From positions 6,097,501 to 6,161,500 of the forward strand of contig NZ_CP091716.1 of NCBI RefSeq assembly GCF_022009635.1: 64,000 nt of DNA, read 5' to 3'. Made by a program: the position numbers and the translations under genes. Positions 1 through 64,000 of this stretch are shown in pieces. Position 1 is the first letter of the stretch, and each line of letters begins with the position of its first letter. Source of the stretch: Variovorax paradoxus. Lineage in GTDB: Bacteria > Pseudomonadota > Gammaproteobacteria > Burkholderiales > Burkholderiaceae_C. The notes under the pieces are model-generated. The model made no database searches. It saw only the letters and a program-made list of their open reading frames with translations, and was not told the origin of the DNA.

Positions 1-413
1 CTGACCGCAGCACCTTCTACGCGCTGCCCGAAGGCTCGCGCGGCATCTTCGTGGGCGGCGGCGGCTCGGTGCGCATTCCCAAGCTGATCGGCGTGGCCCG
101 CATGACCGACATGATGATGACCGGCCGCGTCTACAACGCCGAGGAAGGCGAGCGCGCCAACTTCGCGCAGTACCTCGTGGACGAGGGCACCGCCTTCGAC
201 AAGGCCTTCGAACTCGCCAAGCGCGTGGCCACCAACGCGCCGCTGACCAACTACGCGCTGATGCATGCGCTGCCGCGCATCGCCGAGCAGTCGGCCGACC
301 ACGGCTTCTTCACCGAGGCGCTGATCTCCGGCATCACGCAGGCCGCCCCCGAAGCCAAGCAGCGCGTGCGCGACTTCCTCGAAGGGCGCGGCGCGAAAGT
401 GAGCAAGGGATGA
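1..413 (+). CDS. Crotonase-family enoyl-CoA hydratase, C-terminal part (5' end outside window)
   Basis: The reading frame is open from base 3, so only about the last 136 residues are present. They carry the C-terminal half of the crotonase fold (GIFVGGGGSVRIPKLIG, then helices that usually mediate trimerisation). The oxyanion-hole residues lie outside the window. The stop overlaps the start of the feruloyl-CoA synthase gene as ATGA, so the two are translationally coupled. By context it hydrates feruloyl-CoA or a similar hydroxycinnamoyl-CoA. The tail does not look like the classical vanillin-forming hydratase/lyase I remember, and the SDR two genes on fits a beta-oxidation route. Family is confident; exact substrate is inferred. 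Confidence 0.8.
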   Translation, partial: DRSTFYALPEGSRGIFVGGGGSVRIPKLIGVARMTDMMMTGRVYNAEEGERANFAQYLVDEGTAFDKAFELAKRVATNAPLTNYALMHALPRIAEQSADHGFFTEALISGITQAAPEAKQRVRDFLEGRGAKVSKG

Positions 414-2263
414 GCGCCGTCCGATACCGCCCGCTGGTCTTCGGCGTGACGCGCGCAGTCTTGCGCGACGGCGCGCCGGGCACGCAGTACCTGAGCGCCG
501 AGACACAGCTCGCCCCCTACCGCGAGCGCATGACCGACCGCCTCGCCTACTGGGCCGAGCGCACGCCCGATCGCACCTTCATCGCCCGCCGCGAACGGCT
601 GGCCGACGGCAGCACCGGCGACTGGGTGCGCGTGAGCTACGCGCAGGCGCTGAAGGAAGCGCGCGGCATCGGACAAGCCCTGCTGGACCGCGGCCTGAGC
701 GCCGAGCGCCCCGTGGCCATCCTCAGCGAGAACGGCATCGAGCATGCGCTGCTCGCGCTCGGCTGCCTCTACGCCGGCGTGCCCTACTGCCCCGTGTCGC
801 CGCCCTACTCGCTGGTGAGCCAGGACTTCGAGAAGCTGCGCCACGTCTTCGACACACTCACACCGGGCCTCGTGTTCGCAAGCGACGCGGCACGCTTCGC
901 CAAGGCCATCGCGGCGGTCGTGCCGGCGGACACCGAAGTCGTGCTCGCCCAGGGCACGCTCGAAGGCCGCCCCACCACCGCGTTCGACGCGCTGGCCTCC
1001 ACACCCGCCACGCCCGCCATCGACGAAGCGATGCGGGCGACCGGCCCCGACACCATCACCAAGTTCCTCTTCACCTCGGGCTCCACCAAGATGCCCAAGG
1101 CGGTGATCAACACGCACCGCATGTGGTGCGCCAACCAGCAGCAGCTGCGCCAGTCGATTCCCGCGCTGGGCGACGAGCCGCCGGTGCTGGTCGACTGGCT
1201 GCCGTGGAACCACACCTTCGGCGGCAACCACAACGTGGGCATCGTGCTGGACAACGGCGGCACGCTCTACGTCGACGACGGCAAGCCCACGCCCGCCGGC
1301 ATGGCCGAGACGCTGCGCAACCTGCGCGAGATCGCGCCCACCATCTACTTCAACGTGCCCACCGGCTTCGAGGCCATCGCGCACGCCATGGAGACCGACG
1401 CGGTGCTGCGCCGCAACCTGCTGTCGCGCGTGAAGATGTTCTTCTACTCGGGCGCCGCGCTGTCGCAGCCCGTGTGGGACAGCCTGCACCGCACGCAGGA
1501 GTCGGAAGTGGGCGAGCGCATCGTCATGGGCACCGGCCTGGGCATGACCGAGTCGGGCCCCTTCGCGCTGTACGTGACCGGCCCCGACGTGAAGTCGGGC
1601 GACGTGGGCCTGCCCGCACCGGGCATCGAGCTGAAGCTGATCGAGGTCGACGGCAAGACCGAGGTGCGCTACCGCGGCCCCAACATCACGCCCGGCTACT
1701 GGCGCGCACCGGAAGCCACCGCCGAGGCCTTCGACGAGGAAGGCTTCTTCTCCACCGGCGACGCGGTGAAGTGGATCGACGACGCCGACATCCACCGCGG
1801 CCTGCGTTTCGACGGCCGCATCGCGGAAGACTTCAAGCTCGCCACCGGCACTTTCGTGAGCGTAGGCCCGATGCGCGCGAAGATCATCGCGGCCGGCTCG
1901 CCCTACGTGCAGGACGCGGTGCTGACCGGCATCAACCTGAAGGAAGTGGGCGCGCTGATCTTCCCGACGCAGAAGGTGCGCCAGCTCGCCGGCCTGCCGG
2001 CCGACGCCACCATGCGGCAGGTGCTCGAAAGCGCGCCGGTGCAGGCGCACTTCCAGCAGGTGGTCGACACGCTGGCCGCCGGCGCCACCGGCAGCGCCAA
2101 CCGCATCGCGCGGCTGCACCTGATGGCCGAGCCGCCGTCCATCGACAAGGGCGAAGTCACCGACAAGGGCTCCATCAACCAGCGCGCGGTGCTCAAGCAC
2201 CGCGCCGAACTGGCCGACGCGATGCACGGCGCCGCGCTGCCCTTCACCCTCAAGCCCCGCTAA
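410..2263 (+). CDS. fcs: Feruloyl-CoA synthase
   Basis: A 617-residue member of the ANL acyl-CoA synthetase superfamily. It activates ferulate (and probably coumarate or caffeate) to the CoA thioester using ATP. The AMP-binding P-loop (TSGSTKMPKAV) is near residues 222-232 and the adenylation-domain core (MGTGLGMTESGP) near residue 375. A GYWRAPEATAEAF/STGDAVKW segment marks the hinge to the C-terminal domain. Length and the N-terminal segment LAPYRERMTDRLAYWAERTPDRTF match the Fcs group rather than generic long-chain synthetases. It sits between a crotonase and an SDR dehydrogenase, the arrangement expected for CoA-dependent side-chain shortening of hydroxycinnamates. Confidence 0.87.
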   Translation: MSAVRYRPLVFGVTRAVLRDGAPGTQYLSAETQLAPYRERMTDRLAYWAERTPDRTFIARRERLADGSTGDWVRVSYAQALKEARGIGQALLDRGLSAERPVAILSENGIEHALLALGCLYAGVPYCPVSPPYSLVSQDFEKLRHVFDTLTPGLVFASDAARFAKAIAAVVPADTEVVLAQGTLEGRPTTAFDALASTPATPAIDEAMRATGPDTITKFLFTSGSTKMPKAVINTHRMWCANQQQLRQSIPALGDEPPVLVDWLPWNHTFGGNHNVGIVLDNGGTLYVDDGKPTPAGMAETLRNLREIAPTIYFNVPTGFEAIAHAMETDAVLRRNLLSRVKMFFYSGAALSQPVWDSLHRTQESEVGERIVMGTGLGMTESGPFALYVTGPDVKSGDVGLPAPGIELKLIEVDGKTEVRYRGPNITPGYWRAPEATAEAFDEEGFFSTGDAVKWIDDADIHRGLRFDGRIAEDFKLATGTFVSVGPMRAKIIAAGSPYVQDAVLTGINLKEVGALIFPTQKVRQLAGLPADATMRQVLESAPVQAHFQQVVDTLAAGATGSANRIARLHLMAEPPSIDKGEVTDKGSINQRAVLKHRAELADAMHGAALPFTLKPR

Positions 2264-2285
2264 ACACTCCAGGAGACAGAACACC

Positions 2286-3062
2286 ATGAAGATCGAAGGA
2301 CAGGCAGCACTCGTCACCGGCGGCGCCTCGGGCCTGGGCGAGGCCACCGCGCGCGAGCTCGCGCGCCTGGGCGCCAAGGTCGCCGTGCTCGACCGCAACG
2401 CCGCGCTGGCAGAGAAAGTGGCGGCCGAGATCGGCGGCGTCGCCTGCGTCTGCGACATCACCGACACCGACAGCGTGAACGCTGCGCTCGACAAGGCCGA
2501 GGCCGCGCACGGCACCGCGCGCATCCTGATGAACGTGGCCGGCATCGGCAGCGCCAGGCGCATCGTCGGCAAGGACGGCAACCCCGCCCCGCTCGAAGAC
2601 TTCGTGCGCGTGGTCAACATCAACCTGATCGGCGGCTACAACATGGCCCGCCTGTTCGCGGCGCGCTGCGCGAAGCTGCCGGCGCTCGACAACGGCGATG
2701 AAAAAGGCGAGAAGGGCGTGATGCTCTTCACCGCCTCCGTGGCGGCCTTCGACGGCCAGGTGGGCCAGCAGGCTTACAGCGCCTCCAAGGGCGGCCTGGT
2801 CGGCATGACGCTGCCGATGGCGCGCGACCTCGCGCAGCACGCCATCCGCGTGTGCACCGTGGCGCCGGGCCTCTTCGCCACGCCGCTGCTGCTGGAGCTG
2901 CCCGAGCCGGTACAGCAGTCGCTGGCCGCCTCCATTCCCTTCCCGCCGCGCCTGGGCAAGCCGTCGGAGTTCGCCGAACTGGCCTGCCACATCGTCACCA
3001 ACGGCCACCTCAACGGCGAGGTGATCCGCCTCGACGGCGCGCTGCGCATGGCGCCGCGCTGA
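2286..3062 (+). CDS. SDR-family 3-hydroxyacyl-CoA dehydrogenase (HSD17B10-like)
   Basis: A 258-residue classical short-chain dehydrogenase. It has the cofactor motif TGGASGLG at residues 11-18, an NVAG motif in place of NNAG, and the catalytic Ser with YSASK. The insert after NVAGIG and the sequence LFAARCAKLPALD resemble type-II 3-hydroxyacyl-CoA dehydrogenases. An AGGAGACAG ribosome-binding site lies just before the ATG. In this cluster it would oxidise the beta-hydroxy intermediate formed by hydration of feruloyl-CoA. I see no vanillin dehydrogenase in the window, which also favours the beta-oxidative route, although the cluster may continue upstream. Confidence 0.8.
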   Translation: MKIEGQAALVTGGASGLGEATARELARLGAKVAVLDRNAALAEKVAAEIGGVACVCDITDTDSVNAALDKAEAAHGTARILMNVAGIGSARRIVGKDGNPAPLEDFVRVVNINLIGGYNMARLFAARCAKLPALDNGDEKGEKGVMLFTASVAAFDGQVGQQAYSASKGGLVGMTLPMARDLAQHAIRVCTVAPGLFATPLLLELPEPVQQSLAASIPFPPRLGKPSEFAELACHIVTNGHLNGEVIRLDGALRMAPR

Positions 3063-3118
3063 GTCGCACTCTTTCGCGTACCCGAGTTCCCGCCTTCACA
3101 ACGTATCAGGAGACATCG

Positions 3119-4255
3119 ATGACCTTCAAGAAGACCACCCTCGCCGCCGTGCTGGCGCTCATGGCCGCCGGCTTCGCGCATGCCGACATCACCATCGGCG
3201 TGGTGCAGCCGCTCACCGGCCCGGCCTCGGGCCTGGGCATTCCGGTGAAGAACGGCATCGCGATCTGGCCCAAGACCATCGCGGGCGAAACGCTCAAGGT
3301 GGTGGTGCTCGACGACGCGACCGACCCGACCACGGGCGTGAAGGACGCCCAGCGCCTGGTCACCGAGGACAAGGCCGACATCATCATCGGCTCCAGCGCC
3401 ACGCCCGTGGCCATTCCCATGGCCGACGTGACGGCCGAGTCGGGCACGCCGCAGCTGTCGACCGCGCCGGCCGGCCTGCCGCCGGGCAAGGACAAGTGGT
3501 TCTTCCGCCTGCCGCAGTCGAACGACGTGATGGCCTACGCCGTGGTCGCGCACATGAAGAAGCAGAACGTGAAGACGGTCGGCTTCCTCGGCTATACCGA
3601 TGCCTACGGCGAACTGTGGCTCAAGGCGCTCACCGCCGAAGCCGCCAAGAACGGCATCAAGATCGTCGCCACCGAGCGCTTCGCGCGCGCCGACACCAGC
3701 GTGACCGGCCAGGTGCTCAAGCTCACCTCGGCCAACCCCGACGCGATCCTGATCGTGGCCTCGGGCAGCGGCGCCGGCATGCCGCAGAAGGCGGTGATGG
3801 AGCGCGGCTACAAGGGCAAGGTCTACCAGACGCACGCCGCCGCCACGCAAGACCTGATGCGCACCGCCGGCAAGGACGCCGAAGGCACCTTCGTGGTGTC
3901 GGGCCCCGCCACGGTGGCTGAGCAATTGCCCGACAGCCATCCGTCGAAGGCAGCCGCGGTCGCCTTCGTGCAGGGCTACGAGAAGGCTTATGGCCCCGGC
4001 TCGCGCAACCAGTTCGCCGGCCACGCGGCCGATGCGCTCACGGTGCTCGAGAAGGCCGTGCCCGTGGCGCTCAAGAAGGCCAAGCCCGGCACGCCGGAGT
4101 TCCGCGCCGCGCTGCGCGACGCGCTCGAGGGCATGGGCCGCACGGTGCTCGCGCACGGCGTGCTGAACTGGACCGCGCAGGACCACTGGGGCTACACGAC
4201 CGAAACCGGCGTGATGCTCAAGGTGGTGAACGGCGCGTTCAAGGTCGAGCAGTAA
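3119..4255 (+). CDS. ABC transporter periplasmic binding protein, branched-chain/aromatic type
   Basis: A 378-residue type-I periplasmic binding protein (LivJ/LivK-like). A Sec signal peptide covers about residues 1-22 (KKTTLAAVLALMAAGFAHA), followed by the mature start DITIGVVQPLTGPASGLG. I chose this start because it follows an AGGAGA ribosome-binding site and gives an intact signal peptide. It is directly followed by two permease modules and two ATPases. In aromatic-catabolism operons such LivK-like proteins usually bind aromatic acids, so the likely ligand is a hydroxycinnamate or its degradation product. The ligand is inferred from context only. Confidence 0.85.
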   Translation: MTFKKTTLAAVLALMAAGFAHADITIGVVQPLTGPASGLGIPVKNGIAIWPKTIAGETLKVVVLDDATDPTTGVKDAQRLVTEDKADIIIGSSATPVAIPMADVTAESGTPQLSTAPAGLPPGKDKWFFRLPQSNDVMAYAVVAHMKKQNVKTVGFLGYTDAYGELWLKALTAEAAKNGIKIVATERFARADTSVTGQVLKLTSANPDAILIVASGSGAGMPQKAVMERGYKGKVYQTHAAATQDLMRTAGKDAEGTFVVSGPATVAEQLPDSHPSKAAAVAFVQGYEKAYGPGSRNQFAGHAADALTVLEKAVPVALKKAKPGTPEFRAALRDALEGMGRTVLAHGVLNWTAQDHWGYTTETGVMLKVVNGAFKVEQ

Positions 4256-4286
4256 ACCCTTTCTCCAGCCGCATCACACACACGCC

Positions 4287-5327
4287 ATGGATCTCTCGAT
4301 CGCCAGCATCCTGACGCTGGACGGCCTCACCAATGGCGCGATCTATGCCCTGCTGGGCATGGGCATCGTGCTCGTCTTCACGGTGACCCGCGTCATCTTC
4401 ATCCCGCAGGGCGAATTCGTGGCGTACGGCGCGCTGACGCTGGCGATCTTCCAGACCGGCAAGACGCCGGGCACGGTGTGGCTGCTGCTCATCCTGGCCG
4501 GCGTCGCCGCGCTGATGGACCTGGTCACCATCTGGCGCCACAGCGGCAGCGCGGCCGCCGGGCTGAAGGCGGCGCTGCGCACCTTCGCGCTGCCGGCCGT
4601 GGTCTGCGCGGTGTCGGCCTGGGCCGGCCCGCGCAACCTGCCGATCGGCGTGCAGGCGCTGCTCACGGTGTTCATCGTCACGGCCTTCGGGCCGCTGGTG
4701 TACCGGGTGGCGTATCAATCGCTGGCGGGCGCGAGTTCGCTGGTGCTGCTGATCGTCTCGGTCGGCGTGCATTTCGCGATGACGGGGCTGGGCCTGCTGT
4801 TCTTCGGGGCCGAGGGCTTTCGCAATCCGCCGTTCTGGGACGAGCGCATGGCGCTCGGGCCGCTGAACGTGAGCGGGCAGGCGCTGATCATCTTCGGCGT
4901 GTCGGCGGCGTTGATCGTGCTGCTGTGGCTCTTCTTCGAGCGCAGCCTGTACGGCAAGGCGCTGCGCGCGACCGCGGTGAACCGGCTCGGCGCGCGGCTG
5001 ATGGGCATTTCCACGCAGGCCGCGGGGCAGCTCACCTTCGCGATGGCGGCGCTGATCGGCGCGCTGTCGGGCCTGCTGATCGGGCCGACGACCACCGTGT
5101 TCTACGACTCGGGCTTCCTCATCGGCCTGAAGGGCTTCGTGGCGGGCGTCATCGCCGGCCTGGCGAGCTACCCGGGCGCGCTGGTCGGCGCCCTGGCCGT
5201 GGGCGTGATCGAGGCCTTCGGTTCTTTCTGGGCGAGCTCGTTCAAGGAAGTGATCGTGTTCACCATCATCCTGCCGGTGCTGCTGTGGCGCTCGCTGCGC
5301 AGCGGCCATTCGGACGAGGAGCATTGA
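4287..5327 (+). CDS. Branched-chain-type ABC transporter permease (LivH-like)
   Basis: A 346-residue polytopic membrane protein. The LivH signature begins at the N-terminus (LTNGAIYALLGMGIVLVFTVTRVIFIPQGEF) and the conserved cytoplasmic loop LRATAVNRLGARLMGI couples to the ATPase. It is longer than typical LivH (about 290-310 residues) because of extra sequence near residues 65-120 that contains further hydrophobic segments. The stop lies one base before the start of the next gene. It forms the inner-membrane channel with the permease half of that fusion protein. Confidence 0.87.
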   Translation: MDLSIASILTLDGLTNGAIYALLGMGIVLVFTVTRVIFIPQGEFVAYGALTLAIFQTGKTPGTVWLLLILAGVAALMDLVTIWRHSGSAAAGLKAALRTFALPAVVCAVSAWAGPRNLPIGVQALLTVFIVTAFGPLVYRVAYQSLAGASSLVLLIVSVGVHFAMTGLGLLFFGAEGFRNPPFWDERMALGPLNVSGQALIIFGVSAALIVLLWLFFERSLYGKALRATAVNRLGARLMGISTQAAGQLTFAMAALIGALSGLLIGPTTTVFYDSGFLIGLKGFVAGVIAGLASYPGALVGALAVGVIEAFGSFWASSFKEVIVFTIILPVLLWRSLRSGHSDEEH

Positions 5328-5328
5328 C

Positions 5329-7143
5329 ATGGAAGCCCTGCTGAAATCCGAAACCGCCGCGCCCGCGCCCGACAAGAGCGCGCTGCGCACCTGGGGCCCG
5401 CTCGCGCTGATCCTGGTGCTGGCCGTTCTGCCGTTCCTGCCGCTGCCCGACTTCTGGATCATCCAGCTCAACTACATCGGCATCTACACGCTGCCGGTGC
5501 TGGGCCTCGTGCTGCTCACCGGCGTGGGCGGCCTCACCTCGTTCGGGCAGGCGGCCTTCGTGGGCATCGGCGCGTACACCACCGCCTATCTCACGGTGAA
5601 CACCGGGCTGTCGCCGTGGGTCACGCTCTTCATCGGGCTGGCGCTCACCGGCATCAGCGCCGCGATCATCGGCGCGATCACGCTGCGCATGTCGGGGCAC
5701 TACCTGCCGCTGGCGACCATCGCCTGGGCGCTGTCGCTCTACTACCTCATGGGCAACCTGGACGCGCTGGGCAAGTACGACGGCATCCTGGGCGTGAAGG
5801 GGCTGTCGCTGTTCGGCTTCGAGTTCGGGCAGCAGCGGTTCTTCTACGGCGTGGTGTGGGTCTTCGCGATCGTCGCGGCATTCGCGGTGATACGGCTGCT
5901 CGACTCGCGCAGCGGCCGCGCCATCCGCTCGCTGGCCGGCGGCTCGCAGATGGCCGAGGCCATGGGCGTGAACACGCTGCGCTTCAAGATCGGCATCTTC
6001 GTGCTGGCGGCCATGCTGGCATCGATCTCGGGCTGGCTGTTCGCGCACTTCCAGCGCACGGTGAACCCCTCGCCCTTCGGGCTGAAGATGGGCATCGAGT
6101 ACCTGTTCATGGCGGTGCTCGGCGGCGCGGCCCATGTGTGGGGCGCGATTGCCGGCGCGGGCGTGGTCAAGCTGCTCGAAGACCAGCTGCAGGTGCTGCT
6201 GCCCAAGCTCATCGGCACGGCCGGCAGCTACGAGCTGATCGTGTTCGGCATCATGATCGTGCTGGTGCTGAAGTACCTGCCCGAAGGGCTCTGGGCTTTT
6301 GTCGATCGGCGCCTGCCGCGTCCGCGCCGCACCGTCGACTGGCAGGACGCGAAAGACCTGCCCGCGCGCGCCAAGCCGGCGGCCGGCGAAGTGGTGCTCG
6401 ACGTGCAGGCCATCCGCAAGACCTTCGGCGGGCTGGTGGCAGTGAACGACATCAGTTTCCAGACGCGCGCCGGCCAGATCGTCGGGCTGATCGGGCCGAA
6501 CGGCGCCGGCAAGTCGACCACCTTCAACCTCGTGACCGGCGTGCTCTCGCTGTCGGGCGGCGCGGTGCGTTTCCGCGGCGAGGCCATCGGCGGACTGGGC
6601 GCGCGGCAGATCGCCCAGCGCGGCGTGTCGCGCACCTTCCAGCACGTGAAGATGGTGGCTGACATGACGGTGCTGGAGAACGTGGCGCTCGGCGCGCACC
6701 TGCGCGGCCAGCGCGGCGCCATCGCCGCGATGCTGCGCACCGACCGCCAGGAAGAGCGCGCGCTGTTCCGCGAGGCCGAGCGCCAGTTGCGACGCGTGGG
6801 CATGGGCGAGTACCTGCACGAGCTGGCGGGCAACCTGGCGATGGGCCAGCAGCGCCTGCTGGAAATCGCGCGCGCGCTGTGCGCCGACCCCGCCCTGCTG
6901 CTGCTCGACGAGCCGGCCGCGGGCCTGCGCCACAAGGAAAAGGAAGCGCTGGGCAAGGTGCTGCGCCAGCTGCGCGACGAGGGCATGAGCATCCTGCTGG
7001 TCGAGCACGACATGGGGCTGGTGATGGACATCTGCGACCACATCGTGGTGATGGAGTTCGGCACGCACCTGATGGAGGGCACGCCTGCCCAGGTGCAGAA
7101 CAGCGACAAGGTGCGCGCCGCGTACCTGGGAACGGAACACTGA
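5329..7143 (+). CDS. ABC transporter permease-ATPase fusion (LivM-LivG)
   Basis: A 604-residue fusion. Residues about 20-335 form a LivM-type permease (YTLPVLGLVLLTGVGGLTSFGQ near the start; RSGRAIRSLAGG coupling loop). After a short linker, residues about 350-604 form a LivG-type ATPase with Walker A GPNGAGKST near residue 390, the degenerate signature LAMGQQR and Walker B LLLLDEPAAGL. The domains are fused in frame with no stop. The second transporter in this window (51,116-54,590) encodes the same two functions as separate genes. The fusion fixes permease and ATPase stoichiometry and is known in this transporter family. Confidence 0.88.
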   Translation: MEALLKSETAAPAPDKSALRTWGPLALILVLAVLPFLPLPDFWIIQLNYIGIYTLPVLGLVLLTGVGGLTSFGQAAFVGIGAYTTAYLTVNTGLSPWVTLFIGLALTGISAAIIGAITLRMSGHYLPLATIAWALSLYYLMGNLDALGKYDGILGVKGLSLFGFEFGQQRFFYGVVWVFAIVAAFAVIRLLDSRSGRAIRSLAGGSQMAEAMGVNTLRFKIGIFVLAAMLASISGWLFAHFQRTVNPSPFGLKMGIEYLFMAVLGGAAHVWGAIAGAGVVKLLEDQLQVLLPKLIGTAGSYELIVFGIMIVLVLKYLPEGLWAFVDRRLPRPRRTVDWQDAKDLPARAKPAAGEVVLDVQAIRKTFGGLVAVNDISFQTRAGQIVGLIGPNGAGKSTTFNLVTGVLSLSGGAVRFRGEAIGGLGARQIAQRGVSRTFQHVKMVADMTVLENVALGAHLRGQRGAIAAMLRTDRQEERALFREAERQLRRVGMGEYLHELAGNLAMGQQRLLEIARALCADPALLLLDEPAAGLRHKEKEALGKVLRQLRDEGMSILLVEHDMGLVMDICDHIVVMEFGTHLMEGTPAQVQNSDKVRAAYLGTEH

Positions 7144-7144
7144 C

Positions 7145-7879
7145 ATGACGACACCCCTGCTTCGCATCCGCGACCTGCACGCCGGCTACGGCCGCGCCGA
7201 AGTGCTGCACGGCATCGACCTGCAGGCCGACCAGGGCCGCGTCGTCACCGTGATCGGCCCGAACGGCGCCGGCAAGTCGACCCTGCTCAACGCGCTGATG
7301 GGCGTGCTGCCGTCCAAGGGCGGCATCGAGTTCAAGGGCCAGCCCATCTCGGCGATGACGCTCGAGGAACGGGTGATGCTCGGCATCGCGCTGGTGCCCG
7401 AGAAGCGCGAGCTGTTCGGCACCATGCCGGTGGAAGACAACCTCGTGCTCGGCGCCTTCCGCCAGGTGCGGCTGCGCAACCGGCAATGGCGCGACCGCAT
7501 CGACGAGGTCTACACGCTGTTCCCGCGCCTGAAAGAGCGGCGCGCGCAGCTGGCCGGCACGCTCTCCGGCGGCGAGCGGCAGATGCTCGCGGTGGGCCGC
7601 GCGCTGATGTCGCGTCCCACGCTGCTGATGCTCGACGAACCCAGCCTGGGGCTGGCGCCGCTGGTGGTGCAGGAAATCTTCCGCACGGTCGATGCGCTGC
7701 GCGCCACGGGCGTGACGATCCTGCTGGTGGAGCAGAACGCGCGCGCCGCGCTCGAAGTGGCGGACCACGGCTACGTGCTCGAAATGGGCAGCGTGAGCCT
7801 CGAAGGCGAGGCCGGCAAGCTCGCGGTCGATCCGCGCGTGATCGACACCTACCTGGGCGCGGCACGCAAGGCCGCCTGA
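7145..7879 (+). CDS. ABC transporter ATP-binding protein (LivF-like)
   Basis: A 244-residue ATPase with Walker A GPNGAGKST near residue 40, signature LSGGERQML near 145 and Walker B LLMLDEPSLGLAPL near 160. This is the LivF type, the second ATPase of the transporter. It begins one base after the stop of the fusion gene, so the two are translationally coupled. It completes an import system embedded between the CoA-ligase genes and the esterase gene, which implies uptake of the substrate degraded by this cluster. Confidence 0.88.
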   Translation: MTTPLLRIRDLHAGYGRAEVLHGIDLQADQGRVVTVIGPNGAGKSTLLNALMGVLPSKGGIEFKGQPISAMTLEERVMLGIALVPEKRELFGTMPVEDNLVLGAFRQVRLRNRQWRDRIDEVYTLFPRLKERRAQLAGTLSGGERQMLAVGRALMSRPTLLMLDEPSLGLAPLVVQEIFRTVDALRATGVTILLVEQNARAALEVADHGYVLEMGSVSLEGEAGKLAVDPRVIDTYLGAARKAA

Positions 7880-7929
7880 CGGCAAGACACGGACCAGCAC
7901 AGCCGCCGCGCGCGCGGCAAGGAGACGAC

Positions 7930-9669
7930 ATGACGAGACAGCAGCAGCGCCACCTCCACCTCGGCCTGTGCGCCAGCGCGCTCGGCGTTGCCGCACTGCT
8001 CGCGGCCTGCGCGGCCAGGCCGCCCGCTCCGCACGCGCCGCTGGCCGCCGCGCGGCCCGGCACGCTGCAGGCCTGCACGGACCTCGCCACGCGCGCCGCG
8101 CTGCCGGGCACGGTCTACACCTCCGTCACCGACGTGCCGGCCGGCACCGTCACGGTCGGCGGCGTCGCGATGGCGGCACCCGCGCACTGCCTGGTGCAGG
8201 GCCGCATGAACGAGCGCACCAGCCCGGTCGACAACCAGCGCTACGCCGTCGGCTTCGAGATGCGGCTGCCGGTGGCCTGGAACGGCCGCTTCTTCTATCA
8301 AGCCAACGGCGGTCTCGACGGCGTGGTGCTGCCGGCGCTCGGAGGCATCGGTGGCGGCGGGCCGCGCAGCAGCGCGCTGCAGATGGGCTTCGCCGTCATC
8401 AGTTCCGACGCGGGCCATGCCGGTTCGATGGGCCCACGCTTCGGGCTCGACCCGCAGGCACGGCTCGACTACGGCTACAACGCCGTCGCGCAGCTCACGC
8501 CGATGGCGAAGAACCTGATCTCCAAGGCCTACGGCCGCGGCCCCGACCGCTCTTACTTCGGCGGCTGCTCCAACGGCGGGCGGCATGCAATGGTGGCCGC
8601 CGTGCGCTCGGCGCAGCAGTACGACGGCATCCTCGCGGGCGACCCCGGCTTCAACCTGCCGAAGGCGGCCGTGGCCCAGCTTTATGGCGCGCAGCAGTAC
8701 GCCGCCGTGGCCAGCGCGAAGACGCCCGCCGGCCAGCCCGACCTGCAAAGCGCATTCACCCCGGCCGAGCTGAAGCTGGTGGCCGACAAGGTGCTCGCGC
8801 GCTGCGACGCGCTCGACGGCCTGGCGGACGGCATCGTGTCGAACGTGCGGGCCTGCCGCACGCGCTTCGACATCCAGCGCGACGTGCCCACCTGCGCCGC
8901 CGGCACGCGCGACGGCATGTGCCTGAGCGCGCCGCAGAAGAATGCGCTGGCGAACGTGTTCAAGGGTGCGCGCAACAGCGCGGGCCAGCCGCTGTACAGC
9001 AGCTTCCCCTTCGACGCCGGCGTGAGCGGCAGCAACTGGCGCGAATGGAAGTTCGCGAGCCCGCCGACGCGCGACGCCGGCGCCGTGGCCTTCATCTTCA
9101 GCACGCCGCCGCTGGCCGACCGGCCGCAGGGCCTGCCGTTCGCGCTGGGCTTCGACATGGACCGCGACGCGCCGCGCATCGCCGCGACGGACGGCGTGTT
9201 CCGCGAGTCGGCGCTGTCGTTCATGACGCCGCCGGACGCGGCCAACCTGAGCGCGCTGCGCGACCGCGGCGGCCGCATGATCGTCTACCATGGCACCAGC
9301 GACCCGGTGTTCTCGTCCGACGACACCGCCGCCTGGTACGAGCGCGTGCAGGCGGCGAACGGCAGCGATGCATCGGCCTTCGCGCGCTACTTCCCGGTGC
9401 CGGGCATGAATCACTGCTCGGGCGGCCCGGCCACCGACCAGTTCGACATGCTGCGCGCGCTGGTCGACTGGGTCGAGCAGGGCAAGGCGCCCGCGTCCGT
9501 CACCGCCTCCGCCCGAGGCGCGGGCACGCCGGTGCCGAACGCCGAAGTGCCGGCCAACTGGTCGCCGCAGCGCACGCGGCCGCTGTGCCCCTATCCGCAA
9601 GTCGCCACCTACACCGGCGGCGACACCGAGCGCGCGAGCAGCTTCGCCTGCAGGCCGCCTTCCCCCTAG
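7930..9669 (+). CDS. Tannase/feruloyl esterase family lipoprotein
   Basis: A 579-residue secreted hydrolase of the tannase/feruloyl-esterase family. The N-terminus is a lipoprotein signal peptide with lipobox L24-A-A-C27, so it is probably anchored in the outer membrane or periplasm. The family CS-D-HC arrangement is complete: C213-S214 in GGCSNGG, D458 in YHGTSDPVF, and H495-C496 in MNHCSGG, where the two cysteines normally form a disulphide linking the catalytic residues. It would release ferulate or related phenolic acids from esters outside the cytoplasm, feeding the adjacent transporter and Fcs. The start is set by the signal peptide and a GGAGACG ribosome-binding site. Confidence 0.85.
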   Translation: MTRQQQRHLHLGLCASALGVAALLAACAARPPAPHAPLAAARPGTLQACTDLATRAALPGTVYTSVTDVPAGTVTVGGVAMAAPAHCLVQGRMNERTSPVDNQRYAVGFEMRLPVAWNGRFFYQANGGLDGVVLPALGGIGGGGPRSSALQMGFAVISSDAGHAGSMGPRFGLDPQARLDYGYNAVAQLTPMAKNLISKAYGRGPDRSYFGGCSNGGRHAMVAAVRSAQQYDGILAGDPGFNLPKAAVAQLYGAQQYAAVASAKTPAGQPDLQSAFTPAELKLVADKVLARCDALDGLADGIVSNVRACRTRFDIQRDVPTCAAGTRDGMCLSAPQKNALANVFKGARNSAGQPLYSSFPFDAGVSGSNWREWKFASPPTRDAGAVAFIFSTPPLADRPQGLPFALGFDMDRDAPRIAATDGVFRESALSFMTPPDAANLSALRDRGGRMIVYHGTSDPVFSSDDTAAWYERVQAANGSDASAFARYFPVPGMNHCSGGPATDQFDMLRALVDWVEQGKAPASVTASARGAGTPVPNAEVPANWSPQRTRPLCPYPQVATYTGGDTERASSFACRPPSP

Positions 9670-9689
9670 ATTCCTTTTTCCGAGCCTCC

Positions 9690-11435
9690 ATGGATTACCA
9701 GCCCCGCCCCGAAGATGTCCGATTCCTGCTGAACGCGGTGCTCGATGCGCCCACGCGCCTGGCCGCGCTCGCGCCTTTCGCCGAGGTCGACGAGGCGCTG
9801 CAGTCGCAGGTGCTGGAGGAAGCGGGGCGCTTCGTCGGCGAGGTGATCGCGCCGCTGAACCGGGGCGGCGACGAGACCGGCTGCCGCTTTGCCGGCGGCG
9901 AAGTGGCCAGCCCGCCGGGCTTTCGCGAGGCGTACCAGGCCTTCGTCGATGGCGGCTGGCCTGCTCTTTCGGCCGCGCCCGAAGACGGCGGCCAAGGCCT
10001 GCCCGCGGTGCTGGAGGCGGTGCTCTACGAATGGCTGGCCGCCGCCAACCACGGCTTCACGATGGCACCCGGGCTTCTGCATGGCGCCTACGCCTGTCTC
10101 AAGCATCACGGCAGCGACGAGCTGAAGCAGCGCTACCTCTCGAAGATCGCGACCGGCGAATGGCTGGCCACCATGTGCCTCACCGAAGCGCACGCGGGCA
10201 GCGACCTGGGGCAGGTGCGCACGCGGGCCGTGCCACAGGCCGACGGCAGCGTGCGCGTGAGCGGCGGCAAGATCTTCATTTCTGGCGGCGAGCACGACCT
10301 GACGCCGAACATCGTGCACCTGGTGCTGTGCCGCCTGCCCGACGCGCCGGACGGCCCCAAGGGCCTGTCGCTGGCGCTGGTGCCCAAGCTGCTGCCGGAC
10401 GGCGCGCGCAACGCGGTGCACTGCGAACGCATCGAGGAAAAGATGGGCCTGCACGGCAGCCCCACCTGCACCATGCGCTTCGACGACGCCACCGGCTGGC
10501 TGGTCGGCGAGCCGGGGCGCGGGCTGGCCGCGATGTTCGTGATGATGAATTCGGCGCGCCTGCATGTGGCGCTGCAGGGCATCGGCCTGCTCGACGCCGC
10601 CTGGCAGAAGGCCGACGCCTATGCCGCCGAGCGCCGCCAGATGCGCGCGCCCGGCCCCGTGCCCGCGAGCCGTGGCGGCGAGAGCGCCGACCTGATCGCG
10701 GAACACCCCGCCGTGCGCCGCATCCTCGACACGCAGCGAGCCTGGATCGACGGCGCGCGCGCCCTCGCCTACCGCAGCGCGCTGATGCTCGACGTGGCCG
10801 CGCACGACGCCGACGCCAAGGCACGCGAGCGCGCGCAGCGCTGGTGCTCATTCGTCACGCCGGTGCTCAAGGCCGCGTGCACCCAGCAGGCTTTTCATGG
10901 CGCGAGCGAATGCCTGCAGGTGTTCGGCGGCCACGGCTACGTGCGCGAATGGGGCATCGAGCAGATCGTGCGCGATTCGCGCGTGACCATGATCTACGAG
11001 GGCACCAACGAGATCCAGGCCATCGACCTGCTGGTGCGCAAGGTGCTGCCGGACGGCGGCGCCGGCATGTCGGCGGTGCTGCTGGAGCTGCGCGACACGC
11101 TCGACGCCTCGCGCGAAGCCGATGCCGACGTGCAGCGCCGGCTCGCGCAATTGCGCTACCTGGGCACCACGGTCGCGATGGCCGCGCATGCCAACCCCGC
11201 GCTGCCCTATGAAGTGGCGGACGACTACCTGCGCGTGGCGATGCTCACGATGCTGGCCTGGGCCTGGGCGCGCATCGAGGCGGCGGCGCCGCGGGACGCC
11301 GCCAGGGCCCGGGTGGCCGCGGCCTTTCGCCGCTGGGTACTGCCCGAGTTCGAGATGCGGCTGGGCATCGTCAAGCGGGCCTGCGAGACGGTCGCGCTGA
11401 CCCACGCGGCGCAGCCGCAAGGTGTCGCGCGCTAG
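9690..11435 (+). CDS. Large acyl-CoA dehydrogenase
   Basis: A 581-residue FAD-dependent acyl-CoA dehydrogenase. It belongs to the long subfamily (about 580-600 residues) with an added C-terminal domain, rather than the 380-residue type. Flavin-binding segments are visible (MCLTEAHAGSDLG and KIFISGGEHD), and the catalytic-base segment MIYEGTNEIQ lies near residue 440. In ferulate clusters such enzymes probably act on saturated side chains such as dihydroferuloyl-CoA, converting them to the unsaturated form that the crotonase hydrates. It follows the esterase gene at a 20-base gap and precedes the MarR gene. Confidence 0.83.
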   Translation: MDYQPRPEDVRFLLNAVLDAPTRLAALAPFAEVDEALQSQVLEEAGRFVGEVIAPLNRGGDETGCRFAGGEVASPPGFREAYQAFVDGGWPALSAAPEDGGQGLPAVLEAVLYEWLAAANHGFTMAPGLLHGAYACLKHHGSDELKQRYLSKIATGEWLATMCLTEAHAGSDLGQVRTRAVPQADGSVRVSGGKIFISGGEHDLTPNIVHLVLCRLPDAPDGPKGLSLALVPKLLPDGARNAVHCERIEEKMGLHGSPTCTMRFDDATGWLVGEPGRGLAAMFVMMNSARLHVALQGIGLLDAAWQKADAYAAERRQMRAPGPVPASRGGESADLIAEHPAVRRILDTQRAWIDGARALAYRSALMLDVAAHDADAKARERAQRWCSFVTPVLKAACTQQAFHGASECLQVFGGHGYVREWGIEQIVRDSRVTMIYEGTNEIQAIDLLVRKVLPDGGAGMSAVLLELRDTLDASREADADVQRRLAQLRYLGTTVAMAAHANPALPYEVADDYLRVAMLTMLAWAWARIEAAAPRDAARARVAAAFRRWVLPEFEMRLGIVKRACETVALTHAAQPQGVAR

Positions 11436-11471
11436 GCTGCCGGCGCCCATTCACGCGGTTACGCTCTGGCC

Positions 11472-11963
11472 ATGTCTTCCTCTTCGAAATCCGCTCCCGC
11501 GAAAGGCGAGCCGGCTGTGGCGCCGCCGGGCAAGTCGGACCGGCTCGACGCGCGCATGCTCGAAACACTGGTCGGCTACAACGCCCGCCGGGCGTGGCTG
11601 ATCGTCAGCGACTTCTTCGCGGAGCGCATGGCGCCCTACGGGCTCAAGCAGATCGATTTCTCGGTGCTCTCGCTGCTGGCGCACAACCCGGGCGCCACGT
11701 CGCGGCAACTGTGCAGCACGCTGGACATCCTGCCGCCCAATCTGGTGAGCTTGGTCGCCACGCTCGACAGCCGCGGGCTCATCGAGCGCCGGCCGCATCC
11801 GCACGACGGCCGCGCGGTGGGCCTGCACCTCACACCGGCCGGCGAGGCGCTGATCCATGAAGCGGAACAGGCCGTGATGCAGCTCGAGGCCGATGCCAGC
11901 GCCAGGCTCACGGCACGCGAGCGCGAGACGCTGATCCGCCTGCTGCAGAAAATCTATTTGTAG
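11472..11963 (+). CDS. MarR-family transcriptional regulator
   Basis: A 163-residue winged-helix regulator. Residues about 60-125 hold the MarR DNA-binding region (TSRQLCSTLDILPPNLVSLV recognition area, then the wing with RRPHPHDGRAVGLHLT). It closes the hydroxycinnamate cluster in the same orientation. MarR proteins such as CouR and FerR are known repressors of hydroxycinnamate degradation released by the CoA-thioester inducer, so it is the obvious candidate regulator here. Its operator was not identified. Confidence 0.83.
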   Translation: MSSSSKSAPAKGEPAVAPPGKSDRLDARMLETLVGYNARRAWLIVSDFFAERMAPYGLKQIDFSVLSLLAHNPGATSRQLCSTLDILPPNLVSLVATLDSRGLIERRPHPHDGRAVGLHLTPAGEALIHEAEQAVMQLEADASARLTARERETLIRLLQKIYL

Positions 11964-11986
11964 GCGCTATAGGGCGATACAGGGCG

Positions 11987-12640
11987 CTACAGGCCTCGCT
12001 CAACCATGTCGATGAGGCGCTGGCCCAGCGCGTGGGTCTCGGCGGGCGGCATGGCGCGCAGCGGCCCGTCGATGATGAGCAGCGCCAGCCCGTGCACCGA
12101 CGACCACGCGAGGTATTCGGCGTTGGGGCGCCGGGCCGGCTCGAGCACGCCCGCGTCCACCAGCCGGTCGATGGCCTTGCCCAGCAGCTGGAACGGATCA
12201 AGCCCGCTCGCGCCGGCCTTGCCGGGGCCGAGTTCGCCGTCGCCTTCGGCGGAAACCACGAACGCGGTGCGGAACAGGCCGGGCTCGGCCTGCGCGAACC
12301 GCAGGTAGGCGGTGCCGATGGCGCGCACCTGAGCGCGCGCGAAGTCGGCGGGCGGCTGGTCGCAGGGCAGCACGGCCAGTTCCTTTTCCATCGCCCCGGC
12401 CGCCGCGGCCAGGGCCGCCTCGCGCACGGCCCACAGAAGCTCCTGGCGGCTGCCGAAGTGCCTGTAGGCGGCATTCGGCACCACGCCCGCGCGGCGCGTG
12501 GCTTCGCGCAGCACCACTGCGTCGGGGCCACCGTCGCGTGCAAGCTCGATGCCCGCGTCCAGCAACGCCCGGCGCAAGTCCCCGTGGCGGTAGGTGCTGC
12601 GGGCGGGCGGCAGGCTTTCAGGGACGTTGTTGAGCTTCAT
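11987..12640 (-). CDS. TetR-family transcriptional regulator
   Basis: A 217-residue protein with an N-terminal TetR helix-turn-helix at about residues 20-65 (YRHGDLRRALLDAGIELAR through VVPNAAYRHFGSRQELL). A C-terminal ligand-binding region like TetR_C follows (GTAYLRFAQAEPGLFRTAF). The start at 12,640 gives the usual short N-terminal arm. The gene is divergent from the VOC/SRPBCC/efflux gene group, and two inverted copies of a GGAC-type motif lie between them, which suggests repression of both directions. The inducer is unknown. Confidence 0.83.
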   Translation of the reverse strand: MKLNNVPESLPPARSTYRHGDLRRALLDAGIELARDGGPDAVVLREATRRAGVVPNAAYRHFGSRQELLWAVREAALAAAAGAMEKELAVLPCDQPPADFARAQVRAIGTAYLRFAQAEPGLFRTAFVVSAEGDGELGPGKAGASGLDPFQLLGKAIDRLVDAGVLEPARRPNAEYLAWSSVHGLALLIIDGPLRAMPPAETHALGQRLIDMVERGL

Positions 12641-12650
12641 TGCACTTCCA

Positions 12651-12699
12651 TGTGGACACCGTCCATTATCCCTGCTATTCTTTGTGGACGGTGTACACA
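12651..12699. promoter_or_regulatory. Probable TetR operator, two inverted motif copies
   Basis: TGTGGACACCGTCCA at 12,651-12,665 is matched on the opposite strand by TGGACGGTGTACACA at 12,685-12,699, with one mismatch. Around the second copy, TTTGTG and CACAAA form a further inverted repeat (12,681-12,701). The first copy starts 11 bases upstream of the tetR start codon, and the second lies 74 bases before the VOC gene, so bound repressor could block both promoters. Assignment to this TetR is inferred from position. Confidence 0.6.
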
Positions 12700-12772
12700 A
12701 AGTAATCCGATTGTTTGCGGCCCGATACACCGGGGCCCCACGACCCACCTCATCCAGCCCGAAGGAATCGTC

Positions 12773-13216
12773 ATGAAAGTCCAGTCTTACCTCTCGTTCG
12801 AAGGCCGCTGCGACGAAGCGCTCGGCTTCTACAAGAAAGCGCTCGGCGCCGAAGTGATCCAGCTCATGCGCTATGCCGACGCACCGGCGCCCGAGCCCGC
12901 CGCTTCCGGCAACGCCGACGCCAGTTGCGGCGGCGCCGGGCCCGCGCCCGACAAGGTGATGCACGCGGTGGTCCGCATCGGCGAGACCGAGCTCATGGCC
13001 TCCGACGGCCGCTGCTCGGGCCAGCCGAAGTTCGACGGCATCATGCTGGCCCTCACCGCCAACACCGACGCCGAAGCCGTCAAGTGGTTCAACGCGCTGG
13101 CCGAAGGCGGCCAAGTGATGCAGCCGCTGATCCCGACCTTCTTCACATCGAACTTCGGCATGCTGGCCGACCGCTTCGGCGTGAACTGGTTGCTGGTCGT
13201 GGCGCACCCCGCCTGA
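12773..13216 (+). CDS. VOC-family protein, PhnB-like
   Basis: A 147-residue vicinal-oxygen-chelate protein of the PhnB/3-demethylubiquinone-like group. The first beta-alpha-beta unit is MKVQSYLSFEGRCDEALGFYKKALGAEV, and the second module ends FGMLADRFGVNWLLV. No catalytic role can be assigned; many proteins of this group act in resistance or remain uncharacterised. It is the first gene of the TetR-divergent group, and a second PhnB-like gene follows at 13,802. Confidence 0.8.
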   Translation: MKVQSYLSFEGRCDEALGFYKKALGAEVIQLMRYADAPAPEPAASGNADASCGGAGPAPDKVMHAVVRIGETELMASDGRCSGQPKFDGIMLALTANTDAEAVKWFNALAEGGQVMQPLIPTFFTSNFGMLADRFGVNWLLVVAHPA

Positions 13217-13259
13217 CCTCGCACCGCCCGCCCGCGCTCATCTCCAGGAATTTTTCTCC

Positions 13260-13787
13260 ATGTTCAAGACCATCACCCTCATCGTCGTGGCGGCCATCGC
13301 GGCGCTGCTGATCTTCGCGGCCACCCGGCCCGACACCTTCCGCGTGGAGCGCACCGCGCGCATCAACGCGCCGGCCGAGAAGATCTTTCCGCTGATCGAC
13401 GACTTCCACCGCTGGGGCACATGGTCGCCCTACGAGAAGCTCGACCCCGACATGCAGCGCAGCTTCGGCGGCAGCGCCAGCGGCAAGGGCGCAACCTATG
13501 CCTGGGAGAGCAAGGGCAAGGCCGGCGCGGGCCGCATGGAAATCACGGAATCGACACCCTCGTCGAAGATCGCGATCAACCTCGATTTCACCCGGCCCAT
13601 GGAAGGCCACAACGTGGCTGAATTCACGCTGCAGCCACAAGGCGACGCTACACAGGTCACCTGGTCCATGCACGGCCCGAGCCCTTTTGTCGCCAAGCTC
13701 ATGGGCATCTTCTTCAACATGGACCAGATGATCGGCAAGGACTTCGAAACCGGCCTTGCCAACCTCAAGACAGCCACTGAAAAGTAA
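13260..13787 (+). CDS. SRPBCC-family (polyketide cyclase/START-like) protein, membrane-anchored
   Basis: A 175-residue protein. Residues about 3-22 form one hydrophobic segment (TITLIVVAAIAALLIFAATR), followed by an SRPBCC lipid-binding domain (INAPAEKIFPLIDDFHRWGTWSPYEKLD). Proteins of this type bind hydrophobic ligands in a deep cavity. The gene lies between two PhnB-like VOC genes at 43- and 14-base gaps, so it is probably co-transcribed with them. The ligand is unknown. Confidence 0.8.
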   Translation: MFKTITLIVVAAIAALLIFAATRPDTFRVERTARINAPAEKIFPLIDDFHRWGTWSPYEKLDPDMQRSFGGSASGKGATYAWESKGKAGAGRMEITESTPSSKIAINLDFTRPMEGHNVAEFTLQPQGDATQVTWSMHGPSPFVAKLMGIFFNMDQMIGKDFETGLANLKTATEK

Positions 13788-13801
13788 CCAAGGAAACTCT
13801 C

Positions 13802-14221
13802 ATGTCCCCCATCAACGCTTACCTCACGTTCGACGGCAATGCAGCCGAGGCCATGCGCTTCTACGAGAAGACGCTCGGCGGCAAGATGCAGATGATGATG
13901 ACCATGGGCCAGGCGCCCGGTGCCGAGCAGTTCCCGCCCGGCGCGGCCGACCGCATCATGCATGCCGCCCTCGCCTACGGCGGCGGCCTGCTGATGGCCT
14001 CCGACTCCATGCCCGGTATGGCCTACGAAGGCATGAAGGGCTTCGGCGTGGCGCTCACGCTCGACACCGTGGCCGAAGCACAGCGCGTGTTCGATGCCTT
14101 CGCCGACGGCGGCAAGGTCGGCATGCCGTTCGGCCCGACCTTCTGGGTCGAGGGCTTCGGCATGGTCACCGACCGCTTCGGCACACCCTGGCTCATCAAC
14201 GGCGGCAAGCCCCTGGTGTAA
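13802..14221 (+). CDS. VOC-family protein, PhnB-like (second copy)
   Basis: A 139-residue PhnB-type VOC protein (INAYLTFDGNAAEAMRFYEK at the start; GFGMVTDRFGTPWLI at the end). It shares layout with the protein at 12,773 but is clearly diverged in sequence, so this is not a recent duplication. The efflux transporter gene starts five bases after its stop, which indicates co-transcription. Confidence 0.82.
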   Translation: MSPINAYLTFDGNAAEAMRFYEKTLGGKMQMMMTMGQAPGAEQFPPGAADRIMHAALAYGGGLLMASDSMPGMAYEGMKGFGVALTLDTVAEAQRVFDAFADGGKVGMPFGPTFWVEGFGMVTDRFGTPWLINGGKPLV

Positions 14222-14226
14222 CGCGC

Positions 14227-15693
14227 ATGACGGACACACTCGACAGCCGCAAGCGCTGGCTCGCGTTGATGGTGCTGTGCCTGGGCGTTCTGATGATCGT
14301 GCTGGACACCACCATCGTGAACGTCGCGCTGCCTTCGATCCGCACCGATCTCGGCTTCACCGAGACGTCGCTGGTCTGGGTGGTGAACGCCTACATGCTG
14401 ACCTTCGGCGGCTTCCTGCTGCTGGGCGGCCGGCTCGGCGACCTGTACGGCCATCGCAAGCTCTTCCTCATCGGCCTGGTGCTGTTCACGCTGGCCTCGC
14501 TGGCCTGCGGCATCTCCAACTCGCAGGTGCTGCTGGTGGCGGCACGGGCGGTGCAGGGGCTGGGCGGCGCGGTGGTGTCGGCTGTGTCCCTCTCGCTGAT
14601 CATGAACCTGTTCACCGAGCCTGCCGAGCGCGCCAAGGCCATGGGCGTGTACGGCTTCGTGTGCGCGGGCGGCGGCAGCATCGGCGTGCTCCTGGGCGGC
14701 CTGCTCACGAGCACGCTGAGCTGGCACTGGATCTTCCTGGTGAACCTGCCGATCGGCGTGGCGGTGTATGCGCTGTGCGTGGCGCTGCTGCCAAGCGCGC
14801 GCGGCCATGCGCACGGCGAGAAGCTCGACGTGGCCGGCGCGGTGACGGTCACGCTGTCGCTCATGCTCGCGGTGTACGGTGTGGTCAACGGCAACGAGGC
14901 CGGTTGGGGCTCCACGCAGACCGTGGGCCTGCTCGGCGCGGCCGTGGTGCTGCTTGCGGTGTTCATCGCCATCGAGGCGCGCGTGCAGCATCCGCTGATG
15001 CCGCTGGGCCTGTTCCGGCTGCGCAGCGTGTCGGTGGCCAACGTGGTGGGCGTGCTGTGGGCGGCGGCCATGTTCGCGTGGTTCTTCATCTCGGCGCTCT
15101 ACATGCAGCTGGTGCTGCAGTACACGCCGATGCAGATCGGCCTGGCCTTCCTGCCGGCCAACATCATCATGGCGGTGTTCTCGCTGGGCCTGTCGGCCAA
15201 GATCGTCATGCGCTTCGGCATCCGCAAGCCACTGGCGGCGGGGCTGTGGCTCGCGGCCATCGGCCTCGCGCTGTTCGCCCGCGCGCCGGTCAACGGCAGC
15301 TTCGTGGTCGACGTGCTGCCCGGCATGATGCTGCTCGGCCTGGGCGCGGGCATGGCGTTCAACCCGATGCTGCTGGCGGCCATGAGCGAGGTGAGCCCCT
15401 CCGATTCGGGCCTGGCCTCGGGCGTGGTCAACACCGCCTTCATGATGGGCGGCGCGCTGGGCCTGGCCGTGCTGGCCAGCGCGGCGGCTGCGCGCACCGC
15501 GTCGATGGACGCCGCCGGCGCGCAGATGCCGCTGGCGCTCACCGGCGGCTACAACCTCGCGTTTCTCGTCGGCGCCGTGTTCGCGGCGGCGGCGGGGCTG
15601 ATCGGCGTGCTGCTGCTTCGCTCGGCCATGCCGGGGCAGATGCAGAACAACAACGAAGAAGAAGCGGCCCCCCGAGGAACGGCGGCATCGTGA
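14227..15693 (+). CDS. MFS drug efflux transporter, DHA2 (14-TMS) family
   Basis: A 488-residue polytopic protein of the EmrB/QacA type. It has the motif LDTTIVNVALPSI in the first membrane segment, the motif-A loop GGRLGDLYGHRKLF, and motif C near GFVCAGGGSIGVLLGG. Total hydrophobic content fits about 14 segments. The substrate is unknown; export of a toxic compound sensed by the TetR repressor is a reasonable inference. The gene ends 70 bases before a DUF1428 gene with its own ribosome-binding site. Confidence 0.85.
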   Translation: MTDTLDSRKRWLALMVLCLGVLMIVLDTTIVNVALPSIRTDLGFTETSLVWVVNAYMLTFGGFLLLGGRLGDLYGHRKLFLIGLVLFTLASLACGISNSQVLLVAARAVQGLGGAVVSAVSLSLIMNLFTEPAERAKAMGVYGFVCAGGGSIGVLLGGLLTSTLSWHWIFLVNLPIGVAVYALCVALLPSARGHAHGEKLDVAGAVTVTLSLMLAVYGVVNGNEAGWGSTQTVGLLGAAVVLLAVFIAIEARVQHPLMPLGLFRLRSVSVANVVGVLWAAAMFAWFFISALYMQLVLQYTPMQIGLAFLPANIIMAVFSLGLSAKIVMRFGIRKPLAAGLWLAAIGLALFARAPVNGSFVVDVLPGMMLLGLGAGMAFNPMLLAAMSEVSPSDSGLASGVVNTAFMMGGALGLAVLASAAAARTASMDAAGAQMPLALTGGYNLAFLVGAVFAAAAGLIGVLLLRSAMPGQMQNNNEEEAAPRGTAAS

Positions 15694-15763
15694 GCCCAGA
15701 GGCGCCATGCAGCCGCAGGTCTTTTTTCTTCAACGGTTCCACTCTTTGTTCAGGAGAACTTCC

Positions 15764-16123
15764 ATGGCTCGTTATGTAGACGGTTTCATCGTCGCGGTTC
15801 CCACCGCCAACGTCGAGGCGTACCGCAAGCTGGCGCGCAAGGCCGGCAAGGTCTGGATGGAGTACGGCGCGCTCGAGTACGTCGAGTGCATTGCCGACGA
15901 CGTGAAGCCCGGCAAGCTCACCTCGTTTCCGCAGAGCGTGAAGCAGAAGGCCGACGAGACCGTGGCCTTCTCGTGGATCACCTACAAGTCGCGCAAGCAC
16001 CGCGACACGGTGAACGCCAAGGTCATGGCCGACCCGCGCATCGCATCCATGGACCCCAAGACCATGCCCTTCGACGCCAAGCGCATGATCTTCGGCGGCT
16101 TCAAAAGCATCGTCGAGCTCTGA
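15764..16123 (+). CDS. DUF1428 family protein (YbaA-like)
   Basis: A 119-residue protein matching the DUF1428/YbaA family from end to end (MARYVDGFIVAVPTANVEAY; VAFSWITYKSRKHRD; PFDAKRMIFGGFK). This is a dimeric ferredoxin-like alpha/beta-barrel family with no established biochemical role. The ATG at 15,764 follows an AGGAGAA ribosome-binding site. It is the last gene of the TetR-divergent group. Confidence 0.85.
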   Translation: MARYVDGFIVAVPTANVEAYRKLARKAGKVWMEYGALEYVECIADDVKPGKLTSFPQSVKQKADETVAFSWITYKSRKHRDTVNAKVMADPRIASMDPKTMPFDAKRMIFGGFKSIVEL

Positions 16124-16132
16124 GTCTTCTCA

Positions 16133-16223
16133 GGAACACCGCGGAACCGGCTTCGCCGGGCCGCCGGTGTTGCCCCCTGCAAGGGGGGTGGCGCAGCGAC
16201 ACGAAGTGCGCGAAGCCTGGGGG
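16133..16223 (-). repeat. Intergenic repeat A, copy 1
   Basis: A 91-base element nearly identical to 58,555-58,644. Read on the minus strand it starts CCCCCAGGCTTCGCGCAC, has a CCCCC-loop-GGGGG hairpin in the middle and ends with nested hairpins (CCGGC GAA GCCGG inside AACACCG/CGGTGTT). It begins directly after the stop codon of the TauE-like gene, in the same orientation relative to its gene as copy 2. I recall similar short repeats as common in Comamonadaceae genomes. A role as 3'-end stabiliser or terminator is inferred. Confidence 0.75.
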
Positions 16224-16982
16224 TTAGCCAATAAACCCGTCGTAGACGAGCTTGAGCCCCGTGAGCAGCATGCCCAGGTACACGAAGCGATAGAACCAGG
16301 TCGCGTCGATGCGCCGCGCGATGCGAATGCCGACCCACACGCCGAACGGCGCGATCGGCATCAGCACCAGCGAAGTGGCCAGCGTTCGGAAGTCGATCAG
16401 GCCCAGCCAGGCGTAGGGAATCCACTTGCTGAGGTTCACCACGAAGAAGAAGTAGGCCATGGTGGCCGTGAAGATCACGGGCTTGAGCCGCAGCGGGATC
16501 ACATAGGCATTGATGGGCGGGCCGCCGGCATGCGCGATGAAGCTGGTGAAGCCCGACACCGTGGTCAGCACCGCGCCCACGCCGCGCGAGGGCAACGGGT
16601 CGTCGGGCTTGGGCGGGAACAGCAGGCGCTGCGCCAGGAACAACAGCGTGAACACGCCCACGATGCCCGCCACCGTGTGCGCCGACAGCATGCGAAACAG
16701 CAGCGTGCCGACCACCGTGCCCAGCAAGCCGAACGGAATCAGGAACTTGAGCAGCGAGCGGTCGAAGTCGCGCCGGAACGCGGCCAGGCCCAGCACATCC
16801 ATCAGCAACAAGAGCGGCATCAGGATGGCGGCTGCCTGCGGCACGGTGACGGCCAGGGCCATCAGCGGCACCGCGAGCGACCCGAAACCGGCGCCGAAGC
16901 CGCTCTTGCTGATGCCGAGCAGCAGCACGGCGGGAATGGCGACCGCGTAGAAGTACGGGTCGGTGATCAGTGGGAAAACCAT
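16224..16982 (-). CDS. TauE/SafE-family sulfite/anion exporter
   Basis: A 252-residue integral membrane protein with about eight hydrophobic segments in two repeats. The family signature at the N-terminus is ISKSGFGAGFGSLAVPLMAL, repeated in weaker form as VSGFTSFIAHAGGPPINAY. TauE/SafE proteins export sulfite or other small organosulfur or carboxylate anions. It is the third gene downstream of the dioxygenase promoter, but a terminator-like hairpin separates it from the gene before, so it may be independently expressed. Confidence 0.82.
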   Translation of the reverse strand: MVFPLITDPYFYAVAIPAVLLLGISKSGFGAGFGSLAVPLMALAVTVPQAAAILMPLLLLMDVLGLAAFRRDFDRSLLKFLIPFGLLGTVVGTLLFRMLSAHTVAGIVGVFTLLFLAQRLLFPPKPDDPLPSRGVGAVLTTVSGFTSFIAHAGGPPINAYVIPLRLKPVIFTATMAYFFFVVNLSKWIPYAWLGLIDFRTLATSLVLMPIAPFGVWVGIRIARRIDATWFYRFVYLGMLLTGLKLVYDGFIG

Positions 16983-16992
16983 GGACGGAAGG

Positions 16993-17019
16993 CAAAAGAA
17001 AACCCGCCATGCGGGCGGG
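16993..17019 (-). terminator. Rho-independent terminator after the SnoaL-like gene
   Basis: On the minus strand the stem CCCGCC-CGCAT-GGCGGG is followed by TTTTCTTTT. It lies about 53 bases beyond the stop of the gene at 17,073-17,678 and just before the start codon of the TauE-like gene. It should end the dioxygenase operon transcript, or at least attenuate it. Confidence 0.7.
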
Positions 17020-17072
17020 CCTTCCGAGGGTAGCAGGATGGCGCGGAACGCGCCGAAGGCCGCCGCGCTCCT

Positions 17073-17678
17073 CTAGCGCTCCAGTTCGCCGCCAGCCAGC
17101 CAGCGGGCGCCGCGCGCGTACAGCGCCTCCACCGCCGGGCCCTTGAGCATCGGCATGTCGAGCTTCACCGTGTAGCCGATGCGCTGCTGGATGTAGGTCA
17201 GGTGGCGGTAGCCCTCGGGCAGGCCGGCCAGCACCGCGGCATCGAGCTTCACGGTGGCGGCGGGGTCGACCGGGTCGATGCGGTCCTTCTCGTAGATGGG
17301 CTGGCGGTGCAGCAGCTTCCATTCGCCGCCGTGCTTCACCACGAAGTCGTAGAAGCGGCCGGTGCACACCACATCGCACAGCACGCCCTCGACCATGCCG
17401 CGCTGCGAGATGGTCATCTTGGTCTGCGCGATGGCGCGCTCGCCCGCCACCTCGATGGCCGAGCCGCCCAGGAAGTGCAGGATGCTCACGCCCTTGGCCC
17501 AGCCCTCCTGCGTGACGCGGATGAACTCGGTGTACGGGCCCTGGAACCAGGTGGCCATCATCACGCCCTCGGGGTGCCACACGGTGGCGAATCGCTCCCA
17601 GTCGCCGGCGTCGCGCCACACGGCCCAGCGTTCGATCATCTGGCGGATCAGCAGCTCCTGCTGCAAGGTGTCGGTCAT
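17073..17678 (-). CDS. SnoaL-like/NTF2-fold protein
   Basis: A 201-residue protein with an NTF2-like fold in residues about 5-130 (LIRQMIERWAVWRDAGDWERFATVWHPEGVM, then FYDFVVKHGGEWKLLHRQPIYEKD). These domains bind small hydrophobic molecules and sometimes catalyse isomerisation or hydration. Start choice: the ATG at 17,678 has GGAG nine bases upstream. An ATG at 17,687 would instead overlap the dioxygenase stop as ATGA but has poor spacing. Coupling to an intradiol dioxygenase suggests a role in aromatic-ring metabolism. No reaction can be assigned. Confidence 0.72.
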   Translation of the reverse strand: MTDTLQQELLIRQMIERWAVWRDAGDWERFATVWHPEGVMMATWFQGPYTEFIRVTQEGWAKGVSILHFLGGSAIEVAGERAIAQTKMTISQRGMVEGVLCDVVCTGRFYDFVVKHGGEWKLLHRQPIYEKDRIDPVDPAATVKLDAAVLAGLPEGYRHLTYIQQRIGYTVKLDMPMLKGPAVEALYARGARWLAGGELER

Positions 17679-17683
17679 TCTCT

Positions 17684-18517
17684 TCATCTCCGGGAGGGGT
17701 TGAGCACAAAATCGAAATCGAGGCGCCAGCGGCCGTTGTCCTGCTTCTTCCAAGGCGCGACCAGCGACTGGCGCACCGCGAACACGGCGTCGGAGTCCAG
17801 CCATTCGTCGCCGTCGCGGAACACGTGGGTGATGAGCCGCTCGTAGCCCGGCGCCTCGATCTTGAAATGCAGATGCGCGGGCCGCCAGGGGTGGCGCTTG
17901 GTGGCACGCAGCAGGTCTCCCACGGGGCCGTCGACCGGAATCGGATAGGCCACCGCCACCACGCTGCGGAAGTTCAGGCCGCCGTCGGGCCCGGTGCGCA
18001 GGGTGCCGCGGTTCTCCGCATGGTCGAGGCCCGGATGCTGCACGTCGTAGTGGCCACCGGCATCGGCCTGCCACACGTCGACGACCGCACCGGGCACCGG
18101 TTCGCCGTCGAGCCCGCGCACCGTGGCGTACACGTCGCAGGGCTCGCCCTCGGCGCCGTTGGCCACGTCGTCGCCATGCTCGTACTCGGGGGCGCCGTCG
18201 AAGTAGAAGGGGCCGAACACCGTGGCCTCGGTGCACCCGGCGGGCTTGTCGTTGTTCATCGCGATGGTGAGCATCGACAGGCCCAGCACGTCCGACAGCA
18301 GGATGAATTCCTGCCGCTTGTCGTCGCACTTCTGGCCGGTGGCCGTGAGGTACTGGATGCCCTGGAACCACTCCTCTTCAGTGAGCTTCACGTCGCGCGC
18401 AAAGGCATGCAGGTGCTGCACCAGGCTGGTCATGATCTCGCGCAGGCGCGGATCGGGGGTGTCGGCAAAGCGCGCAAGCACGGCCTGCGTGATGTTGTCC
18501 TGGTTGAGGTTGCGCAT
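17684..18517 (-). CDS. Intradiol ring-cleavage dioxygenase, probably hydroxyquinol 1,2-dioxygenase
   Basis: A 277-residue non-haem Fe(III) dioxygenase. It has the N-terminal dimerisation domain (residues about 20-90) and the catalytic domain. The four iron ligands are visible: Y157 (GHYDVQ), Y191 (YPIP), H215 and H217 (RPAHLHF). Length and the C-terminal region fit the hydroxyquinol group, which forms maleylacetate from 1,2,4-trihydroxybenzene. This agrees with a maleylacetate reductase gene at 23,186. Catechol or chlorocatechol as substrate cannot be excluded. The gene is divergent from a LysR gene, with an operator-like repeat between. Confidence 0.83.
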   Translation of the reverse strand: MRNLNQDNITQAVLARFADTPDPRLREIMTSLVQHLHAFARDVKLTEEEWFQGIQYLTATGQKCDDKRQEFILLSDVLGLSMLTIAMNNDKPAGCTEATVFGPFYFDGAPEYEHGDDVANGAEGEPCDVYATVRGLDGEPVPGAVVDVWQADAGGHYDVQHPGLDHAENRGTLRTGPDGGLNFRSVVAVAYPIPVDGPVGDLLRATKRHPWRPAHLHFKIEAPGYERLITHVFRDGDEWLDSDAVFAVRQSLVAPWKKQDNGRWRLDFDFVLNPSRR

Positions 18518-18599
18518 CGTGGTGTCTCCATGTTGTCTCGTCCGAAGCGGCACTGTAGGCCGCGCGCCGCCTGGCCGAAAGCTGCCGGGCGCAAATGAT

Positions 18600-18616
18600 T
18601 TTTCCGCCCAGCGGAA
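18600..18616. promoter_or_regulatory. Probable LysR-type operator
   Basis: TTCCGC-CCA-GCGGAA is a perfect 6+3+6 inverted repeat at 18,602-18,616 that contains a T-N11-A LysR box. It lies in the 166-base gap between the divergent dioxygenase and LysR genes, 83 bases before the dioxygenase start. The sequence TTTTCCGCCCAG (from 18,600) recurs almost unchanged upstream of the MFS/maleylacetate reductase operon at 25,721. Confidence 0.6.
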
Positions 18617-18683
18617 CGGTCGCCGCGCCGCTGCGCCAAAATCGTCCGAACAGACAAAAGACAAGCCCCGGAGACACCGCCCC

Positions 18684-19613
18684 ATGGACCGCTGGACCGA
18701 AATCGCCCTGCTCGTGCAGATTGCCGATGCCGGCAGCCTGAGCGGAGCGGCCGAAGCGCTGGGGCTCTCCAACGCCGCCGCGAGCCGGCACCTGAGCGCG
18801 CTGGAGGCCCGGCTGGGCGCGCGGCTGGTGGAGCGCAACACCCGCCGCCTCTACCTGACCGACACGGGCCGCGAGTTCTGCGGCCGCGCCCGCACCATCC
18901 TGAGCGACCTGGCGGACGCCGAATCGACGGTCAACGCCACCGCGTTCAACCCCACCGGCACGCTGCGGGTGACGGCGTCGCTGTCGTTCTCCATCCACCA
19001 CATCGCGCCGCTGCTGCGCGAATACACCCAGCGCTACCCCGGCGTGACGGTGCACGTGGAAGCCGCCAACCGGTACTTCGACCTGATCGACAACAACATC
19101 GACGTGGCGATCCGCACGCGCGAGTACGAGCCCGACTCGAACGTCACGATCCGCCGGCTCGGCGAGACCCGGCGCATCCTGGTGGCGTCGCCGCGCTACT
19201 TCGCGCAGCACGGCTTTCCGAAGACGCTGGACGAGTTGGCACGGCACAAGCTGCTGATCTACACCCACGCCAACAACCCGAACGAGCTGCGCTTCAGCCG
19301 CCAGGGCGAGACGCGCACGGTGTCGGTCACCGGGCTGCTGGAGTCGAACGACGGCCAGGTGCTGCGCGCCGCCGCGCTCGACGGCATGGGCATCCTGGTG
19401 CAGCCGACCTACATCGTCTACGACGACATCGTGGCCGGCCGGCTGGTGCCCACGCTGGACGACTGGGACCTGCCGCACCTGGCCATCAACCTGGCGTACC
19501 CGAGCCGCAAGCACCTGTCGGCCAAGGTGCGCAGCTTCATCGACTTCATGGCGGCGCACTTCGAGAAAATGGACTACGAGCGCAAGTGGACGGGCAGGTT
19601 CGGCGTGCGCTGA
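18684..19613 (+). CDS. LysR-family transcriptional regulator
   Basis: A 309-residue regulator with the N-terminal winged helix at residues about 5-65 (LVQIADAGSLSGAAEALGLSNAAASRHLSALEARLG). A periplasmic-binding-protein-like effector domain follows. It is transcribed divergently from the dioxygenase gene, the standard arrangement for LysR activators of aromatic catabolism, with a T-N11-A palindrome between. The effector is likely an aromatic intermediate such as hydroxyquinol or maleylacetate; this is inference. Confidence 0.85.
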   Translation: MDRWTEIALLVQIADAGSLSGAAEALGLSNAAASRHLSALEARLGARLVERNTRRLYLTDTGREFCGRARTILSDLADAESTVNATAFNPTGTLRVTASLSFSIHHIAPLLREYTQRYPGVTVHVEAANRYFDLIDNNIDVAIRTREYEPDSNVTIRRLGETRRILVASPRYFAQHGFPKTLDELARHKLLIYTHANNPNELRFSRQGETRTVSVTGLLESNDGQVLRAAALDGMGILVQPTYIVYDDIVAGRLVPTLDDWDLPHLAINLAYPSRKHLSAKVRSFIDFMAAHFEKMDYERKWTGRFGVR

Positions 19614-19634
19614 GCCGGCTTTGCGGCAAAACAT

Positions 19635-19648
19635 GTGCGTTTACGCAC
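19635..19648. promoter_or_regulatory. Palindrome GTGCG-N4-CGCAC, candidate Crp/Fnr site
   Basis: GTGCGTTTACGCAC is a perfect palindrome, extended to ATGTGCGT TT ACGCACAT (19,633-19,650). Its centre is 88 bases before the DoxX start codon. The same half-sites with the same spacing occur at 22,691-22,704 before the DUF4148-like gene. The 5-4-5 layout is that of FNR-type sites, and a Crp/Fnr gene lies between the two. Confidence 0.5.
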
Positions 19649-19728
19649 ATCCCGGCTTGCGGCGGCTGCGGACACTGGAGGCGCAACCGTCGCATTTCGC
19701 GGCGGCCTTCAATTTCCAAGGATCCGCC

Positions 19729-20202
19729 ATGAACACCCAGGCCACCGCCGCCAACACCCCGCGTGCGCCGATCGCATCGCCGCTGTCCGCCCTCTCCCCC
19801 ACCACGCTGGACGATTCCGGCAAGCTGCTGATCCGCGTGGCGGTCGGCTTCCTGGTGCTGCTGCACGGCATTCTCAAGCTGTCGGCGGGCGTCGGCTTCA
19901 TCGCGGGCATGCTGGCCAAGTCGGGGCTGCCGGGCGGCATCGCCTACCTGGTGTATGTCGGCGAAATCGTCGCGCCGCTGCTGATGATCGCGGGCCTGTT
20001 CACCCGCGCCGCCGCCGGCGTGGTGGTGATCAACATGCTGGTGGCCTTCGGCCTCGTGCACATGGCCGACCTGTTCGCGCTGACCAAGCAAGGCGGCTGG
20101 GCGCTGGAACTGCAGGGCCTGTACCTGTTCGGCGCGCTGACCGTGGTGCTGCTGGGCGCCGGCCGCTTCAGCATCGGCGGCAAGAACGGCCGCTGGAACT
20201 GA
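19729..20202 (+). CDS. DoxX-family membrane protein
   Basis: A 157-residue protein with about four membrane segments (LLIRVAVGFLVLLHGILKL; YLVYVGEIVAPLLMIAGLFT; GVVVINMLVAFGLVHMADLF; LYLFGALTVVLLGAG). The DoxX fold is shared with subunits of thiosulfate:quinone oxidoreductase and with proteins linked to oxidative stress. No specific partner is encoded next to it. A palindrome 88 bases upstream suggests control by the neighbouring Crp/Fnr protein. Confidence 0.82.
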   Translation: MNTQATAANTPRAPIASPLSALSPTTLDDSGKLLIRVAVGFLVLLHGILKLSAGVGFIAGMLAKSGLPGGIAYLVYVGEIVAPLLMIAGLFTRAAAGVVVINMLVAFGLVHMADLFALTKQGGWALELQGLYLFGALTVVLLGAGRFSIGGKNGRWN

Positions 20203-20217
20203 CGACGGCCAGCCGGC

Positions 20218-20946
20218 TCAGCCGGCATCTCCCCTGACCTGCGAGACCATCATTTCCAGGCGGGCGATGTCGGCCACCAGCAGGGCCTTGTCGTCCTTGC
20301 GCAGCACCCCGCTGCGCACCAGCACGTTGAGTTCGCGGGTCACCTGCTCGCGGTTGGTGCTGATCTGGCTGGCCAGCGCCGCATGCTTGGGCGCGGGGTC
20401 CAGGCGGGCCTGGTTGGCGTCCGCGGCATGCGGGCCGGCGGCCCGGGCCAGCCGAAGAAGCTCGGCGTGCAGCCGGTTCTGCACGCCCAGGGTGCTCAGG
20501 TCGATCACCCGTTCGGACAGCTGCCGCACCAGCGAGGCCAGCCGCTGCATCACCCGCTCGGCCACCAATGGCTCGTCGCGCAAAAGGGCCATGAAGGCGG
20601 CACGGTCGAGGCTGGCGACCACGCTGGGCGCAAGGGTGACCACGTCGGCGGAGCGTGGGCCGCCGTCGATGGCGGCGATGTCGCCGAAGTGCTCTCCGGC
20701 CTCCGAGTCGCGGAAGGTCACCTGCCGGCCGTTGGCCGAATAGGTCGTCACCCGCACCCGGCCCGAGACCAGCAGGAACACCTCGCCCTGCTGCTCGGCG
20801 CGCAGCAGCAGCGGCTTGCCGGCCTCCACGCTGTGCCACAGGCATTGCTGGGCCAGCAGGGCCAGGCGCTGGTCGGAAAGGCCTTCGAACAGCGCGATCT
20901 GGCGCAGCGCGAGGCTGGAGCGGGGTACAGGTTCGGGTTTGGCCAT
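20218..20946 (-). CDS. Crp/Fnr-family transcriptional regulator
   Basis: A 242-residue regulator with an N-terminal cyclic-nucleotide-binding domain (residues about 15-130) and a C-terminal winged helix (ASQISTNREQVTRELNVLVRSGVL). The phosphate-binding segment reads FGDIAAIDGGPRSADVV. The Arg-Ser pair that contacts cAMP in CRP is conserved, and the Glu is replaced by Asp. There is no FNR-type cysteine cluster. The gene is divergent from an adenylate cyclase gene 67 bases away. An alternative start at 21,015 would add 23 residues and overlap the cyclase start codon, so 20,946 is preferred. Confidence 0.82.
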   Translation of the reverse strand: MAKPEPVPRSSLALRQIALFEGLSDQRLALLAQQCLWHSVEAGKPLLLRAEQQGEVFLLVSGRVRVTTYSANGRQVTFRDSEAGEHFGDIAAIDGGPRSADVVTLAPSVVASLDRAAFMALLRDEPLVAERVMQRLASLVRQLSERVIDLSTLGVQNRLHAELLRLARAAGPHAADANQARLDPAPKHAALASQISTNREQVTRELNVLVRSGVLRKDDKALLVADIARLEMMVSQVRGDAG

Positions 20947-21013
20947 GCCGGGGATCGAAGCTCCATGAGGATGGGCGCGCGGATTATGCTCGGGAGCCGC
21001 TTCGAACCCGTTC

Positions 21014-22675
21014 ATGGACAGACGTTCCCCCCAACCCCACTTTTCCCCGAGAACGCCGACCCGGCGCAATCTCCGCTGGGCGAGCGGGTTGGTGCTGATG
21101 GCCTACATCACACTTCACCTGCTGAACCATTCGCTGGGCATCTATTCATTCGCGGCGGCCGAGACCGTGCTGCGCGGCGTGCAGAAGTTCTGGCACAGCC
21201 TGCCCGGCACCGCGCTGCTGTACGGCGCCGCCGCCATCCATCTCGTGCTGGCCGTGGTTGCCCTCTGGGAGCGCCGCACCCTGCGCATGCCGCCGCTGGA
21301 GGGCCTGCGGGTGCTGCTGGGCTTCGCGTTGCCGCTGCTGCTGGCCACCCACCTCACGGCCATGCGAGGCGCCTACCTGGCCTACGGCATCGAGGGCTCT
21401 TACGTGCGGGTGGTCTGGGGCCTGTGGGACTGGCAGGGCGCCGCCGCGCAGTTGGTGATGATGCTGGCGGCCTGGACCCACGGCTGCCTGGGCCTGCATT
21501 TCGCGCTGCGGGCCCAGCCGGCGTACCGCCGCTTTTCGTACCTGCTGCTGGCCGTGGCGGTGATGCTTCCGCTGACGGCGGCGATGGGCTTCGTCTCGAT
21601 GGGCCGGGAGTTCCAGTGGAACGGCGTGCCGCCCGTCGTGCTGCCGACGGCCGAACAGGGCAAGGCGCTCAGTGCGGCCGAAGGCAGCATCAAGTGGTTC
21701 TACGGGCTGGCGCTTGCCTTGCTGCTGCTGGCGCGCTGGGGCCGCAACGGTTTCTCGCGCCTGTCGCGCCAGCCATCGGTCGCGCTGCGCTACCCCGACC
21801 GCACGGTGCAGGTTCCGCGCGGCTGGAGCGTGCTGGAGGCCAGCCGTTCGCACGGCATCGACCACCTGTCGATCTGCGGCGGCCGGGCCCGTTGCTCGAC
21901 CTGCCGGGTGCGCGTGGCCGGCCCGGCGGAGCACATCGGCGAGCCGGGCCGCGACGAACAGCGCACGCTGGAGCGCGTGCGCGCGCCCGCCGACGTGCGG
22001 CTGGCCTGCCAGCTGCGCCCGCGCGGCGACATCGAAGTGACGCCGCTGTTCGCGCCGCTGCCCAACGAAGGCCGGCCCGCGCCGGTCGGCAGCTTCGGGC
22101 GCGAGCGCGACGTGGCGATCCTGTTCGTCGACCTGCGGCGCTGGTCGGGCCTGTCGGAGCGGCAGTGGCCCTTCGATCTGGCCTATGTGCTCGACCGCTA
22201 CTTCGCCACCGTGGGTGCGGCCGTGCGCGAGAGCGGCGGCGTTCCCAACCAGTTCATCGGCGACAGTGTGATGGCCATCTTCGGGCTCGAATGCGACCTG
22301 CCCACTGCCTGCAGGCAGGCCATGCGCGCGACCGAACTGATCGGCGAGCGCATGGACGCATGGAGCAAGGGCTTCGAGGCGCAGTTTGGCCAGCGGCTGG
22401 AGTTCGGCATGGGGCTGCACGCAGGGCGCGCGGCAGTGGGCGAAGTGGGCTACCTGGAAACCACCACCTTCACGGCCATCGGCGAAGTGGTGAACACGGC
22501 GAGCCGGCTGCAGGACCACTCGAAGACGGCGGCCTCGCGCCTTGTCGTCTCGCTGTTCGCGGCGGAGCAGGCGGGCGTGGCACATGCCCTGGGCACGCCC
22601 GAGACGCTTTCGGTGCGCGGGCGCTCCGAACCTCTTTCAGTGCTTTACGCATCCACTGGTGCCGTTCCTGCGTAG
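21014..22675 (+). CDS. Membrane / [2Fe-2S] ferredoxin / class III adenylate cyclase fusion
   Basis: A 553-residue three-part protein. Residues about 20-255 form a membrane domain of some six segments with conserved histidines, resembling a haem-binding cytochrome-b-like module. Residues about 260-350 form a [2Fe-2S] domain with C288-X5-C294-X2-C297-X34-C332. Residues about 365-545 form a class III nucleotide cyclase with metal-binding D373 (FVDLRRWSG) and D417 (NQFIGDSVMAIFG). The arrangement suggests that electron flow or redox state controls cAMP synthesis. It is divergent from a Crp/Fnr gene. Haem binding and product specificity are inferences. Confidence 0.85.
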   Translation: MDRRSPQPHFSPRTPTRRNLRWASGLVLMAYITLHLLNHSLGIYSFAAAETVLRGVQKFWHSLPGTALLYGAAAIHLVLAVVALWERRTLRMPPLEGLRVLLGFALPLLLATHLTAMRGAYLAYGIEGSYVRVVWGLWDWQGAAAQLVMMLAAWTHGCLGLHFALRAQPAYRRFSYLLLAVAVMLPLTAAMGFVSMGREFQWNGVPPVVLPTAEQGKALSAAEGSIKWFYGLALALLLLARWGRNGFSRLSRQPSVALRYPDRTVQVPRGWSVLEASRSHGIDHLSICGGRARCSTCRVRVAGPAEHIGEPGRDEQRTLERVRAPADVRLACQLRPRGDIEVTPLFAPLPNEGRPAPVGSFGRERDVAILFVDLRRWSGLSERQWPFDLAYVLDRYFATVGAAVRESGGVPNQFIGDSVMAIFGLECDLPTACRQAMRATELIGERMDAWSKGFEAQFGQRLEFGMGLHAGRAAVGEVGYLETTTFTAIGEVVNTASRLQDHSKTAASRLVVSLFAAEQAGVAHALGTPETLSVRGRSEPLSVLYASTGAVPA

Positions 22676-22690
22676 TAGATGCTGAATGCG

Positions 22691-22704
22691 GTGCGCAAAC
22701 GCAC
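22691..22704. promoter_or_regulatory. Palindrome GTGCG-N4-CGCAC, second candidate Crp/Fnr site
   Basis: GTGCGCAAACGCAC matches the 19,635 palindrome in both half-sites and spacing. Its centre is 95 bases before the start of the DUF4148-like gene, close to the 88 bases seen at DoxX. It lies just downstream of the cyclase stop codon. Confidence 0.5.
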
Positions 22705-22792
22705 AGCGCGAACCGCACTGCGGTTTCACACTGCATCTTGTGGCAACGACGAATGTCCGCCGCCCACACAGTGAACCAAAGGGACTCTCACC

Positions 22793-23158
22793 ATGAACAC
22801 CAAGCAACGCATCGCCGCCTCCGCTTTCGCCACCGCCTTCGCCCTGCTGGGCGCCGCCGGCGCGGCACATGCGGAAACCTATGACGGCGTGCACGCCATT
22901 ACCTCGGCCGCCAGCCGCGCCGACGTGAAGGCCGAAGCCGTGGCCGCCGCGCGCGCAGGGAATGTCTATTCGGACACCGCCGCCGAAGGCGCCGTGGCCT
23001 TCAACTCCACGATCGACCGCGCCACCGTGCGCGAGCAGGCCGTGGCCGCCGCGAACAACCCGCTGCAAAGCCTGGACCGCCGCGCCTTCTACCGCGACGA
23101 AGTGCCCTCCGCCTACAAGAAGCCCAGCATGTCGTTCACGCGCCAGGCCGGCCTGTAA
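22793..23158 (+). CDS. Small exported DUF4148-like protein
   Basis: A 121-residue protein with a Sec signal peptide at about residues 1-27 (FATAFALLGAAGAAHA). The mature part has two related segments, RADVKAEAVAAARAGNV and RATVREQAVAAANNP, like the short repeats of DUF4148 proteins common in Burkholderiales. It shares this style with the three-repeat protein at 39,869. Function is unknown; periplasmic location is expected. The upstream palindrome suggests control by the Crp/Fnr protein. Confidence 0.7.
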   Translation: MNTKQRIAASAFATAFALLGAAGAAHAETYDGVHAITSAASRADVKAEAVAAARAGNVYSDTAAEGAVAFNSTIDRATVREQAVAAANNPLQSLDRRAFYRDEVPSAYKKPSMSFTRQAGL

Positions 23159-23185
23159 GGCCAGCCGCGGCCCCGCCCCGTCGGT

Positions 23186-24247
23186 TCAGGGCCGCACGCC
23201 TTCCCACGCGTCCTGCAGCAGGGCACGGATCGCATCGCGCTCCAGCGGGCGCGGATTGGGATACTGGTTCTTGAGCGCATGCTCGCAGGCCAGGTCGAGG
23301 TCGGACTCCTTCATGCCGATGTCGCGCAGCGCGACCGGCGCGCCGTTGTCGCGCGCCAGGTCGTACACCGCCTGCGCGGCGCTGCTTCCCCCCAGCGCCT
23401 TCACGATGCGCGCCATGGCCCGAGGCGCCGCTTCGGCGTTGTAGGCCAGCGCATGCGGCAGCACGATGGTGTGGGTCTCCGCATGCGGCAGGTTGAAGCT
23501 GCCGCCCAGCGTGTGGCACAGCTTGTGGTGCAGCGCCATGCCCACGTTGCCCAGCACCGAGCCGCAGAGCCAGGCGCCATAGAGCGCATCGCCGCGCGCG
23601 CCCGGGTCTTGCGGCGTGGCGCGGATGGCGGGCAATGCGCGGCCCAGCGCCGCAATGCCTTCCTGCGCCATCAGGTCCATGACCGGGTTCGAATCGACCG
23701 CGTAGAGGCCCTCGGCCGCATGCGCGATGGCGTTGATGCCGCTCGTCACGCTGATGCCCACGGGCAGGCTCGAGGAAAGCTCCGGGTCGTAGATCACCGT
23801 GCGCGGCAGCACCCGGATGTCTTTTCCTGTCTTCTTCATGCCGGCTTCGGTGATGCCGTAGATCGGCGTCATCTCGGAGCCCGCGTAGGTGGTCGGTATC
23901 GCGAGGATCGGCAGCCCCGAATCGAGGGCGATGGCCTTGCCCAGCCCGGTGGTGGAGCCGCCGCCGATGGCCACTGCGCAATCGGCGCCCAGGCGTTGCG
24001 CCACTTCCCTGGCCTCGCGCGCGGTCTCGATGGGCACGTGCATCACCGCACGGTCGAACACGCCGGCCGCATGGCCGCCGAGCATGCCTGCAACGCGCTC
24101 GGCTTGCGGGCGTTGCTCGGGCGTGGAAAGCACAAGCGCGCGCTTTGCGCCGAGCGCATCGATCTCGCGCGCCAGATGCTGCAGCGACCCCGCGCCGAAC
24201 ACCACCCGCTGGGGCACGCTGTTGTAGACGAATGAGGGGATGGTCAT
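23186..24247 (-). CDS. Maleylacetate reductase
   Basis: A 353-residue member of the iron-containing alcohol dehydrogenase superfamily. It has the NAD-binding segment AIGGGSTTGLGKAIAL and the histidine-rich region MALHHKLCHTLGGSFNLPHAETHT typical of maleylacetate reductases. It reduces maleylacetate to beta-ketoadipate with NAD(P)H. It follows the MFS transporter gene by 26 bases with a good ribosome-binding site. It is the only such gene in the window and would serve both the hydroxyquinol dioxygenase (17,684) and the hydroquinone pathway (57,502-59,170). Confidence 0.87.
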   Translation of the reverse strand: MTIPSFVYNSVPQRVVFGAGSLQHLAREIDALGAKRALVLSTPEQRPQAERVAGMLGGHAAGVFDRAVMHVPIETAREAREVAQRLGADCAVAIGGGSTTGLGKAIALDSGLPILAIPTTYAGSEMTPIYGITEAGMKKTGKDIRVLPRTVIYDPELSSSLPVGISVTSGINAIAHAAEGLYAVDSNPVMDLMAQEGIAALGRALPAIRATPQDPGARGDALYGAWLCGSVLGNVGMALHHKLCHTLGGSFNLPHAETHTIVLPHALAYNAEAAPRAMARIVKALGGSSAAQAVYDLARDNGAPVALRDIGMKESDLDLACEHALKNQYPNPRPLERDAIRALLQDAWEGVRP

Positions 24248-24273
24248 GGCTTTCCTGTTCCTCGGATGTTCAT

Positions 24274-25632
24274 TCATGAAGCGTCGGTGTGGCTGATGCG
24301 GCCCTTGACGAAGACGCCGGTCATCGCCAGCACTGCCGGCACGATCAGCACCGTCAGCACCTGCTCGAAGTTCCAGCCCAGGCCCAGCAGCGCCGCCCCG
24401 AGCCAGGCGCCCAGCACCGCGCCGAAACGACCGATGCCGAGCATCCACGATACGCCCGTGGCACGCACGTGGGTCGGGTAATAACGTGCCGCCAGCGAAG
24501 GCATGGCCGACTGCGCGCCGTTGATGCACATGCCCGCGAGCAGCACCAGCAGCACGAGTGCCAGCCCGCTGCCCATGCTGTGGCCCACAGCCACCGCGAG
24601 CACGCCCGCCAGCAGGTAGCAGATGCCGATCACCTTGTGCGGGTTGCCGCGGTCCATGGCCCAGCCCACGCCCACCGCGCTCAGCACGCCGCCGAACTGG
24701 AAAAGCGCCCCCACCACGGCCGACTGCGTCATCGACGCGCCGCTCTCGCGCATCAGCGTCGGCAACCAGCTCGTGAGCAGGTAGATGATGATCAGCCCCA
24801 TGAAGTTGGTGCCCCACAGCAGCAGCGTGCCCGGGCCGAGGCCGCCGGCGAACATGCGTGCCAGCACCGGGCCGCGCGGCCCCTTGCCGCCGGCCTGCTG
24901 GCCCGGAATGGTGAACTGCTCCACGCCCGCCAGCGACTCGCGCGCCACCGGCTGCAGCACCTTGCGGATGCGCTCGACCGGCTGCCCGCGAACCACCATG
25001 AAGCGCGCCGACTCCGGCAGCCAGAACAGCAGCACGGGCAACAGCAGCATCGGCACGATGCCGCCGATGAGCAGCAGGCTGTGCCAGCCCCAGTGCGGAA
25101 TGATCGCGGCCGACAGGAAACCACCGCCCGCCATGCCCAGGTTGAAGCCGCAGAACATCGTCGTCACCAGCAGCGACTTGACTTTCTCGGGCGTGTACTC
25201 CGACAGCAGCGTGGTCGCGTTCGGCATGCCCGCCCCCAGCCCGAGCCCGGTCAGGAAGCGCAGCAACACGAGCTGGTCGATGCCGGTCGCGAAGGCCGAC
25301 CAGAGAGAGAAGCCGCCGAACACCGCCACCGACACGCACAGCACCGTCTTGCGCCCGAAGCGGTCGGCCAGCGGTCCCGAGCCCAGCGCGCCGAAGATCA
25401 TGCCGGCCAGCGCCGCGCTCATCACCGGGCCGAGCGAGGCGCTGGGCACGCCCCAGTCGCGCACCAGCGCCGGCGCGATGAAGCCCATGGCGGCGGTGTC
25501 GAGGCCATCGAGCAGCACGATCAGAAAGCACATCGCCACGATGCCCCATTGGTAAGGCGAAAGCGGGCGTGCGTTGATGAGCCACTGCACGTCGACGGTG
25601 CGGCGCGTGGCGATTGAACCTGTGTCGGTCAT
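24274..25632 (-). CDS. MFS aromatic acid:H+ symporter (AAHS family)
   Basis: A 452-residue transporter with about 12 membrane segments. AAHS-type motifs are present: the first segment carries LLDGLDTAAMGFIAP (DGXD), and the 2-3 loop carries GPLADRFGRKTVL. The family includes PcaK, BenK and MhbT, which import benzoates and hydroxybenzoates. It is the first gene of a two-gene operon with maleylacetate reductase. The ligand is therefore probably an aromatic acid degraded through hydroxyquinol. Confidence 0.86.
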   Translation of the reverse strand: MTDTGSIATRRTVDVQWLINARPLSPYQWGIVAMCFLIVLLDGLDTAAMGFIAPALVRDWGVPSASLGPVMSAALAGMIFGALGSGPLADRFGRKTVLCVSVAVFGGFSLWSAFATGIDQLVLLRFLTGLGLGAGMPNATTLLSEYTPEKVKSLLVTTMFCGFNLGMAGGGFLSAAIIPHWGWHSLLLIGGIVPMLLLPVLLFWLPESARFMVVRGQPVERIRKVLQPVARESLAGVEQFTIPGQQAGGKGPRGPVLARMFAGGLGPGTLLLWGTNFMGLIIIYLLTSWLPTLMRESGASMTQSAVVGALFQFGGVLSAVGVGWAMDRGNPHKVIGICYLLAGVLAVAVGHSMGSGLALVLLVLLAGMCINGAQSAMPSLAARYYPTHVRATGVSWMLGIGRFGAVLGAWLGAALLGLGWNFEQVLTVLIVPAVLAMTGVFVKGRISHTDAS

Positions 25633-25707
25633 GGGCTTCTTTTGTCTCCATCGCTGATATGCGATGGGCGCGAGTGTCCCGCCGGCACGCAACCGGTTCA
25701 ACGACAC

Positions 25708-25730
25708 GAGCGGAAAGGAGTTTTCCGCTC
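25708..25730. promoter_or_regulatory. Inverted repeat upstream of the MFS/maleylacetate reductase operon
   Basis: GAGCGGAAA-GGAGT-TTTCCGCTC is a perfect 9+5+9 inverted repeat 77-98 bases before the MFS start, touching the 3' end of rtcA. Its plus-strand part TTTTCCGCTCAG (from 25,721) differs at one position from TTTTCCGCCCAG at the LysR site (18,600), at a similar distance from the start codon (89 versus 83 bases). It could instead act as a weak terminator for rtcA, but no T-run follows. Confidence 0.45.
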
Positions 25731-26766
25731 AGGCCGGGGCGACCTGCACCCTGCAGGCCTGGCGGCCCTCCGCGATCGTGAAGCGCACCGGCAGGAAGCG
25801 CTCGATCACCGCGCAGTTGGTGCGCGTGTGCTCCGTCAGCTCGCTGCAGGTGAAGACGCAGGCTTTTCGCCCCTGCCACGCCGCAAGCGCCTGCAGCAGC
25901 GCCAGTTGGTCCGCGAGGTGCGGTCCGACCGCCGCCTCGCTCTTCTGGAAGTCGCGCAGCTCCTTGGCCAGGCCATGCGCCACCTGCTCGGCGCTCATCG
26001 ACTTTTCGCCGAAGGCGGTGAACACCTCGGTCACGTGCTCGTAGGCCAGCGTGGCCATCAGCGCATTGCCGGGGCCTTCGTTCTGGCGCACCGCGCCCAG
26101 ACGCAGCTGCTCGCCGGACCAGCCCATCGCGACACCCAGCGTGTCGAGTTCGCGCGTCGGCACATGGCGCGGCAGGCCGGGCGCGAGGCATTCGGCATGG
26201 CTTTCCTGGTACGCGCCGCGCGCCGTCAGGTCGAAAGGCTGCAGCGCGCCGCCAGCCGGCACGATGACCGCAGCCACCTCCCCTCCCCCGGCCGGATAGA
26301 AGCCGCAGCGGCGCAGCGTCAGTTGCAGGTCCGCGCCCAGGCGGCGCACCAGCGGCGCGAAAGCACGCTCCAGAAAATGAAACGGCGGCGCCATCGGGTT
26401 GTGCGTGCCGCCGCTCAGTTGCACGCGGCTCGTCGCGCCGGCCAGCAGCAGCGGCGGCAGCACGGTCTGCAGCACCAGCATGCAGCTTCCCGCGCCCGAG
26501 ATCGCGAAGCGGTACTCGCCCGCGCGCACCGCGCCGGGCGTGAAGCGCAGCGCCTGCGAGCCCAGCTCCGCGCCTTCGACCTGCGCACCGCTGATTGCGG
26601 CGGCGGCGTTCACGCACGCCAGATGCTGGCGCATCAGGCCCGGCTTGGCGCGGCCCGCGCGGATCTTCTCGATGGCCAGCGGCTGGCCGGTGGCCACCGA
26701 CAGCGCGAGGCTGGTGCGCAGGATCTGACCGCCACCTTCGCCTTGGGAGCCGTCGAGTTCAATCAT
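25729..26766 (-). CDS. rtcA: RNA 3'-terminal phosphate cyclase
   Basis: A 345-residue RtcA. The N-terminus has DGSQGEGGGQILRTSLALS. The C-terminal TEHTRTNCAVIERF includes H313, in the position of the adenylated histidine of the family (E. coli His309). It converts RNA 3'-phosphates to 2',3'-cyclic phosphates using ATP, making ends that RtcB can ligate. It is the last gene of the repair operon and its start overlaps the nucleotidyltransferase stop by eight bases, so the two are coupled. Confidence 0.9.
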   Translation of the reverse strand: MIELDGSQGEGGGQILRTSLALSVATGQPLAIEKIRAGRAKPGLMRQHLACVNAAAAISGAQVEGAELGSQALRFTPGAVRAGEYRFAISGAGSCMLVLQTVLPPLLLAGATSRVQLSGGTHNPMAPPFHFLERAFAPLVRRLGADLQLTLRRCGFYPAGGGEVAAVIVPAGGALQPFDLTARGAYQESHAECLAPGLPRHVPTRELDTLGVAMGWSGEQLRLGAVRQNEGPGNALMATLAYEHVTEVFTAFGEKSMSAEQVAHGLAKELRDFQKSEAAVGPHLADQLALLQALAAWQGRKACVFTCSELTEHTRTNCAVIERFLPVRFTIAEGRQACRVQVAPA

Positions 26767-27610
26767 GGGCGGACTCCTTCTTCTTGTTCTCCGCCTCGAG
26801 ACGCAGCACCGTGTCGTACAGGAACGCATCGAGCCCCGAACCATCGGCCGAAGGCAGCGGCGTCACCGGCTCGGCCGCATTGGCCGCCAGTTCGGCTTCG
26901 ATGAACGCGTGGATACCCGGCCAGCGCGGGCTGGTTGCGGCTTCGCCGGCGCGCATCTTCACCTCGAGCAGCGCGTTGATCTCGGCGATCAGCGCGGCGT
27001 CTCGCACGGTGTCGAGCGTGTGCTGCGCCAGGTCGGCAAAGCGCATCGGAGGCACACCGGCGCGCGAGCGGATCCAGCGCGCCGCCAGCAGCGGGCGCAG
27101 CACGTAGAGGTACTTCTTGTAGCGCACCTCGTCGGCCTGCAGGTGCTCGCGGAAGTTCTTCTTCGCCATCGAGCTGTAGTGATGCCAGCCGCGCGCGTTG
27201 GAAAACACCGCCTCCGACAGCTCGCGAAAGCGCGGCATCGCGGTCGCGTCGTCGCGGTACACGACCGGCGAACGCAGCCACTCGAGCAGCGTCGGGTTCG
27301 ACTCGCGCATCAGGCCCAGCGCCTTGCGCAGGTCCCAGCCGTTGATGTCGAGGTCGCCGCTGATCGGCACCTCGATCACGTCGCGACGCGGCGCCACAGT
27401 GAGGTACCACGGCAGGCGGTTGACGTAGATGAAACGCACGTCGTAGTCGCTGTCGGGCGAAGCGAAGCCCCAGCCGCGGCTGCCGGATTCGCAGGCGAAC
27501 AGCACGGTCACGTGATGCGTCGCCTCGATGTCGCGCAGGGCGTCCATGATCTGCGTGCGCACGGCCGGGTCGATCGGGTGGGCGGAGCGCAGGAATTCTT
27601 CGGTGCTCAT
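26759..27610 (-). CDS. Predicted nucleotidyltransferase of RNA-repair loci (RlaP-like)
   Basis: A 283-residue protein of the DNA polymerase beta-like nucleotidyltransferase superfamily. The motif GSRGWGFASPDSDYDVRFIYV (residues about 42-62) holds the GS and paired Asp residues that bind metal and nucleotide. A third acidic residue lies in GDLDINGWDLRKAL. The helical C-terminal half resembles proteins often encoded beside RNA ligases. By analogy with CCA-adding enzymes it may rebuild RNA 3' ends, but its substrate is not established. It sits between the RNase Z-like gene and rtcA. Confidence 0.78.
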   Translation of the reverse strand: MSTEEFLRSAHPIDPAVRTQIMDALRDIEATHHVTVLFACESGSRGWGFASPDSDYDVRFIYVNRLPWYLTVAPRRDVIEVPISGDLDINGWDLRKALGLMRESNPTLLEWLRSPVVYRDDATAMPRFRELSEAVFSNARGWHHYSSMAKKNFREHLQADEVRYKKYLYVLRPLLAARWIRSRAGVPPMRFADLAQHTLDTVRDAALIAEINALLEVKMRAGEAATSPRWPGIHAFIEAELAANAAEPVTPLPSADGSGLDAFLYDTVLRLEAENKKKESAHD

Positions 27611-27626
27611 TTCTTTCTTCTTCTCT

Positions 27627-28583
27627 TCAGGCCCGGGTGACGGTCACATGGCCGGCACCGTCGAGCTCGTAAACATCCAGGTCGTTGGCCAGGAACGCGT
27701 GGCCGCTGTAGCAGGCCTGCGTCTCGGCCATCAATGCGGCCATGCCCTCTTCGTTCTGATGGCGCGCGCTGAAGTGCGTGAGGATCAGATTGGGCACTTC
27801 AACCGCCTGCGCGAACTCGGCCAGCAGGCGCGCGGAACTGTGCATCGGCCCGGGGCCGACCTTGTCGAGCGCGTCTTGCGTGAAGGTGGCTTCGTGCACC
27901 AGCAACTGAGCGCTCTTGCAGGCGTCGCGCAGCAATGCGGGCTCGGCGTTGTCGCCACCCATCACCGCGGCAACCGCCTCGACCTGGGCATCCGTGTAGT
28001 CGGCACTGCGCAGCACATCGCCGTTGAAAGGCACGTCCTCGCCGGTCTGCAATGCGCGCCATGCGGGGCCGGGTGGCAGGCCGATGGCGCGCAGCGCGTC
28101 CGCCTTCAGCCGCACGCGCCGAGTCTCGACTTGCACGCGGTAGGCGTGGCTGGGCACGCGATGCAGCAGCGCATGGCTTTCTATGCACACGCCCGGCACC
28201 TCGTAAACCAGTGACGGGCCATCAAGATTCACGTGCTCGACTTCGTAAGGCAGATGCAGGTCGGTCAACGCGCGCGTCGCCTCGAACCACTGCCACACCG
28301 GCAGCGGCGCGATCAGCTTCAGCGGCTTCGTTCGCTTGTTCATGCCCGCACTTGCGAGCAAGCCGGGCAGGCCATAGCAGTGGTCGCCGTGCACATGCGT
28401 GATGCAGACGGCAGCCAGGTCGTTCAGGGACAGCGGCGTCTGCAGCACACGATGCTGCGTGCCCTCGCCGCAGTCGATGAGGACCCAGTCTGCGCCGAGC
28501 ACCGTCTGCACGGCCAGGCCGGAGACGTTGCGGTGGCGCGTGGGGGTGCCGGAAGAGGTCCCCAGGAAAGTCAGTTTCATCAT
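27627..28583 (-). CDS. Ribonuclease Z-like metallo-beta-lactamase-fold hydrolase
   Basis: A 318-residue protein with the RNase Z layout: N-terminal TFLGTSSGTPTRHRNVS, the metal motif H63-X-H65-X-D67-H68, and downstream ligands in FTQDALDK and LTHFSARH. RNase Z removes 3' trailers of tRNAs or, in the ELAC1 type, trims damaged tRNA 3' ends. Position inside an rtcB operon and beside a nucleotidyltransferase suggests repair rather than routine maturation. The first of two adjacent ATGs (28,583) has GGGAG at suitable spacing. Confidence 0.83.
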   Translation of the reverse strand: MMKLTFLGTSSGTPTRHRNVSGLAVQTVLGADWVLIDCGEGTQHRVLQTPLSLNDLAAVCITHVHGDHCYGLPGLLASAGMNKRTKPLKLIAPLPVWQWFEATRALTDLHLPYEVEHVNLDGPSLVYEVPGVCIESHALLHRVPSHAYRVQVETRRVRLKADALRAIGLPPGPAWRALQTGEDVPFNGDVLRSADYTDAQVEAVAAVMGGDNAEPALLRDACKSAQLLVHEATFTQDALDKVGPGPMHSSARLLAEFAQAVEVPNLILTHFSARHQNEEGMAALMAETQACYSGHAFLANDLDVYELDGAGHVTVTRA

Positions 28584-28591
28584 CTCGTTTG

Positions 28592-29233
28592 TCACTCCCT
28601 GCGCATCAATGCGCTTCTTGCGGCGTCGGCGGCGACGCGCTCCCAGCCGAAGTATCGGCGACCTCCCTCCGGGCGAGCCGCCATGAACGCATGGAGTCTT
28701 GCAAGATTCGCTTCGCCGCCCCAGCGCCCCATGGCCTGGATCGCCACGACGCGCAGGCTCCACCATTTGCTTTGCAGCGCCGCCTCGACTTCGGCTTCGG
28801 CCTGCACGCTCGGCTTTGCGGCGCCCAACGCACGCAGACGGCACGTCTTCTCGAACAGAAGGTTGGCGCCGGGTGCGGCGCTTCGCAACCGCTCGCGCCG
28901 CGCGCGCCTGCATGCGAGGCATCGCACGGCACGGCTATCGATATGACCGTGAATCGTCTCGTACCACCACTTCTGTTGCTTGGCCGTCCAGACCTCTTCG
29001 GCCCCGCAATCCCGGCAGATGAAGGGGCGCGCGACATAGAAGTCCGGCAGCACGCCGTAGGTGTTGCTGTACAGCTGGAGAACGGCTTGGTCCGCCGGCT
29101 CGCAACCGGGTGCATGGGCGATATCGGACTTCGACAGCCGGACATCCGGCGAACGCAGGCGTGCGGCCAGCGTCGCAGCACGCTCGCGGCGATGCGCCTT
29201 GATCTCGGCGCGGCGTTGCTTGTTGCTCTTCAT
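28592..29233 (-). CDS. Zinc-ribbon protein with HEAT-like tail, RNA-repair operon
   Basis: A 213-residue protein. Residues about 65-112 form a probable zinc ribbon (FYVARPFICRDCGAEEVWTA, then RCLACRRARR; two CXXC pairs). The C-terminal part (SKWWSLRVVAIQAMGRWGG) looks like a HEAT-type helical repeat. The N-terminus is strongly basic (KSNKQRRAEIKAHRRERA), consistent with RNA binding. The start has a GGAGG ribosome-binding site. The gene lies eight bases before the RNase Z-like gene. No function is established. Confidence 0.7.
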   Translation of the reverse strand: MKSNKQRRAEIKAHRRERAATLAARLRSPDVRLSKSDIAHAPGCEPADQAVLQLYSNTYGVLPDFYVARPFICRDCGAEEVWTAKQQKWWYETIHGHIDSRAVRCLACRRARRERLRSAAPGANLLFEKTCRLRALGAAKPSVQAEAEVEAALQSKWWSLRVVAIQAMGRWGGEANLARLHAFMAARPEGGRRYFGWERVAADAARSALMRRE

Positions 29234-29291
29234 TTTTTTAACCTCCGTAATACGTTGCTACGAAGGCAGGCTCGATTGTTCGAACCCTCTT

Positions 29292-29579
29292 CTATAGCTC
29301 TTCCACTGTCACGACGCCTTCGCCCGCAGCAAGTTGAACGATCCGGCCAAAAATCTGCCGCGCAAGGTCGCTGTTCGCATGCAAACAGACAACAAGGCCA
29401 TCGGCTTCGATGTCCGCCGAGACTTCCGGCCATGTCGCGGACGTGGGTGCCACCGACGAATAGAAGCTGCCGCCAGCATCCCCCATCTCCAGGCGGCAGC
29501 CGTCGGCGGCCTTCCTCAGGACGGCTTCTGCGGTGGCCCCTGTCGGCAATGCCATCCTGATGCGGTACTCGACGCCCAC
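29292..29579 (-). CDS. Hypothetical protein, RNA-repair operon
   Basis: A 95-residue soluble protein starting with GTG five bases after the rtcB stop codon, with AAGGG as ribosome-binding site. The tight spacing and coding-type base bias support a real gene. The C-terminal half (GLVVCLHANSDLARQIFGRIVQLAAGEGVVTVEEL) suggests a small alpha/beta fold. I recognise no family. Its place between rtcB and the zinc-ribbon gene implies an accessory role in RNA repair. Confidence 0.55.
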   Translation of the reverse strand: MGVEYRIRMALPTGATAEAVLRKAADGCRLEMGDAGGSFYSSVAPTSATWPEVSADIEADGLVVCLHANSDLARQIFGRIVQLAAGEGVVTVEEL

Positions 29580-29583
29580 CGCG

Positions 29584-30819
29584 TCAACCCTTCACGCAAA
29601 CAACCTGCTTGAGCGTGTAAACCACCTCCACCAGGTCCTGCTGCGCCTCCATCACCGCGTCGATGTCCTTGTAGGCCATCGGAATCTCGTCGATCACGTC
29701 CGCGTCCTTTCGGCATTCCACGCCTTCGGTCGCGGCGATCTGATCGGCGATGGTGAAGAGCTTCTTCGCCTTGGTACGGCTCATCTTTCGACCGGCGCCG
29801 TGGCTGCAGCTCATGAAGCTCTCGGGGTTGCCCTTTCCGCGCACGATGAAGCTCTTGGCGCCCATGCTGCCGGGGATGATCCCCAGCTCGCCGGCCTTCG
29901 CGCTCACCGCGCCCTTGCGGGTCACGAGCACGTCTTCACCGAAGTGCGTCTCGCGGCTCACGTAGTTGTGGTGGCAGTTCACCGCTTCCACATGCGCCTC
30001 GAAGGGCTTGACGATGACCTTTCGCACGGCCGCGACCACGCGCTGCATCATCACTTCGCGGTTCGCTCGCGCGAACTTCTGGGCCCAACCCACCGCACGC
30101 ACGTAGTCACCGAAGTACCGGGCGCCTTCCTCGAAGTACGCCAGGTCCTGATCGGGCAGGTTGCGCTGGTGCAGTTCCGCGTCTTTCTTGGCGAGCTCGA
30201 TGAAGTGCGTGCCGACGGCGTTACCCACGCCGCGCGAACCCGAATGCAGCATGAACCACACGGAGCCCGCTTCGTCCAGGCACACCTCGATGAAGTGGTT
30301 GCCCGTACCCAGCGTTCCCAGGTGCTTGTGGTTGTTGGTGTTCTTCAGGCGCGGGTAGTCTTCGCAGATCGCGTCGAACTCGTCCTTCAGTGCAGCCCAC
30401 GCCACGTCGGTTTCGTTCGGCGGCGTTTCCCACGAACCCTTGTCGCGCCCCATGCGCTTGGGGTTCGATCCGTGCGGCACGGCCTTCTCGATCGCCGAGC
30501 GCAGCGGCCCCAGGTTGTCCGGCAGGTCGTTGGCATGCAGCGTGGTCTTGCACGCCATCATTCCGCAGCCGATGTCCACGCCCACCGCGGCCGGGATGAT
30601 GGCCTTGAAGGTCGGGATCACCGAACCCACGGTGGCGCCGATGCCGTAGTGCACGTCGGGCATGGCCGCGATGTGCTTGAACACGATGGGCAGGCGCGCC
30701 GCGTTCTCGAGCTGCTTCTGCGCCTCGGGCTCCACGGGCACGCCGCGGGTCCACATCTTCACGGGCACGCCGTTTTCGACTTCGTGCAGGTCGTAGTTCA
30801 TTTTTTCTTCTTTCATCAT
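29584..30819 (-). CDS. rtcB: RNA-splicing ligase RtcB
   Basis: A 411-residue RtcB, close to the usual length (E. coli 408). Metal-binding residues are in GVDIGCGMMA and GTGNHFIEV. The guanylated histidine is H340 in SCSHGAGRKMSR (equivalent to E. coli His337). It joins 2',3'-cyclic-phosphate or 3'-phosphate ends to 5'-OH ends using GTP and Mn2+, healing tRNA or rRNA broken by endonucleases. Start at 30,819 follows GAGGAG with seven-base spacing. It is the third gene from the operon promoter. Confidence 0.93.
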   Translation of the reverse strand: MMKEEKMNYDLHEVENGVPVKMWTRGVPVEPEAQKQLENAARLPIVFKHIAAMPDVHYGIGATVGSVIPTFKAIIPAAVGVDIGCGMMACKTTLHANDLPDNLGPLRSAIEKAVPHGSNPKRMGRDKGSWETPPNETDVAWAALKDEFDAICEDYPRLKNTNNHKHLGTLGTGNHFIEVCLDEAGSVWFMLHSGSRGVGNAVGTHFIELAKKDAELHQRNLPDQDLAYFEEGARYFGDYVRAVGWAQKFARANREVMMQRVVAAVRKVIVKPFEAHVEAVNCHHNYVSRETHFGEDVLVTRKGAVSAKAGELGIIPGSMGAKSFIVRGKGNPESFMSCSHGAGRKMSRTKAKKLFTIADQIAATEGVECRKDADVIDEIPMAYKDIDAVMEAQQDLVEVVYTLKQVVCVKG

Positions 30820-30835
30820 CGTTTCACTCCTCTGT

Positions 30836-31330
30836 TCAGGTCATCGCGCGCTTGTACAGCGCGATCGACAGTCGTTCGTAGTCCTGCAGCGGGAAGTCGT
30901 GCTCCACCCACATCTCGCGGTAGCGCTTCGGCCCCACTTCATCGTGGATGCGCTGCAGGATCGCATGGATGTTCCGGACCAGCTCTGTACGCGAAATCTC
31001 TCCGCGCGCCACCACTTCATGGTCATGCACACCGACCACTCCCCAGCTGGCCCAGTCACGGTACTGGCGCAGCTCGTACTGCAACACGTCCCCAGCGCCC
31101 GAGACCAGCAGGATCACCTCGCCCGGCTCGCCCATGAACACGGCCTCGGCGTGCTCGGCACCCTTTTGCAGGGTCAGGCCCATGCGCGCAAGGTCGCCGA
31201 GCGAATCGTGCAGGTAGGACACCGCGAAGCCCAGTCGCTCGGAAGCGGCGCGGAAGCTCACCTCGGCCCAGCCCGCGTCGTGCAGGTCATAGGCGACGAG
31301 GTCGTGTTCGCGAATTTCTTCTTCGGTCAT
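30836..31330 (-). CDS. Hypothetical protein between slipin and rtcB
   Basis: A 164-residue acidic protein without signal peptide or membrane segment. The start at 31,330 has GGGAG seven bases upstream. Visible features are a small helical N-terminal region (EIREHDLVAYDLHDAGWAEV), a beta-rich middle (AEAVFMGEPGEVILLVSGAGDVLQYELRQY is one strand-loop-strand stretch) and a helical C-terminus (IHAILQRIHDEVG). I know no family for it. It is spaced 17 bases from rtcB, so it is certainly in the operon. Confidence 0.65.
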   Translation of the reverse strand: MTEEEIREHDLVAYDLHDAGWAEVSFRAASERLGFAVSYLHDSLGDLARMGLTLQKGAEHAEAVFMGEPGEVILLVSGAGDVLQYELRQYRDWASWGVVGVHDHEVVARGEISRTELVRNIHAILQRIHDEVGPKRYREMWVEHDFPLQDYERLSIALYKRAMT

Positions 31331-31385
31331 TTTCTTCTCCCTTGGCGCCTCTTCTGCGCCAGTCAAGCCTTCTCGAATCCGCAGC

Positions 31386-32537
31386 TCAAGGGGCGTTCGG
31401 CCGAAGCGTCACCAACCCATTGAGCACTTGGTCCAGACCGCCGATCACGGAGATCTTGTCGATCCGCTCGGCCACCCGTTCCAGCGTTTCGAGTTCCTTC
31501 ATCCGCAGCGCGACGGGGTTGCCCTCCATCACCTTCGCGGTGTTCAGCAGCGAGCGCGTGGCCGCGGTTTCCTCGCGGCGGCGGATCACGTTGGCCTGGG
31601 CCGACTTCTCGGCCTCCACCACCTGGGCGAGGATGGTCTTCATCTCGCCGGGCAGGATGATGTCCTTCACGCCCACGCTTTCCAGCGCGATGCCGCTGCC
31701 CTCGATCCGCTCGCGCACCTGCGCCAGCACCGTCTGGTCGATGGCCGCCTTGTTCTCCAGCAGCGCGTCGAGCGTCTGTTCGCCCACGGCGGCGCGCAGC
31801 CCGAACTGCAGCTCGCGGTACACATGGTCGGCCGGCTTCGGCATCTGCGCCATCGCCTGACGCACATCGGTGAAGCGCCACACCGCTGACATGTTCAGCC
31901 GCAGGCCCACCTTGTCGCGGGTCAGGATTTCCTGGCCGCTCACTTCGGCGATCTGCGAACGCATGTCCACGCAGGTCACGGCCACCTGCCGGTTGAAGCG
32001 CCAGAAACCATGGTTGCCCGGCTGCAGCAGCTCCTGCATCTGGCCCTGCAACGTCAGCACGCCGACGTGGAACTCGGGCACCTGCACCAGCAGCACGCCG
32101 TCGAGGCCGGCCACCGCACGCGGGCGCAGCGCCACGCTCTGCAGCTTCGACACCAGCTCGGCCGGCAGCCGCGCATCTTCGGCGACGTCGATCACGTCGA
32201 TGCGCTGTTCGCGCAGGCCACGCCAGTACAGCTTGCGGGTGGCGGGCGGCAGGATCTGCACCAGCACGCCGTCTTCCAGACGCAAGCCGACTTCCGTTTC
32301 GCCAAGGGACACCTGTACGAACTCGCGCTCGACAAGCTCCGGCTCCTGCGCCAGGAAATAGTCGACCAACTCATGCTCGAAGGCCGGTTCGGTCAACGCA
32401 AAGCGCTGTAGCTGGATCTTGTCGAAGCGCGAAAACACCCAGTGCTTTCCGGCGCCCAGTAGTTGCTCGAAATCGCCGTTGCGCAGCAGCAGCGCGCGTT
32501 CGTTCTTCTTGATCGTGATTCGGTTGAAGCCCAACAT
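31386..32537 (-). CDS. Slipin/SPFH (band-7) domain protein of the RNA-repair operon
   Basis: A 383-residue SPFH protein. The SPFH core spans residues about 120-290 and is followed by the helical segment MKTILAQVVEAEKSAQANVIRRREETAATRSL typical of stomatin/slipin oligomers. Unlike ordinary slipins it lacks the N-terminal hydrophobic hairpin, starting MLGFNRITIKKNERALLLRN, so it may be soluble or only peripherally membrane-bound. Slipin genes occur in a number of RtcR-controlled rtc operons, where their role is unknown. It is the first protein-coding gene after the structured leader. Confidence 0.82.
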   Translation of the reverse strand: MLGFNRITIKKNERALLLRNGDFEQLLGAGKHWVFSRFDKIQLQRFALTEPAFEHELVDYFLAQEPELVEREFVQVSLGETEVGLRLEDGVLVQILPPATRKLYWRGLREQRIDVIDVAEDARLPAELVSKLQSVALRPRAVAGLDGVLLVQVPEFHVGVLTLQGQMQELLQPGNHGFWRFNRQVAVTCVDMRSQIAEVSGQEILTRDKVGLRLNMSAVWRFTDVRQAMAQMPKPADHVYRELQFGLRAAVGEQTLDALLENKAAIDQTVLAQVRERIEGSGIALESVGVKDIILPGEMKTILAQVVEAEKSAQANVIRRREETAATRSLLNTAKVMEGNPVALRMKELETLERVAERIDKISVIGGLDQVLNGLVTLRPNAP

Positions 32538-33071
32538 TTTTCTCTCCCACTCGTTATTCGGTTCGGTTGTTCGTTTAGTCGTTCAGCCATTCAATCCAGG
32601 CCCTCGAAAGGGCAGGCGGCGGGCACTGCGGCAGTCAAGGCCTGACGCGCGGCGGTCGCTCGGCTCGGCAGGTGCCTCCCTCGTTGCTCGCGCAACGCCG
32701 TCACCTTCCTGGCCGTCGATGGCCGCACGCAGTTCCTTGCCACGCACACGGTGCGCAAGCCGCCTGCGCTTGGCACTTTGGCGCGCGCCGCAGGGCATTG
32801 GTTGTCTGCCCTGCGCCATCGCTCCGTTGTGCCGGGGCGGAGGGGCTTTCGCCCCCAACAGATGGCGGTGCAAGCACCGCCGGTTTTTTCGCGGGAATCG
32901 AACCCACAGCTCCATGTGGTCAACACGGCGCTCAACCATGAGCGGAACTGAATCAAGTTCAGTTGCCAGACAGCTCAACCGCGGCATACGGCAAACCCAA
33001 GGACAGACCTGGCTTGCCGCACCGGACCGCTTTCACGCGGCTCCTGCGAGTGGATGAACTGCATCCTGACG
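32538..33071 (-). ncRNA. Long structured 5' leader of the RNA-repair operon
   Basis: From the predicted sigma-54 start near 33,071 to the slipin ATG about 530 bases are transcribed without a credible gene. Several strong hairpins follow one another: AACTGAA-CTTGA-TTCAGTT (32,946-32,964), the tRNA-like arms (32,891-32,943), GGCGGTG-CTTG-CACCGCC (32,864-32,881), a GNRA hairpin GGGGC-GAAA-GCCCC near 32,850, and GCAGGGCA-N9-TGCCCTGC near 32,800. The density of perfect stems suggests a functional RNA, processed or regulatory. The transcript limits are inferred from the promoter. Confidence 0.55.
32891..32943 (-). ncRNA. tRNA-like element lacking an acceptor stem
   Basis: On the minus strand three arms follow with exact tRNA spacing. 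The D-like arm is GCTC-ATGGTT-GAGC. After one base comes the anticodon-like arm CCGTG-TTGACCA-CATGG. A four-base variable region leads to the T arm GTGGG-TTCGATT-CCCGC, with the universal TTCGA-type loop. The anticodon position reads GAC (Val), but base 37 is C. No acceptor stem can form: the 5' side is an independent hairpin and the 3' side is GAAAAAACC. It is not a normal tRNA gene; it looks like a tRNA mimic or a decayed tRNA. Bacterial Y RNAs in rtc loci also carry tRNA-like modules. Confidence 0.55.
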
Positions 33072-33080
33072 CGATATCCA

Positions 33081-33097
33081 TTGCAGCCGGCGTGCCA
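33081..33097 (-). promoter_or_regulatory. Sigma-54 promoter of the RNA-repair operon
   Basis: On the minus strand TGGCACGCCGGCTGCAA matches the -24/-12 consensus TGGCACG-N4-TTGCA, with GG and GC ten bases apart and one mismatch before the -12 TGC. It points toward slipin-rtcB-rtcA, and the divergent gene encodes RtcR, the sigma-54 activator of rtc operons. The predicted transcript start is near 33,071. Confidence 0.8.
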
Positions 33098-33126
33098 GCT
33101 TTGCGCCGGCGCTGCTCCTATGAGGG

Positions 33127-33139
33127 CAAGTCATTGATT
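33127..33139 (-). promoter_or_regulatory. IHF-binding site
   Basis: On the minus strand AATCAATGACTTG fits the IHF consensus WATCAA-N4-TTR exactly. It lies between the sigma-54 promoter and the inverted repeat near rtcR, where IHF bending normally brings the activator to the polymerase. Confidence 0.55.
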
Positions 33140-33191
33140 GAAAAGGAGAAATTCTTTTTTCACCTGTTTTTTCGCGGCACATAGGGCTATA

Positions 33192-33215
33192 GAATTTCTA
33201 TTGATCTATAAATTC
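33192..33215. promoter_or_regulatory. Inverted repeat, candidate RtcR enhancer
   Basis: GAATTTCTA-TTGATC-TATAAATTC is an inverted repeat with one mismatch in an AT-rich stretch. It lies about 100 bases upstream of the -24/-12 promoter and 17 bases before the rtcR start codon. Both positions suit a site used to activate the operon and to autoregulate rtcR. Confidence 0.45.
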
Positions 33216-33231
33216 AGCTAGTTTTTTATCC

Positions 33232-34854
33232 ATGAAGCCAATCGTCGTCATAGGCTTTCTAGGCACCCAGCTCGACGCCGGCCAGGGCGCGGGCCGCTGG
33301 AACAAATGGCGCCCCACCGTTTCGCTCGCCCAGCACGAAGACATGGTCGTCTCGCGCATGGAGCTGCTCTACACGCTCAAGCACAAGGCGCTGGCCGAGC
33401 TGGTGAAGGCAGACATCGCCACGGTATCGCCCGAAACCACCGTCAACCTCGTGCCGATGGAGCTCGCGGACCCGTGGGATTTCGGCGAGGTCTACAGCCG
33501 CCTGTACGACTGGGCGCGCGGCTACAGCTTCGACACCGAGCGCGAGCAGTACTGGACGCACATCACCACCGGCACGCACGTCGCGCAGATCTGCATGTTC
33601 CTGCTGTCGGAATCGCGCGTGGTGCCGGGCGTGCTCGCACAGACCTCGCCACCCCGACGGCAGCGCCAGGGCGAGGCCGGCAAGTGCACGCTGATCGACC
33701 TCGACCTCTCGCGCTACGACGTGATCGCGAGGCGCTTCGACGCGGAGCAGCGCGATGCGGTCGCGTTCCTGAAGAGCGGCATCGCCACGCGCAATGCGCG
33801 CTTCAATGCGTTGATCGACGAGATCGAGCGCGTGGCGGTGCGCTCGCGCGCGCCGATCCTGCTGGTGGGGCCTACCGGCGCGGGCAAGTCCTTCCTGGCG
33901 CGGCGCATGTTCGAGCTGAAGCAGTCGCGCCACCAGATGACCGGGCCGTTCGTGGAAGTGAACTGCGCCACGCTGCGCGGTGACGGCGCCGCGTCCACGC
34001 TGTTCGGCCACAGGAAGGGTTCTTTCACCGGAGCAGCCGCCGACCGCGCTGGCCTGCTGCGCACGGCACACCAGGGCGCGCTCTTCCTCGACGAGATCGG
34101 CGAACTCGGCCTCGACGAGCAGGCGATGCTGCTCAAGGCAATCGAGGAAAAACGCTTCTTTCCCGTTGGCGCCGACAAGGAAGTGGAGAGCGACTTCCAG
34201 CTCATCGCCGGAACCAATCGCGACTTGCGCAGCGACGTGGCCGACGGCCGGTTTCGCGAAGACCTGTTCGCGCGCATCAACCTCTGGACCTACGACCTGC
34301 CCGGCCTCGCGCAGCGGCCCGAGGACATCGAGCCCAACGTCGATCATCTGCTGGCCATCCACGCGGCGGAAAACCATCGCGTGGTGCGCTTCAACGCGGA
34401 AGCGCGTGCGGCCTACCTGCGCTTCGCGCAAAGTGGCGAAGCGGTCTGGAGCGGCAACTTCCGCGACCTGTCGGCCAGCGTGACGCGACTGGCCACGCTG
34501 GCCGATGGCGGGCGCATTCCAGTCGCGCTGGTCGAAGCGGAAATCGCGCGGCTGCGATGGTTGTGGAAGCATGCGGGCGCGGTGTCGCCTGCATCGGCTG
34601 GCGGCGGCGATGTCGATCTCGATGCGCTGCTTGGTGAAGAGCGGGTGCAGGCGCTCGACCTGTTCGACAGGCTGCAACTCGAAGCCGTGGTGCGCGTGTG
34701 CCGCCAGTCGCGCAGCCTTTCCGACGCGGGGCGACAGTTGTTTCAGGCCTCGCGCACGCAACGCAGCGTGGTGAACGATGCGGACCGGCTGCGCAAGTAC
34801 CTGGTCAAGCTGGGCCTCGATTGGGGGCAGGTTTCCGCCGGGCCAACGAGCTGA
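33232..34854 (+). CDS. rtcR: Sigma-54-dependent regulator of RNA repair
   Basis: A 540-residue bacterial enhancer-binding protein. Residues about 1-180 form the RtcR N-terminal CARF domain, which senses RNA ends. Residues about 185-420 form the AAA+ domain with Walker A GPTGAGKS (213-220) and the sigma-54 contact loop GSFTGA (263-268; the commoner form is GAFTGA). The C-terminus (SLSDAGRQLFQASRTQRSVVNDADRLRKYL) is a helix-turn-helix. It activates the divergent operon. In Salmonella, RtcR responds to tRNA fragments with cyclic-phosphate ends. Confidence 0.93.
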   Translation: MKPIVVIGFLGTQLDAGQGAGRWNKWRPTVSLAQHEDMVVSRMELLYTLKHKALAELVKADIATVSPETTVNLVPMELADPWDFGEVYSRLYDWARGYSFDTEREQYWTHITTGTHVAQICMFLLSESRVVPGVLAQTSPPRRQRQGEAGKCTLIDLDLSRYDVIARRFDAEQRDAVAFLKSGIATRNARFNALIDEIERVAVRSRAPILLVGPTGAGKSFLARRMFELKQSRHQMTGPFVEVNCATLRGDGAASTLFGHRKGSFTGAAADRAGLLRTAHQGALFLDEIGELGLDEQAMLLKAIEEKRFFPVGADKEVESDFQLIAGTNRDLRSDVADGRFREDLFARINLWTYDLPGLAQRPEDIEPNVDHLLAIHAAENHRVVRFNAEARAAYLRFAQSGEAVWSGNFRDLSASVTRLATLADGGRIPVALVEAEIARLRWLWKHAGAVSPASAGGGDVDLDALLGEERVQALDLFDRLQLEAVVRVCRQSRSLSDAGRQLFQASRTQRSVVNDADRLRKYLVKLGLDWGQVSAGPTS

Positions 34855-34889
34855 CCGAACGGCACCATCGATGGGCTATCCTCCGCCCG

Positions 34890-35417
34890 ATGGCCATCTC
34901 CGCATTCGTCGTGAAGGTTCCCGCCGCCGAGCCCATGGCCGGCGATCTGCGCCGCCGCTACGACGCAACCGTGGCACTCGGGGTACCGGCGCACATCACG
35001 GTGCTCGTGCCCTTCATGGACCCCGCGCTGATCACTGCAGACGTGCTGGATCGGGCACGGCGTGCGCTGACGCGGACACCTTCGTTCGCTTTCTCGCTGA
35101 ACAAGGTCGGTCGGTTTCCAGAGACCGCCTATCTGGCGCCCGAGCCAGCAGCACCGTTCATCGAAATGACATTGGCGCTCGCGAAGACGTTCCCCGACTT
35201 CCCTCCCTATGGCGGCGAACACGAAGGCGTCATTCCGCATCTGTCGGTGGCGCATGGCCATGCGCGCGACGCGCAGGAGGCAGCCGACGAACTGAATGTC
35301 CGCCTTCTCGCATCAGGTGCCGTACACGCGCATTGCACCGAAGTCACGCTGATCGAGAACTCGTCCGGGCGCTGGCGCGACCTGCATGTCTTCGCGCTAC
35401 CCGAAGCGACTTCCTGA
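34890..35417 (+). CDS. 2H phosphoesterase (2'-5' RNA ligase family)
   Basis: A 175-residue protein with the two H-X-T/S motifs of the 2H superfamily: H35-I-T and H117-L-S. Such enzymes open 2',3'-cyclic phosphates or act on 2'-5' linkages in RNA. It starts 35 bases after rtcR in the same direction. The likely role is processing of RNA termini in the repair pathway, either as counterpart to RtcA cyclisation or as a signal-decay enzyme for the RtcR ligand. Substrate not proven. Confidence 0.82.
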   Translation: MAISAFVVKVPAAEPMAGDLRRRYDATVALGVPAHITVLVPFMDPALITADVLDRARRALTRTPSFAFSLNKVGRFPETAYLAPEPAAPFIEMTLALAKTFPDFPPYGGEHEGVIPHLSVAHGHARDAQEAADELNVRLLASGAVHAHCTEVTLIENSSGRWRDLHVFALPEATS

Positions 35418-35427
35418 GTATTCGTTC

Positions 35428-35784
35428 ATGCCCGAAGAACCATCGACGTCGCCCGTTCGCAACGTGCTCTTCATCTGCAGCCGCAACCAGTGGCGCAGCC
35501 CCACAGCGGAGCAGATCTGGCGGCGGCACCCGCTGATCCGCGCACGCTCCGCCGGCACCAGCCCGAATGCGCGGCACACGGTGTCCGTGGACGACATCGA
35601 ATGGGCCGACGTCATCCTCGCGATGGAAGAAAAGCACAAGTCGCGGCTGGTGGCCGAGTTCAAGCGAATGCTGGAAGGCAAGCCGATCCACGTGCTCGAC
35701 ATTCCGGACGAGTACAAATACATGGACCCTGAGCTCGTCGAGGAGCTCGAGCGGTCGGTTGCGTCGATTCCTCAAATCGACTGA
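35428..35784 (+). CDS. Protein-tyrosine-phosphatase-like protein
   Basis: A 118-residue protein of the low-molecular-weight phosphatase fold, with the C-X5-R loop C17-SRNQW-R23-S and the general-acid segment LDIPDEY. It is shorter than typical LMW phosphatases (about 150 residues) and fits a small group annotated as predicted tyrosine phosphatases. It starts ten bases after the 2H gene, so it is in the rtcR operon. Action on a nucleotide or RNA phosphate rather than phosphotyrosine is possible but speculative. Confidence 0.75.
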   Translation: MPEEPSTSPVRNVLFICSRNQWRSPTAEQIWRRHPLIRARSAGTSPNARHTVSVDDIEWADVILAMEEKHKSRLVAEFKRMLEGKPIHVLDIPDEYKYMDPELVEELERSVASIPQID

Positions 35785-35820
35785 CGTTCGCAGCAACGAG
35801 AACCGCACCTGAAGAAGCAC

Positions 35821-36396
35821 ATGCCAGAAATCTACATAAGCACAGACGTCGAATCCGACGGCCCCATCCCCGGCCCGCATTCGATGCTCAGCTTCGGCTC
35901 GGCCGCCTACACGGCCGACAAGCAACTGCTCTCCACGTTCACCGCCAACCTGCACACCCTGCCCGGCGCCGAGGCCGACCCGAAGACCGCCGCCTGGTGG
36001 AAGACCCAGCCCGAGGCCTGGGCCGCCTGCCGCAGCGACCTGCAGGATCCCGCCCACGCGATGAAGAACTACGTGAGCTGGCTCAAGGGGCTGCCCGCGC
36101 GGCCCGTGTTCGTCGCGTACCCCGCGGGCTTCGACTTCCTGTTCGTCTACTGGTACCTGATGCGCTTCGCGGGCGAGAGCCCGTTCAGCCACTCGGCGCT
36201 CGACGTGAAGTCGTTCGCGATGGCGATGCTCAAGCTCGACTATCGCGACAGCACCAAGCGCGCGATGCCGCGCCGCTGGTTCGACCCCGGGCTGCCGCAC
36301 ACGCACGTCGCACTCGACGACGCCATCGAGCAAGGCGCCCTCTTCTGCAACATGCTCGCGGAGAACCGCGCGGCCGCCAAGGGCCCGGCGCCATGA
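35821..36396 (+). CDS. DEDDh-type 3'-5' exonuclease
   Basis: A 191-residue protein with the DEDDh signature: D9 and E11 in STDVESDG, an Asp in [13 protein letters not shown], and H-X4-D in [13 protein letters not shown]. This is the domain of oligoribonuclease, RNase T and DnaQ epsilon. Its position behind rtcR, the 2H esterase and the phosphatase suggests 3' trimming of RNA. Its stop overlaps the next start (ATGA), so the hydrolase lipoprotein downstream may be co-transcribed. Confidence 0.8.
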
Positions 36397-37256
36397 CCGG
36401 CAACGGCCGGATCCGACGATGGCTCAGGAGGCTCGCGCTGTGCGCGCTGCCGCTGATGCTCGCGGGCTGCGTGCAGTCGATGTTCTATTACCCCGACAAC
36501 GTGCGCTACGAAACGCCCGACGTGCTGGGCATGCGCTACGAGCCCGTGCAGTTCACCAGCGCAGACGGCACGCGCCTGAGCGGCTGGTTCCTGCCTGCTG
36601 CCGACCGCAAGAACCCGAAGGAGGCCAAGGGCACGGTGGTGCACTTCCACGGCAACGCGCAGAACATGAGCACGCACTGGCGCTTCGTGGCGTGGCTGCC
36701 GAAGCACGACTACAACGTGTTCGTCTTCGACTATCGCGGCTACGGCCAGTCCGAAGGCAAGCCGGAGCCCAAGGGCGTGTTCGAGGACTCCAACGCGGCC
36801 CTCGACTACGTGCGCTCGCGCCAGGACGTCGACCCCGAGCGGCTGTTCGTCTTCGGGCAGAGCCTGGGCGGCACCAACGCGATCGCGGTGATGGGCTCCG
36901 GGAACCGGGCCGGCGTGAAGGCGGCGGCCATCGAATCGACCTTCTATTCGTATTCGTCGATTGCCAACGACAAGATCAAGGGCGCCGGCCTGCTGGTGAG
37001 CGACGAGTACGCGGCATCGAAGTACGTGGCCGCCGTCTCGCCGATTCCGCTGCTCTTCATCCACGGCACGGCCGACCACGTGATTCCGATCGAACATTCG
37101 AAGCGGTTGCTGGCCGACGCGCACGATCCCAAGCGGCTGATCGAGGTGCAGGGCGCCGGGCATCTGGAGCCGATGACGACCCTGCGCTTCGGCAACGCCT
37201 ACCGCAAGGCGCTGACGGCCTTCTTCGAATCGTCCATGCAGCCGCTGCAGCAATGA
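36393..37256 (+). CDS. Alpha/beta-hydrolase lipoprotein
   Basis: A 287-residue protein with a lipoprotein signal peptide ([13 protein letters not shown]). It has an alpha/beta-hydrolase fold of the BEM46/ABHD13 type: oxyanion region [10 protein letters not shown], nucleophile GQSLGG, acid in HGTADHVIP and histidine in GAGHLEP. Substrate unknown. It is translationally coupled at both ends: ATGA overlap with the exonuclease upstream and with the ornithine-cyclodeaminase homologue downstream. Confidence 0.82.
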
Positions 37257-38212
37257 AGCACTTCGACGAAACCGCCACCCGCGCGCCGCTGGCTTTCGAG
37301 CGGCTGGTGCCTGCGCTGCGCTCGGCGTTCGCGGCCGAGGCGCAGGTGCCGCCGCGCCATGTGCACGCCATCGAGACCGCCGGCGCGGACGGCGCCGCCT
37401 GCAAGGGCACGGTGCTCATCATGCCGGCGTGGAGCGACGCGGGCTTCCTGGGCATCAAGACCATCAACATCTTCCCCGGCAACGGCGAACAGGGCCTGCC
37501 CGGCCTGCACGCGACCTACGTGCTGTACGACGCGCGCACCGGCGTGCCCCTGGCAATGATGGACGGCAACGAAATCACCGCGCGCCGCACGGCCGCCGCG
37601 TCCGCGCTGGGCGCGTCGTTCCTCGCGCGCAAGGATGCACACCGGCTGCTGGTGCTGGGCACCGGCCGCATCGCGCGGATGCTGCCGGCCGCGCACGCGA
37701 GCGTGCGGCCCATCGACGAGGTGTGGGTGTGGAACCACCGGCCGGAAGGCGCCGAGGCGCTGGCTGCGCAATGGCGAGCCGAGGGCTGGAATGCGCGCGC
37801 CACCGCCGACCTGGAGACCGCCGTGCGTACGCATGCCGACATCGTCAGTTGCGCCACGCTGGCCACCACGCCGCTGGTGCGTGGCGAATGGCTCGCGCCG
37901 GGCTCGCACCTGGACCTGATCGGCAGCTTCACACCTGCGATGCGCGAGACCGACGTGCATTGCTTCTCGGGCGCGCGCACCTTCATCGACACCCCGGAGG
38001 CCCTGCAGAAATCCGGCGACCTGCTCGACGCGATCGCCGCGGGCACGCTGCGTGCGCAGGATGTCCAGGGCACCCTGGCCGAACTGTGCCGCGGAGAGCG
38101 CTCGGGGCGCTCCAGCGACGAGGAGCGCACCGTCTTCAAGGCCGTGGGCAGCGCGCTCGAAGACCTGACCGCCGCCACGCTGGTATGGCAGGCCGCAACG
38201 CCGCCGGCCTAA
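37253..38212 (+). CDS. Ornithine cyclodeaminase/mu-crystallin family protein
   Basis: A 319-residue protein with the family layout: substrate region KTINIFPGNGEQGLPGLHATYVLYD, then a Rossmann NAD-binding domain (LLVLGTGRIARMLPAAHA). Family members include ornithine and alanine dehydrogenases and ketimine reductases. The substrate cannot be named from sequence. The start codon overlaps the stop of the lipoprotein gene. Confidence 0.8.
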   Translation: MKHFDETATRAPLAFERLVPALRSAFAAEAQVPPRHVHAIETAGADGAACKGTVLIMPAWSDAGFLGIKTINIFPGNGEQGLPGLHATYVLYDARTGVPLAMMDGNEITARRTAAASALGASFLARKDAHRLLVLGTGRIARMLPAAHASVRPIDEVWVWNHRPEGAEALAAQWRAEGWNARATADLETAVRTHADIVSCATLATTPLVRGEWLAPGSHLDLIGSFTPAMRETDVHCFSGARTFIDTPEALQKSGDLLDAIAAGTLRAQDVQGTLAELCRGERSGRSSDEERTVFKAVGSALEDLTAATLVWQAATPPA

Positions 38213-38347
38213 TGCTTCCGGCTTAGTGTCGGCCGCGAGACCGATTTCGGAGGGCTTTTTCCTACATCCGCATACGTCAAGCAGCTAATGGCGAGCGCCG
38301 GCACATCCCGCTATCGTCCTTGCACGACAGACAGAGGAGGCGCCCGC

Positions 38348-38614
38348 ATGCTCAGCACACATCACAAGGCCAACATCCTGCGCAAGGCGGGGTACGACGT
38401 TCCCGCGTGTCCGATCGAGCACCACGTTGGAGGACTGGGCACGGCAAGCCTGCCTGCCGACACGGTGCATCAGACGCCGCAAGCCTGGGGCAAGGCCATC
38501 GAGACGATGTATGTGTCGTATGCCGCCGCCCGCGCAGCCAAGAGCCTGCGCGACGCGGAAGAGGCGCGGATGCTGGCGATGCTGCAGTTGCGTTCGGCCA
38601 AGGCCTACGCCTGA
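38348..38614 (+). CDS. Hypothetical protein
   Basis: An 88-residue basic, helical protein without signal peptide. The ATG at 38,348 follows a very good AGAGGAGG ribosome-binding site with seven-base spacing, which decides the start. The C-terminal part is one long Ala/Arg-rich helix (YAAARAAKSLRDAEEARMLAML). I recognise no family. It converges on and overlaps the TetR gene by ten bases. Confidence 0.6.
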   Translation: MLSTHHKANILRKAGYDVPACPIEHHVGGLGTASLPADTVHQTPQAWGKAIETMYVSYAAARAAKSLRDAEEARMLAMLQLRSAKAYA

Positions 38615-39213
38615 GTCTCGCCGCCGCCTCGGTCGCGCAGGTAGGCAAGGATCAGCCGGACCAGTTCGGTCCTCAGCGCCGCCGAGCCGAGTTCGTTGCG
38701 GCCGGCCGCCGAGTGGACAACACCTTCGACGGCCGACGAGAGCATCCGCGCGGCCATGACCGCCCCATCGTCGTCACTCCGTTCATCGGCTGCAGCCAGC
38801 AGCCCCCGATAGCGCCGTTGGTACTCGGCCTCGAACGCCACATAGCTCGAGCGTGCCCCCAGCGGCACCTCGTCGACCAGCACGTGGTGCAGCGCCTGGT
38901 CGATGGAATGGGCGGCGATGACGCCGTCGATGAACCGGCCGACCCGCTGCTCTAGCGCGAGCGTCTCGCTCTGCTCGTCCGCGGCGGACAGCACCCGCAG
39001 CACTTCGTCGAGGTGCCGCTGCCGGATCGCCTCGGCAATGGCCAGCTTGTTCGGGAAGTACTGGTACAGCGATCCGACACTGACGCCCGCGACCGCAGCG
39101 ATCTCATTCGTCGTGAATCGCGCCCAGCCCCGGCGCCCCAGAACGCGAGCAGCGGCCTCGACGATCACATCGACCGTGGCGCGCGAACGCTGTTGCCGCG
39201 GTGCTTTGCGCAT
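38605..39213 (-). CDS. TetR-family transcriptional regulator
   Basis: A 202-residue regulator with the TetR helix-turn-helix in residues about 10-60 (ATVDVIVEAAARVLGRRGWARFTTNEIAAVAGVSVGSLYQYFPNK spans it). It is divergent from the DinB gene 122 bases away, which is its most likely target. The start at 39,213 gives the usual short basic arm (MRKAPRQQRSR). The effector is unknown. Confidence 0.83.
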   Translation of the reverse strand: MRKAPRQQRSRATVDVIVEAAARVLGRRGWARFTTNEIAAVAGVSVGSLYQYFPNKLAIAEAIRQRHLDEVLRVLSAADEQSETLALEQRVGRFIDGVIAAHSIDQALHHVLVDEVPLGARSSYVAFEAEYQRRYRGLLAAADERSDDDGAVMAARMLSSAVEGVVHSAAGRNELGSAALRTELVRLILAYLRDRGGGETQA

Positions 39214-39335
39214 GCTCTTGTGCTGCGAAGGAATGCGAGTACCCAAGTTCGAGGCTCCCCTCAAGAATAAGACCGTGCACATCCGCCATCGGTCGATGGA
39301 TGCGAAGTGTGCCGTTTTAATCCAAGGGAACCGCG

Positions 39336-39845
39336 ATGACGACGCAGACGCTTTTGACTTCACTGTTCCGCTACAAGACCTGGGCGGACGAAGAACTGCT
39401 GGAGGGGCTGGCCACGCTGGCCGAAAAGGCGCCGGAGGCGGAATACCGCACCGCAATGCGAGTGTTCAACCATGCATGCATCGTCGACCGCATCTTCATG
39501 GCGAACCTCCAGCGCATGAATCACGGCTACGCCGCGACAGGGTCTGAAGTCATTCCAACGTTGCGGGAGCTGGCTGATGCAGCGAGGAAAACGGATCGCT
39601 GGTACGTCGACTACACCGCGCGCGTGAGCGCGGAAGAGCTTGCGGAAAGCATCGACTTCACCTTCACCGACGGCGCCGCCGGGCGCATGTCGCGCGAGGA
39701 GATGCTGGGCCACGTGGCGACCCATGCCGGCTACCACCGGGGCGAGGTCGGCCGGATCATGTGGCGGCTGATGGGCGCGTCGCCCCCCGACACATTCACC
39801 GGCTTCCTGCACCAGGCCGAGCCCGCGCGCCGCATGCGCGCCTGA
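39336..39845 (+). CDS. DinB-family four-helix protein
   Basis: A 169-residue protein of the DinB/YfiT-like four-helix family. Three metal-ligand histidines are visible: one in VFNHACIVDR and two in GHVATHAGYHRGEVG. Members bind divalent metal and include thiol-dependent transferases (bacillithiol or mycothiol S-transferases) and proteins of unknown role. It is divergent from a TetR gene. No substrate can be assigned. Confidence 0.82.
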   Translation: MTTQTLLTSLFRYKTWADEELLEGLATLAEKAPEAEYRTAMRVFNHACIVDRIFMANLQRMNHGYAATGSEVIPTLRELADAARKTDRWYVDYTARVSAEELAESIDFTFTDGAAGRMSREEMLGHVATHAGYHRGEVGRIMWRLMGASPPDTFTGFLHQAEPARRMRA

Positions 39846-39868
39846 GCGGCCCGGCGTACTTGCCTTGC

Positions 39869-40285
39869 TTACTTGCCTTGCGCGGCCTTCAGCACGGGGT
39901 TCTCCATGGTGGAGATCACCTTGCTGTTGACGCGCGAGCCGCCAGTCACGTTCTGGTCGGGAGCCGCGGCGGTGGCCATGGCTTCCTGGTAGACCTGGGC
40001 CGGGTCACGGCTGGAGGTGAAGGGGTCCGGACCGCGCGAGCCGCGGGTCACGTTCTGGTTCGGCGCATGGGCCGTGTCGACGGCCTGCTTGTACACGGCT
40101 TCAGGATCGGCCACGGACTTGAACGGATCGGCGCCGCGCGAGCCGCGCGTGACGTTCTGGTCCTTGGCATGGGCGGCGGCGATGGCTTCTGCCTCCACAG
40201 CTTCGCGGGTGCGTTGCTGGGCATTGGCGGAAGCGACGGCCAGCACGGCGAGTGCGGCAGCGAGGGCGAGGTGAGTGGTTTTCAT
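39869..40285 (-). CDS. Exported protein with three tandem repeats
   Basis: A 138-residue protein with a Sec signal peptide (THLALAAALAVLAVASANA) at residues about 1-23. The mature part is built of three copies of a unit of about 32 residues with the core DQNVTRGSRGADPFKSV followed by DPEAVYKQA; the third copy reads DQNVTGGSRV. Composition and style recall DUF4148-like periplasmic proteins. No function is known. A weak resemblance to the protein at 22,793 lies in the EAIAAAHAK and EAVAAARAG segments. Confidence 0.75.
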   Translation of the reverse strand: MKTTHLALAAALAVLAVASANAQQRTREAVEAEAIAAAHAKDQNVTRGSRGADPFKSVADPEAVYKQAVDTAHAPNQNVTRGSRGPDPFTSSRDPAQVYQEAMATAAAPDQNVTGGSRVNSKVISTMENPVLKAAQGK

Positions 40286-40559
40286 GGTTCCGTCTTTTCT
40301 ATGGGTTGTCTGTCTGGATGGGGTCTTGCCTCTGTGATTCGGGAAAACCCTGAGCAAGACTATTAACGGCACAAGGCAGATCCGTGACGGCCCCGAGGCG
40401 TGGAGTAGCTCTTTCGCGAGCGCTGCAACCTCTGCGAACTTCTGTTAGCCGCGCCGGTGTACTTCGAATTCCTGCTTGCGCGCGAGCAGCGGGTTCTGCC
40501 ACAGTCAACCGATTGCGAGCGCATCGCATCCACACATCCGACGAAGGAAAACCGCAACC

Positions 40560-41021
40560 ATGGGACTGTTCGACCTCCTGAAGAAAAAGAAACCGGCCAT
40601 GCCTGAAACGATCGAGGAAGGCATGGCTTCGCAGGCCAACGACTTCGTCGGTGCGTTCTCGCGGCCCGGCGCGCCCATCGACGGCGCGCGGCTGGACTAC
40701 ACGGCGTCCTCCCTGTCGCTGGTCGACCGCGTGCTCGACGACTTCTTCAAGCAGCAGGCGCCCCTGCCGGACGATCTTCACTTCCTCGCGTCGGCATACG
40801 TCTTCGAGGTCGCGCGCCGCGAATTCGGCGGGCGCTATCTGCGGGGCGACGAAGACAACCCCTTCGTTCTCGTCATCGGCAAGGACGATGCCCAGGTCGG
40901 CGTCTGCGCGATGGCCAAGGTGCGCGGGCGCGCCGTCAACGGCCCCGAGGACAACCTGGACTTCTTCTACGCCGGCATCGCACCCGCAGTGGCGCGCGGG
41001 GTGAGCGCGACGCTCATCTGA
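40560..41021 (+). CDS. Hypothetical protein
   Basis: A 153-residue soluble protein starting MGLFDLLKKKKPAMPETIEEG. It has an alpha/beta pattern (FLASAYVFEVARREFGG; PFVLVIGKDDAQVGVCAMAK) that might bind a small ligand or protein, but I recognise no family. The ATG follows GAAGGAAAACC. The preceding 274 bases (40,286-40,559) hold the divergent promoter region; I see no other gene there. Confidence 0.65.
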   Translation: MGLFDLLKKKKPAMPETIEEGMASQANDFVGAFSRPGAPIDGARLDYTASSLSLVDRVLDDFFKQQAPLPDDLHFLASAYVFEVARREFGGRYLRGDEDNPFVLVIGKDDAQVGVCAMAKVRGRAVNGPEDNLDFFYAGIAPAVARGVSATLI

Positions 41022-41143
41022 GGCCAGGGCAAGGCGCGAGCGATCACAGCCGGCTGCTACCCGCTGCGCCATCCGCCTTCGAATAATGCGGTGACGGTCG
41101 CTCGCGCACCGCATTCCAACCTCGTTCGAAGGAGACAAATCAG

Positions 41144-41722
41144 ATGGCTCGCAAGATCCTCATGCTCTGCGGCGACTACGCCGAAGACTACGAAACCATG
41201 GTGCCCTTCCAGGCCCTGCTGGCCGTGGGCCACACGGTGCACGCGGTGGCACCCGACAAGAAGGCCGGCGACTGGGTGCACACCGCCATCCACGACTTCG
41301 AAGGCGCACAGACCTACAGCGAGAAACCGGGCCACCGCTTCACGCTGAACGCCAACTTCGCCGACGTGCGCCCCGAGGCCTACGACGCGCTCGTCATCCC
41401 CGGCGGCCGCGCGCCCGAATACCTGCGCATGAACAGCCGCGTGGTCGAGATCGCCAGGCACTTCCTGGCCGCAGACAAGCCGCTGGCCGCCGTCTGCCAC
41501 GGCGCGCAGCTGCTCGCCGCCACCGGCCTGCTCAAGGGCCGCAAGGTCTCGGCCTACCCCGCCTGCCAGGTCGAGGTGGAACTCGCCGGCGCCGAGTACA
41601 TGGGCATTCCGGTCGACCAGGCCGTGACCGACCGCAACCTGGTCACCGCGCCTGCGTGGCCGGCGCACCCGGCGTGGCTCTCTCAGTTCCTGGTGGTGCT
41701 CGGCACGCGCATCGAGCACTGA
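41144..41722 (+). CDS. DJ-1/PfpI-family protein
   Basis: A 192-residue member of the DJ-1/PfpI superfamily with the nucleophile-elbow cysteine C118 in AVCHGAQLL and the acidic residue in [10 protein letters not shown]. The family contains glyoxalase III, deglycase/chaperone and protease-like proteins. It is probably part of cytoplasmic protein or metabolite damage control. A clear AAGGAGA ribosome-binding site precedes the start. Confidence 0.83.
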
Positions 41723-41792
41723 TTGATTTCGCGATGGGCGGCGCTACAGTGCGTGCGTCGTCCATCCACCCATCCCGCAAAGGAGACAGCCC

Positions 41793-42209
41793 ATGTGCGA
41801 AGTCTTCATCAGCGCCGACCCGCAGAGCTACGACGCGCGCACGCGCTCGGTGCGCCTGCACGGCGTGGTCACCAGCATCCGGCTCGAGAACCTGTTCTGG
41901 CAGGTGCTCGAGGAAATCGCGCAGCGCGACGGCATGGTCGTGGTGCAGCTCATCGAGCGCCTCTACGACGAGCTTGTCGCGGCGCGCGGCGAAGTCGGCA
42001 ACTTCGCTTCCTTCCTGCGCGTGAGTGCCTTGCGCTACGAGGCAATGCTGGCGCAGGGACGCATTCCGGCGGACACCTCCGTGGCCATCCGCTCGCTCGA
42101 TGCGAAGGCGGTGCTGCATGAGTTGCCGCAGGGGTGGGGGCGGCCGGCGTTGGAGGCGCAGCCTGCACAGGGTCGGGTGCGCACGCTGCACATTGCAGCG
42201 CAGCGTTAG
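41793..42209 (+). CDS. Ribbon-helix-helix domain protein
   Basis: A 138-residue protein whose residues about 15-75 fit the RHH_4 family: a basic strand (TRSVRLHGVVTSIRLENLFW), then helices (VLEEIAQRDGMVVVQLIERLYDELV). These proteins are predicted DNA-binding regulators or aryl-sulfate-transferase-associated factors. Partner genes are not obvious. Its stop overlaps the convergent gene at 42,206 by four bases. Confidence 0.7.
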   Translation: MCEVFISADPQSYDARTRSVRLHGVVTSIRLENLFWQVLEEIAQRDGMVVVQLIERLYDELVAARGEVGNFASFLRVSALRYEAMLAQGRIPADTSVAIRSLDAKAVLHELPQGWGRPALEAQPAQGRVRTLHIAAQR

Positions 42210-42937
42210 ACATCTTCGGCGCGCTGCCGCCGGATCTGCCGCTTCTGTTGGCCATCGGGCGCTTTGTAGGCAGGCGACAAGCGGCGCTTGAGGGACTTGA
42301 TCGCAGTTACCCGTGCCGCTTCGACATCCGCATCCGCGACCTTGAGCGCCTGCACCCACGCAAGGGACCTTTCTGTGGGTGCGCCGCGAAGGGCCCAGAG
42401 ACAAATGCTCTGGAGGAAGGGCACAAGGGTCGCACCGAACGCCTGCGTCACGATTTCCAGAAGATCATCCATGACGGCCTCGTCGACCTTCACACTATCG
42501 TCGAAGCTCAGCAGCTGGTTCAAAGCCGCCAGTGCTTTCCATTCGGCATGCGTGACGGCCATCGATTGCCATTGAGCCGAAACGCAAAAACCGATCAGTG
42601 CCCGCACGCTCTCGACAGTCTTCACCTCTTGCAGGACGCCGATGGCAAAGCTTGCGTGCACAGGGTCGCCCAGCAGCAGCCTCAACGCGGGGACACCACC
42701 GCGCCCAAAGGCAGCGCAGGCCCGTGCCCATTGAGCCAGAGGCACGACGCGCGTTCCGTCTTCGCGCATGCCGTCGCTCAGCCAGCCGTACTGTGCGCAA
42801 AGGCGTTCGATTTCGTCCGCCCCTTCGGCACCGTGGACCATCGCGAAACGGATCATGTCTTCGACCTCCATCGATCCGCCATAGGCCAGAGGCGCAGGCC
42901 CTTTCGATGCCTTGCGGGCAAGTGCGTTCAGATTCAT
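42206..42937 (-). CDS. Hypothetical protein
   Basis: A 243-residue, mostly helical soluble protein. Hydrophobic periodicity in FGRGGVPALRLLLGDPVHASFAIGVLQEVKTVESVRALIGF suggests HEAT-like helical repeats. The basic tail (KRRLSPAYKAPDGQQKRQIRRQR) may bind nucleic acid. No family recognised. Upstream (42,938-43,229) I see no well-supported gene. Confidence 0.6.
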   Translation of the reverse strand: MNLNALARKASKGPAPLAYGGSMEVEDMIRFAMVHGAEGADEIERLCAQYGWLSDGMREDGTRVVPLAQWARACAAFGRGGVPALRLLLGDPVHASFAIGVLQEVKTVESVRALIGFCVSAQWQSMAVTHAEWKALAALNQLLSFDDSVKVDEAVMDDLLEIVTQAFGATLVPFLQSICLWALRGAPTERSLAWVQALKVADADVEAARVTAIKSLKRRLSPAYKAPDGQQKRQIRRQRAEDV

Positions 42938-43229
42938 CTATTCATCACCATCGCCTATGGATTCGTGCATCGCTGCCACCGACGCGCGGGTGGCCCTCCG
43001 GCGCATCATCGGCAAAGCGGCGAACGAGGACTTCGCAGCTTCGCACCATGTCGACCTTAGCGAAGGGTGCCACCCTGGCAACCCAGGTGCGCAGCGCGGG
43101 CGTGTCGGCATGCGCCGCCGCTTCGAATGCACGCTCTGTCGTCAATCGATGTCCTCCCCTGTGCGCCCGCCCCTTGCAGGCCAAGGCACTTTAAAGGAAA
43201 AGACGTGCGGCGGCGCGGCCGCGCCGGCG

Positions 43230-44249
43230 TCAGTCGAGCGACACGTTGGCCTTGCGGATCACGTCGGTGAAGCGCGCGGTCTCGCTCGCCACGAACTGGT
43301 CGAACTGCGGGCGGGTGGTCGGGAACGGCTCATAGCCGAAGCTCTTGAACTTCTCCAGCACGTCGGGTTCCGACAGGCCCTTCTCGATGTCGCGCTTGAT
43401 CTTCTCGGTGACCGCCGCGGGCAGGCCCTTGGGCACGGCGATGGCGTTCCAGCCGATGACTTCGAAGCCCTTCGGGCCGCCCGATTCGGAAACCGTCGGC
43501 ACGTCGGGAAAGGCGGCCACGCGCTGCGGCGCGGCTGCGGCCAGGAAGCGCAGCTTGTTCGCGCGCTGCAGCGGGCCGGCGGTGGCGCTGCTGCCCAGTG
43601 CGAAAGCCAGCTCGCCCGTAGCCACCGAGGTGTAGAGCTGCGTGGTTTCCTTGTAGACGATGTGCTCCATCTGCGTGCCGGTGGCCGACTCGAACAGCTC
43701 CGAGCCCAGGTGCACCGGATTGCCGACCGACCACGAGCCGTAGTCCAGCTTGCCGGGGTTGGCCTTCGCATCGGCGATCAGGTCGCCGATGGTCTTGTAC
43801 TTGCTGTTGGTGGCCACCGTGAAGAAGAAGTAGGTCTTGAACAGCGGCAGCAGCGCGTCGAAGTCCTTGCCGGTGTCGTAGGGCAGCTTCTTGAAGAGCG
43901 CCGGATATGCGGCCAGGTGCACGTTGTCGAGCACGATGATGTCGTGGCCGTCCCTCGCGCCGCGCTTGAAGGCGTCGATGGCGATGAAGCCGTTGCCGCC
44001 CGGGCGGTTCTCCACCACCACGGGCTGGCCCCAGGCACGCGCGAGCTTGTCGGCCACCAGGCGCGCCACGCCGTCGGGGCCACCGCCCACCGGGAACGGC
44101 GTGATGATGCGCACGGGCTTGGTGGGAAAAGCCTGCTGTGGCTGTTGCTGCTGCGCAGATGCGGTGGCGGGCACCAGCGCGGCGGCGGCGAGCGCCAGTG
44201 CGGCCAGGCCGACATTGCGGCGCGTCGGCTTCGTTGTGTTCTTCTTCAT
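43230..44249 (-). CDS. Tripartite tricarboxylate transporter-type binding protein (Bug)
   Basis: A 339-residue periplasmic binding protein. The signal peptide spans about residues 1-32 (GLAALALAAAALVPATASA). The mature start carries the Bug signature FPTKPVRIITPFPVGGGPDGVARLVADKL, followed by VVVENRPGGNG. No TctA/TctB membrane genes are adjacent, as is common for orphan Bug genes in Burkholderiales. The ligand is probably a carboxylate; proximity to pcaIJF suggests an aromatic or dicarboxylic acid. Confidence 0.85.
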   Translation of the reverse strand: MKKNTTKPTRRNVGLAALALAAAALVPATASAQQQQPQQAFPTKPVRIITPFPVGGGPDGVARLVADKLARAWGQPVVVENRPGGNGFIAIDAFKRGARDGHDIIVLDNVHLAAYPALFKKLPYDTGKDFDALLPLFKTYFFFTVATNSKYKTIGDLIADAKANPGKLDYGSWSVGNPVHLGSELFESATGTQMEHIVYKETTQLYTSVATGELAFALGSSATAGPLQRANKLRFLAAAAPQRVAAFPDVPTVSESGGPKGFEVIGWNAIAVPKGLPAAVTEKIKRDIEKGLSEPDVLEKFKSFGYEPFPTTRPQFDQFVASETARFTDVIRKANVSLD

Positions 44250-44282
44250 CCTCTGATCCTCTTTTCTAGATCCTCATGATTG

Positions 44283-44326
44283 AAAAAAAGCCATCGGGCC
44301 GCTATGCGTGCGGCTTCCGATGGCTT
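44283..44326 (-). terminator. Rho-independent terminator after pcaF
   Basis: On the minus strand the long stem AAGCCATCGG...CCGATGGCTT, with an inner GCCGC/GCGGC extension, is followed by a run of seven T. It begins about 45 bases beyond the pcaF stop and ends before the Bug gene, so it separates the two transcripts. Confidence 0.85.
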
Positions 44327-44370
44327 GTTGGTTCTCTTCTTGTTGTTGTGTGTTCGTTCGCAGTGCGGCG

Positions 44371-45576
44371 TCAGACGCGTTCGAGAATCACCGCGATGCC
44401 CTGGCCCACGCCGATGCACATCGTGCACAGCGCATAGCGGCCACCGCCCTTGTGCAGCTGGTTCACCGCCGTGGTGGCCAGGCGGGCGCCGCTGGCGCCC
44501 AGCGGGTGACCCAGCGCGATGGCGCCGCCGTTGATGTTCACGCGGGCGTCGTCGTCCTTCAGGCCCAGCAGGCGCAGCACGGCGAGGCCTTGGGCTGCAA
44601 AGGCTTCGTTGAGTTCGATGACGTCGATCTGGTCGATGGTCAGGCCGGTGAGCGCCAGCACCTTCTGCGTGGCGGGCGCCGGGCCGATGCCCATCACGCG
44701 CGGCGCGACGCCGGCGGTGGCCATGCCGACCACGCGGGCGCGCGGCGTGAGGCCGTGCCTGGCGGCGCTGGCTTCGTCGGCCAGCAGCAGCGCGCACGCG
44801 CCGTCGTTCACGCCGCTGGCATTGCCGGCGGTGACGGTGCCGTCGGGGCGCACCACGCCCTTGAGCTTGGCGAGCGATTCGAGGCTGGTCTCGCGCGGAT
44901 GCTCGTCCTTGTTGACGATGATGGCGTCGCCCTTCTTCTGCGGCACGGTCACGGGCACGATTTCAGAATCGAAGAAGCCCGACTTCTGCGAGGCCACGGC
45001 GCGCAGCTGCGAGTTCAGGGCCATCAGGTCTTGCGCCTCGCGCTCGATCTTGTAGTCGGTGGCCACGTTCTCCGCCGTCTCTGGCATGGAGTCGACGCCG
45101 TACTGCGCCTTCATGAGCTTGTTGACGAAGCGCCAGCCGATGGTGGTGTCGTACACCGCGTTGTTGCGGCTGAAGGCGCTCTCGGCCTTGGGCATGACGA
45201 AGGGCGCGCGGCTCATGCTTTCCACGCCGCCGGCAATCATGAGGCCGGCTTCACCGGCGCGAATGGCGCGTGCGGCGGTGCCCACCGCATCGAGGCCCGA
45301 ACCGCACAGGCGGTTGATGGTGGCGCCGCCCAGCTCGATCGGCAGGCCGGCCAGCAGCGCCGACATGCGCGCGACGTTGCGGTTGTCTTCGCCGGCCTGG
45401 TTGGCGCAGCCGTAGAGCACGTCGCTCACGGCCTGCCAGTCGACGTTCTTGTTGCGTTCCATCAGAGCGCGCAGGGGCACGGCGCCGAGGTCGTCGGTGC
45501 GCACGCTGCTGAGCGAACCGCCGTAGCGGCCGAAGGGAGTGCGAACGGCGTCGCAGATGAAGGCTTGGTTGGTCAT
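44371..45576 (-). CDS. pcaF: 3-oxoadipyl-CoA thiolase
   Basis: A 401-residue thiolase. Nucleophile C91 lies in NRLCGSGLDAV; the C-terminal His and Cys lie in GHPLGASGARL and TMCIGVGQG. It cleaves 3-oxoadipyl-CoA to succinyl-CoA and acetyl-CoA, the last step of the beta-ketoadipate pathway. It lies directly after the CoA-transferase subunits, which supports PcaF over a general acetyl-CoA acetyltransferase. Confidence 0.9.
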   Translation of the reverse strand: MTNQAFICDAVRTPFGRYGGSLSSVRTDDLGAVPLRALMERNKNVDWQAVSDVLYGCANQAGEDNRNVARMSALLAGLPIELGGATINRLCGSGLDAVGTAARAIRAGEAGLMIAGGVESMSRAPFVMPKAESAFSRNNAVYDTTIGWRFVNKLMKAQYGVDSMPETAENVATDYKIEREAQDLMALNSQLRAVASQKSGFFDSEIVPVTVPQKKGDAIIVNKDEHPRETSLESLAKLKGVVRPDGTVTAGNASGVNDGACALLLADEASAARHGLTPRARVVGMATAGVAPRVMGIGPAPATQKVLALTGLTIDQIDVIELNEAFAAQGLAVLRLLGLKDDDARVNINGGAIALGHPLGASGARLATTAVNQLHKGGGRYALCTMCIGVGQGIAVILERV

Positions 45577-45610
45577 GGTGTGGTGTGTCTCTGTAATGGC
45601 TTGAAAGGGA

Positions 45611-46258
45611 TCAGGCGGCAATCGGCAGACCGACGAGCTTCTCGAGTTCTTCGCGGCTCAGGCCGTCGACCAGGTCGATGAGCTTCAGGCCCTGCGGCGT
45701 GCATTCGAGCGTGGCGAGGTCGGAATACACGCGCTTGACGCAGGCGATGCCGGTCAGCGGATAGGTGCATTCCTTCACCAGCTTGCTCGCGCCCTGCTTG
45801 GTCAGCAGGTCCATCATGACCCAGGTCTGCTTGGCGCCGATGGCCAGGTCCATGGCGCCGCCGACGGCGGGAATGGCGTCTTTCTCTCCGGTGTGCCAGT
45901 TGGCGAGGTCGCCGGTGGCCGACACCTGGAACGCGCCGAGCACGCAGATGTCGAGGTGGCCGCCGCGCATCATCGCGAAGCTGTCGGCGTGGTGGAAGAA
46001 GGCGCCGCCCGGCAGCAGGGTGACGGGCTGCTTGCCGGCGTTGATGAGGTCGTAGTCCTCTTCGCCGGCCTCGGGCGCCGGGCCCATGCCAAGGATGCCG
46101 TTCTCGCTCTGCAGGATGACCTCGCGGCCCTTGGGCAGATGGTTGGCCACCAGCGTGGGCTGGCCGATGCCGAGGTTGACGACGGCGCCGTCGAAGATGT
46201 CCTGCGCGACGCGGGCGGCCAACTGGTCCTTGGTGCGACGGGTGTAAGTCATGGTCAT
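45611..46258 (-). CDS. pcaJ: 3-oxoadipate CoA-transferase subunit B
   Basis: A 215-residue beta subunit of a class I CoA-transferase, with the catalytic glutamate in LQSENGILGMGPAP. With PcaI it transfers CoA from succinyl-CoA to beta-ketoadipate. The start codon overlaps the pcaI stop by four bases; a second ATG two codons on is possible. Acetoacetate as substrate cannot be ruled out from sequence, but the pcaF neighbour favours oxoadipate. Confidence 0.88.
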   Translation of the reverse strand: MTMTYTRRTKDQLAARVAQDIFDGAVVNLGIGQPTLVANHLPKGREVILQSENGILGMGPAPEAGEEDYDLINAGKQPVTLLPGGAFFHHADSFAMMRGGHLDICVLGAFQVSATGDLANWHTGEKDAIPAVGGAMDLAIGAKQTWVMMDLLTKQGASKLVKECTYPLTGIACVKRVYSDLATLECTPQGLKLIDLVDGLSREELEKLVGLPIAA

Positions 46259-46956
46259 GCTGCCTTCTTGAAACCGCCGGCCTGGGTCGCCACGCGTTCG
46301 ATGCGCACCACCTGGTGCACGAAGATGCCCGGGGTCACGATGGTCTCGGGGTCGAGGGTGCCGAGTTCGGCGATGTCGTGCACGGTAGCGATGGTCTTCT
46401 TGGCGGCCATGGCCATCACCGGGCCGAAGTTGCGCGCCGCCTTGCGATAGACCAGGTTGCCCCAGCGGTCGCCGCGCTCGGCCTTGATGAGCGCCACGTC
46501 GCCGTGGATGGGGTACTCGAGAACGTACTGCTTGCCGTCGATCTCGCGGGTCTCGCGGTTGCCTGCCAACTGCGTGCCGTAGCCCGTGGGGCAGAAGAAA
46601 GCGCCGATGCCGGCGCCCGCGGCGCGAATGCGCTCGGCGAGGTTGCCCTGGGGCACGAGTTCGAGCTCGATCTTGCCGCTGCGGTAGAGCCCGTCGAACA
46701 CCTGGCTGTCGGCCTGGCGCGGGAAGCTGCAGATGATCTTGCGCACGCGGCCGGTCTTGAGCAGCGCCGCCAGGCCAGTCTCGCCGTTGCCCGCGTTGTT
46801 GTTGACGACCGTGAGGTCCTTGGCGCCCTGCTCGACGAGGCCGTCGATGAGTTCGCCGGGGATGCCGGCGGTGCCGAAGCCGCCGATGAGAACCGTGGCG
46901 CCGTCCTGGATGCCCGACAGGGCATCGGCGACCGAGCGCGCGATCTTGTTGATCAT
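46255..46956 (-). CDS. pcaI: 3-oxoadipate CoA-transferase subunit A
   Basis: A 233-residue alpha subunit of a class I CoA-transferase, with the glycine-rich signature VLIGGFGTAGIPGELIDGL near the N-terminus and FCPTGYGTQLA further on. First gene of pcaI-pcaJ-pcaF. The start at 46,956 has GGAGA at suitable spacing. It is divergent from an IclR-family regulator gene, the usual control arrangement for pca genes. Confidence 0.88.
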   Translation of the reverse strand: MINKIARSVADALSGIQDGATVLIGGFGTAGIPGELIDGLVEQGAKDLTVVNNNAGNGETGLAALLKTGRVRKIICSFPRQADSQVFDGLYRSGKIELELVPQGNLAERIRAAGAGIGAFFCPTGYGTQLAGNRETREIDGKQYVLEYPIHGDVALIKAERGDRWGNLVYRKAARNFGPVMAMAAKKTIATVHDIAELGTLDPETIVTPGIFVHQVVRIERVATQAGGFKKAA

Positions 46957-47034
46957 GAAGCTTGTCTCCGGGTGAGAGGAAAGAAGAAACCGAACCGCGA
47001 TCCGCCTGATTCTGCAAACTTTTGCGGATTGCCG

Positions 47035-47068
47035 ATTTGTTCGTCTAAAGAACATTTGTTCGTATAAT
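47035..47068. promoter_or_regulatory. Direct repeats and -10 box between pcaI and the IclR gene
   Basis: ATTTGTTCGTCTAA (47,035-47,048) and ATTTGTTCGTATAA (47,054-47,067) are direct repeats with a 19-base period, nearly two helical turns. The second contains a perfect TATAAT (47,063-47,068) that would be the -10 box of the IclR gene, so binding there should repress that gene while leaving the pca promoter accessible. Binding by the adjacent IclR protein is inferred. Confidence 0.55.
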
Positions 47069-47092
47069 GAATTCTAGAGAGGATCGCTCATC

Positions 47093-47878
47093 ATGGCAAC
47101 CCACGCGACACAACCCGCCGCACCCGCCCCCGGCGACAGCTACGTGCAGTCTTTCGCACGCGGCCTGCAGGTCATCCGTTCGTTCAGCGCCAACGCGCCG
47201 CACCAGACGCTGAGCGAGGTGGCGGCCGTCAGCGGGCTCACGCGCGCGGGCGCGCGCCGCATCCTGCTCACGCTGCAGACGCTGGGCTACGTGGTGACCG
47301 ACGGCAAGCTGTTCACGCTCACGCCGCGCATCCTCGACCTGGGCTTCGCGTATCTGTCGTCGATGCCGATCTGGAATCGCGCGGAGCCGGTGATGGAAGC
47401 GCTGGTGCAGCAGGTGCAGGAGTCGTGCTCGGCCGCCGTGCTGGACGCCACCGACATCGTCTACGTGCTGCGCGTGCCGACGAAAAAGATCATGCACATC
47501 AACCTGGGCGTGGGCTCGCGGCTGCCGGCCTATTGCACCTCGCTGGGCCGGCTGCTGTTGGCCGACCTGCCGGACGACGAGGTGCGCGCACGGCTCGAAG
47601 CCTCCGAGATCGAGGCGCTGACCAAGCACACCGTGACCGACATCGACGCGCTCATGGCCAAGGTCGCGCAGGCGCGCAAGCAGCAGTGGTGCCTGGTGAA
47701 CCAGGAGCTGGAAGAAGGCCTGGTCTCTGTGGCCGCGCCCATCGTCGACAGGCAGGGGCGCATGGTGGCCGCGCTCAACATCAGCGGGCAGGCGAACCGC
47801 ACCAGCGCCAAGGCCATGCAGGAAACGATGCTGCCGGCGCTGCGCGAATCGGCGGACCGGATCTCGCGCATGCTCTGA
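47093..47878 (+). CDS. IclR-family regulator of the pca genes (PcaR/PcaU-like)
   Basis: A 261-residue IclR-family protein with a winged helix in residues about 18-75 (FARGLQVIRSFSANAPHQTLSEVAAVSGLTRAGARRILLTL spans it) and an effector domain ending VAAPIVDRQGRMVAALNISG. Sequence style and position next to pcaIJF match PcaR/PcaU, which respond to beta-ketoadipate or protocatechuate. Activation of the divergent pcaIJF operon is the expected role. Confidence 0.85.
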   Translation: MATHATQPAAPAPGDSYVQSFARGLQVIRSFSANAPHQTLSEVAAVSGLTRAGARRILLTLQTLGYVVTDGKLFTLTPRILDLGFAYLSSMPIWNRAEPVMEALVQQVQESCSAAVLDATDIVYVLRVPTKKIMHINLGVGSRLPAYCTSLGRLLLADLPDDEVRARLEASEIEALTKHTVTDIDALMAKVAQARKQQWCLVNQELEEGLVSVAAPIVDRQGRMVAALNISGQANRTSAKAMQETMLPALRESADRISRML

Positions 47879-47957
47879 GCAAAAGGGCATTCATGGATGC
47901 GTCACAACGGTTTTCTAGATTGCGCTTCGCACTAAAAAACCATGGGAGGGTGCATTC

Positions 47958-49433
47958 ATGTCCGATCGTTCGGTCTGGTCTATTTCGTCCGTTTCATCCG
48001 TATTGCCGCGTCGCCTGCTGATCGCGGCGGTTTCTTCCGCGGTCCTTGCCGCATGCGGCGGCGGTAATGGGAGTGGCATTGCACTTCCGCCGCTGGAGGC
48101 AGCGCCCGCGCCAACCCCCGCTCCCGCCCCTGCCGCGCCACCCGCGCAGGACAGCTCCGCGGGCCTGCCCCACCAACTGACCGGCTGGGCCGCGCTGCCC
48201 GACACGTTCCGCTGGCCCGGCCCGACCACGGGCCAGTTCATCTCCAGCATGTTCGGCGTGACACCGCCCTTCGTCGGCGGCCAGCCGCTGCCGGGCTTCT
48301 CAGCACTGCTGAAGAACGACGACGGCACCTGGACCGCCCTGCCCGACAACGGCTACGGCAGCAAGGGCAACTCCAGCGACTTCGTGGTCGGCTTCTACAA
48401 CGTGAGCATCGATTTCCGCACCGTGCCCAACGGCACCACGGTGCCCGGCACCGTCAAGGTGAACAGCCATGTCGCCTTCAACGACGCCAAGGGCTTCCTG
48501 AAGGACGGCAAGGGCGTGGACCTGAAGATCATTGCCGACTACGCCAACTACCAGACGGTGACGGGCAACAGCATCGTCGACAGCGGCAAGCCCGTGGACC
48601 CGCGCATCGTCAGCGGTCGGCTCCTGACGGGCTTCGACTTCGACGTCGAGTCGATCGCCCGCGCGAAGGACGGCACCTGGTTCGTGGGCGAGGAATTCGG
48701 CCCCTACATCCTGCACTTCGACAAGAACGGCACGCTGATGGAAGACCCGGTGCCGCATCCGTTCCTGCGCAGCCCGTCCAACCCGCTGGTGATGAGCGGC
48801 AGCGCCGCCGCGACCTCGCTCTCGAGCCGGGGCTTCGAGAGCCTTGCCTTCAACAGCGACGGCAGCCGCATCTTCGCGGTGCCCGAGGCGGCGCCTTCGC
48901 TGGCCTCGCTGCGGCCGGTGGCCGACGACGAGCGCTATCTGAACTTCTTCGAGTTCGACCCGGCCTCGATGCTCTACACCGGCAAGAACCCGGTCTACAA
49001 GAAAGACGGTCCCGCCAAGGACAACCAGATCGTGATCGGCGACATGACCAACGTGGGCGGCAACAGGTTCGTGCTGATCGAGCGCGACGGCCTGTACGGC
49101 GCCAAGGCGGTGGTGAAGCGCCTGTACATGGTGGACCTGGACGTCAAGGACGCCGACGGCGTGCTGAAGAAGACGCTGCTGGTGGACCTGCTGAACATCT
49201 CCGACCCCAAGGACATCGGCGGCCCGCTGCCCGGCGTGCCGGCCGGCAAGTTCAGCATGCCCTTCGATTCGGTCGAGAGCGTCGAGGTGGTGGACGACCA
49301 CACGCTGGCCGTCGCGATCGACACCAACTTCCCCACGGAAGACGGCCGCGTGCCCGGCAAGCCGGACGACACGGAAGTCATCACGATCCGCTTCGACCAG
49401 GCGCTGTTCAAGCGCTCCGGATCGAAGACTTGA
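47958..49433 (+). CDS. Esterase-like phytase-family lipoprotein
   Basis: A 491-residue exported protein. The N-terminus has a lipobox (SSAVLAACGGG) followed by a Pro/Ala linker. The rest matches the esterase-like activity of phytase family: GFSALLKNDDGTWTALPDNGYG, FDFDVESIARAKDGTWFVGEEFGPY, SRGFESLAFNSDG, and a C-terminal beta-propeller pattern. Members are linked to phosphate ester hydrolysis, but activity varies. No functional partner lies beside it. Confidence 0.8.
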   Translation: MSDRSVWSISSVSSVLPRRLLIAAVSSAVLAACGGGNGSGIALPPLEAAPAPTPAPAPAAPPAQDSSAGLPHQLTGWAALPDTFRWPGPTTGQFISSMFGVTPPFVGGQPLPGFSALLKNDDGTWTALPDNGYGSKGNSSDFVVGFYNVSIDFRTVPNGTTVPGTVKVNSHVAFNDAKGFLKDGKGVDLKIIADYANYQTVTGNSIVDSGKPVDPRIVSGRLLTGFDFDVESIARAKDGTWFVGEEFGPYILHFDKNGTLMEDPVPHPFLRSPSNPLVMSGSAAATSLSSRGFESLAFNSDGSRIFAVPEAAPSLASLRPVADDERYLNFFEFDPASMLYTGKNPVYKKDGPAKDNQIVIGDMTNVGGNRFVLIERDGLYGAKAVVKRLYMVDLDVKDADGVLKKTLLVDLLNISDPKDIGGPLPGVPAGKFSMPFDSVESVEVVDDHTLAVAIDTNFPTEDGRVPGKPDDTEVITIRFDQALFKRSGSKT

Positions 49434-49451
49434 GAGAGAACCCCGGGGGCA

Positions 49452-50459
49452 TCAGCCCTCCGAGTGAATGCCCTTCATCAGGATCACGCCGCCCAGGCGC
49501 GTGGTGTCGGCGCGCATGCGCTTGGCCAGCGTGTCGGGCGAGCCGGGCTGCGCCTGCCAGCCGGTCTTGAGCAGCGCCTGGCTCACCTCGGGCGAGCTGA
49601 TCACTTCGACCAGCGCGGCGTTGAGCCTTGCCACGGCCGAGGGCTTCATGCTGGCGGGCGCGGCGAGCGCGGTCCAGATCTCGAGATCGGCGCCGCGCAC
49701 GTCGGCGTCGCGGATGGTGGGCAGCTCGCTCGCCAGCGGGCTGCGCTCGGGCGAAGTCACGCCGATGGCCTTGATCTTTCCCGACTTGATGTGCGGCATC
49801 GCCAGGCCTGGGGGCAGCAGCGCCAGCTGGATCTCGTTGGCCAGCAGGCCCGCGATGACCTGCGGGTTGCCGGTGTAGGGCTTGTGCTGCGCGGTGATGG
49901 CCGCGCGGCTCTTGATGAGTTCCATGCCCAGGTGGCCCACGGTGCCCACGCCCGGCGTGCCGTACTTGCCGCCGCTGCCGAGGTTGCGCACCCACAGCAA
50001 CTGGTCGGCCGCGGTCTTGCCCGTGGCGCTGCCCGACACCGCCAGCACCAGCGGCGCGGTGCCGATCAGGCCGACGGGCGCGAAGTCTTTCTCGGGATCG
50101 AAAGGCAGCGACGGGTTGAGCAGCTTGGCAATGGTGAGATTGCCGTTGATCAGCGCGCCGATGGTGTGGTCGTCGGTGGCCTTCGCCACCAGGTCGGCCA
50201 CGGTGTTGCCGCTGGCGCCGGGCTTGTTCTCCACCGTCACCGGCTGGCGCAGGATCTTCGACAGAGGCTCGGCAATGGCACGGGCCGCGAGGTCGGGCGA
50301 TGCGCCGGCGGGGAAACCCACCAGGATGTGCAAGGGCTTGGTCGGCCAGGCATCGCCGCCGTTGTTGTTGCGCTGCTGCGCCCAGGAAGCCTTCGCGAGC
50401 AGCGAGGCGGCGACAGCTGCCGCGCCGCCTTCGAGCAAGCGGCGTTTGGTGATCGTCAA
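49452..50459 (-). CDS. Tripartite tricarboxylate transporter-type binding protein (Bug)
   Basis: A 335-residue periplasmic binding protein with the Bug signature WPTKPLHILVGFPAGASPDLAARAIAEPL and VTVENKPGASGN. The signal peptide carries twin arginines (TKRRLLEGGAAAVAASLLA), suggesting possible Tat export. No membrane partner genes are nearby. An inverted repeat lies upstream of the start (50,497-50,520). The ligand is unknown. Confidence 0.84.
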   Translation of the reverse strand: MTITKRRLLEGGAAAVAASLLAKASWAQQRNNNGGDAWPTKPLHILVGFPAGASPDLAARAIAEPLSKILRQPVTVENKPGASGNTVADLVAKATDDHTIGALINGNLTIAKLLNPSLPFDPEKDFAPVGLIGTAPLVLAVSGSATGKTAADQLLWVRNLGSGGKYGTPGVGTVGHLGMELIKSRAAITAQHKPYTGNPQVIAGLLANEIQLALLPPGLAMPHIKSGKIKAIGVTSPERSPLASELPTIRDADVRGADLEIWTALAAPASMKPSAVARLNAALVEVISSPEVSQALLKTGWQAQPGSPDTLAKRMRADTTRLGGVILMKGIHSEG

Positions 50460-50496
50460 GATGACTCCAGAAAGAATGAAAAACCGGGGAAACCGC

Positions 50497-50520
50497 TAAC
50501 GTTTCGTTTACACAACGTTA
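50497..50520. promoter_or_regulatory. Inverted repeat upstream of the Bug gene
   Basis: TAACGTT-N10-AACGTTA is a perfect 7-base inverted repeat in an AT-rich spot 38-61 bases before the start codon at 50,459. It looks like an operator for a dimeric regulator. No regulator gene is adjacent, so the binding protein would be encoded elsewhere. Confidence 0.45.
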
Positions 50521-50634
50521 CAGGATGAGGCCCGATTAATCAAGTCTGAACAAACGCCGGACAGGGCTTTAGCATGGATGGCGAGGGCGCATCGACCTGA
50601 TGCCGCCCCATGCCACCAGAGGGAGCGAACGCCG

Positions 50635-51138
50635 ATGATCGAGTTTTTCCACACCAAGGACCGCCTGCGTTTTCTGTTGTACGTGAGCGCCATTGCGGCG
50701 CCGCTGCTGATCGCCAGCGCATGGATCGTGAGCAGCATGGAAGAATCCGCCGCCGCCAAGGGCGAGCCCAACGCGCAGGGTGGACTGAGCTATCGCATCC
50801 AGGAAAAGAGCGGCGCCAAGACCTTGCCGCCGCCGCTGGCCGCCTTGCTCTCGGTGCCACCAAACACCTTGATGACCGACGTGAACGTGAGCGCCGACAG
50901 CGCCGGCCGCGTGAGCAGCGCGACGGTCAAGGCGTTCAGCACCGACGGCTTCCCGGCCGTGGCCGCTTTCCACAAGCCCACCCTCTCGCCCGTCACCACC
51001 GACAGCGCGACCTCGCTGGAGGGCGTGCGCGATGGCTACGAGATCAGGATCTCGCAGGAGACCAGGTTCTTCGACAACGATCCCTACAAGGACCGCACGA
51101 AGATCGAGTACTACATCAACCCCGTGAAGAAGCCTTAG
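50635..51138 (+). CDS. Hypothetical membrane-anchored protein
   Basis: A 167-residue protein with one N-terminal hydrophobic segment (FLLYVSAIAAPLLIASAWIV, residues about 13-32) and a soluble domain that is probably periplasmic. The start at 50,635 has GGGAG upstream. No family is recognised. Its end overlaps the convergent livM-like gene by 23 bases. Confidence 0.62.
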   Translation: MIEFFHTKDRLRFLLYVSAIAAPLLIASAWIVSSMEESAAAKGEPNAQGGLSYRIQEKSGAKTLPPPLAALLSVPPNTLMTDVNVSADSAGRVSSATVKAFSTDGFPAVAAFHKPTLSPVTTDSATSLEGVRDGYEIRISQETRFFDNDPYKDRTKIEYYINPVKKP

Positions 51139-52159
51139 CCCCGGCCGTTGCGTGCAGCAGTTTGCGCTGCGTGGGAAACAGCGACCAGCCCCATCGCTGC
51201 TGCGCGTAACCCCACAGGCCCTGCTTGAAGAACAGCGTGACAAGAATGGCGAGCAGCCCCAGCCCCAGCAGATACCAAGTGCCGTAGTCGCTCAGGAACT
51301 TGTTGAGCGCCCAGAAGATGAGCGCGCCCACCAGCGGCCCTTCGATGCGCCCGATGCCGCCGATGACCACCATGAAGATCGCGAAGGCCGTCCAGTTGAC
51401 ACTGAACGCCGCGTCGGGGCTGATGCGCAGGTTGCCGACGAAGTACAGAGCGCCCGCGAGCCCCGCGCCTAAAGCCGCGACCACATACACCGCCAGCTTC
51501 ATGCGCGCGACCGGAATGCCCTGCGACTCCGCCGCCACCTCGTTGTCGCGAATGGCCAGCAGCGCGAGGCCACGCTTGCTGCGCAGGAACAGGTACACCA
51601 GCGCGACGGCCGCGACCACGCAGGCCAGCGCCATCCAGTAGGTGGTGCTCTCGCGCATGGCCTTCTCGATGCCGCGCAGCGCGGTGAGCGTGGTGCCCGA
51701 GCCGCCGCCCACCGCCGACACGTTCGCAAAGCTCAGCCGGAACACTTCGGCGATGACCCAGGTGCCGATGGCGAAGTAGCCGCCCGACAGCCTGAACGCG
51801 ACGAAGGAAACCGGAATGGCGACGAGCCCCGCCGCCAGCGCGCCCAGCGGTATCGCCAAGAACGGATTGACGCCCGCGAAGTTGCCCAGCATCAGCATCA
51901 CATAGCCGCCGAAGCCGAAGAAGGCCTGCTGCCCGATGCTCACCATGCCGCCGTAGCCGGCGAGCAGGTTCCACATCATCGCGAAGATGAAGTAGCAGGC
52001 GATCTCGACGAACTCGCGCATCCAGCTCGACTCGCCCCACCACGGCAGGCTGGCGGCAACGAGCACGAGGGCAATGCCGGTGGCCAGCGCGGCGCGGCTC
52101 GCGGCGGTGGCGCGCTCGACGGCGATGAGCGAAGGAGGCATGTTGGTCATACGGTTCAT
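51116..52159 (-). CDS. ABC transporter permease (LivM-like), hydroquinone operon
   Basis: A 347-residue membrane protein with the LivM signature (CYFIFAMMWNLLAGYGGMVSIGQQAFFGFGGY in one stretch) and the coupling loop LLAIRDNEVAAESQGI. Its start overlaps the LivH stop (ATGA at 52,156-52,159), so the subunits are coupled. It is the last gene of the operon that starts with the hydroquinone dioxygenase. Confidence 0.87.
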   Translation of the reverse strand: MNRMTNMPPSLIAVERATAASRAALATGIALVLVAASLPWWGESSWMREFVEIACYFIFAMMWNLLAGYGGMVSIGQQAFFGFGGYVMLMLGNFAGVNPFLAIPLGALAAGLVAIPVSFVAFRLSGGYFAIGTWVIAEVFRLSFANVSAVGGGSGTTLTALRGIEKAMRESTTYWMALACVVAAVALVYLFLRSKRGLALLAIRDNEVAAESQGIPVARMKLAVYVVAALGAGLAGALYFVGNLRISPDAAFSVNWTAFAIFMVVIGGIGRIEGPLVGALIFWALNKFLSDYGTWYLLGLGLLAILVTLFFKQGLWGYAQQRWGWSLFPTQRKLLHATAGAKASSRG

Positions 52160-53022
52160 CCGCGCGTCTTGGGAAAAAGCCCCTGCGGCCGCAGCACCAG
52201 CACCACCAGGAACACGATGTGCCCGAACCAGATTCCCCAGCCTGGGTCGAGCCTGAAGCCGATCTGCTGCGTGATGCCGAGAATCATCGCGCCGGCCAGC
52301 GTGCCCCAGAAGGAACCCATGCCGCCGATGATCACCGCCTCGAAGGCGAAGAGCAGCAGCAGCGGCCCGTCCGAAGGAGACACCGTGGTGCGCATGCCCT
52401 GCAACGCGCCCGCTATCGCGATGAGCACGAAGGCGATGGCGGTGGCAAAGGCGTAGACCTTCTTCGCATTCAGCCCCATCAGCTCGGCGATCTCGCGGTC
52501 GTCCGATACGGCCCGAAACGACCGCCCCAGCGCCGTGCGTGCGAAGAGCCATTGCAGCGCACCCGTCGCCAGGAGCGCGATCGCCAGCACGACCAGCGGC
52601 AGCACGCCGACCGACATCGCGCTGCCCAGTGCGACACCCTGGGTGCTGAGGCCGCCGGTCTCGATGGCGCGCGGATCGGCCGAGAACAGCTCCAGCAGCA
52701 GGTTCTGGATCACGATCGACAGGCCGAAGGTGACGACCAGCGAAGGCAGCGGGTCTTTGCCAAGCGTGCCGTTGAGCACGTAGCGCTGCAGCGCATAGCC
52801 GAAGCCGAAGGCCACCGGCAGCACGGCAAGGGCGACCAGCCACGGCGCCACCGCATCGCCCGTCAGCGACACGCCCGCGATGACCGCGAATGCGCCGAGG
52901 ATGATGAAGTCGCCCTGCGCCGTATTGGTGAGCCGCATCACGCCGAACATCAGCGACTGGCCCAGCGCGAAGAGCGTGTAGAGGCCGCCGAGCAGAACGC
53001 CTTGGACAAGGGTTTCAAGCAT
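52156..53022 (-). CDS. ABC transporter permease (LivH-like), hydroquinone operon
   Basis: A 288-residue permease of normal LivH length, with the N-terminal signature LLGGLYTLFALGQSLMFGVM and the coupling loop FRAVSDDREIAELMGL. It overlaps the livF-like gene by eight bases. It pairs with the LivM-like protein to form the channel. Confidence 0.88.
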   Translation of the reverse strand: MLETLVQGVLLGGLYTLFALGQSLMFGVMRLTNTAQGDFIILGAFAVIAGVSLTGDAVAPWLVALAVLPVAFGFGYALQRYVLNGTLGKDPLPSLVVTFGLSIVIQNLLLELFSADPRAIETGGLSTQGVALGSAMSVGVLPLVVLAIALLATGALQWLFARTALGRSFRAVSDDREIAELMGLNAKKVYAFATAIAFVLIAIAGALQGMRTTVSPSDGPLLLLFAFEAVIIGGMGSFWGTLAGAMILGITQQIGFRLDPGWGIWFGHIVFLVVLVLRPQGLFPKTRG

Positions 53023-53731
53023 GGGCAGCCTCGATACCGAAATAGGCCTGCGAAATCTGCTCGCGCGTGAGGTCGCCCGAGTCGCCTTCGAGCGAAACGC
53101 GGCCTTCCTGGAAGCAGTAGATGCGCTGCGAGACCTGCCGCGCCATCGTCACGTCCTGCTCGACGATGACTACCGTCATGCCCTCGCCCGTGATGCTGGG
53201 CATGGCCGCATAGATCTCGCGGATGACGATCGGCGCGAGGCCCAGCGAAAGCTCGTCGCACAGCAGCACCTCGGGGTTGCTCATGAGCGCGCGGCCCAGC
53301 GCCACCATCTGCTGCTGCCCGCCCGAGAGCGATGTACCCGGCTGGCGGCGCTTCTCCGCGAGGATGGGGAACAGCGCATACAGGCGCTGCAGGTTCCAAG
53401 GGCCCTTGCGCGCTGCGGTGGCGCCCATGAGCAGGTTCTCTTCCACGCTGAGGCTGGGGAACAGTCGCCGGCCCTCGGGAACCATGGCAAGGCCCCGACG
53501 CACGATGTCGCCCGGGGGAAGGCCTCCGATGGGCTGGCCCTTGAAATGGATGGCTTCGCGCGGCGCGCGTACCAGGCCGGTGAGGCTCTTGAGGAAGGTC
53601 GACTTGCCCGCGCCGTTGGCGCCGATGATGGCGACGAGTTCGCCTTGCACCAGGGCGAAGTCGATGCCGAAGAGGGCCTGGGCGTCGCCGTAGAAGGCCT
53701 GGAGGGCGTGGGTAGAGAGCAGAGCGTTCAT
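53015..53731 (-). CDS. ABC transporter ATP-binding protein (LivF-like), hydroquinone operon
   Basis: A 238-residue ATPase with Walker A GANGAGKST, signature LSGGQQQMV and Walker B VLLCDELSLGLAPI. It overlaps the LivH gene by eight bases. It is separated from the livG-like gene by repeat element B. Confidence 0.88.
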   Translation of the reverse strand: MNALLSTHALQAFYGDAQALFGIDFALVQGELVAIIGANGAGKSTFLKSLTGLVRAPREAIHFKGQPIGGLPPGDIVRRGLAMVPEGRRLFPSLSVEENLLMGATAARKGPWNLQRLYALFPILAEKRRQPGTSLSGGQQQMVALGRALMSNPEVLLCDELSLGLAPIVIREIYAAMPSITGEGMTVVIVEQDVTMARQVSQRIYCFQEGRVSLEGDSGDLTREQISQAYFGIEAAHA

Positions 53732-53738
53732 GGTCTTT

Positions 53739-53861
53739 GCTCCCTCCCCTTCCGGGGGAGGGCTGGGGTGGGGGCAAGCGGCGTGCGATGAGGCGTCGCG
53801 GCGAAACCAGCGCCGTCATGCCCCCATCCCGGCCTTCCCCTGGAAGGGGAAGGAGCAATGC
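53739..53861. repeat. Intergenic repeat B, copy 1
   Basis: A GC-rich inverted-repeat element between the livF- and livG-like genes. Its ends read GCTCCCTCCCCTTCC and GGGGAAGGAGCAATGC, with GGGCTGGGGTGGGGGC and GCCCCCATCCC facing each other inside. A related copy lies at 57,394-57,500. Both sit directly after the stop codon of a minus-strand gene. It can form a long stem-loop. Confidence 0.65.
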
Positions 53862-53870
53862 AGAGCGCGC

Positions 53871-54590
53871 TCATGCCTCCATCCCCATGTAAACCCGCCG
53901 CACCTCCGCATCATTCATCACCACCCGCGGCTCTCCCTCCGCAAGCCTCTGCCCGAAGTTGATGACGAACAACCGGTCCGCCAGCGACAGCAGTGCATGC
54001 ACCACGTGCTCGATCCAGATCATCGTCACGCCTCGCGCCTTGATCCGCTTGAGCTCCGCGACAAGCACGGCCGCCTCCGGCTCCGTCAACCCGCCCGCGA
54101 TCTCGTCGAGCAGCAGCAGGCGCGGCCGCGTCGCCAGCGCACGCGCCAGCTCCAAGCGCTTGCGATCGAGCAGCGTCAGCCCGCCCGCCGGCTTGTTCGC
54201 ATGCGCCATCAGCCCCGTCTGCGACAGCACCTCGTGCGCCGTCTGCCAGGCTTCGCGCTCGGTCTGCTGCCCGCCGAAGCAGGCGGCGGTCACGAGGTTC
54301 TCGAACACGCTCATGTTGCCGAAGGGCTGCGGCACCTGGTAGCTGCGGCCGATGCCCGCATGGCAGCGCTGGTGCGGCTTGAGCCGCGTCACGTCGCGGC
54401 CCGCGTATTCGACGCGCCCCGCGTCGACGCGCACGTCGCCCGAGATCAGGTTGAACAGCGTGGTCTTGCCAGCGCCGTTGGGCCCGAGGATGCCCAGCGT
54501 CTCGCCCTCGGCCACCGCGAGCGTGATGTCGTCGGTGACCTTGAGCGCGCCGTACGACTTGCTCACCGCATGCAATGCCAGCAGAGCCAT
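53871..54590 (-). CDS. ABC transporter ATP-binding protein (LivG-like), hydroquinone operon
   Basis: A 239-residue ATPase with Walker A GPNGAGKTT, a degenerate signature LTLLDRKRLELARAL, Walker B LLLLDEIAGGL and switch region IEHVVHALL. The LivG type is recognised by the extended loop FGNMSVFENLVTAACFGG. It lies 16 bases after the binding-protein gene. Confidence 0.87.
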   Translation of the reverse strand: MALLALHAVSKSYGALKVTDDITLAVAEGETLGILGPNGAGKTTLFNLISGDVRVDAGRVEYAGRDVTRLKPHQRCHAGIGRSYQVPQPFGNMSVFENLVTAACFGGQQTEREAWQTAHEVLSQTGLMAHANKPAGGLTLLDRKRLELARALATRPRLLLLDEIAGGLTEPEAAVLVAELKRIKARGVTMIWIEHVVHALLSLADRLFVINFGQRLAEGEPRVVMNDAEVRRVYMGMEA

Positions 54591-54606
54591 GACGTTCTTC
54601 TCTTCT

Positions 54607-55860
54607 TCAGAGCAGCCGCAGCTTGCCGCCGATGGGAATGTTGGTCGCCGCCTCGTTGTTGACGATGGTCAGCTCCACCTTGTACTTCTGGCCCTTGCCC
54701 CATTGGCCGAGCACCAGCGGCGTCTTGCTGACGTTCTTGAACGGCCCCTGGCCACCCCACTTCACCGGCCCGACCACGGAGTTGATCGAGGTCGAGGCCA
54801 CCGCGTCGCGCACGTCCGAAGCCTTCAGCGACTTCGCGCGCCCCAATGCATTCGCCGCCACCTCGAACAGCGCATGCGCGAAGCCGATGGGCTGGGTCCA
54901 CTGCTTCTTCGTGCCGGCCTCGTAGGCATCGGCCAGCGCCTTGGCGCTTTGCTGCGTGAGGCTCGACGTGAACGGATGCGAAGGGCTCCACCACACCTCG
55001 GTCGACAGGCCGTCGCCCAGGTCGCCCAGCGCCTCGATGGCGCCGGGGAACAGCAGCGCCTTGCCCAACGTGATGACCTTGGGCCTGAAGCCCTGCTGCC
55101 GCGCCTGCGTGAGGAAAGTCTTGGCGTCGGGCGGAATCACCACGCCGGTGACGATCTCGCAGCCCGCGCTCTTGAACGCGGCGATCTGCGCGCTGAAGTC
55201 CTGCGTGCCGTTCTGGAAGCGGCCGGGGTCGGTGAGCGTGAAGCCCATCTGCGCGAGCGGCTTCGGAAAGCCAAGTTCCTTGTCGCCCCAGGCGTTGCCG
55301 TCGCCGTCGTTCGGGAACAGGCCGCCCACCTTCTTGTTGGTGGCCAGCGTCTTCCAGCCGTTGGTGAAGTTGGCAATGACGTCTTCCAGCCCCCAGAACA
55401 TGTGGTACGTCCAGTTGAAGCCCTTGGCAGGGTCGCCCTTGCGGCCGAAGAACCACGGCTGCCACGGCACCACGCTGGAGACGCAGGGCACCTCGTTGAG
55501 TTCGCAGGCGTCGCTCACCGGGTTCGCGGTCTCGGGCGTTCCCGCCGTGAGCACCAGCGCGACCTTGTCCTTCAGGATCAAGTCGTTCGCCACCTCGCCC
55601 GCGCGGTTGGGGTTCGACTGGCTGTCCTTGAGCACGATCTGCACCGCGTACTTCCTGCCGCCGACCGCGATGCCGTCCTTGAAGGCGGCCTTCATCTGGT
55701 CGATGACCCATTTGTCGGCCTCGCCGAAGGGCGCGAGCGGGCCGGTCTGCGGCGACACGTAGCCGATCTTCAGCGTGTCGGCCGCGAACACCAGCGGTGC
55801 CGCGCCCGAAGCCACCAGCGCGGCCGTGGCCTGCGTGAACTGTCTGCGATTGAATGCCAT
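54607..55860 (-). CDS. ABC transporter periplasmic binding protein, hydroquinone operon
   Basis: A 417-residue type-I binding protein (LivK-like). Its signal peptide carries a twin-arginine motif (NRRQFTQATAALVASGAAPLVFA), so it may be exported folded by Tat. The mature part starts DTLKIGYVSPQTGPLAPFGEA. Its place between the semialdehyde dehydrogenase and the transporter subunits suggests it binds hydroquinone or a precursor such as a 4-hydroxyaryl compound. The ligand is inferred. Confidence 0.85.
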   Translation of the reverse strand: MAFNRRQFTQATAALVASGAAPLVFAADTLKIGYVSPQTGPLAPFGEADKWVIDQMKAAFKDGIAVGGRKYAVQIVLKDSQSNPNRAGEVANDLILKDKVALVLTAGTPETANPVSDACELNEVPCVSSVVPWQPWFFGRKGDPAKGFNWTYHMFWGLEDVIANFTNGWKTLATNKKVGGLFPNDGDGNAWGDKELGFPKPLAQMGFTLTDPGRFQNGTQDFSAQIAAFKSAGCEIVTGVVIPPDAKTFLTQARQQGFRPKVITLGKALLFPGAIEALGDLGDGLSTEVWWSPSHPFTSSLTQQSAKALADAYEAGTKKQWTQPIGFAHALFEVAANALGRAKSLKASDVRDAVASTSINSVVGPVKWGGQGPFKNVSKTPLVLGQWGKGQKYKVELTIVNNEAATNIPIGGKLRLL

Positions 55861-55905
55861 GGTTGTCTCCTTTTCTTCTGTTCGTGTTGCCGCAGGGGGC
55901 CGGAG

Positions 55906-57384
55906 TCAGCGCGCGAAGTGCGGCGGTATCTGCGCGTCGACGTTCACCCACACGCTCTTCACCTGCGTGTATTCGCGCATCGCATCGAACCCCATCTCGC
56001 GGCCGTAGCCGCTCTGGCCGACGCCGCCGAAGGGCGAGCCGGGGTTCACGCGCTTGTAGCTGTTGATCCAGACCATGCCGGCGTGCAGGTCGCGCGCCAC
56101 CTTGTGGGCGCGCTGCAGGTCGCGGGTCCACAGGCCGCTGCCCAGGCCGTAGTCGGTGCCGTTGGCGATCTGCATCGCCTCTTCGTCGTTCTTGAATGTG
56201 AGCACGGTGACGAAGGGGCCGAAGACCTCTTCCTGCGCGACGCGGTCCTTGTACGACTTCGCGCGCATCACGGTGGGCTCGACGTAGCAGCCCCTGGCAA
56301 GATCGCCGCCGGGCGACTGCCCGCCCGCTAGCAGTTCGCCGCCTTCGCTCTGTGCCACCTCGACATAGCCCAGCACGCGCTCGCGATGCTGCGCACTGGT
56401 GAGCGGGCCCATCTCGGTGTTCTCGTCGAGCGGGTTGCCGAGACGGATCGACCTGGCCAGCGGGATGAACTGTTCGAGGAACGCGTCGGCGATCTTCTCG
56501 TGCAGCATCAGCCGCGAACCCGCGATGCAGGCCTGCCCCTGGTTGTGAAAGATCGCCCATGCGCTGCCGTTGACGGCCGCCTGCAGGTTCGCGTCTTCGA
56601 AGACGATGTTCGGCCCCTTGCCGCCGAGTTCGAGCTGCACCTTCTTCAGGTTGCCCGCGCTGGCCTGCACGATGCGCCGACCCGTGGCGGTGCTGCCGGT
56701 GAAGGCGATCTTGGCGATCTCCGGATGCTCGGCGATGTACTGGCCCGCCACGCTGCCCAGCCCCGGCAGCATGTTGACCACGCCCGGCGGCAGGCCGGCC
56801 TCGGCCATCAGCTCGGCAATGCGCAGCGAGCTCAGCGGCGTGATCTCCGCCGGCTTCATCACGATGCAGTTGCCGGCCGCGAGCGCGGGCGCCATCTTCC
56901 AGCTGGTGAACATCAGCGGAAAGTTCCACGGCACCACCTGGCCGACGATGCCCACGGGCTCGCGCAGCGTGTAGTTGAGAAAGCCCTCTTCGACCGGGAT
57001 GGTCTCGCCCTGGAACTTGTCGGCCATGCCGCCGAAGTAGCGGAAGCACGCGGCGGTGCGCGGCACGTCGAGCCGGCGCGAGTCGCGGATGGGGTGGCCG
57101 GTGTCGAGCGATTCGAGGCGTGCGAGCTCTTCGGCATTGGCCTCGATGAGGTCGGCGAGTTTCAGCAGGATGCGGCCGCGGTCGGCGGCGGCCATGCGGC
57201 TCCATTGGGGGAAGGCGCGCTTTGCGGCGGCCACGGCCTTGTCGACGTCGGCCTTGCCGGCCAATGCGACCTGGGCGATGGGCGTGTTGTCGTGCGGGTT
57301 GAGCGTGGCGAGGGTCTCGCCGGACTCGGCGTCGACGAAGCGGCCGTCGATGAAGAGCTGGTGGCGGATGGGCAATTCAGGCAT
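55906..57384 (-). CDS. Aldehyde dehydrogenase, probably 4-hydroxymuconic semialdehyde dehydrogenase
   Basis: A 492-residue NAD(P)-dependent aldehyde dehydrogenase with catalytic C286 (FHNQGQACIAGSR) and general base E252 (LELGGKGP). It directly follows the two-subunit hydroquinone dioxygenase. By analogy with PnpE/HapE it would oxidise 4-hydroxymuconic semialdehyde to maleylacetate. Sequence alone does not exclude another aldehyde, such as a betaine-type substrate; context decides the call. Confidence 0.83.
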   Translation of the reverse strand: MPELPIRHQLFIDGRFVDAESGETLATLNPHDNTPIAQVALAGKADVDKAVAAAKRAFPQWSRMAAADRGRILLKLADLIEANAEELARLESLDTGHPIRDSRRLDVPRTAACFRYFGGMADKFQGETIPVEEGFLNYTLREPVGIVGQVVPWNFPLMFTSWKMAPALAAGNCIVMKPAEITPLSSLRIAELMAEAGLPPGVVNMLPGLGSVAGQYIAEHPEIAKIAFTGSTATGRRIVQASAGNLKKVQLELGGKGPNIVFEDANLQAAVNGSAWAIFHNQGQACIAGSRLMLHEKIADAFLEQFIPLARSIRLGNPLDENTEMGPLTSAQHRERVLGYVEVAQSEGGELLAGGQSPGGDLARGCYVEPTVMRAKSYKDRVAQEEVFGPFVTVLTFKNDEEAMQIANGTDYGLGSGLWTRDLQRAHKVARDLHAGMVWINSYKRVNPGSPFGGVGQSGYGREMGFDAMREYTQVKSVWVNVDAQIPPHFAR

Positions 57385-57393
57385 GGTCGTTCC

Positions 57394-57500
57394 TCTCCCT
57401 CCCCCGCTGGGGGAGGGTTGGGGTGGGGGCTTCTTCAAGGAGGGCACGGGCCTGGAGAGCCCCCACCCCTGCCCTCCCCCAGCGGGGGAGGGAGCAATGC
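57394..57500. repeat. Intergenic repeat B, copy 2
   Basis: A 107-base inverted-repeat element between the dioxygenase large-subunit gene and the aldehyde dehydrogenase gene. It has CTCCCTCCCCCGCTGGGGG and GGTTGGGGTGGGGGC on one side, and GCCCCCACCCC, CCCTCCCCCAGCGGGGG and AGGGAGCAATGC on the other. The last 12 bases and the GGGGTGGGGGC block are shared with 53,739-53,861. It starts one base after the dioxygenase stop codon on the minus strand. Confidence 0.65.
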
Positions 57501-57501
57501 A

Positions 57502-58509
57502 TCAGAACTGCACCGGAATCTCCGGCGACTCGCCGTTCTGGATCTCATACACCAGGCTCGGCGAGCCGTTCTCCCACACCAGCAGCATCGAGCGCTTGGG
57601 GCTGAAGCCCTGGTGGCGGCAGTAGGCGGGCATGGCGGCCATGTCGCCGGCCTTCATGATCACGCGGGCCATCGGCTTGCCGGTGTTCTTGTCGCCGCAG
57701 TCCCAGTGGATCTCGTCGGTCATCTGGAAGAACCACTCCACCCGGTCGTTGCCGTGGATGATCGGCAGGATGTGCTCCTCGGTCGTCGGGCACATGTAGC
57801 TGTGCTTCACCACCGAGGTGAAGCTCGGGTTCCACGTGACCTGCGAACGGCTCAGGAAGCCGAAGAGATTGAAGGCGTGCACATCGTTCTCGAAGCCGGG
57901 CTCGGGGTGCAGCTCGGGCTGGCCCTGCGGCACGTCGGCGAAGGCGCGATTGACGGGCGCGCCGCGCTCGTCGCTGCGCAGGTCGAGGTCGCCCTTCAGG
58001 CCCACGCAGCGTTTTGCGAGTTCACGTGCCCTGGTGATCTTGGCGGTGTTGTTGCCATTCTTGCGGCCGTAGGGCGAGCCGGTTTCCTGCGGCGCGGCGA
58101 AGGGGTCGAAGCTCTCGTTGGTCCAGTCGTCGAGCATGGCCTCGAAGGTGGCGCGGATCTGGGCGGTCGGGAAGTTCTCGAGCAGGTCGATGCCCGCGTC
58201 CTTCATGGTGCCGTTGAAGCTGCCGGCGTACAGGTCGACCGACTCGTAGTGGTTCACCGTGCCGAACACGTCGTCGAAGTTGACCCAGCCGTAGAAGAAG
58301 CCCCAGGCCACGTCGCGCATCAACGCGCGCAGGTAGCTGCCAGCGTCCATGGTGTGGCTCATGGGGCGGCCGTCGCGGGTCTTCCAGCCGATGTGCACGA
58401 AGTATTCGTCGCGGCGGAAGCTGAAGCTGCCGAGCGAGAAATTCTTGTAGCCGAGCGTGGCGTCGGGCTGCGACGCGATCACCTTGGCGAGTTCTGCGGG
58501 TGCGTTCAT
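57502..58509 (-). CDS. Hydroquinone 1,2-dioxygenase large subunit (PnpD/HapD-like)
   Basis: A 335-residue cupin-type subunit. The iron ligands known from PnpD (His256, Asn258, Glu262, His303) are matched with identical spacing: H252, N254 and E258 in IIHGNDRVEWF, and H299 in YCRHQGF. It cleaves hydroquinone between C1 and C2 to 4-hydroxymuconic semialdehyde, together with the small subunit encoded just upstream. Length fits the family (about 340). Annotation as a hydroxyquinol dioxygenase would be misleading; that is a different fold. Confidence 0.87.
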   Translation of the reverse strand: MNAPAELAKVIASQPDATLGYKNFSLGSFSFRRDEYFVHIGWKTRDGRPMSHTMDAGSYLRALMRDVAWGFFYGWVNFDDVFGTVNHYESVDLYAGSFNGTMKDAGIDLLENFPTAQIRATFEAMLDDWTNESFDPFAAPQETGSPYGRKNGNNTAKITRARELAKRCVGLKGDLDLRSDERGAPVNRAFADVPQGQPELHPEPGFENDVHAFNLFGFLSRSQVTWNPSFTSVVKHSYMCPTTEEHILPIIHGNDRVEWFFQMTDEIHWDCGDKNTGKPMARVIMKAGDMAAMPAYCRHQGFSPKRSMLLVWENGSPSLVYEIQNGESPEIPVQF

Positions 58510-58554
58510 GGTGTTTTCCTTGTCTGGTCTGAATAAGTGGCCTGCATCCTTCGT

Positions 58555-58644
58555 GGAACACCGCGGAACCGGCTTTGCCGGGCCGCAGGTGTTGCCCCCG
58601 GTAGGGGGTTGGCGTAGCGACACGAAGTGCGCGCAGCCTGGGGG
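58555..58644 (-). repeat. Intergenic repeat A, copy 2
   Basis: A 90-base element nearly identical to 16,133-16,223. The central hairpin differs in the loop (TACC instead of TTGCA) but keeps the CCCCC/GGGGG stem, and a base change in the large stem leaves pairing intact. On the minus strand it starts five bases after the small-subunit stop codon, inside the hydroquinone operon. Confidence 0.75.
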
Positions 58645-58648
58645 CGAG

Positions 58649-59170
58649 TCAATGTGCTTGGCAGATGTCGGCCCACTTCTCTACAGAGAGGTCGCCCTTG
58701 CAGCTTTGAAGGACGATCACGCCCGGCTCGCCGGCGCTGCGGAACTGGTAGGCGGTGTTCTTCGGCAGCAGGCCCTGGTGGCCGCGCGAGAGCTTCATCC
58801 AGCCCATCTTCTTTCCCTTGGGCTCGCCCTTGACGAGCACGGCGCCGTTCTTGTCCTTGTCCGGCACCGTCTGCGCGGCATCGAGCTGCACGAGGTGCAC
58901 TTCGATGTCGCCGTCCATCACCAGCGCGAACTCGTCATGCGCGCAGGTGTACCAGGGCGAGGTGCCTTCGGCGCGCAGCGTCTCCAGCACGTAGATCTGG
59001 TTCTGGCCGAACACGACTTTCTCGTACGGCTTGCTGTTGCTCGCGATCTCGAAGCAGTTGGAAAACGCGTAGTGGCGCACGTCGTCGTCGATCGGTTCGA
59101 CGTGACCCTTCTCGAAGTGCTTGAGCGATCCGAAGCGGGTCTGGTAGGCGGCCGAAGTGGTGGCTGTCAT
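58649..59170 (-). CDS. Hydroquinone 1,2-dioxygenase small subunit (PnpC/HapC-like)
   Basis: A 173-residue single-domain cupin (CAHDEFALVMDGDIEVHLVQLD is the first cupin motif region; KLSRGHQGLLPKNTAYQF the second). It fits the small subunit of the two-component hydroquinone dioxygenase and has no complete set of iron ligands. It is first in the operon, followed by the large subunit. The start has GGAGAC at good spacing. Confidence 0.83.
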   Translation of the reverse strand: MTATTSAAYQTRFGSLKHFEKGHVEPIDDDVRHYAFSNCFEIASNSKPYEKVVFGQNQIYVLETLRAEGTSPWYTCAHDEFALVMDGDIEVHLVQLDAAQTVPDKDKNGAVLVKGEPKGKKMGWMKLSRGHQGLLPKNTAYQFRSAGEPGVIVLQSCKGDLSVEKWADICQAH

Positions 59171-59240
59171 GGCTTGTCTCCTTGGATGAGCGAACTCTAG
59201 GAGCCAATGGCCGCAGCCGGTAGGGATCAGATCGGGAGAG

Positions 59241-59265
59241 GATTATTCGGAGTCTCCGAATAATC
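59241..59265. promoter_or_regulatory. 25-bp perfect palindrome upstream of the hydroquinone operon
   Basis: GATTATTCGGAG, one T, then the exact reverse complement CTCCGAATAATC. It lies 71-95 bases before the small-subunit start, in the gap between that gene and the LysR gene. It contains a T-N11-A LysR box and is the obvious operator for the operon. Confidence 0.7.
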
Positions 59266-59292
59266 GCTGGGGTTTTCCCCCTGTTCGCGGGG

Positions 59293-60255
59293 CTATCCGC
59301 TGGAGCGGCTGAACTCGATGAGTTCTGCGGGAATGAGGCCGCGCTCGATCAGCGTGGCGTCCCAGGGCGGCACGCGGGTGAAACGCGTGGCGATGTGCTC
59401 GATGAACAGGCGCAGCTTCAGCGCATTGCGCGAGGTGCCCGCGTACACCGCGCTCAGCGAGAACGACGACAGCTGGTGTTCGGCCAGCACCACCTGCAGG
59501 TCGCCGCGCGCGATGGCGTCGCCCGCCACCAGCGTGGGCAGGCAGACGATGCCGGCATGTTCCAGCGCGTATTCGCGCAGCAGGTGCACGCTGTTGGTCA
59601 GCAGCGCGGCGGCGAGGTAGATGGTGGTCTGCTCGCCCTGGTGATGAAAGGTCCAGCGGTCGCGCGTGGGATAGCCCGAATACAGGCCGAGCTTGTGGCG
59701 GTGCAGCTCGCGCGGCGTGGCGGGCGTGCCATGGGCTTCCAGGTAGGCCGGCGTGGCGCAGAGCACGCGCCGCACCGGGAACAGCGGGCGAGACACCAGT
59801 TCCTGCGAGGCCGCCGGAAAAATCTGCAACGCGCAGTCGACACCGGCCTTGACCGGATCGGCCACCGCGTCGCTCACGATCAGCTCCAGGTGAATGTCGG
59901 GGTAAGTGGTCTGGAACTCGCGCAGCAGCGAAGCGAAGCGGCCCAGCACCATGCCCGTCAGCGCATGCACGCGCAGCGTGCCGGAGGGCGTGCCGCGTGC
60001 GTCGCGCATCTGGTCGACGATGTCGTTGGCGCGGCCTACCAGCTCGGTGCAGTCGCGCAGGAAGGCCTGGCCCATGTCGCTGAGCCGCACCACGCGCGTG
60101 CTGCGGTGGAACAGCGGCGCGCCCAGGAATTCTTCCAGTTGCTTGACCCGCGTGGTCACGACCGAATTGGCCACCCGCAGCTGCCGAGCCGCTTCCGCGA
60201 AGCTCTGGGTCTGCGCGACACGAACGAAAGTTTCAATGCTTTGGAGGCGGTCCAC
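59293..60255 (-). CDS. LysR-family transcriptional regulator of the hydroquinone operon
   Basis: A 320-residue regulator starting with GTG. Winged helix at residues about 5-62 (TFVRVAQTQSFAEAARQLRVANSVVTTRVKQLEEFLG), then an effector-binding domain. Unlike most LysR genes it points in the same direction as its presumed target. A 25-bp palindrome lies between the two. The effector is probably hydroquinone or an upstream phenol. Confidence 0.84.
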   Translation of the reverse strand: MDRLQSIETFVRVAQTQSFAEAARQLRVANSVVTTRVKQLEEFLGAPLFHRSTRVVRLSDMGQAFLRDCTELVGRANDIVDQMRDARGTPSGTLRVHALTGMVLGRFASLLREFQTTYPDIHLELIVSDAVADPVKAGVDCALQIFPAASQELVSRPLFPVRRVLCATPAYLEAHGTPATPRELHRHKLGLYSGYPTRDRWTFHHQGEQTTIYLAAALLTNSVHLLREYALEHAGIVCLPTLVAGDAIARGDLQVVLAEHQLSSFSLSAVYAGTSRNALKLRLFIEHIATRFTRVPPWDATLIERGLIPAELIEFSRSSG

Positions 60256-60394
60256 GGCGGCACTGTACTGCGGCGCCGTGCGTTGCGGGCAAGCCTAAAG
60301 GCCGTGAAAGACCGTCAGGCGCTGTATCGGGGGGTTACTTGCCCCACTTACAATCCCTGCCGCATCACCCACCCCCTACGAGGTCTTGTCCGCA

Positions 60395-61516
60395 ATGCCC
60401 AAGAGCCCCCGGCCACGCGCCCGTTTCAGCTTCTCCCCCACCGTGCGCGCCCTCTTCCTGGCCGCTGCGACCTGTGGCGTGGCGCTACCCGCGCTGTCCG
60501 CCGTCGAGCATGAGGAAGTCGACAAGCTCATGCAGGCCGGCAAGCTCGACGAGGCCATGACCAAGGCCGACGCCTTCCTCAAGGACAAGCCACGCGATCC
60601 GCAGATGCGCTTCCTCAAGGGCGTGATCCAGCTCGACACCGGCAAGCGCGCCGAGGCCATCGCCGCCTTCACGCAGCTCACGCAGGACGCCCCCGAGCTG
60701 CCCGAGCCGTTCAACAACCTGGCCGTGATCTACGCAAGCCAGAACCAGTTCGACAAGGCGCGCGCCGCGCTCGAGAGCGCGATCCGCACCAACCCCAGCT
60801 ACGCCACCGCCCAGGAAAACCTCGGCGACGTGTATGCACGGCTCGCGAGCCAGGCCTACAGCAAGGCACTGCAGCTCGACCAGAACAACACGGCCGTGCA
60901 GCCCAAGCTGGCGGTGATCCGCACGCTCTTCACGCCCACGCCGGCCGGCGGCAAGTCCAGCACGCTGGTGGCATCGGCCGCGCCCGTGCCTGCGCCGACT
61001 CCGGCCCCGGCTCCCGCTCCGGCGGTCAAGGCCGCCGCACCGGCTCCGGCACCGGCCCCCGCCGCGCCGCCGCCCGCCAAGGTCGCGGCCGCGCCCGCAC
61101 CGGTGGCTGCAGCGCCCAAGGCGCCCGAAGCAGCGCCTGCCCCGGCACCCGCGCCCGCACCGGCCGCAAGCACGGCCTCCAACGCCGAGGTCGAATCGGC
61201 CGTGCGCGCCTGGGCTTCGGCATGGGCCAGCCAGGACATGGACCGCTACCTCGCGGCCTACGGCAGCGACTTCACGCCCGGCGGCGGCCAGAGCCGCAAG
61301 AACTGGGAACAGGACCGCCGCGCCCGCATCGTCGGCAAATCCAGCATCAGCGTGAACATCGAAAACCTGGTGATCAAGGTCGACGGCGACAACGCCACGG
61401 CCAAGTTCCGCCAGATCTACCGCGCCGACAACCTCAACGTCTCCAGCCGCAAGACGCTGGACATGCAGCGCTCCGGCAATCAGTGGCACATTCGCAAGGA
61501 AAGCGTCGGCGGCTAG
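60395..61516 (+). CDS. TPR protein with Pro/Ala linker and C-terminal NTF2-like domain
   Basis: A 373-residue exported protein. Signal peptide about residues 1-35 (VRALFLAAATCGVALPALSA). Residues about 40-180 hold TPR repeats (LMQAGKLDEAMTKADAFLKDKPRDPQ; PFNNLAVIYASQNQFDKARAALESAI). A low-complexity Pro/Ala stretch (about 200-265) follows, then an NTF2-like domain (VRAWASAWASQDMDRYLAAYG to the end). Its stop overlaps the GTG start of the L,D-transpeptidase by one base, and that protein ends in a similar domain. A joint periplasmic cell-wall role is likely. Confidence 0.78.
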   Translation: MPKSPRPRARFSFSPTVRALFLAAATCGVALPALSAVEHEEVDKLMQAGKLDEAMTKADAFLKDKPRDPQMRFLKGVIQLDTGKRAEAIAAFTQLTQDAPELPEPFNNLAVIYASQNQFDKARAALESAIRTNPSYATAQENLGDVYARLASQAYSKALQLDQNNTAVQPKLAVIRTLFTPTPAGGKSSTLVASAAPVPAPTPAPAPAPAVKAAAPAPAPAPAAPPPAKVAAAPAPVAAAPKAPEAAPAPAPAPAPAASTASNAEVESAVRAWASAWASQDMDRYLAAYGSDFTPGGGQSRKNWEQDRRARIVGKSSISVNIENLVIKVDGDNATAKFRQIYRADNLNVSSRKTLDMQRSGNQWHIRKESVGG

Positions 61517-62997
61517 TGGCAGACATCGTCCGGCACGGCCGGCTTCAGAATCCCCCGTTCCGTCCGCGCAGCGGACACCTGCTGGCAGCGCTGATGGCCG
61601 CGTCGGCGCTGATGCTCGCGGCGCCGGGTGCCGCGTTGGCATCGGCCACGGCCACCACCAAGCAGGGCAGCTCGAAATCCGGCAGCGGCAACAACGCTTC
61701 CAAGTCCAAGACCAAGGCGGCGAGCAGTGGCAACGCCCGCTCTCCTGCAGCGCACGGCGCACGCGCTTCCGCCAAGGAGGTGAAGGAAGCCAGGGGCGGC
61801 AAGAAGGCCGCGCTGGCCGAAACCAAGGCAGCCGCCGCCAAGCCCACCCGCAGCAAACAGGCGCGCGCCGCGGCCCCCATCCAGGAAGCCAGCAACGCCG
61901 AGGCCCGCCTCATCGCCGTCTACGAGATGTTCGGCCGCGGCCAGGCCCGCCCCGCGCTCGCCAAGGCCCGCGACCTGGTGCGCGACTATCCGAACTTCCA
62001 GCTCGCGCAGCTCGTCTATGGCGACCTGCTCGCTGCCCAGGTGCCGCCTTCGAACAGCCTGCCCGACACCGCCAGCATCGCCAAGATGCGCGGCAACCCG
62101 GCCATGACCGAATTGCACGAAGAGTCGCGCCGACGCCTGCAGGCCCTGCGCGAACGGCCGCCGGCCAACACGGTGCCTTCGCAATTCCTGGCGCTCTCCA
62201 CACGCAGCCGCTACGCCATTGCCGTCGACGCCTCGCGCTCGCGCCTGTACCTGTTCGAGAACAGCGACAAGGGCCTGAAGCTCACGGCCGACTACTACAT
62301 CTCGGTCGGCAAGTCCGGCACCGACAAGGCCACCGAGGGCGATGCCCGCACCCCGCTGGGCGTGTACTACATCACCAGCAGCCTCGACCCGAAGTCGCTG
62401 AAAGACTTTTACGGCGCAGGCGCCCTGCCCATCAACTACCCCAACCCGTACGACGTGCGGCGCGGCAAGACCGGCGGCGGCATCTGGCTGCACGGCACGC
62501 CGCCCCAGCAGTTCGCGCGGGCGCCACTGGCCAGCGACGGCTGCGTGGTCATGGCCAACCCCGATCTCAAGCAGCTTTTGCGAAAAGTGCAAATCGGCGC
62601 CACGCCGGTGGTCACGGCGCGCAGCCTGCAATGGATTTCGCAGCCGCAGGCAGAAAAAGAATCCCAATCCATTTCCAGCGCAATCAATGGCTGGAAAGAT
62701 GCGCGCGCCAATGGCAATGAAGCGCAATTGAAGAAATTCTATTTGCCCGATTTCCAGCGCATCAGCAAAAAATCCACCGAGGGTATTTCCGCCGTCGACG
62801 ACGAAGTGAAATACGCGCAGGGCAAGCGCGTGCAGCTCAAGGACATGTCGTACCTCCATTGGCGGGACGGTGACGACACGATGGTGGTTACCTTCGGCGA
62901 AGTGTTCGAAGGCGAGAAGAGCGGGCGCTCCCGGCGCCAGTACTGGCTGCGCCAAGGCAGCGAGTGGAAGCTCTTCCACGAAGAAATCCTGGGCTGA
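61516..62997 (+). CDS. L,D-transpeptidase with C-terminal NTF2-like domain
   Basis: A 493-residue protein. The GTG start at 61,516 yields a signal peptide (GHLLAALMAASALMLAAPGAALA). A Lys/Ala/Ser-rich linker leads to a YkuD catalytic domain at residues about 235-365 with HGTPP and C343 in SDGCVVM. Residues about 380-493 are NTF2-like (INGWKDARANGNEAQLKKFY). It forms 3-3 peptidoglycan crosslinks or attaches proteins. The layout matches the Cds6/YafK-like group, where the tail anchors the enzyme. Confidence 0.85.
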   Translation: MADIVRHGRLQNPPFRPRSGHLLAALMAASALMLAAPGAALASATATTKQGSSKSGSGNNASKSKTKAASSGNARSPAAHGARASAKEVKEARGGKKAALAETKAAAAKPTRSKQARAAAPIQEASNAEARLIAVYEMFGRGQARPALAKARDLVRDYPNFQLAQLVYGDLLAAQVPPSNSLPDTASIAKMRGNPAMTELHEESRRRLQALRERPPANTVPSQFLALSTRSRYAIAVDASRSRLYLFENSDKGLKLTADYYISVGKSGTDKATEGDARTPLGVYYITSSLDPKSLKDFYGAGALPINYPNPYDVRRGKTGGGIWLHGTPPQQFARAPLASDGCVVMANPDLKQLLRKVQIGATPVVTARSLQWISQPQAEKESQSISSAINGWKDARANGNEAQLKKFYLPDFQRISKKSTEGISAVDDEVKYAQGKRVQLKDMSYLHWRDGDDTMVVTFGEVFEGEKSGRSRRQYWLRQGSEWKLFHEEILG

Positions 62998-63015
62998 AGC
63001 CCTGCTGGCGACGCG

Positions 63016-63043
63016 GTCACGGCCCCCGAGCCGTGACATTTTG
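63016..63043 (+). terminator. Rho-independent terminator after the L,D-transpeptidase gene
   Basis: GTCACGGC-CCCCGA-GCCGTGAC is a perfect 8-base stem, followed by ATTTTG. It lies 19 bases past the stop codon. The T-run is short, so termination may be partial. Confidence 0.65.
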
Positions 63044-63100
63044 CTCACGCATTTCGCCTTTTTTGAGTGTTACAACTGGTGCTTCGTGGCCCCGTGCTAC

Positions 63101-63161
63101 GTAACGCGTAACGGGTTTGTACCCGTAACGTAACCCTTTCGCGCGTTCCCGGCGCCGTAAC
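63101..63161. repeat. Cluster of five GTAAC repeats
   Basis: GTAAC occurs at 63,101, 63,108, 63,125, 63,130 and 63,157, partly arranged around the inverted repeat ACGGGT-TTGT-ACCCGT. Such a cluster upstream of a surface-structure operon could bind a response regulator. No binding protein can be named. Confidence 0.4.
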
Positions 63162-63272
63162 GTCACCCTCCCCACTTCATGGGAGGTCGCACGCGGCCCT
63201 CAGAGGGAAAAATAGGATTTCAAAGTGTTAACCAGCCGATCGTCCTTCACGAGGACCCGGCTGGCGAGAGGC

Positions 63273-63288
63273 TGGCCGCTATCCTGCT
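63273..63288 (+). promoter_or_regulatory. Possible sigma-54 promoter for the Flp cluster
   Basis: TGGCCGCTATCCTGCT keeps the invariant GG and GC of the -24/-12 elements at ten-base spacing, but the surrounding match is modest. It points toward the pilin genes 124 bases away. It competes with the sigma-70-like candidate downstream. Confidence 0.3.
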
Positions 63289-63335
63289 TACACCTTTTGG
63301 CTAGCACAGCTAAGCGCGAGTCTTGCGGGTTTCTC

Positions 63336-63365
63336 TTGTTGATACACGGAGTTACTCTGTATAAC
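63336..63365 (+). promoter_or_regulatory. Probable sigma-70 promoter for the Flp pilin genes
   Basis: TTGTTG (63,336-63,341) and TATAAC (63,360-63,365) are separated by 18 bases and lie 47 bases before the first pilin start codon. This is the best sigma-70-type candidate in the gap. Confidence 0.45.
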
Positions 63366-63411
63366 ATCCACCTCACCAGCCTTTGTTAACACTTACTGAA
63401 AGGGGTAAATC

Positions 63412-63597
63412 ATGCTTGGTCAAATTACTCGTTTTTTAAAGGACGAGGAAGGCGCGACCGCAATTGAGTACGGAATTATTGCGGGGTTGGTTGCGGTCGC
63501 GATTGTTACGTCACTCTCTGGCACCGATGGCCTCGGCCCCAAGCTTTCCGGCCTCTTCACCTATATCGCCGGCAAAGTGACTGCCCCCGCCTCTTAA
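63412..63597 (+). CDS. Flp-type pilin, copy 1
   Basis: A 61-residue prepilin. The leader MLGQITRFLKDEEG is cut after Gly14 by the Tad prepilin peptidase, leaving ATAIEYG with the usual Glu at +5 and Tyr at +6, then one hydrophobic helix. It follows AAAGGGG as ribosome-binding site. It is 52/61 identical to copy 2. Its codon use is more AT-rich than that of copy 2 (many ATT, TTT and GTT codons). Flp pilins form bundled pili for adhesion and biofilm. Confidence 0.88.
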   Translation: MLGQITRFLKDEEGATAIEYGIIAGLVAVAIVTSLSGTDGLGPKLSGLFTYIAGKVTAPAS

Positions 63598-63658
63598 CAG
63601 AGCGCTATCGCATCAAGCTCCCTGTCAGTTCTCCAAATCCATCTGAAAAGGCTTCATC

Positions 63659-63844
63659 ATGCTTAACTCAATTGCCCGTTTTCTGCGCGACGAAGAAGGC
63701 GCCACCGCCATCGAGTACGGAATCATTGCTGGCCTCGTCGCCGTTGCCATCGTGGCGTCCCTTAACGGTACCAACGGTCTTGGCACCAAGCTCGCGGGTC
63801 TGTTCACGTACATCGCCGGCAAGGTAACGGCGCCGGCGTCCTGA
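63659..63844 (+). CDS. Flp-type pilin, copy 2
   Basis: A 61-residue prepilin with the same cleavage site (RDEEG then ATAIEYG) and hydrophobic helix as copy 1. It lies 61 bases downstream, a tandem duplication. Differences lie in the leader and the C-terminal third. Its codon use is GC-rich like the rest of the window. The downstream gene encodes the prepilin peptidase. Confidence 0.88.
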   Translation: MLNSIARFLRDEEGATAIEYGIIAGLVAVAIVASLNGTNGLGTKLAGLFTYIAGKVTAPAS

Positions 63845-63859
63845 GAAACAGCGCAAGCA

Positions 63860-64000
63860 ATGCAATTGGCGTGTCTGCTGTGGTTGCTATTCGTTGCCGT
63901 CTATGACTTCCGTCAACGCCGCGTCCCCAACTGGCTCGTGCTTGCCGGCGCCGCAGTGGCACTGGCGGCACTTGCCTCCGGGATGCAGCCCTTCGGCATC
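63860..64000 (+). CDS. Prepilin peptidase (TadV/CpaA), N-terminal part
   Basis: Only 47 codons lie in the window. They encode a hydrophobic start (LACLLWLLFVAVYDFRQRRVPNWLVLAGAA is mostly one stretch) with the Asp of the type-IV prepilin peptidase motif in YDFRQRRVPNW. It would process the two upstream Flp prepilins and opens the remaining tad cluster beyond the window edge. Confidence 0.8.
   Translation, partial: MQLACLLWLLFVAVYDFRQRRVPNWLVLAGAAVALAALASGMQPFGI

What the first reader, a model, noticed from the sequence alone, without database searches (positions are those of the whole stretch)
32891..32943. tRNA mimic without an acceptor stem in the leader of the RNA-repair operon
D-like, anticodon-like and T arms occur with correct inter-arm spacing (one base, then four) and a canonical T loop. 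The acceptor stem is replaced by an independent hairpin on the 5' side and an A-rich tract on the 3' side. It lies in the predicted transcript of an operon that repairs broken tRNA and whose activator senses tRNA fragments. It could be a decoy substrate, a processing signal for the RNase Z-like enzyme in the same operon, or a Y-RNA-like scaffold; Y RNAs of rtc/rsr loci mimic tRNA, but no Rsr (TROVE) gene is in this window.
Basis: partly seen in the sequence, partly recalled or inferred. Interest (0 to 1): 0.8.

Follow-up and report, generated by a model that had tools for sequence, protein, structure and literature searches.

The report
tRNA-mimic RNA beside slipin gene
The stretch is a real, conserved RNA element that imitates the folded corner of a transfer RNA; it sits just before a slipin (SPFH) gene in an RNA-repair operon, and this bacterium's genus has a cut-down version of an RNA that many related bacteria keep next to the same gene.

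Summary
Window 32943-32891, minus strand, has D-, anticodon- and T-arms with the stated spacing. A model built without the window's genus finds it as the only hit in 64 kb (E 5.7e-8).

It follows an exact sigma-54 site; its T arm starts 371 nt before slipin. 82 of 87 distinct slipin-selected loci carry it. All 7 significantly covarying column pairs lie in the tRNA-like structure.

Relatives have a 2-7 bp acceptor. The window's genus has at most 3 bp (5 possible in one species) plus an independent hairpin. D-loop GG and T-loop are constant; the anticodon loop is not (29 of 71 not 7 nt): an elbow mimic.

Among 36 RtcR loci not selected for slipin, the element scores >=40 bits in 12 of 13 with slipin and 2 of 23 without (one an ordinary tRNA); weaker hits occur in 8 more slipin-less loci. 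In four loci it stays with slipin, away from rtcR.

Best reading: a slipin-cognate RNA working like a Y RNA. A slipin-linked "tRNA-like molecule" was, as I recall, reported in 2016. Function is inferred; no expression data.

The parts
33082..33097 (-). sigma-54 (-24/-12) promoter site TGGCACG-CCGG-CTGCA
   Evidence: exact match, the only site found in the rtcR-slipin gap with up to 1 substitution; a looser pattern with up to 1 substitution within 900 nt upstream of slipin in 70 of 92 sequences, 5 of them duplicates, chance rate not computed
33027..33040 (-). P1 hairpin CCGC-GTGAAA-GCGG
   Evidence: window counterpart of the variable P1 helix; read from the sequence and alignment A3
32982..33025 (-). 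P2 helix of the RNA: CCGGTGC...GTATGCCG
   Evidence: RNAalifold consensus of P1+P2, 21 pairs, 17 with both-side changes; tree-based null: 3 column pairs E<0.05, 2 of them in the structure, 1 not
32946..32964 (-). 5' hairpin AACTGAA-CTTGA-TTCAGTT that stands where the acceptor stem would be
   Evidence: compensatory change to GGA/TCC in L016 and L017; L004 has CTTGG-TTTCGGT-CCAAG
32891..32943 (-). tRNA-like element B: D arm 32943-32930, anticodon-like arm 32928-32912, T arm 32907-32891
32884..32890 (-). A-rich tract GAAAAAA; its GAA could pair with TTC at 32947-32945 as a 3-bp vestigial acceptor
32864..32881 (-). hairpin after the element, GGCGGTGCTTGCACCGCC
31386..32537 (-). slipin (SPFH/Band 7) gene, partner of the element; no strongly hydrophobic segment (max 19-residue hydropathy 1.37)
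   Evidence: PF01145 103.6 bits
30836..31366 (-). 176-aa protein of unknown family
   Evidence: no Pfam or NCBIfam match
29584..30819 (-). RtcB RNA ligase
   Evidence: PF01139 431.5 bits
28592..29233 (-). treble-clef zinc protein
   Evidence: PF13451
27627..28568 (-). RNase Z-like metallo-beta-lactamase
   Evidence: TIGR02651 230.6 bits, below its cut-off of 292.95
33232..34854 (+). RtcR, divergent activator
   Evidence: NF038308 822.4 bits, cut-off 650

Best explanation
It is the constant module (B) of a structured RNA transcribed from the RtcR/sigma-54 promoter ahead of slipin. The full form in relatives is a P1/P2 hairpin domain, then an acceptor-plus-T-arm module (A), then module B. B rebuilds the tRNA elbow: D-loop GG against a TTCRANT T-loop. 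Shown: structure, covariation, position, and linkage to slipin. Inferred: the RNA is made, is released or held, and is bound by the slipin ring, so that slipin plus RNA acts as a scaffold like Ro/Rsr plus Y RNA, recruiting elbow-binding tRNA enzymes or holding broken tRNAs near RtcB. In the window's genus module A seems to have collapsed to one hairpin set against B, which lost most of its acceptor.
For: B in 82 of 87 distinct loci selected for slipin. Covariation: 7 of 7 significant pairs in the structure; 248 both-side-change cells against 84.3 in shuffles; hits in 13 loci not used for the model 91.1% paired, score 0.571 vs 0.157. Clade-excluded detection of the window. Slipin linkage: 12 of 13 vs 2 of 23 RtcR loci at >=40 bits, Fisher p 9e-7; the elements of all 13 slipin loci (the thirteenth, L105, at 19.3 bits) lie 195-331 nt upstream of slipin on its strand. 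In L095, L103, L105 and L129 the element lies between rtcB and slipin. TROVE beside RtcR at 5 loci, all slipin-less; none in the window's genome.
Against: No expression or binding data. No terminator on the minus strand separates the RNA from the slipin mRNA by a simple scan, so a cis role stays open. The 40-bit line was drawn after seeing the scores: at E <= 0.1 the model hits 13 of 13 slipin loci but also 10 of 23 slipin-less ones, mostly at 14-35 bits. Six of those ten have TROVE or YrlA and one is a tRNA, but L102, L112 and L123 (up to 34.5 bits) have tRNA-like hits with neither slipin nor a TROVE match. L027, L062, L063 and L086 have slipin but no detectable B, and L075 only a T arm. P1/P2 was found in 8 of the 13 slipin RtcR loci. 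Two of five measures do not clearly beat the shuffles (pairs with both-side change, 84/500; pair types, 75/500). RNA-binding by this slipin is not shown.
Confidence: 0.55

Rival explanations
1. Cis-acting leader: the tRNA mimic controls slipin translation, for example slipin or a tRNA-binding enzyme binds its own leader, as threonyl-tRNA synthetase does on the thrS operator (recalled).
For: On the slipin strand, 195-331 nt before the slipin start at 13 RtcR loci, including loci where slipin is not next to rtcR. No minus-strand terminator found between element and gene by a simple scan.
Against: In many relatives a second module A precedes it, with its own acceptor stem and NCCA in 31 of 74 parsed rows (six false parses included), more than an operator would need. 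The distance to the start codon is long.
Confidence: 0.22
2. Processing signal: RNase P or RNase Z recognises the tRNA-like fold and cuts the leader, releasing the upstream RNA or setting the mRNA 5' end (recalled analogy: mascRNA).
For: Elbow and T arm are features these enzymes recognise (established knowledge; RNase P in PMC4810234 abstract); module A has acceptor plus T arm; the window operon has an RNase Z-like gene.
Against: RNase Z-like gene in only 6 of 59 loci of 11 kb or more. The window's B lacks a proper acceptor end, and B-type acceptors are 2-7 bp.
Confidence: 0.13
3. Decoy: it soaks up anticodon nucleases or RtcR-activating enzymes.
For: RtcR senses tRNA fragments (PMC7790460, summary and passages seen); that paper offers competitive inhibition of the nuclease as one possibility for YrlA. 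Of the 42 seven-nt loops 33 keep U33 as tRNAs do.
Against: Anticodon loop not conserved: 29 of 71 are not 7 nt, 9 are GCAA, GAAA or TTCG tetraloops, and 20 different triplets occur among the 42 seven-nt loops.
Confidence: 0.07
4. Remnant of a tRNA gene or an integration scar.
For: The element resembles real tRNAs: the same model has higher-scoring matches up to 73.9 bits in the genome, presumably its tRNA genes.
Against: Covariation, and the same place and strand in Beta- and Gammaproteobacteria and one Rhodospirillales MAG by record title.
Confidence: 0.02

Closest known systems
Slipin/SPFH-linked 'novel tRNA-like molecule' of RNA-repair systems (Burroughs and Aravind 2016, doi 10.1093/nar/gkw722; abstract recalled, paper not held)
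   Same: tRNA-like RNA tied to an SPFH/Band-7 gene in RtcB systems
   Different: The window's form has lost most of the acceptor stem. Whether the two-module plus P1/P2 architecture was described there could not be checked.
Bacterial Y RNA YrlA (Rfam RF02553)
   Same: tRNA mimic in an RtcR/RtcB operon, with D- and T-arms
   Different: No Rfam match in the window, no TROVE match in the genome, an anticodon-like arm is present, and the neighbour is slipin
tmRNA tRNA-like domain (RF00023)
   Same: T arm with reduced D part resembles module A of relatives
   Different: No RF00023 match at gathering in the window; an ordinary tmRNA is elsewhere in the genome
thrS translational operator (recalled; named in a PMC8394870 passage)
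   Same: tRNA-like fold in an mRNA leader
   Different: Partner gene, multi-module architecture, non-conserved anticodon loop

Membership tests
Slipin-linked tRNA-like RNA (2016, recalled) | encoded beside an SPFH gene of an RtcB system | tested here: met
Slipin-linked tRNA-like RNA (2016, recalled) | tRNA-like secondary structure supported by covariation | tested here: met
Slipin-linked tRNA-like RNA (2016, recalled) | match to the published description | not testable with these tools
   paper not held
Bacterial Y RNA (YrlA) | Rfam RF02553 match | tested here: not met
   positive controls L098, L111, L115
Bacterial Y RNA (YrlA) | Rsr (TROVE) partner gene | tested here: not met
   no PF05731 match in the window's genome
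Bacterial Y RNA (YrlA) | D- and T-arm tRNA mimicry | tested here: met
Canonical tRNA | 7-bp acceptor stem | tested here: not met
   at most 3 bp in the window
Canonical tRNA | called by ARAGORN / Rfam RF00005 | tested here: not met
   for the window; several relatives are called as tRNAs with varied anticodons or match RF00005
Canonical tRNA | D-loop GG and TTCRANT T-loop | tested here: met
   window has both; 71 of 71 rows, but T-loop and D stem were selection criteria; also in the model hits printed
RNase Z processing signal | co-occurrence with the RNase Z-like gene | tested here: not met
   6 of 59 loci of 11 kb or more
Cis-regulatory leader | alters slipin expression in cis | not testable with these tools
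   needs reporter fusions

The most novel reading that the evidence does not exclude
RNA-repair operons carry a set of dedicated tRNA mimics, each travelling with a different repair protein: tandem elbow mimics with slipin, Y RNAs with Rsr, and a separate 210-255 nt tmRNA-like RNA (7-bp acceptor, T arm, ACCA) that in relatives often lies just upstream of rtcB. Slipin rings plus their RNA would then be a second, Ro-independent invention of a Y-RNA-type particle that sorts or holds broken tRNAs.
Probability: 0.35. Interest if true: 0.8.

Novelty: new variant of a known kind. Interest (0 to 1): 0.55.

Why it matters
Why RNA-repair operons carry slipin genes is, as far as I know, unexplained. A conserved, covarying tRNA-elbow mimic tied to slipin, apart from the Rsr/Y-RNA pairing, predicts that slipin is an RNA-dependent scaffold and names one RNA to look for in a pull-down. 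No Rfam family describes it: the window has no gathering-level match and relatives match only the generic tRNA family, and ARAGORN calls some of them assorted tRNAs. The second RNA seen near rtcB in relatives suggests that tRNA mimicry may be a general feature of these operons.

Tried and rejected
Folding energy alone: z -1.5, not informative. Rfam, ARAGORN and permissive Rfam on the window: nothing reliable. P1/P2 model over 369 class-wide genomes: 1 of 369, the window's own (12 candidates scored per genome); four slipin loci of that draw (L095, L099, L103, L105) also lack it in the direct search, so I used RtcR loci instead. P1/P2 covariation is weaker on the MAFFT alignment (3 significant pairs, 2 in the structure). 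Element A parsing: 74 of 79 rows parsed by a best-helix search, which favours pairing; L013-L018 (six rows) are false parses inside P2, the L085 'D arm' is doubtful, and A's covariation was not tested. The RNase Z link was rejected. Papers: searches of the held library showed, in the listings and passages I saw, no report of a slipin-linked tRNA-like RNA; the 2016 paper is not held, so claims of novelty are limited by that.

Rows dropped or not used: one search kept the best 80 of at least 443 slipin relatives. Before A2 (73 rows): from 84 rows with B, 5 duplicate loci, 4 identical sequences, and L036 and L052 (misparsed). (71 rows) also leaves out L034 and L037 (misparsed). A3: 75 of 79 parsed references (L005, L026, L036, L050 left out); 7 further loci were not parsed for P2. 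A6: 52 of the 67 rows of A2 outside the window's genus. RtcR: the fragment in G187 and the matches below cut-off in G150 and G270 were not fetched; L130-L132 (weak RtcR) were left out of the 36.

Full report
WHAT IS THERE. The element is on the minus strand, in the gap between rtcR (33232, plus strand) and slipin (start 32537, minus strand). An exact sigma-54 site TGGCACGCCGGCTGCA lies at 33097-33082 on the same strand, so the element is inside the predicted operon transcript; no transcript was observed. The operon runs slipin (PF01145), an unknown 176-aa protein, RtcB (PF01139), a zinc protein and an RNase Z-like protein. RtcR matches NF038308 at 822 bits. The window's genus is Variovorax: the same-genus genome G122 has a contig of the same length (396082) as Variovorax sp. 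Root473.

IS IT MORE THAN CHANCE. On its own the sequence does not convince general tools: ARAGORN finds no tRNA, Rfam nothing at gathering, the best permissive tRNA-clan score is 19.6 bits, and the fold z-score is -1.5. Comparison settles it. A slipin profile gave the best 80 of at least 443 relatives in named genomes, and 11 loci came from 150 genomes of the family, one of them the window itself. A D-arm/T-arm pattern search found the element in 79 of these, and the clade-excluded model added L004, L010 and L058, making 82 of 87. L027, L062, L063 and L086 have none, and L075 only a T arm.

COVARIATION. On 73 distinct sequences aligned by MAFFT (A2), 90.4% of cells pair against 73.7% in shuffles, and both-side changes number 248 against 84.3; two of the five measures do not clearly exceed the shuffles (84 and 75 of 500). 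Sliding the partner by one to three columns gives 34.6-44.4% paired. With a tree-based null in the manner of R-scape (my own script, 60 replicates, 2415 column pairs) 7 pairs reach E<0.05 and all 7 are among the 20 pairs of the structure, in the acceptor, anticodon-like and T helices. The D stem is invariant in A2, partly because the search pattern favoured GCTC/GAGC; L004 has the compensated GTTC/GAAC. In 19 model hits from 13 loci that were not used for the model, 91.1% pair and the covariation score is 0.571 against 0.157; this alignment was fitted to the structure. A model from 52 sequences without the window's genus (93.0% paired) finds the window element as the only hit in 64 kb, E 5.7e-8. 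In the whole genome it gives E 7.2e-6, amid higher-scoring matches of up to 73.9 bits that I take to be the true tRNAs.

WHAT IT MIMICS. Among 71 rows, D-loop GG occurs in 71, the D stem is GCTC/GAGC and the T loop is TTCRANT in all, with the selection caveat above. The anticodon-like loop is 7 nt in only 42 of 71; nine are GCAA, GAAA or TTCG tetraloops. The 42 seven-nt loops hold 20 different triplets, though 33 of them keep U33. The acceptor, by a best-helix search that allows short linkers, is 2-7 bp over these rows. The constant part is therefore the elbow, the D-loop/T-loop corner that many proteins and several RNAs recognise (PMC4810234, abstract and outline seen). In the window's genus the acceptor is at most 3 bp, except L019 where 5 bp are possible; six rows from other genera also have only 3 bp (L006, L021, L025, L029, L033, L083). 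What sets the genus apart is the abutting hairpin, which shows a compensatory change (GAA/TTC to GGA/TCC). In L004 that hairpin has a TTTCGGT loop, which suggests that it descends from the T arm of module A; this is an inference.

THE WHOLE RNA. In many relatives three parts lie between the promoter and slipin: a P1/P2 hairpin domain with a conserved CCGGTGC...GYATGCCG helix (21 consensus pairs, 17 with both-side changes); module A, an acceptor stem plus T arm, usually without D arm and with NCCA in 31 of 74 parsed rows (six of the 74 are false parses, and pairing was favoured by the search); and module B. The window keeps P1/P2 (33040-32982) and B but not A.

LINKED TO SLIPIN. RtcR loci were taken without regard to slipin from 369 class-wide genomes and 250 order-wide genomes: 39 regions fetched, of which 36 hold an RtcR recognisable by tblastn. 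Slipin is within the fetched stretch in 13. At >=40 bits, a line drawn after seeing the scores, the element occurs in 12 of 13 slipin loci and 2 of 23 others (Fisher p 9e-7). The two exceptions are an ordinary tRNA gene (L104, Rfam 66 bits) and a YrlA locus (L111). The thirteenth, L105, scores 19.3 bits in the right place. At the looser E <= 0.1 the count is 13 of 13 against 10 of 23: besides L104 and L111 these are L094, L098, L115, L116 and L127, which have TROVE, and L102, L112 and L123, which have neither slipin nor a TROVE match and remain unexplained. The elements of the 13 slipin loci lie 195-331 nt upstream of slipin on its strand. In L095, L103, L105 and L129 the order is rtcR, rtcB, element, slipin, so the element follows slipin and not the rtcR promoter. 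TROVE proteins lie beside RtcR at five loci (L094, L098, L115, L116, L127), all slipin-less, and Rfam YrlA at L098, L111 and L115 (one search examined 12 of the 39 regions). The window's genome has no TROVE match.

MECHANISM. The two proteins, Rsr and slipin, each with a tRNA-mimic RNA, look like alternatives at RtcR loci. YrlA ties Rsr to PNPase through its tRNA-like domain and is modified by TruB and DusA (review PMC8394870, passages seen). By analogy I propose that slipin, which here has no strongly hydrophobic segment, and its RNA form a scaffold that recruits elbow-binding enzymes or holds broken tRNAs for RtcB. This part is inference. A cis-acting leader is the main rival, since the RNA precedes slipin and no minus-strand terminator was found between them. 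A decoy for anticodon nucleases is unlikely because the anticodon loop is not conserved. A dedicated RNase Z signal is unlikely because that gene is in only 6 of 59 long loci.

KNOWN OR NEW. I recall that the abstract of Burroughs and Aravind 2016 names SPFH/Band-7 modules with a 'novel tRNA-like molecule'. The paper is not held; only its entry in the reference list of PMC7790460 was seen. The 2026 study of Pseudomonas aeruginosa SPFH proteins (PMC13086221, one passage seen) notes one in the rtc locus; a search of its text for 'tRNA' found nothing. I therefore rate this a new variant of a known kind. What I can add here is the measured covariation, the elbow-not-anticodon conservation, the reduced variant of the window's genus, the comparison with slipin-less RtcR loci, and a second mimic near rtcB in relatives.

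Noticed in passing
L013:7184-7416 (+), L014, L015, L017, L021:7206-7440, L024, L060:2275-2486, L084:2772-2981, L098:1818-2028 (-), L121:736-963, L133:1501-1733 (-), L134:1489-1743: A different structured RNA of 210-255 nt at 12 loci: 7-bp acceptor of varying sequence, T arm and ACCA end, like a tmRNA without tag domain; Rfam tmRNA only 26.5 bits in L013 (gathering 47). It ends within 50 nt of rtcB in 6 of the 12 (L014, L015, L017, L060, L098, L134), lies farther off in 5 (L013, L021, L024, L121, L133), and L084 shows no rtcB. Starts were chosen so that the acceptor pairs fully, but a consensus fold finds the same closing helix. All 5 genomes checked have an ordinary tmRNA elsewhere. Not in the window; 3 of 150 family genomes have a match, one of only 30 bases.
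   Followed up: partly
L020, L046, L080, L091 and other loci without rtcR: Arrays of true tRNA genes precede element B and slipin; rtcB is in the same stretch in L020, L046 and L080 but not in L091; in L020 and L046 an HNH endonuclease gene lies between array and RNA. It parallels genes derepressed in the Anabaena trcR mutant, among them rtcB, a slipin and an HNH nuclease, with the tRNA operon also under TrcR (PMC10272220 passages).
   Followed up: partly
L098, L111, L102, L112, L123: Slipin-less RtcR loci with several T-arm-like hits between rtcR and rtcB (11 in L111, 8 in L098 at E <= 0.1), of which Rfam calls one YrlA each in L098 and L111 and none in L102, L112, L123; they may be divergent Y RNAs.
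   Followed up: no
window 32863-32882 (+): Read on the plus strand, the hairpin after the element plus the A-tract looks like an intrinsic terminator (hairpin then GTTTTTTC), though shuffles give as many.
   Followed up: no
window 34698-36396 (+): Downstream of rtcR: a 2'-5' RNA ligase-like, an LMW-phosphatase-like and an exoribonuclease-like gene, each found in only 5-6 of 59 long loci, nearly all of the window's genus (flanks held are limited).
   Followed up: no
relatives, e.g. L029:5623-5695, L047:5645-5718: ARAGORN calls element B a tRNA with assorted anticodons (Cys, Arg, Ile, Met, even a stop), so public annotations may hold false tRNA genes here.
   Followed up: no
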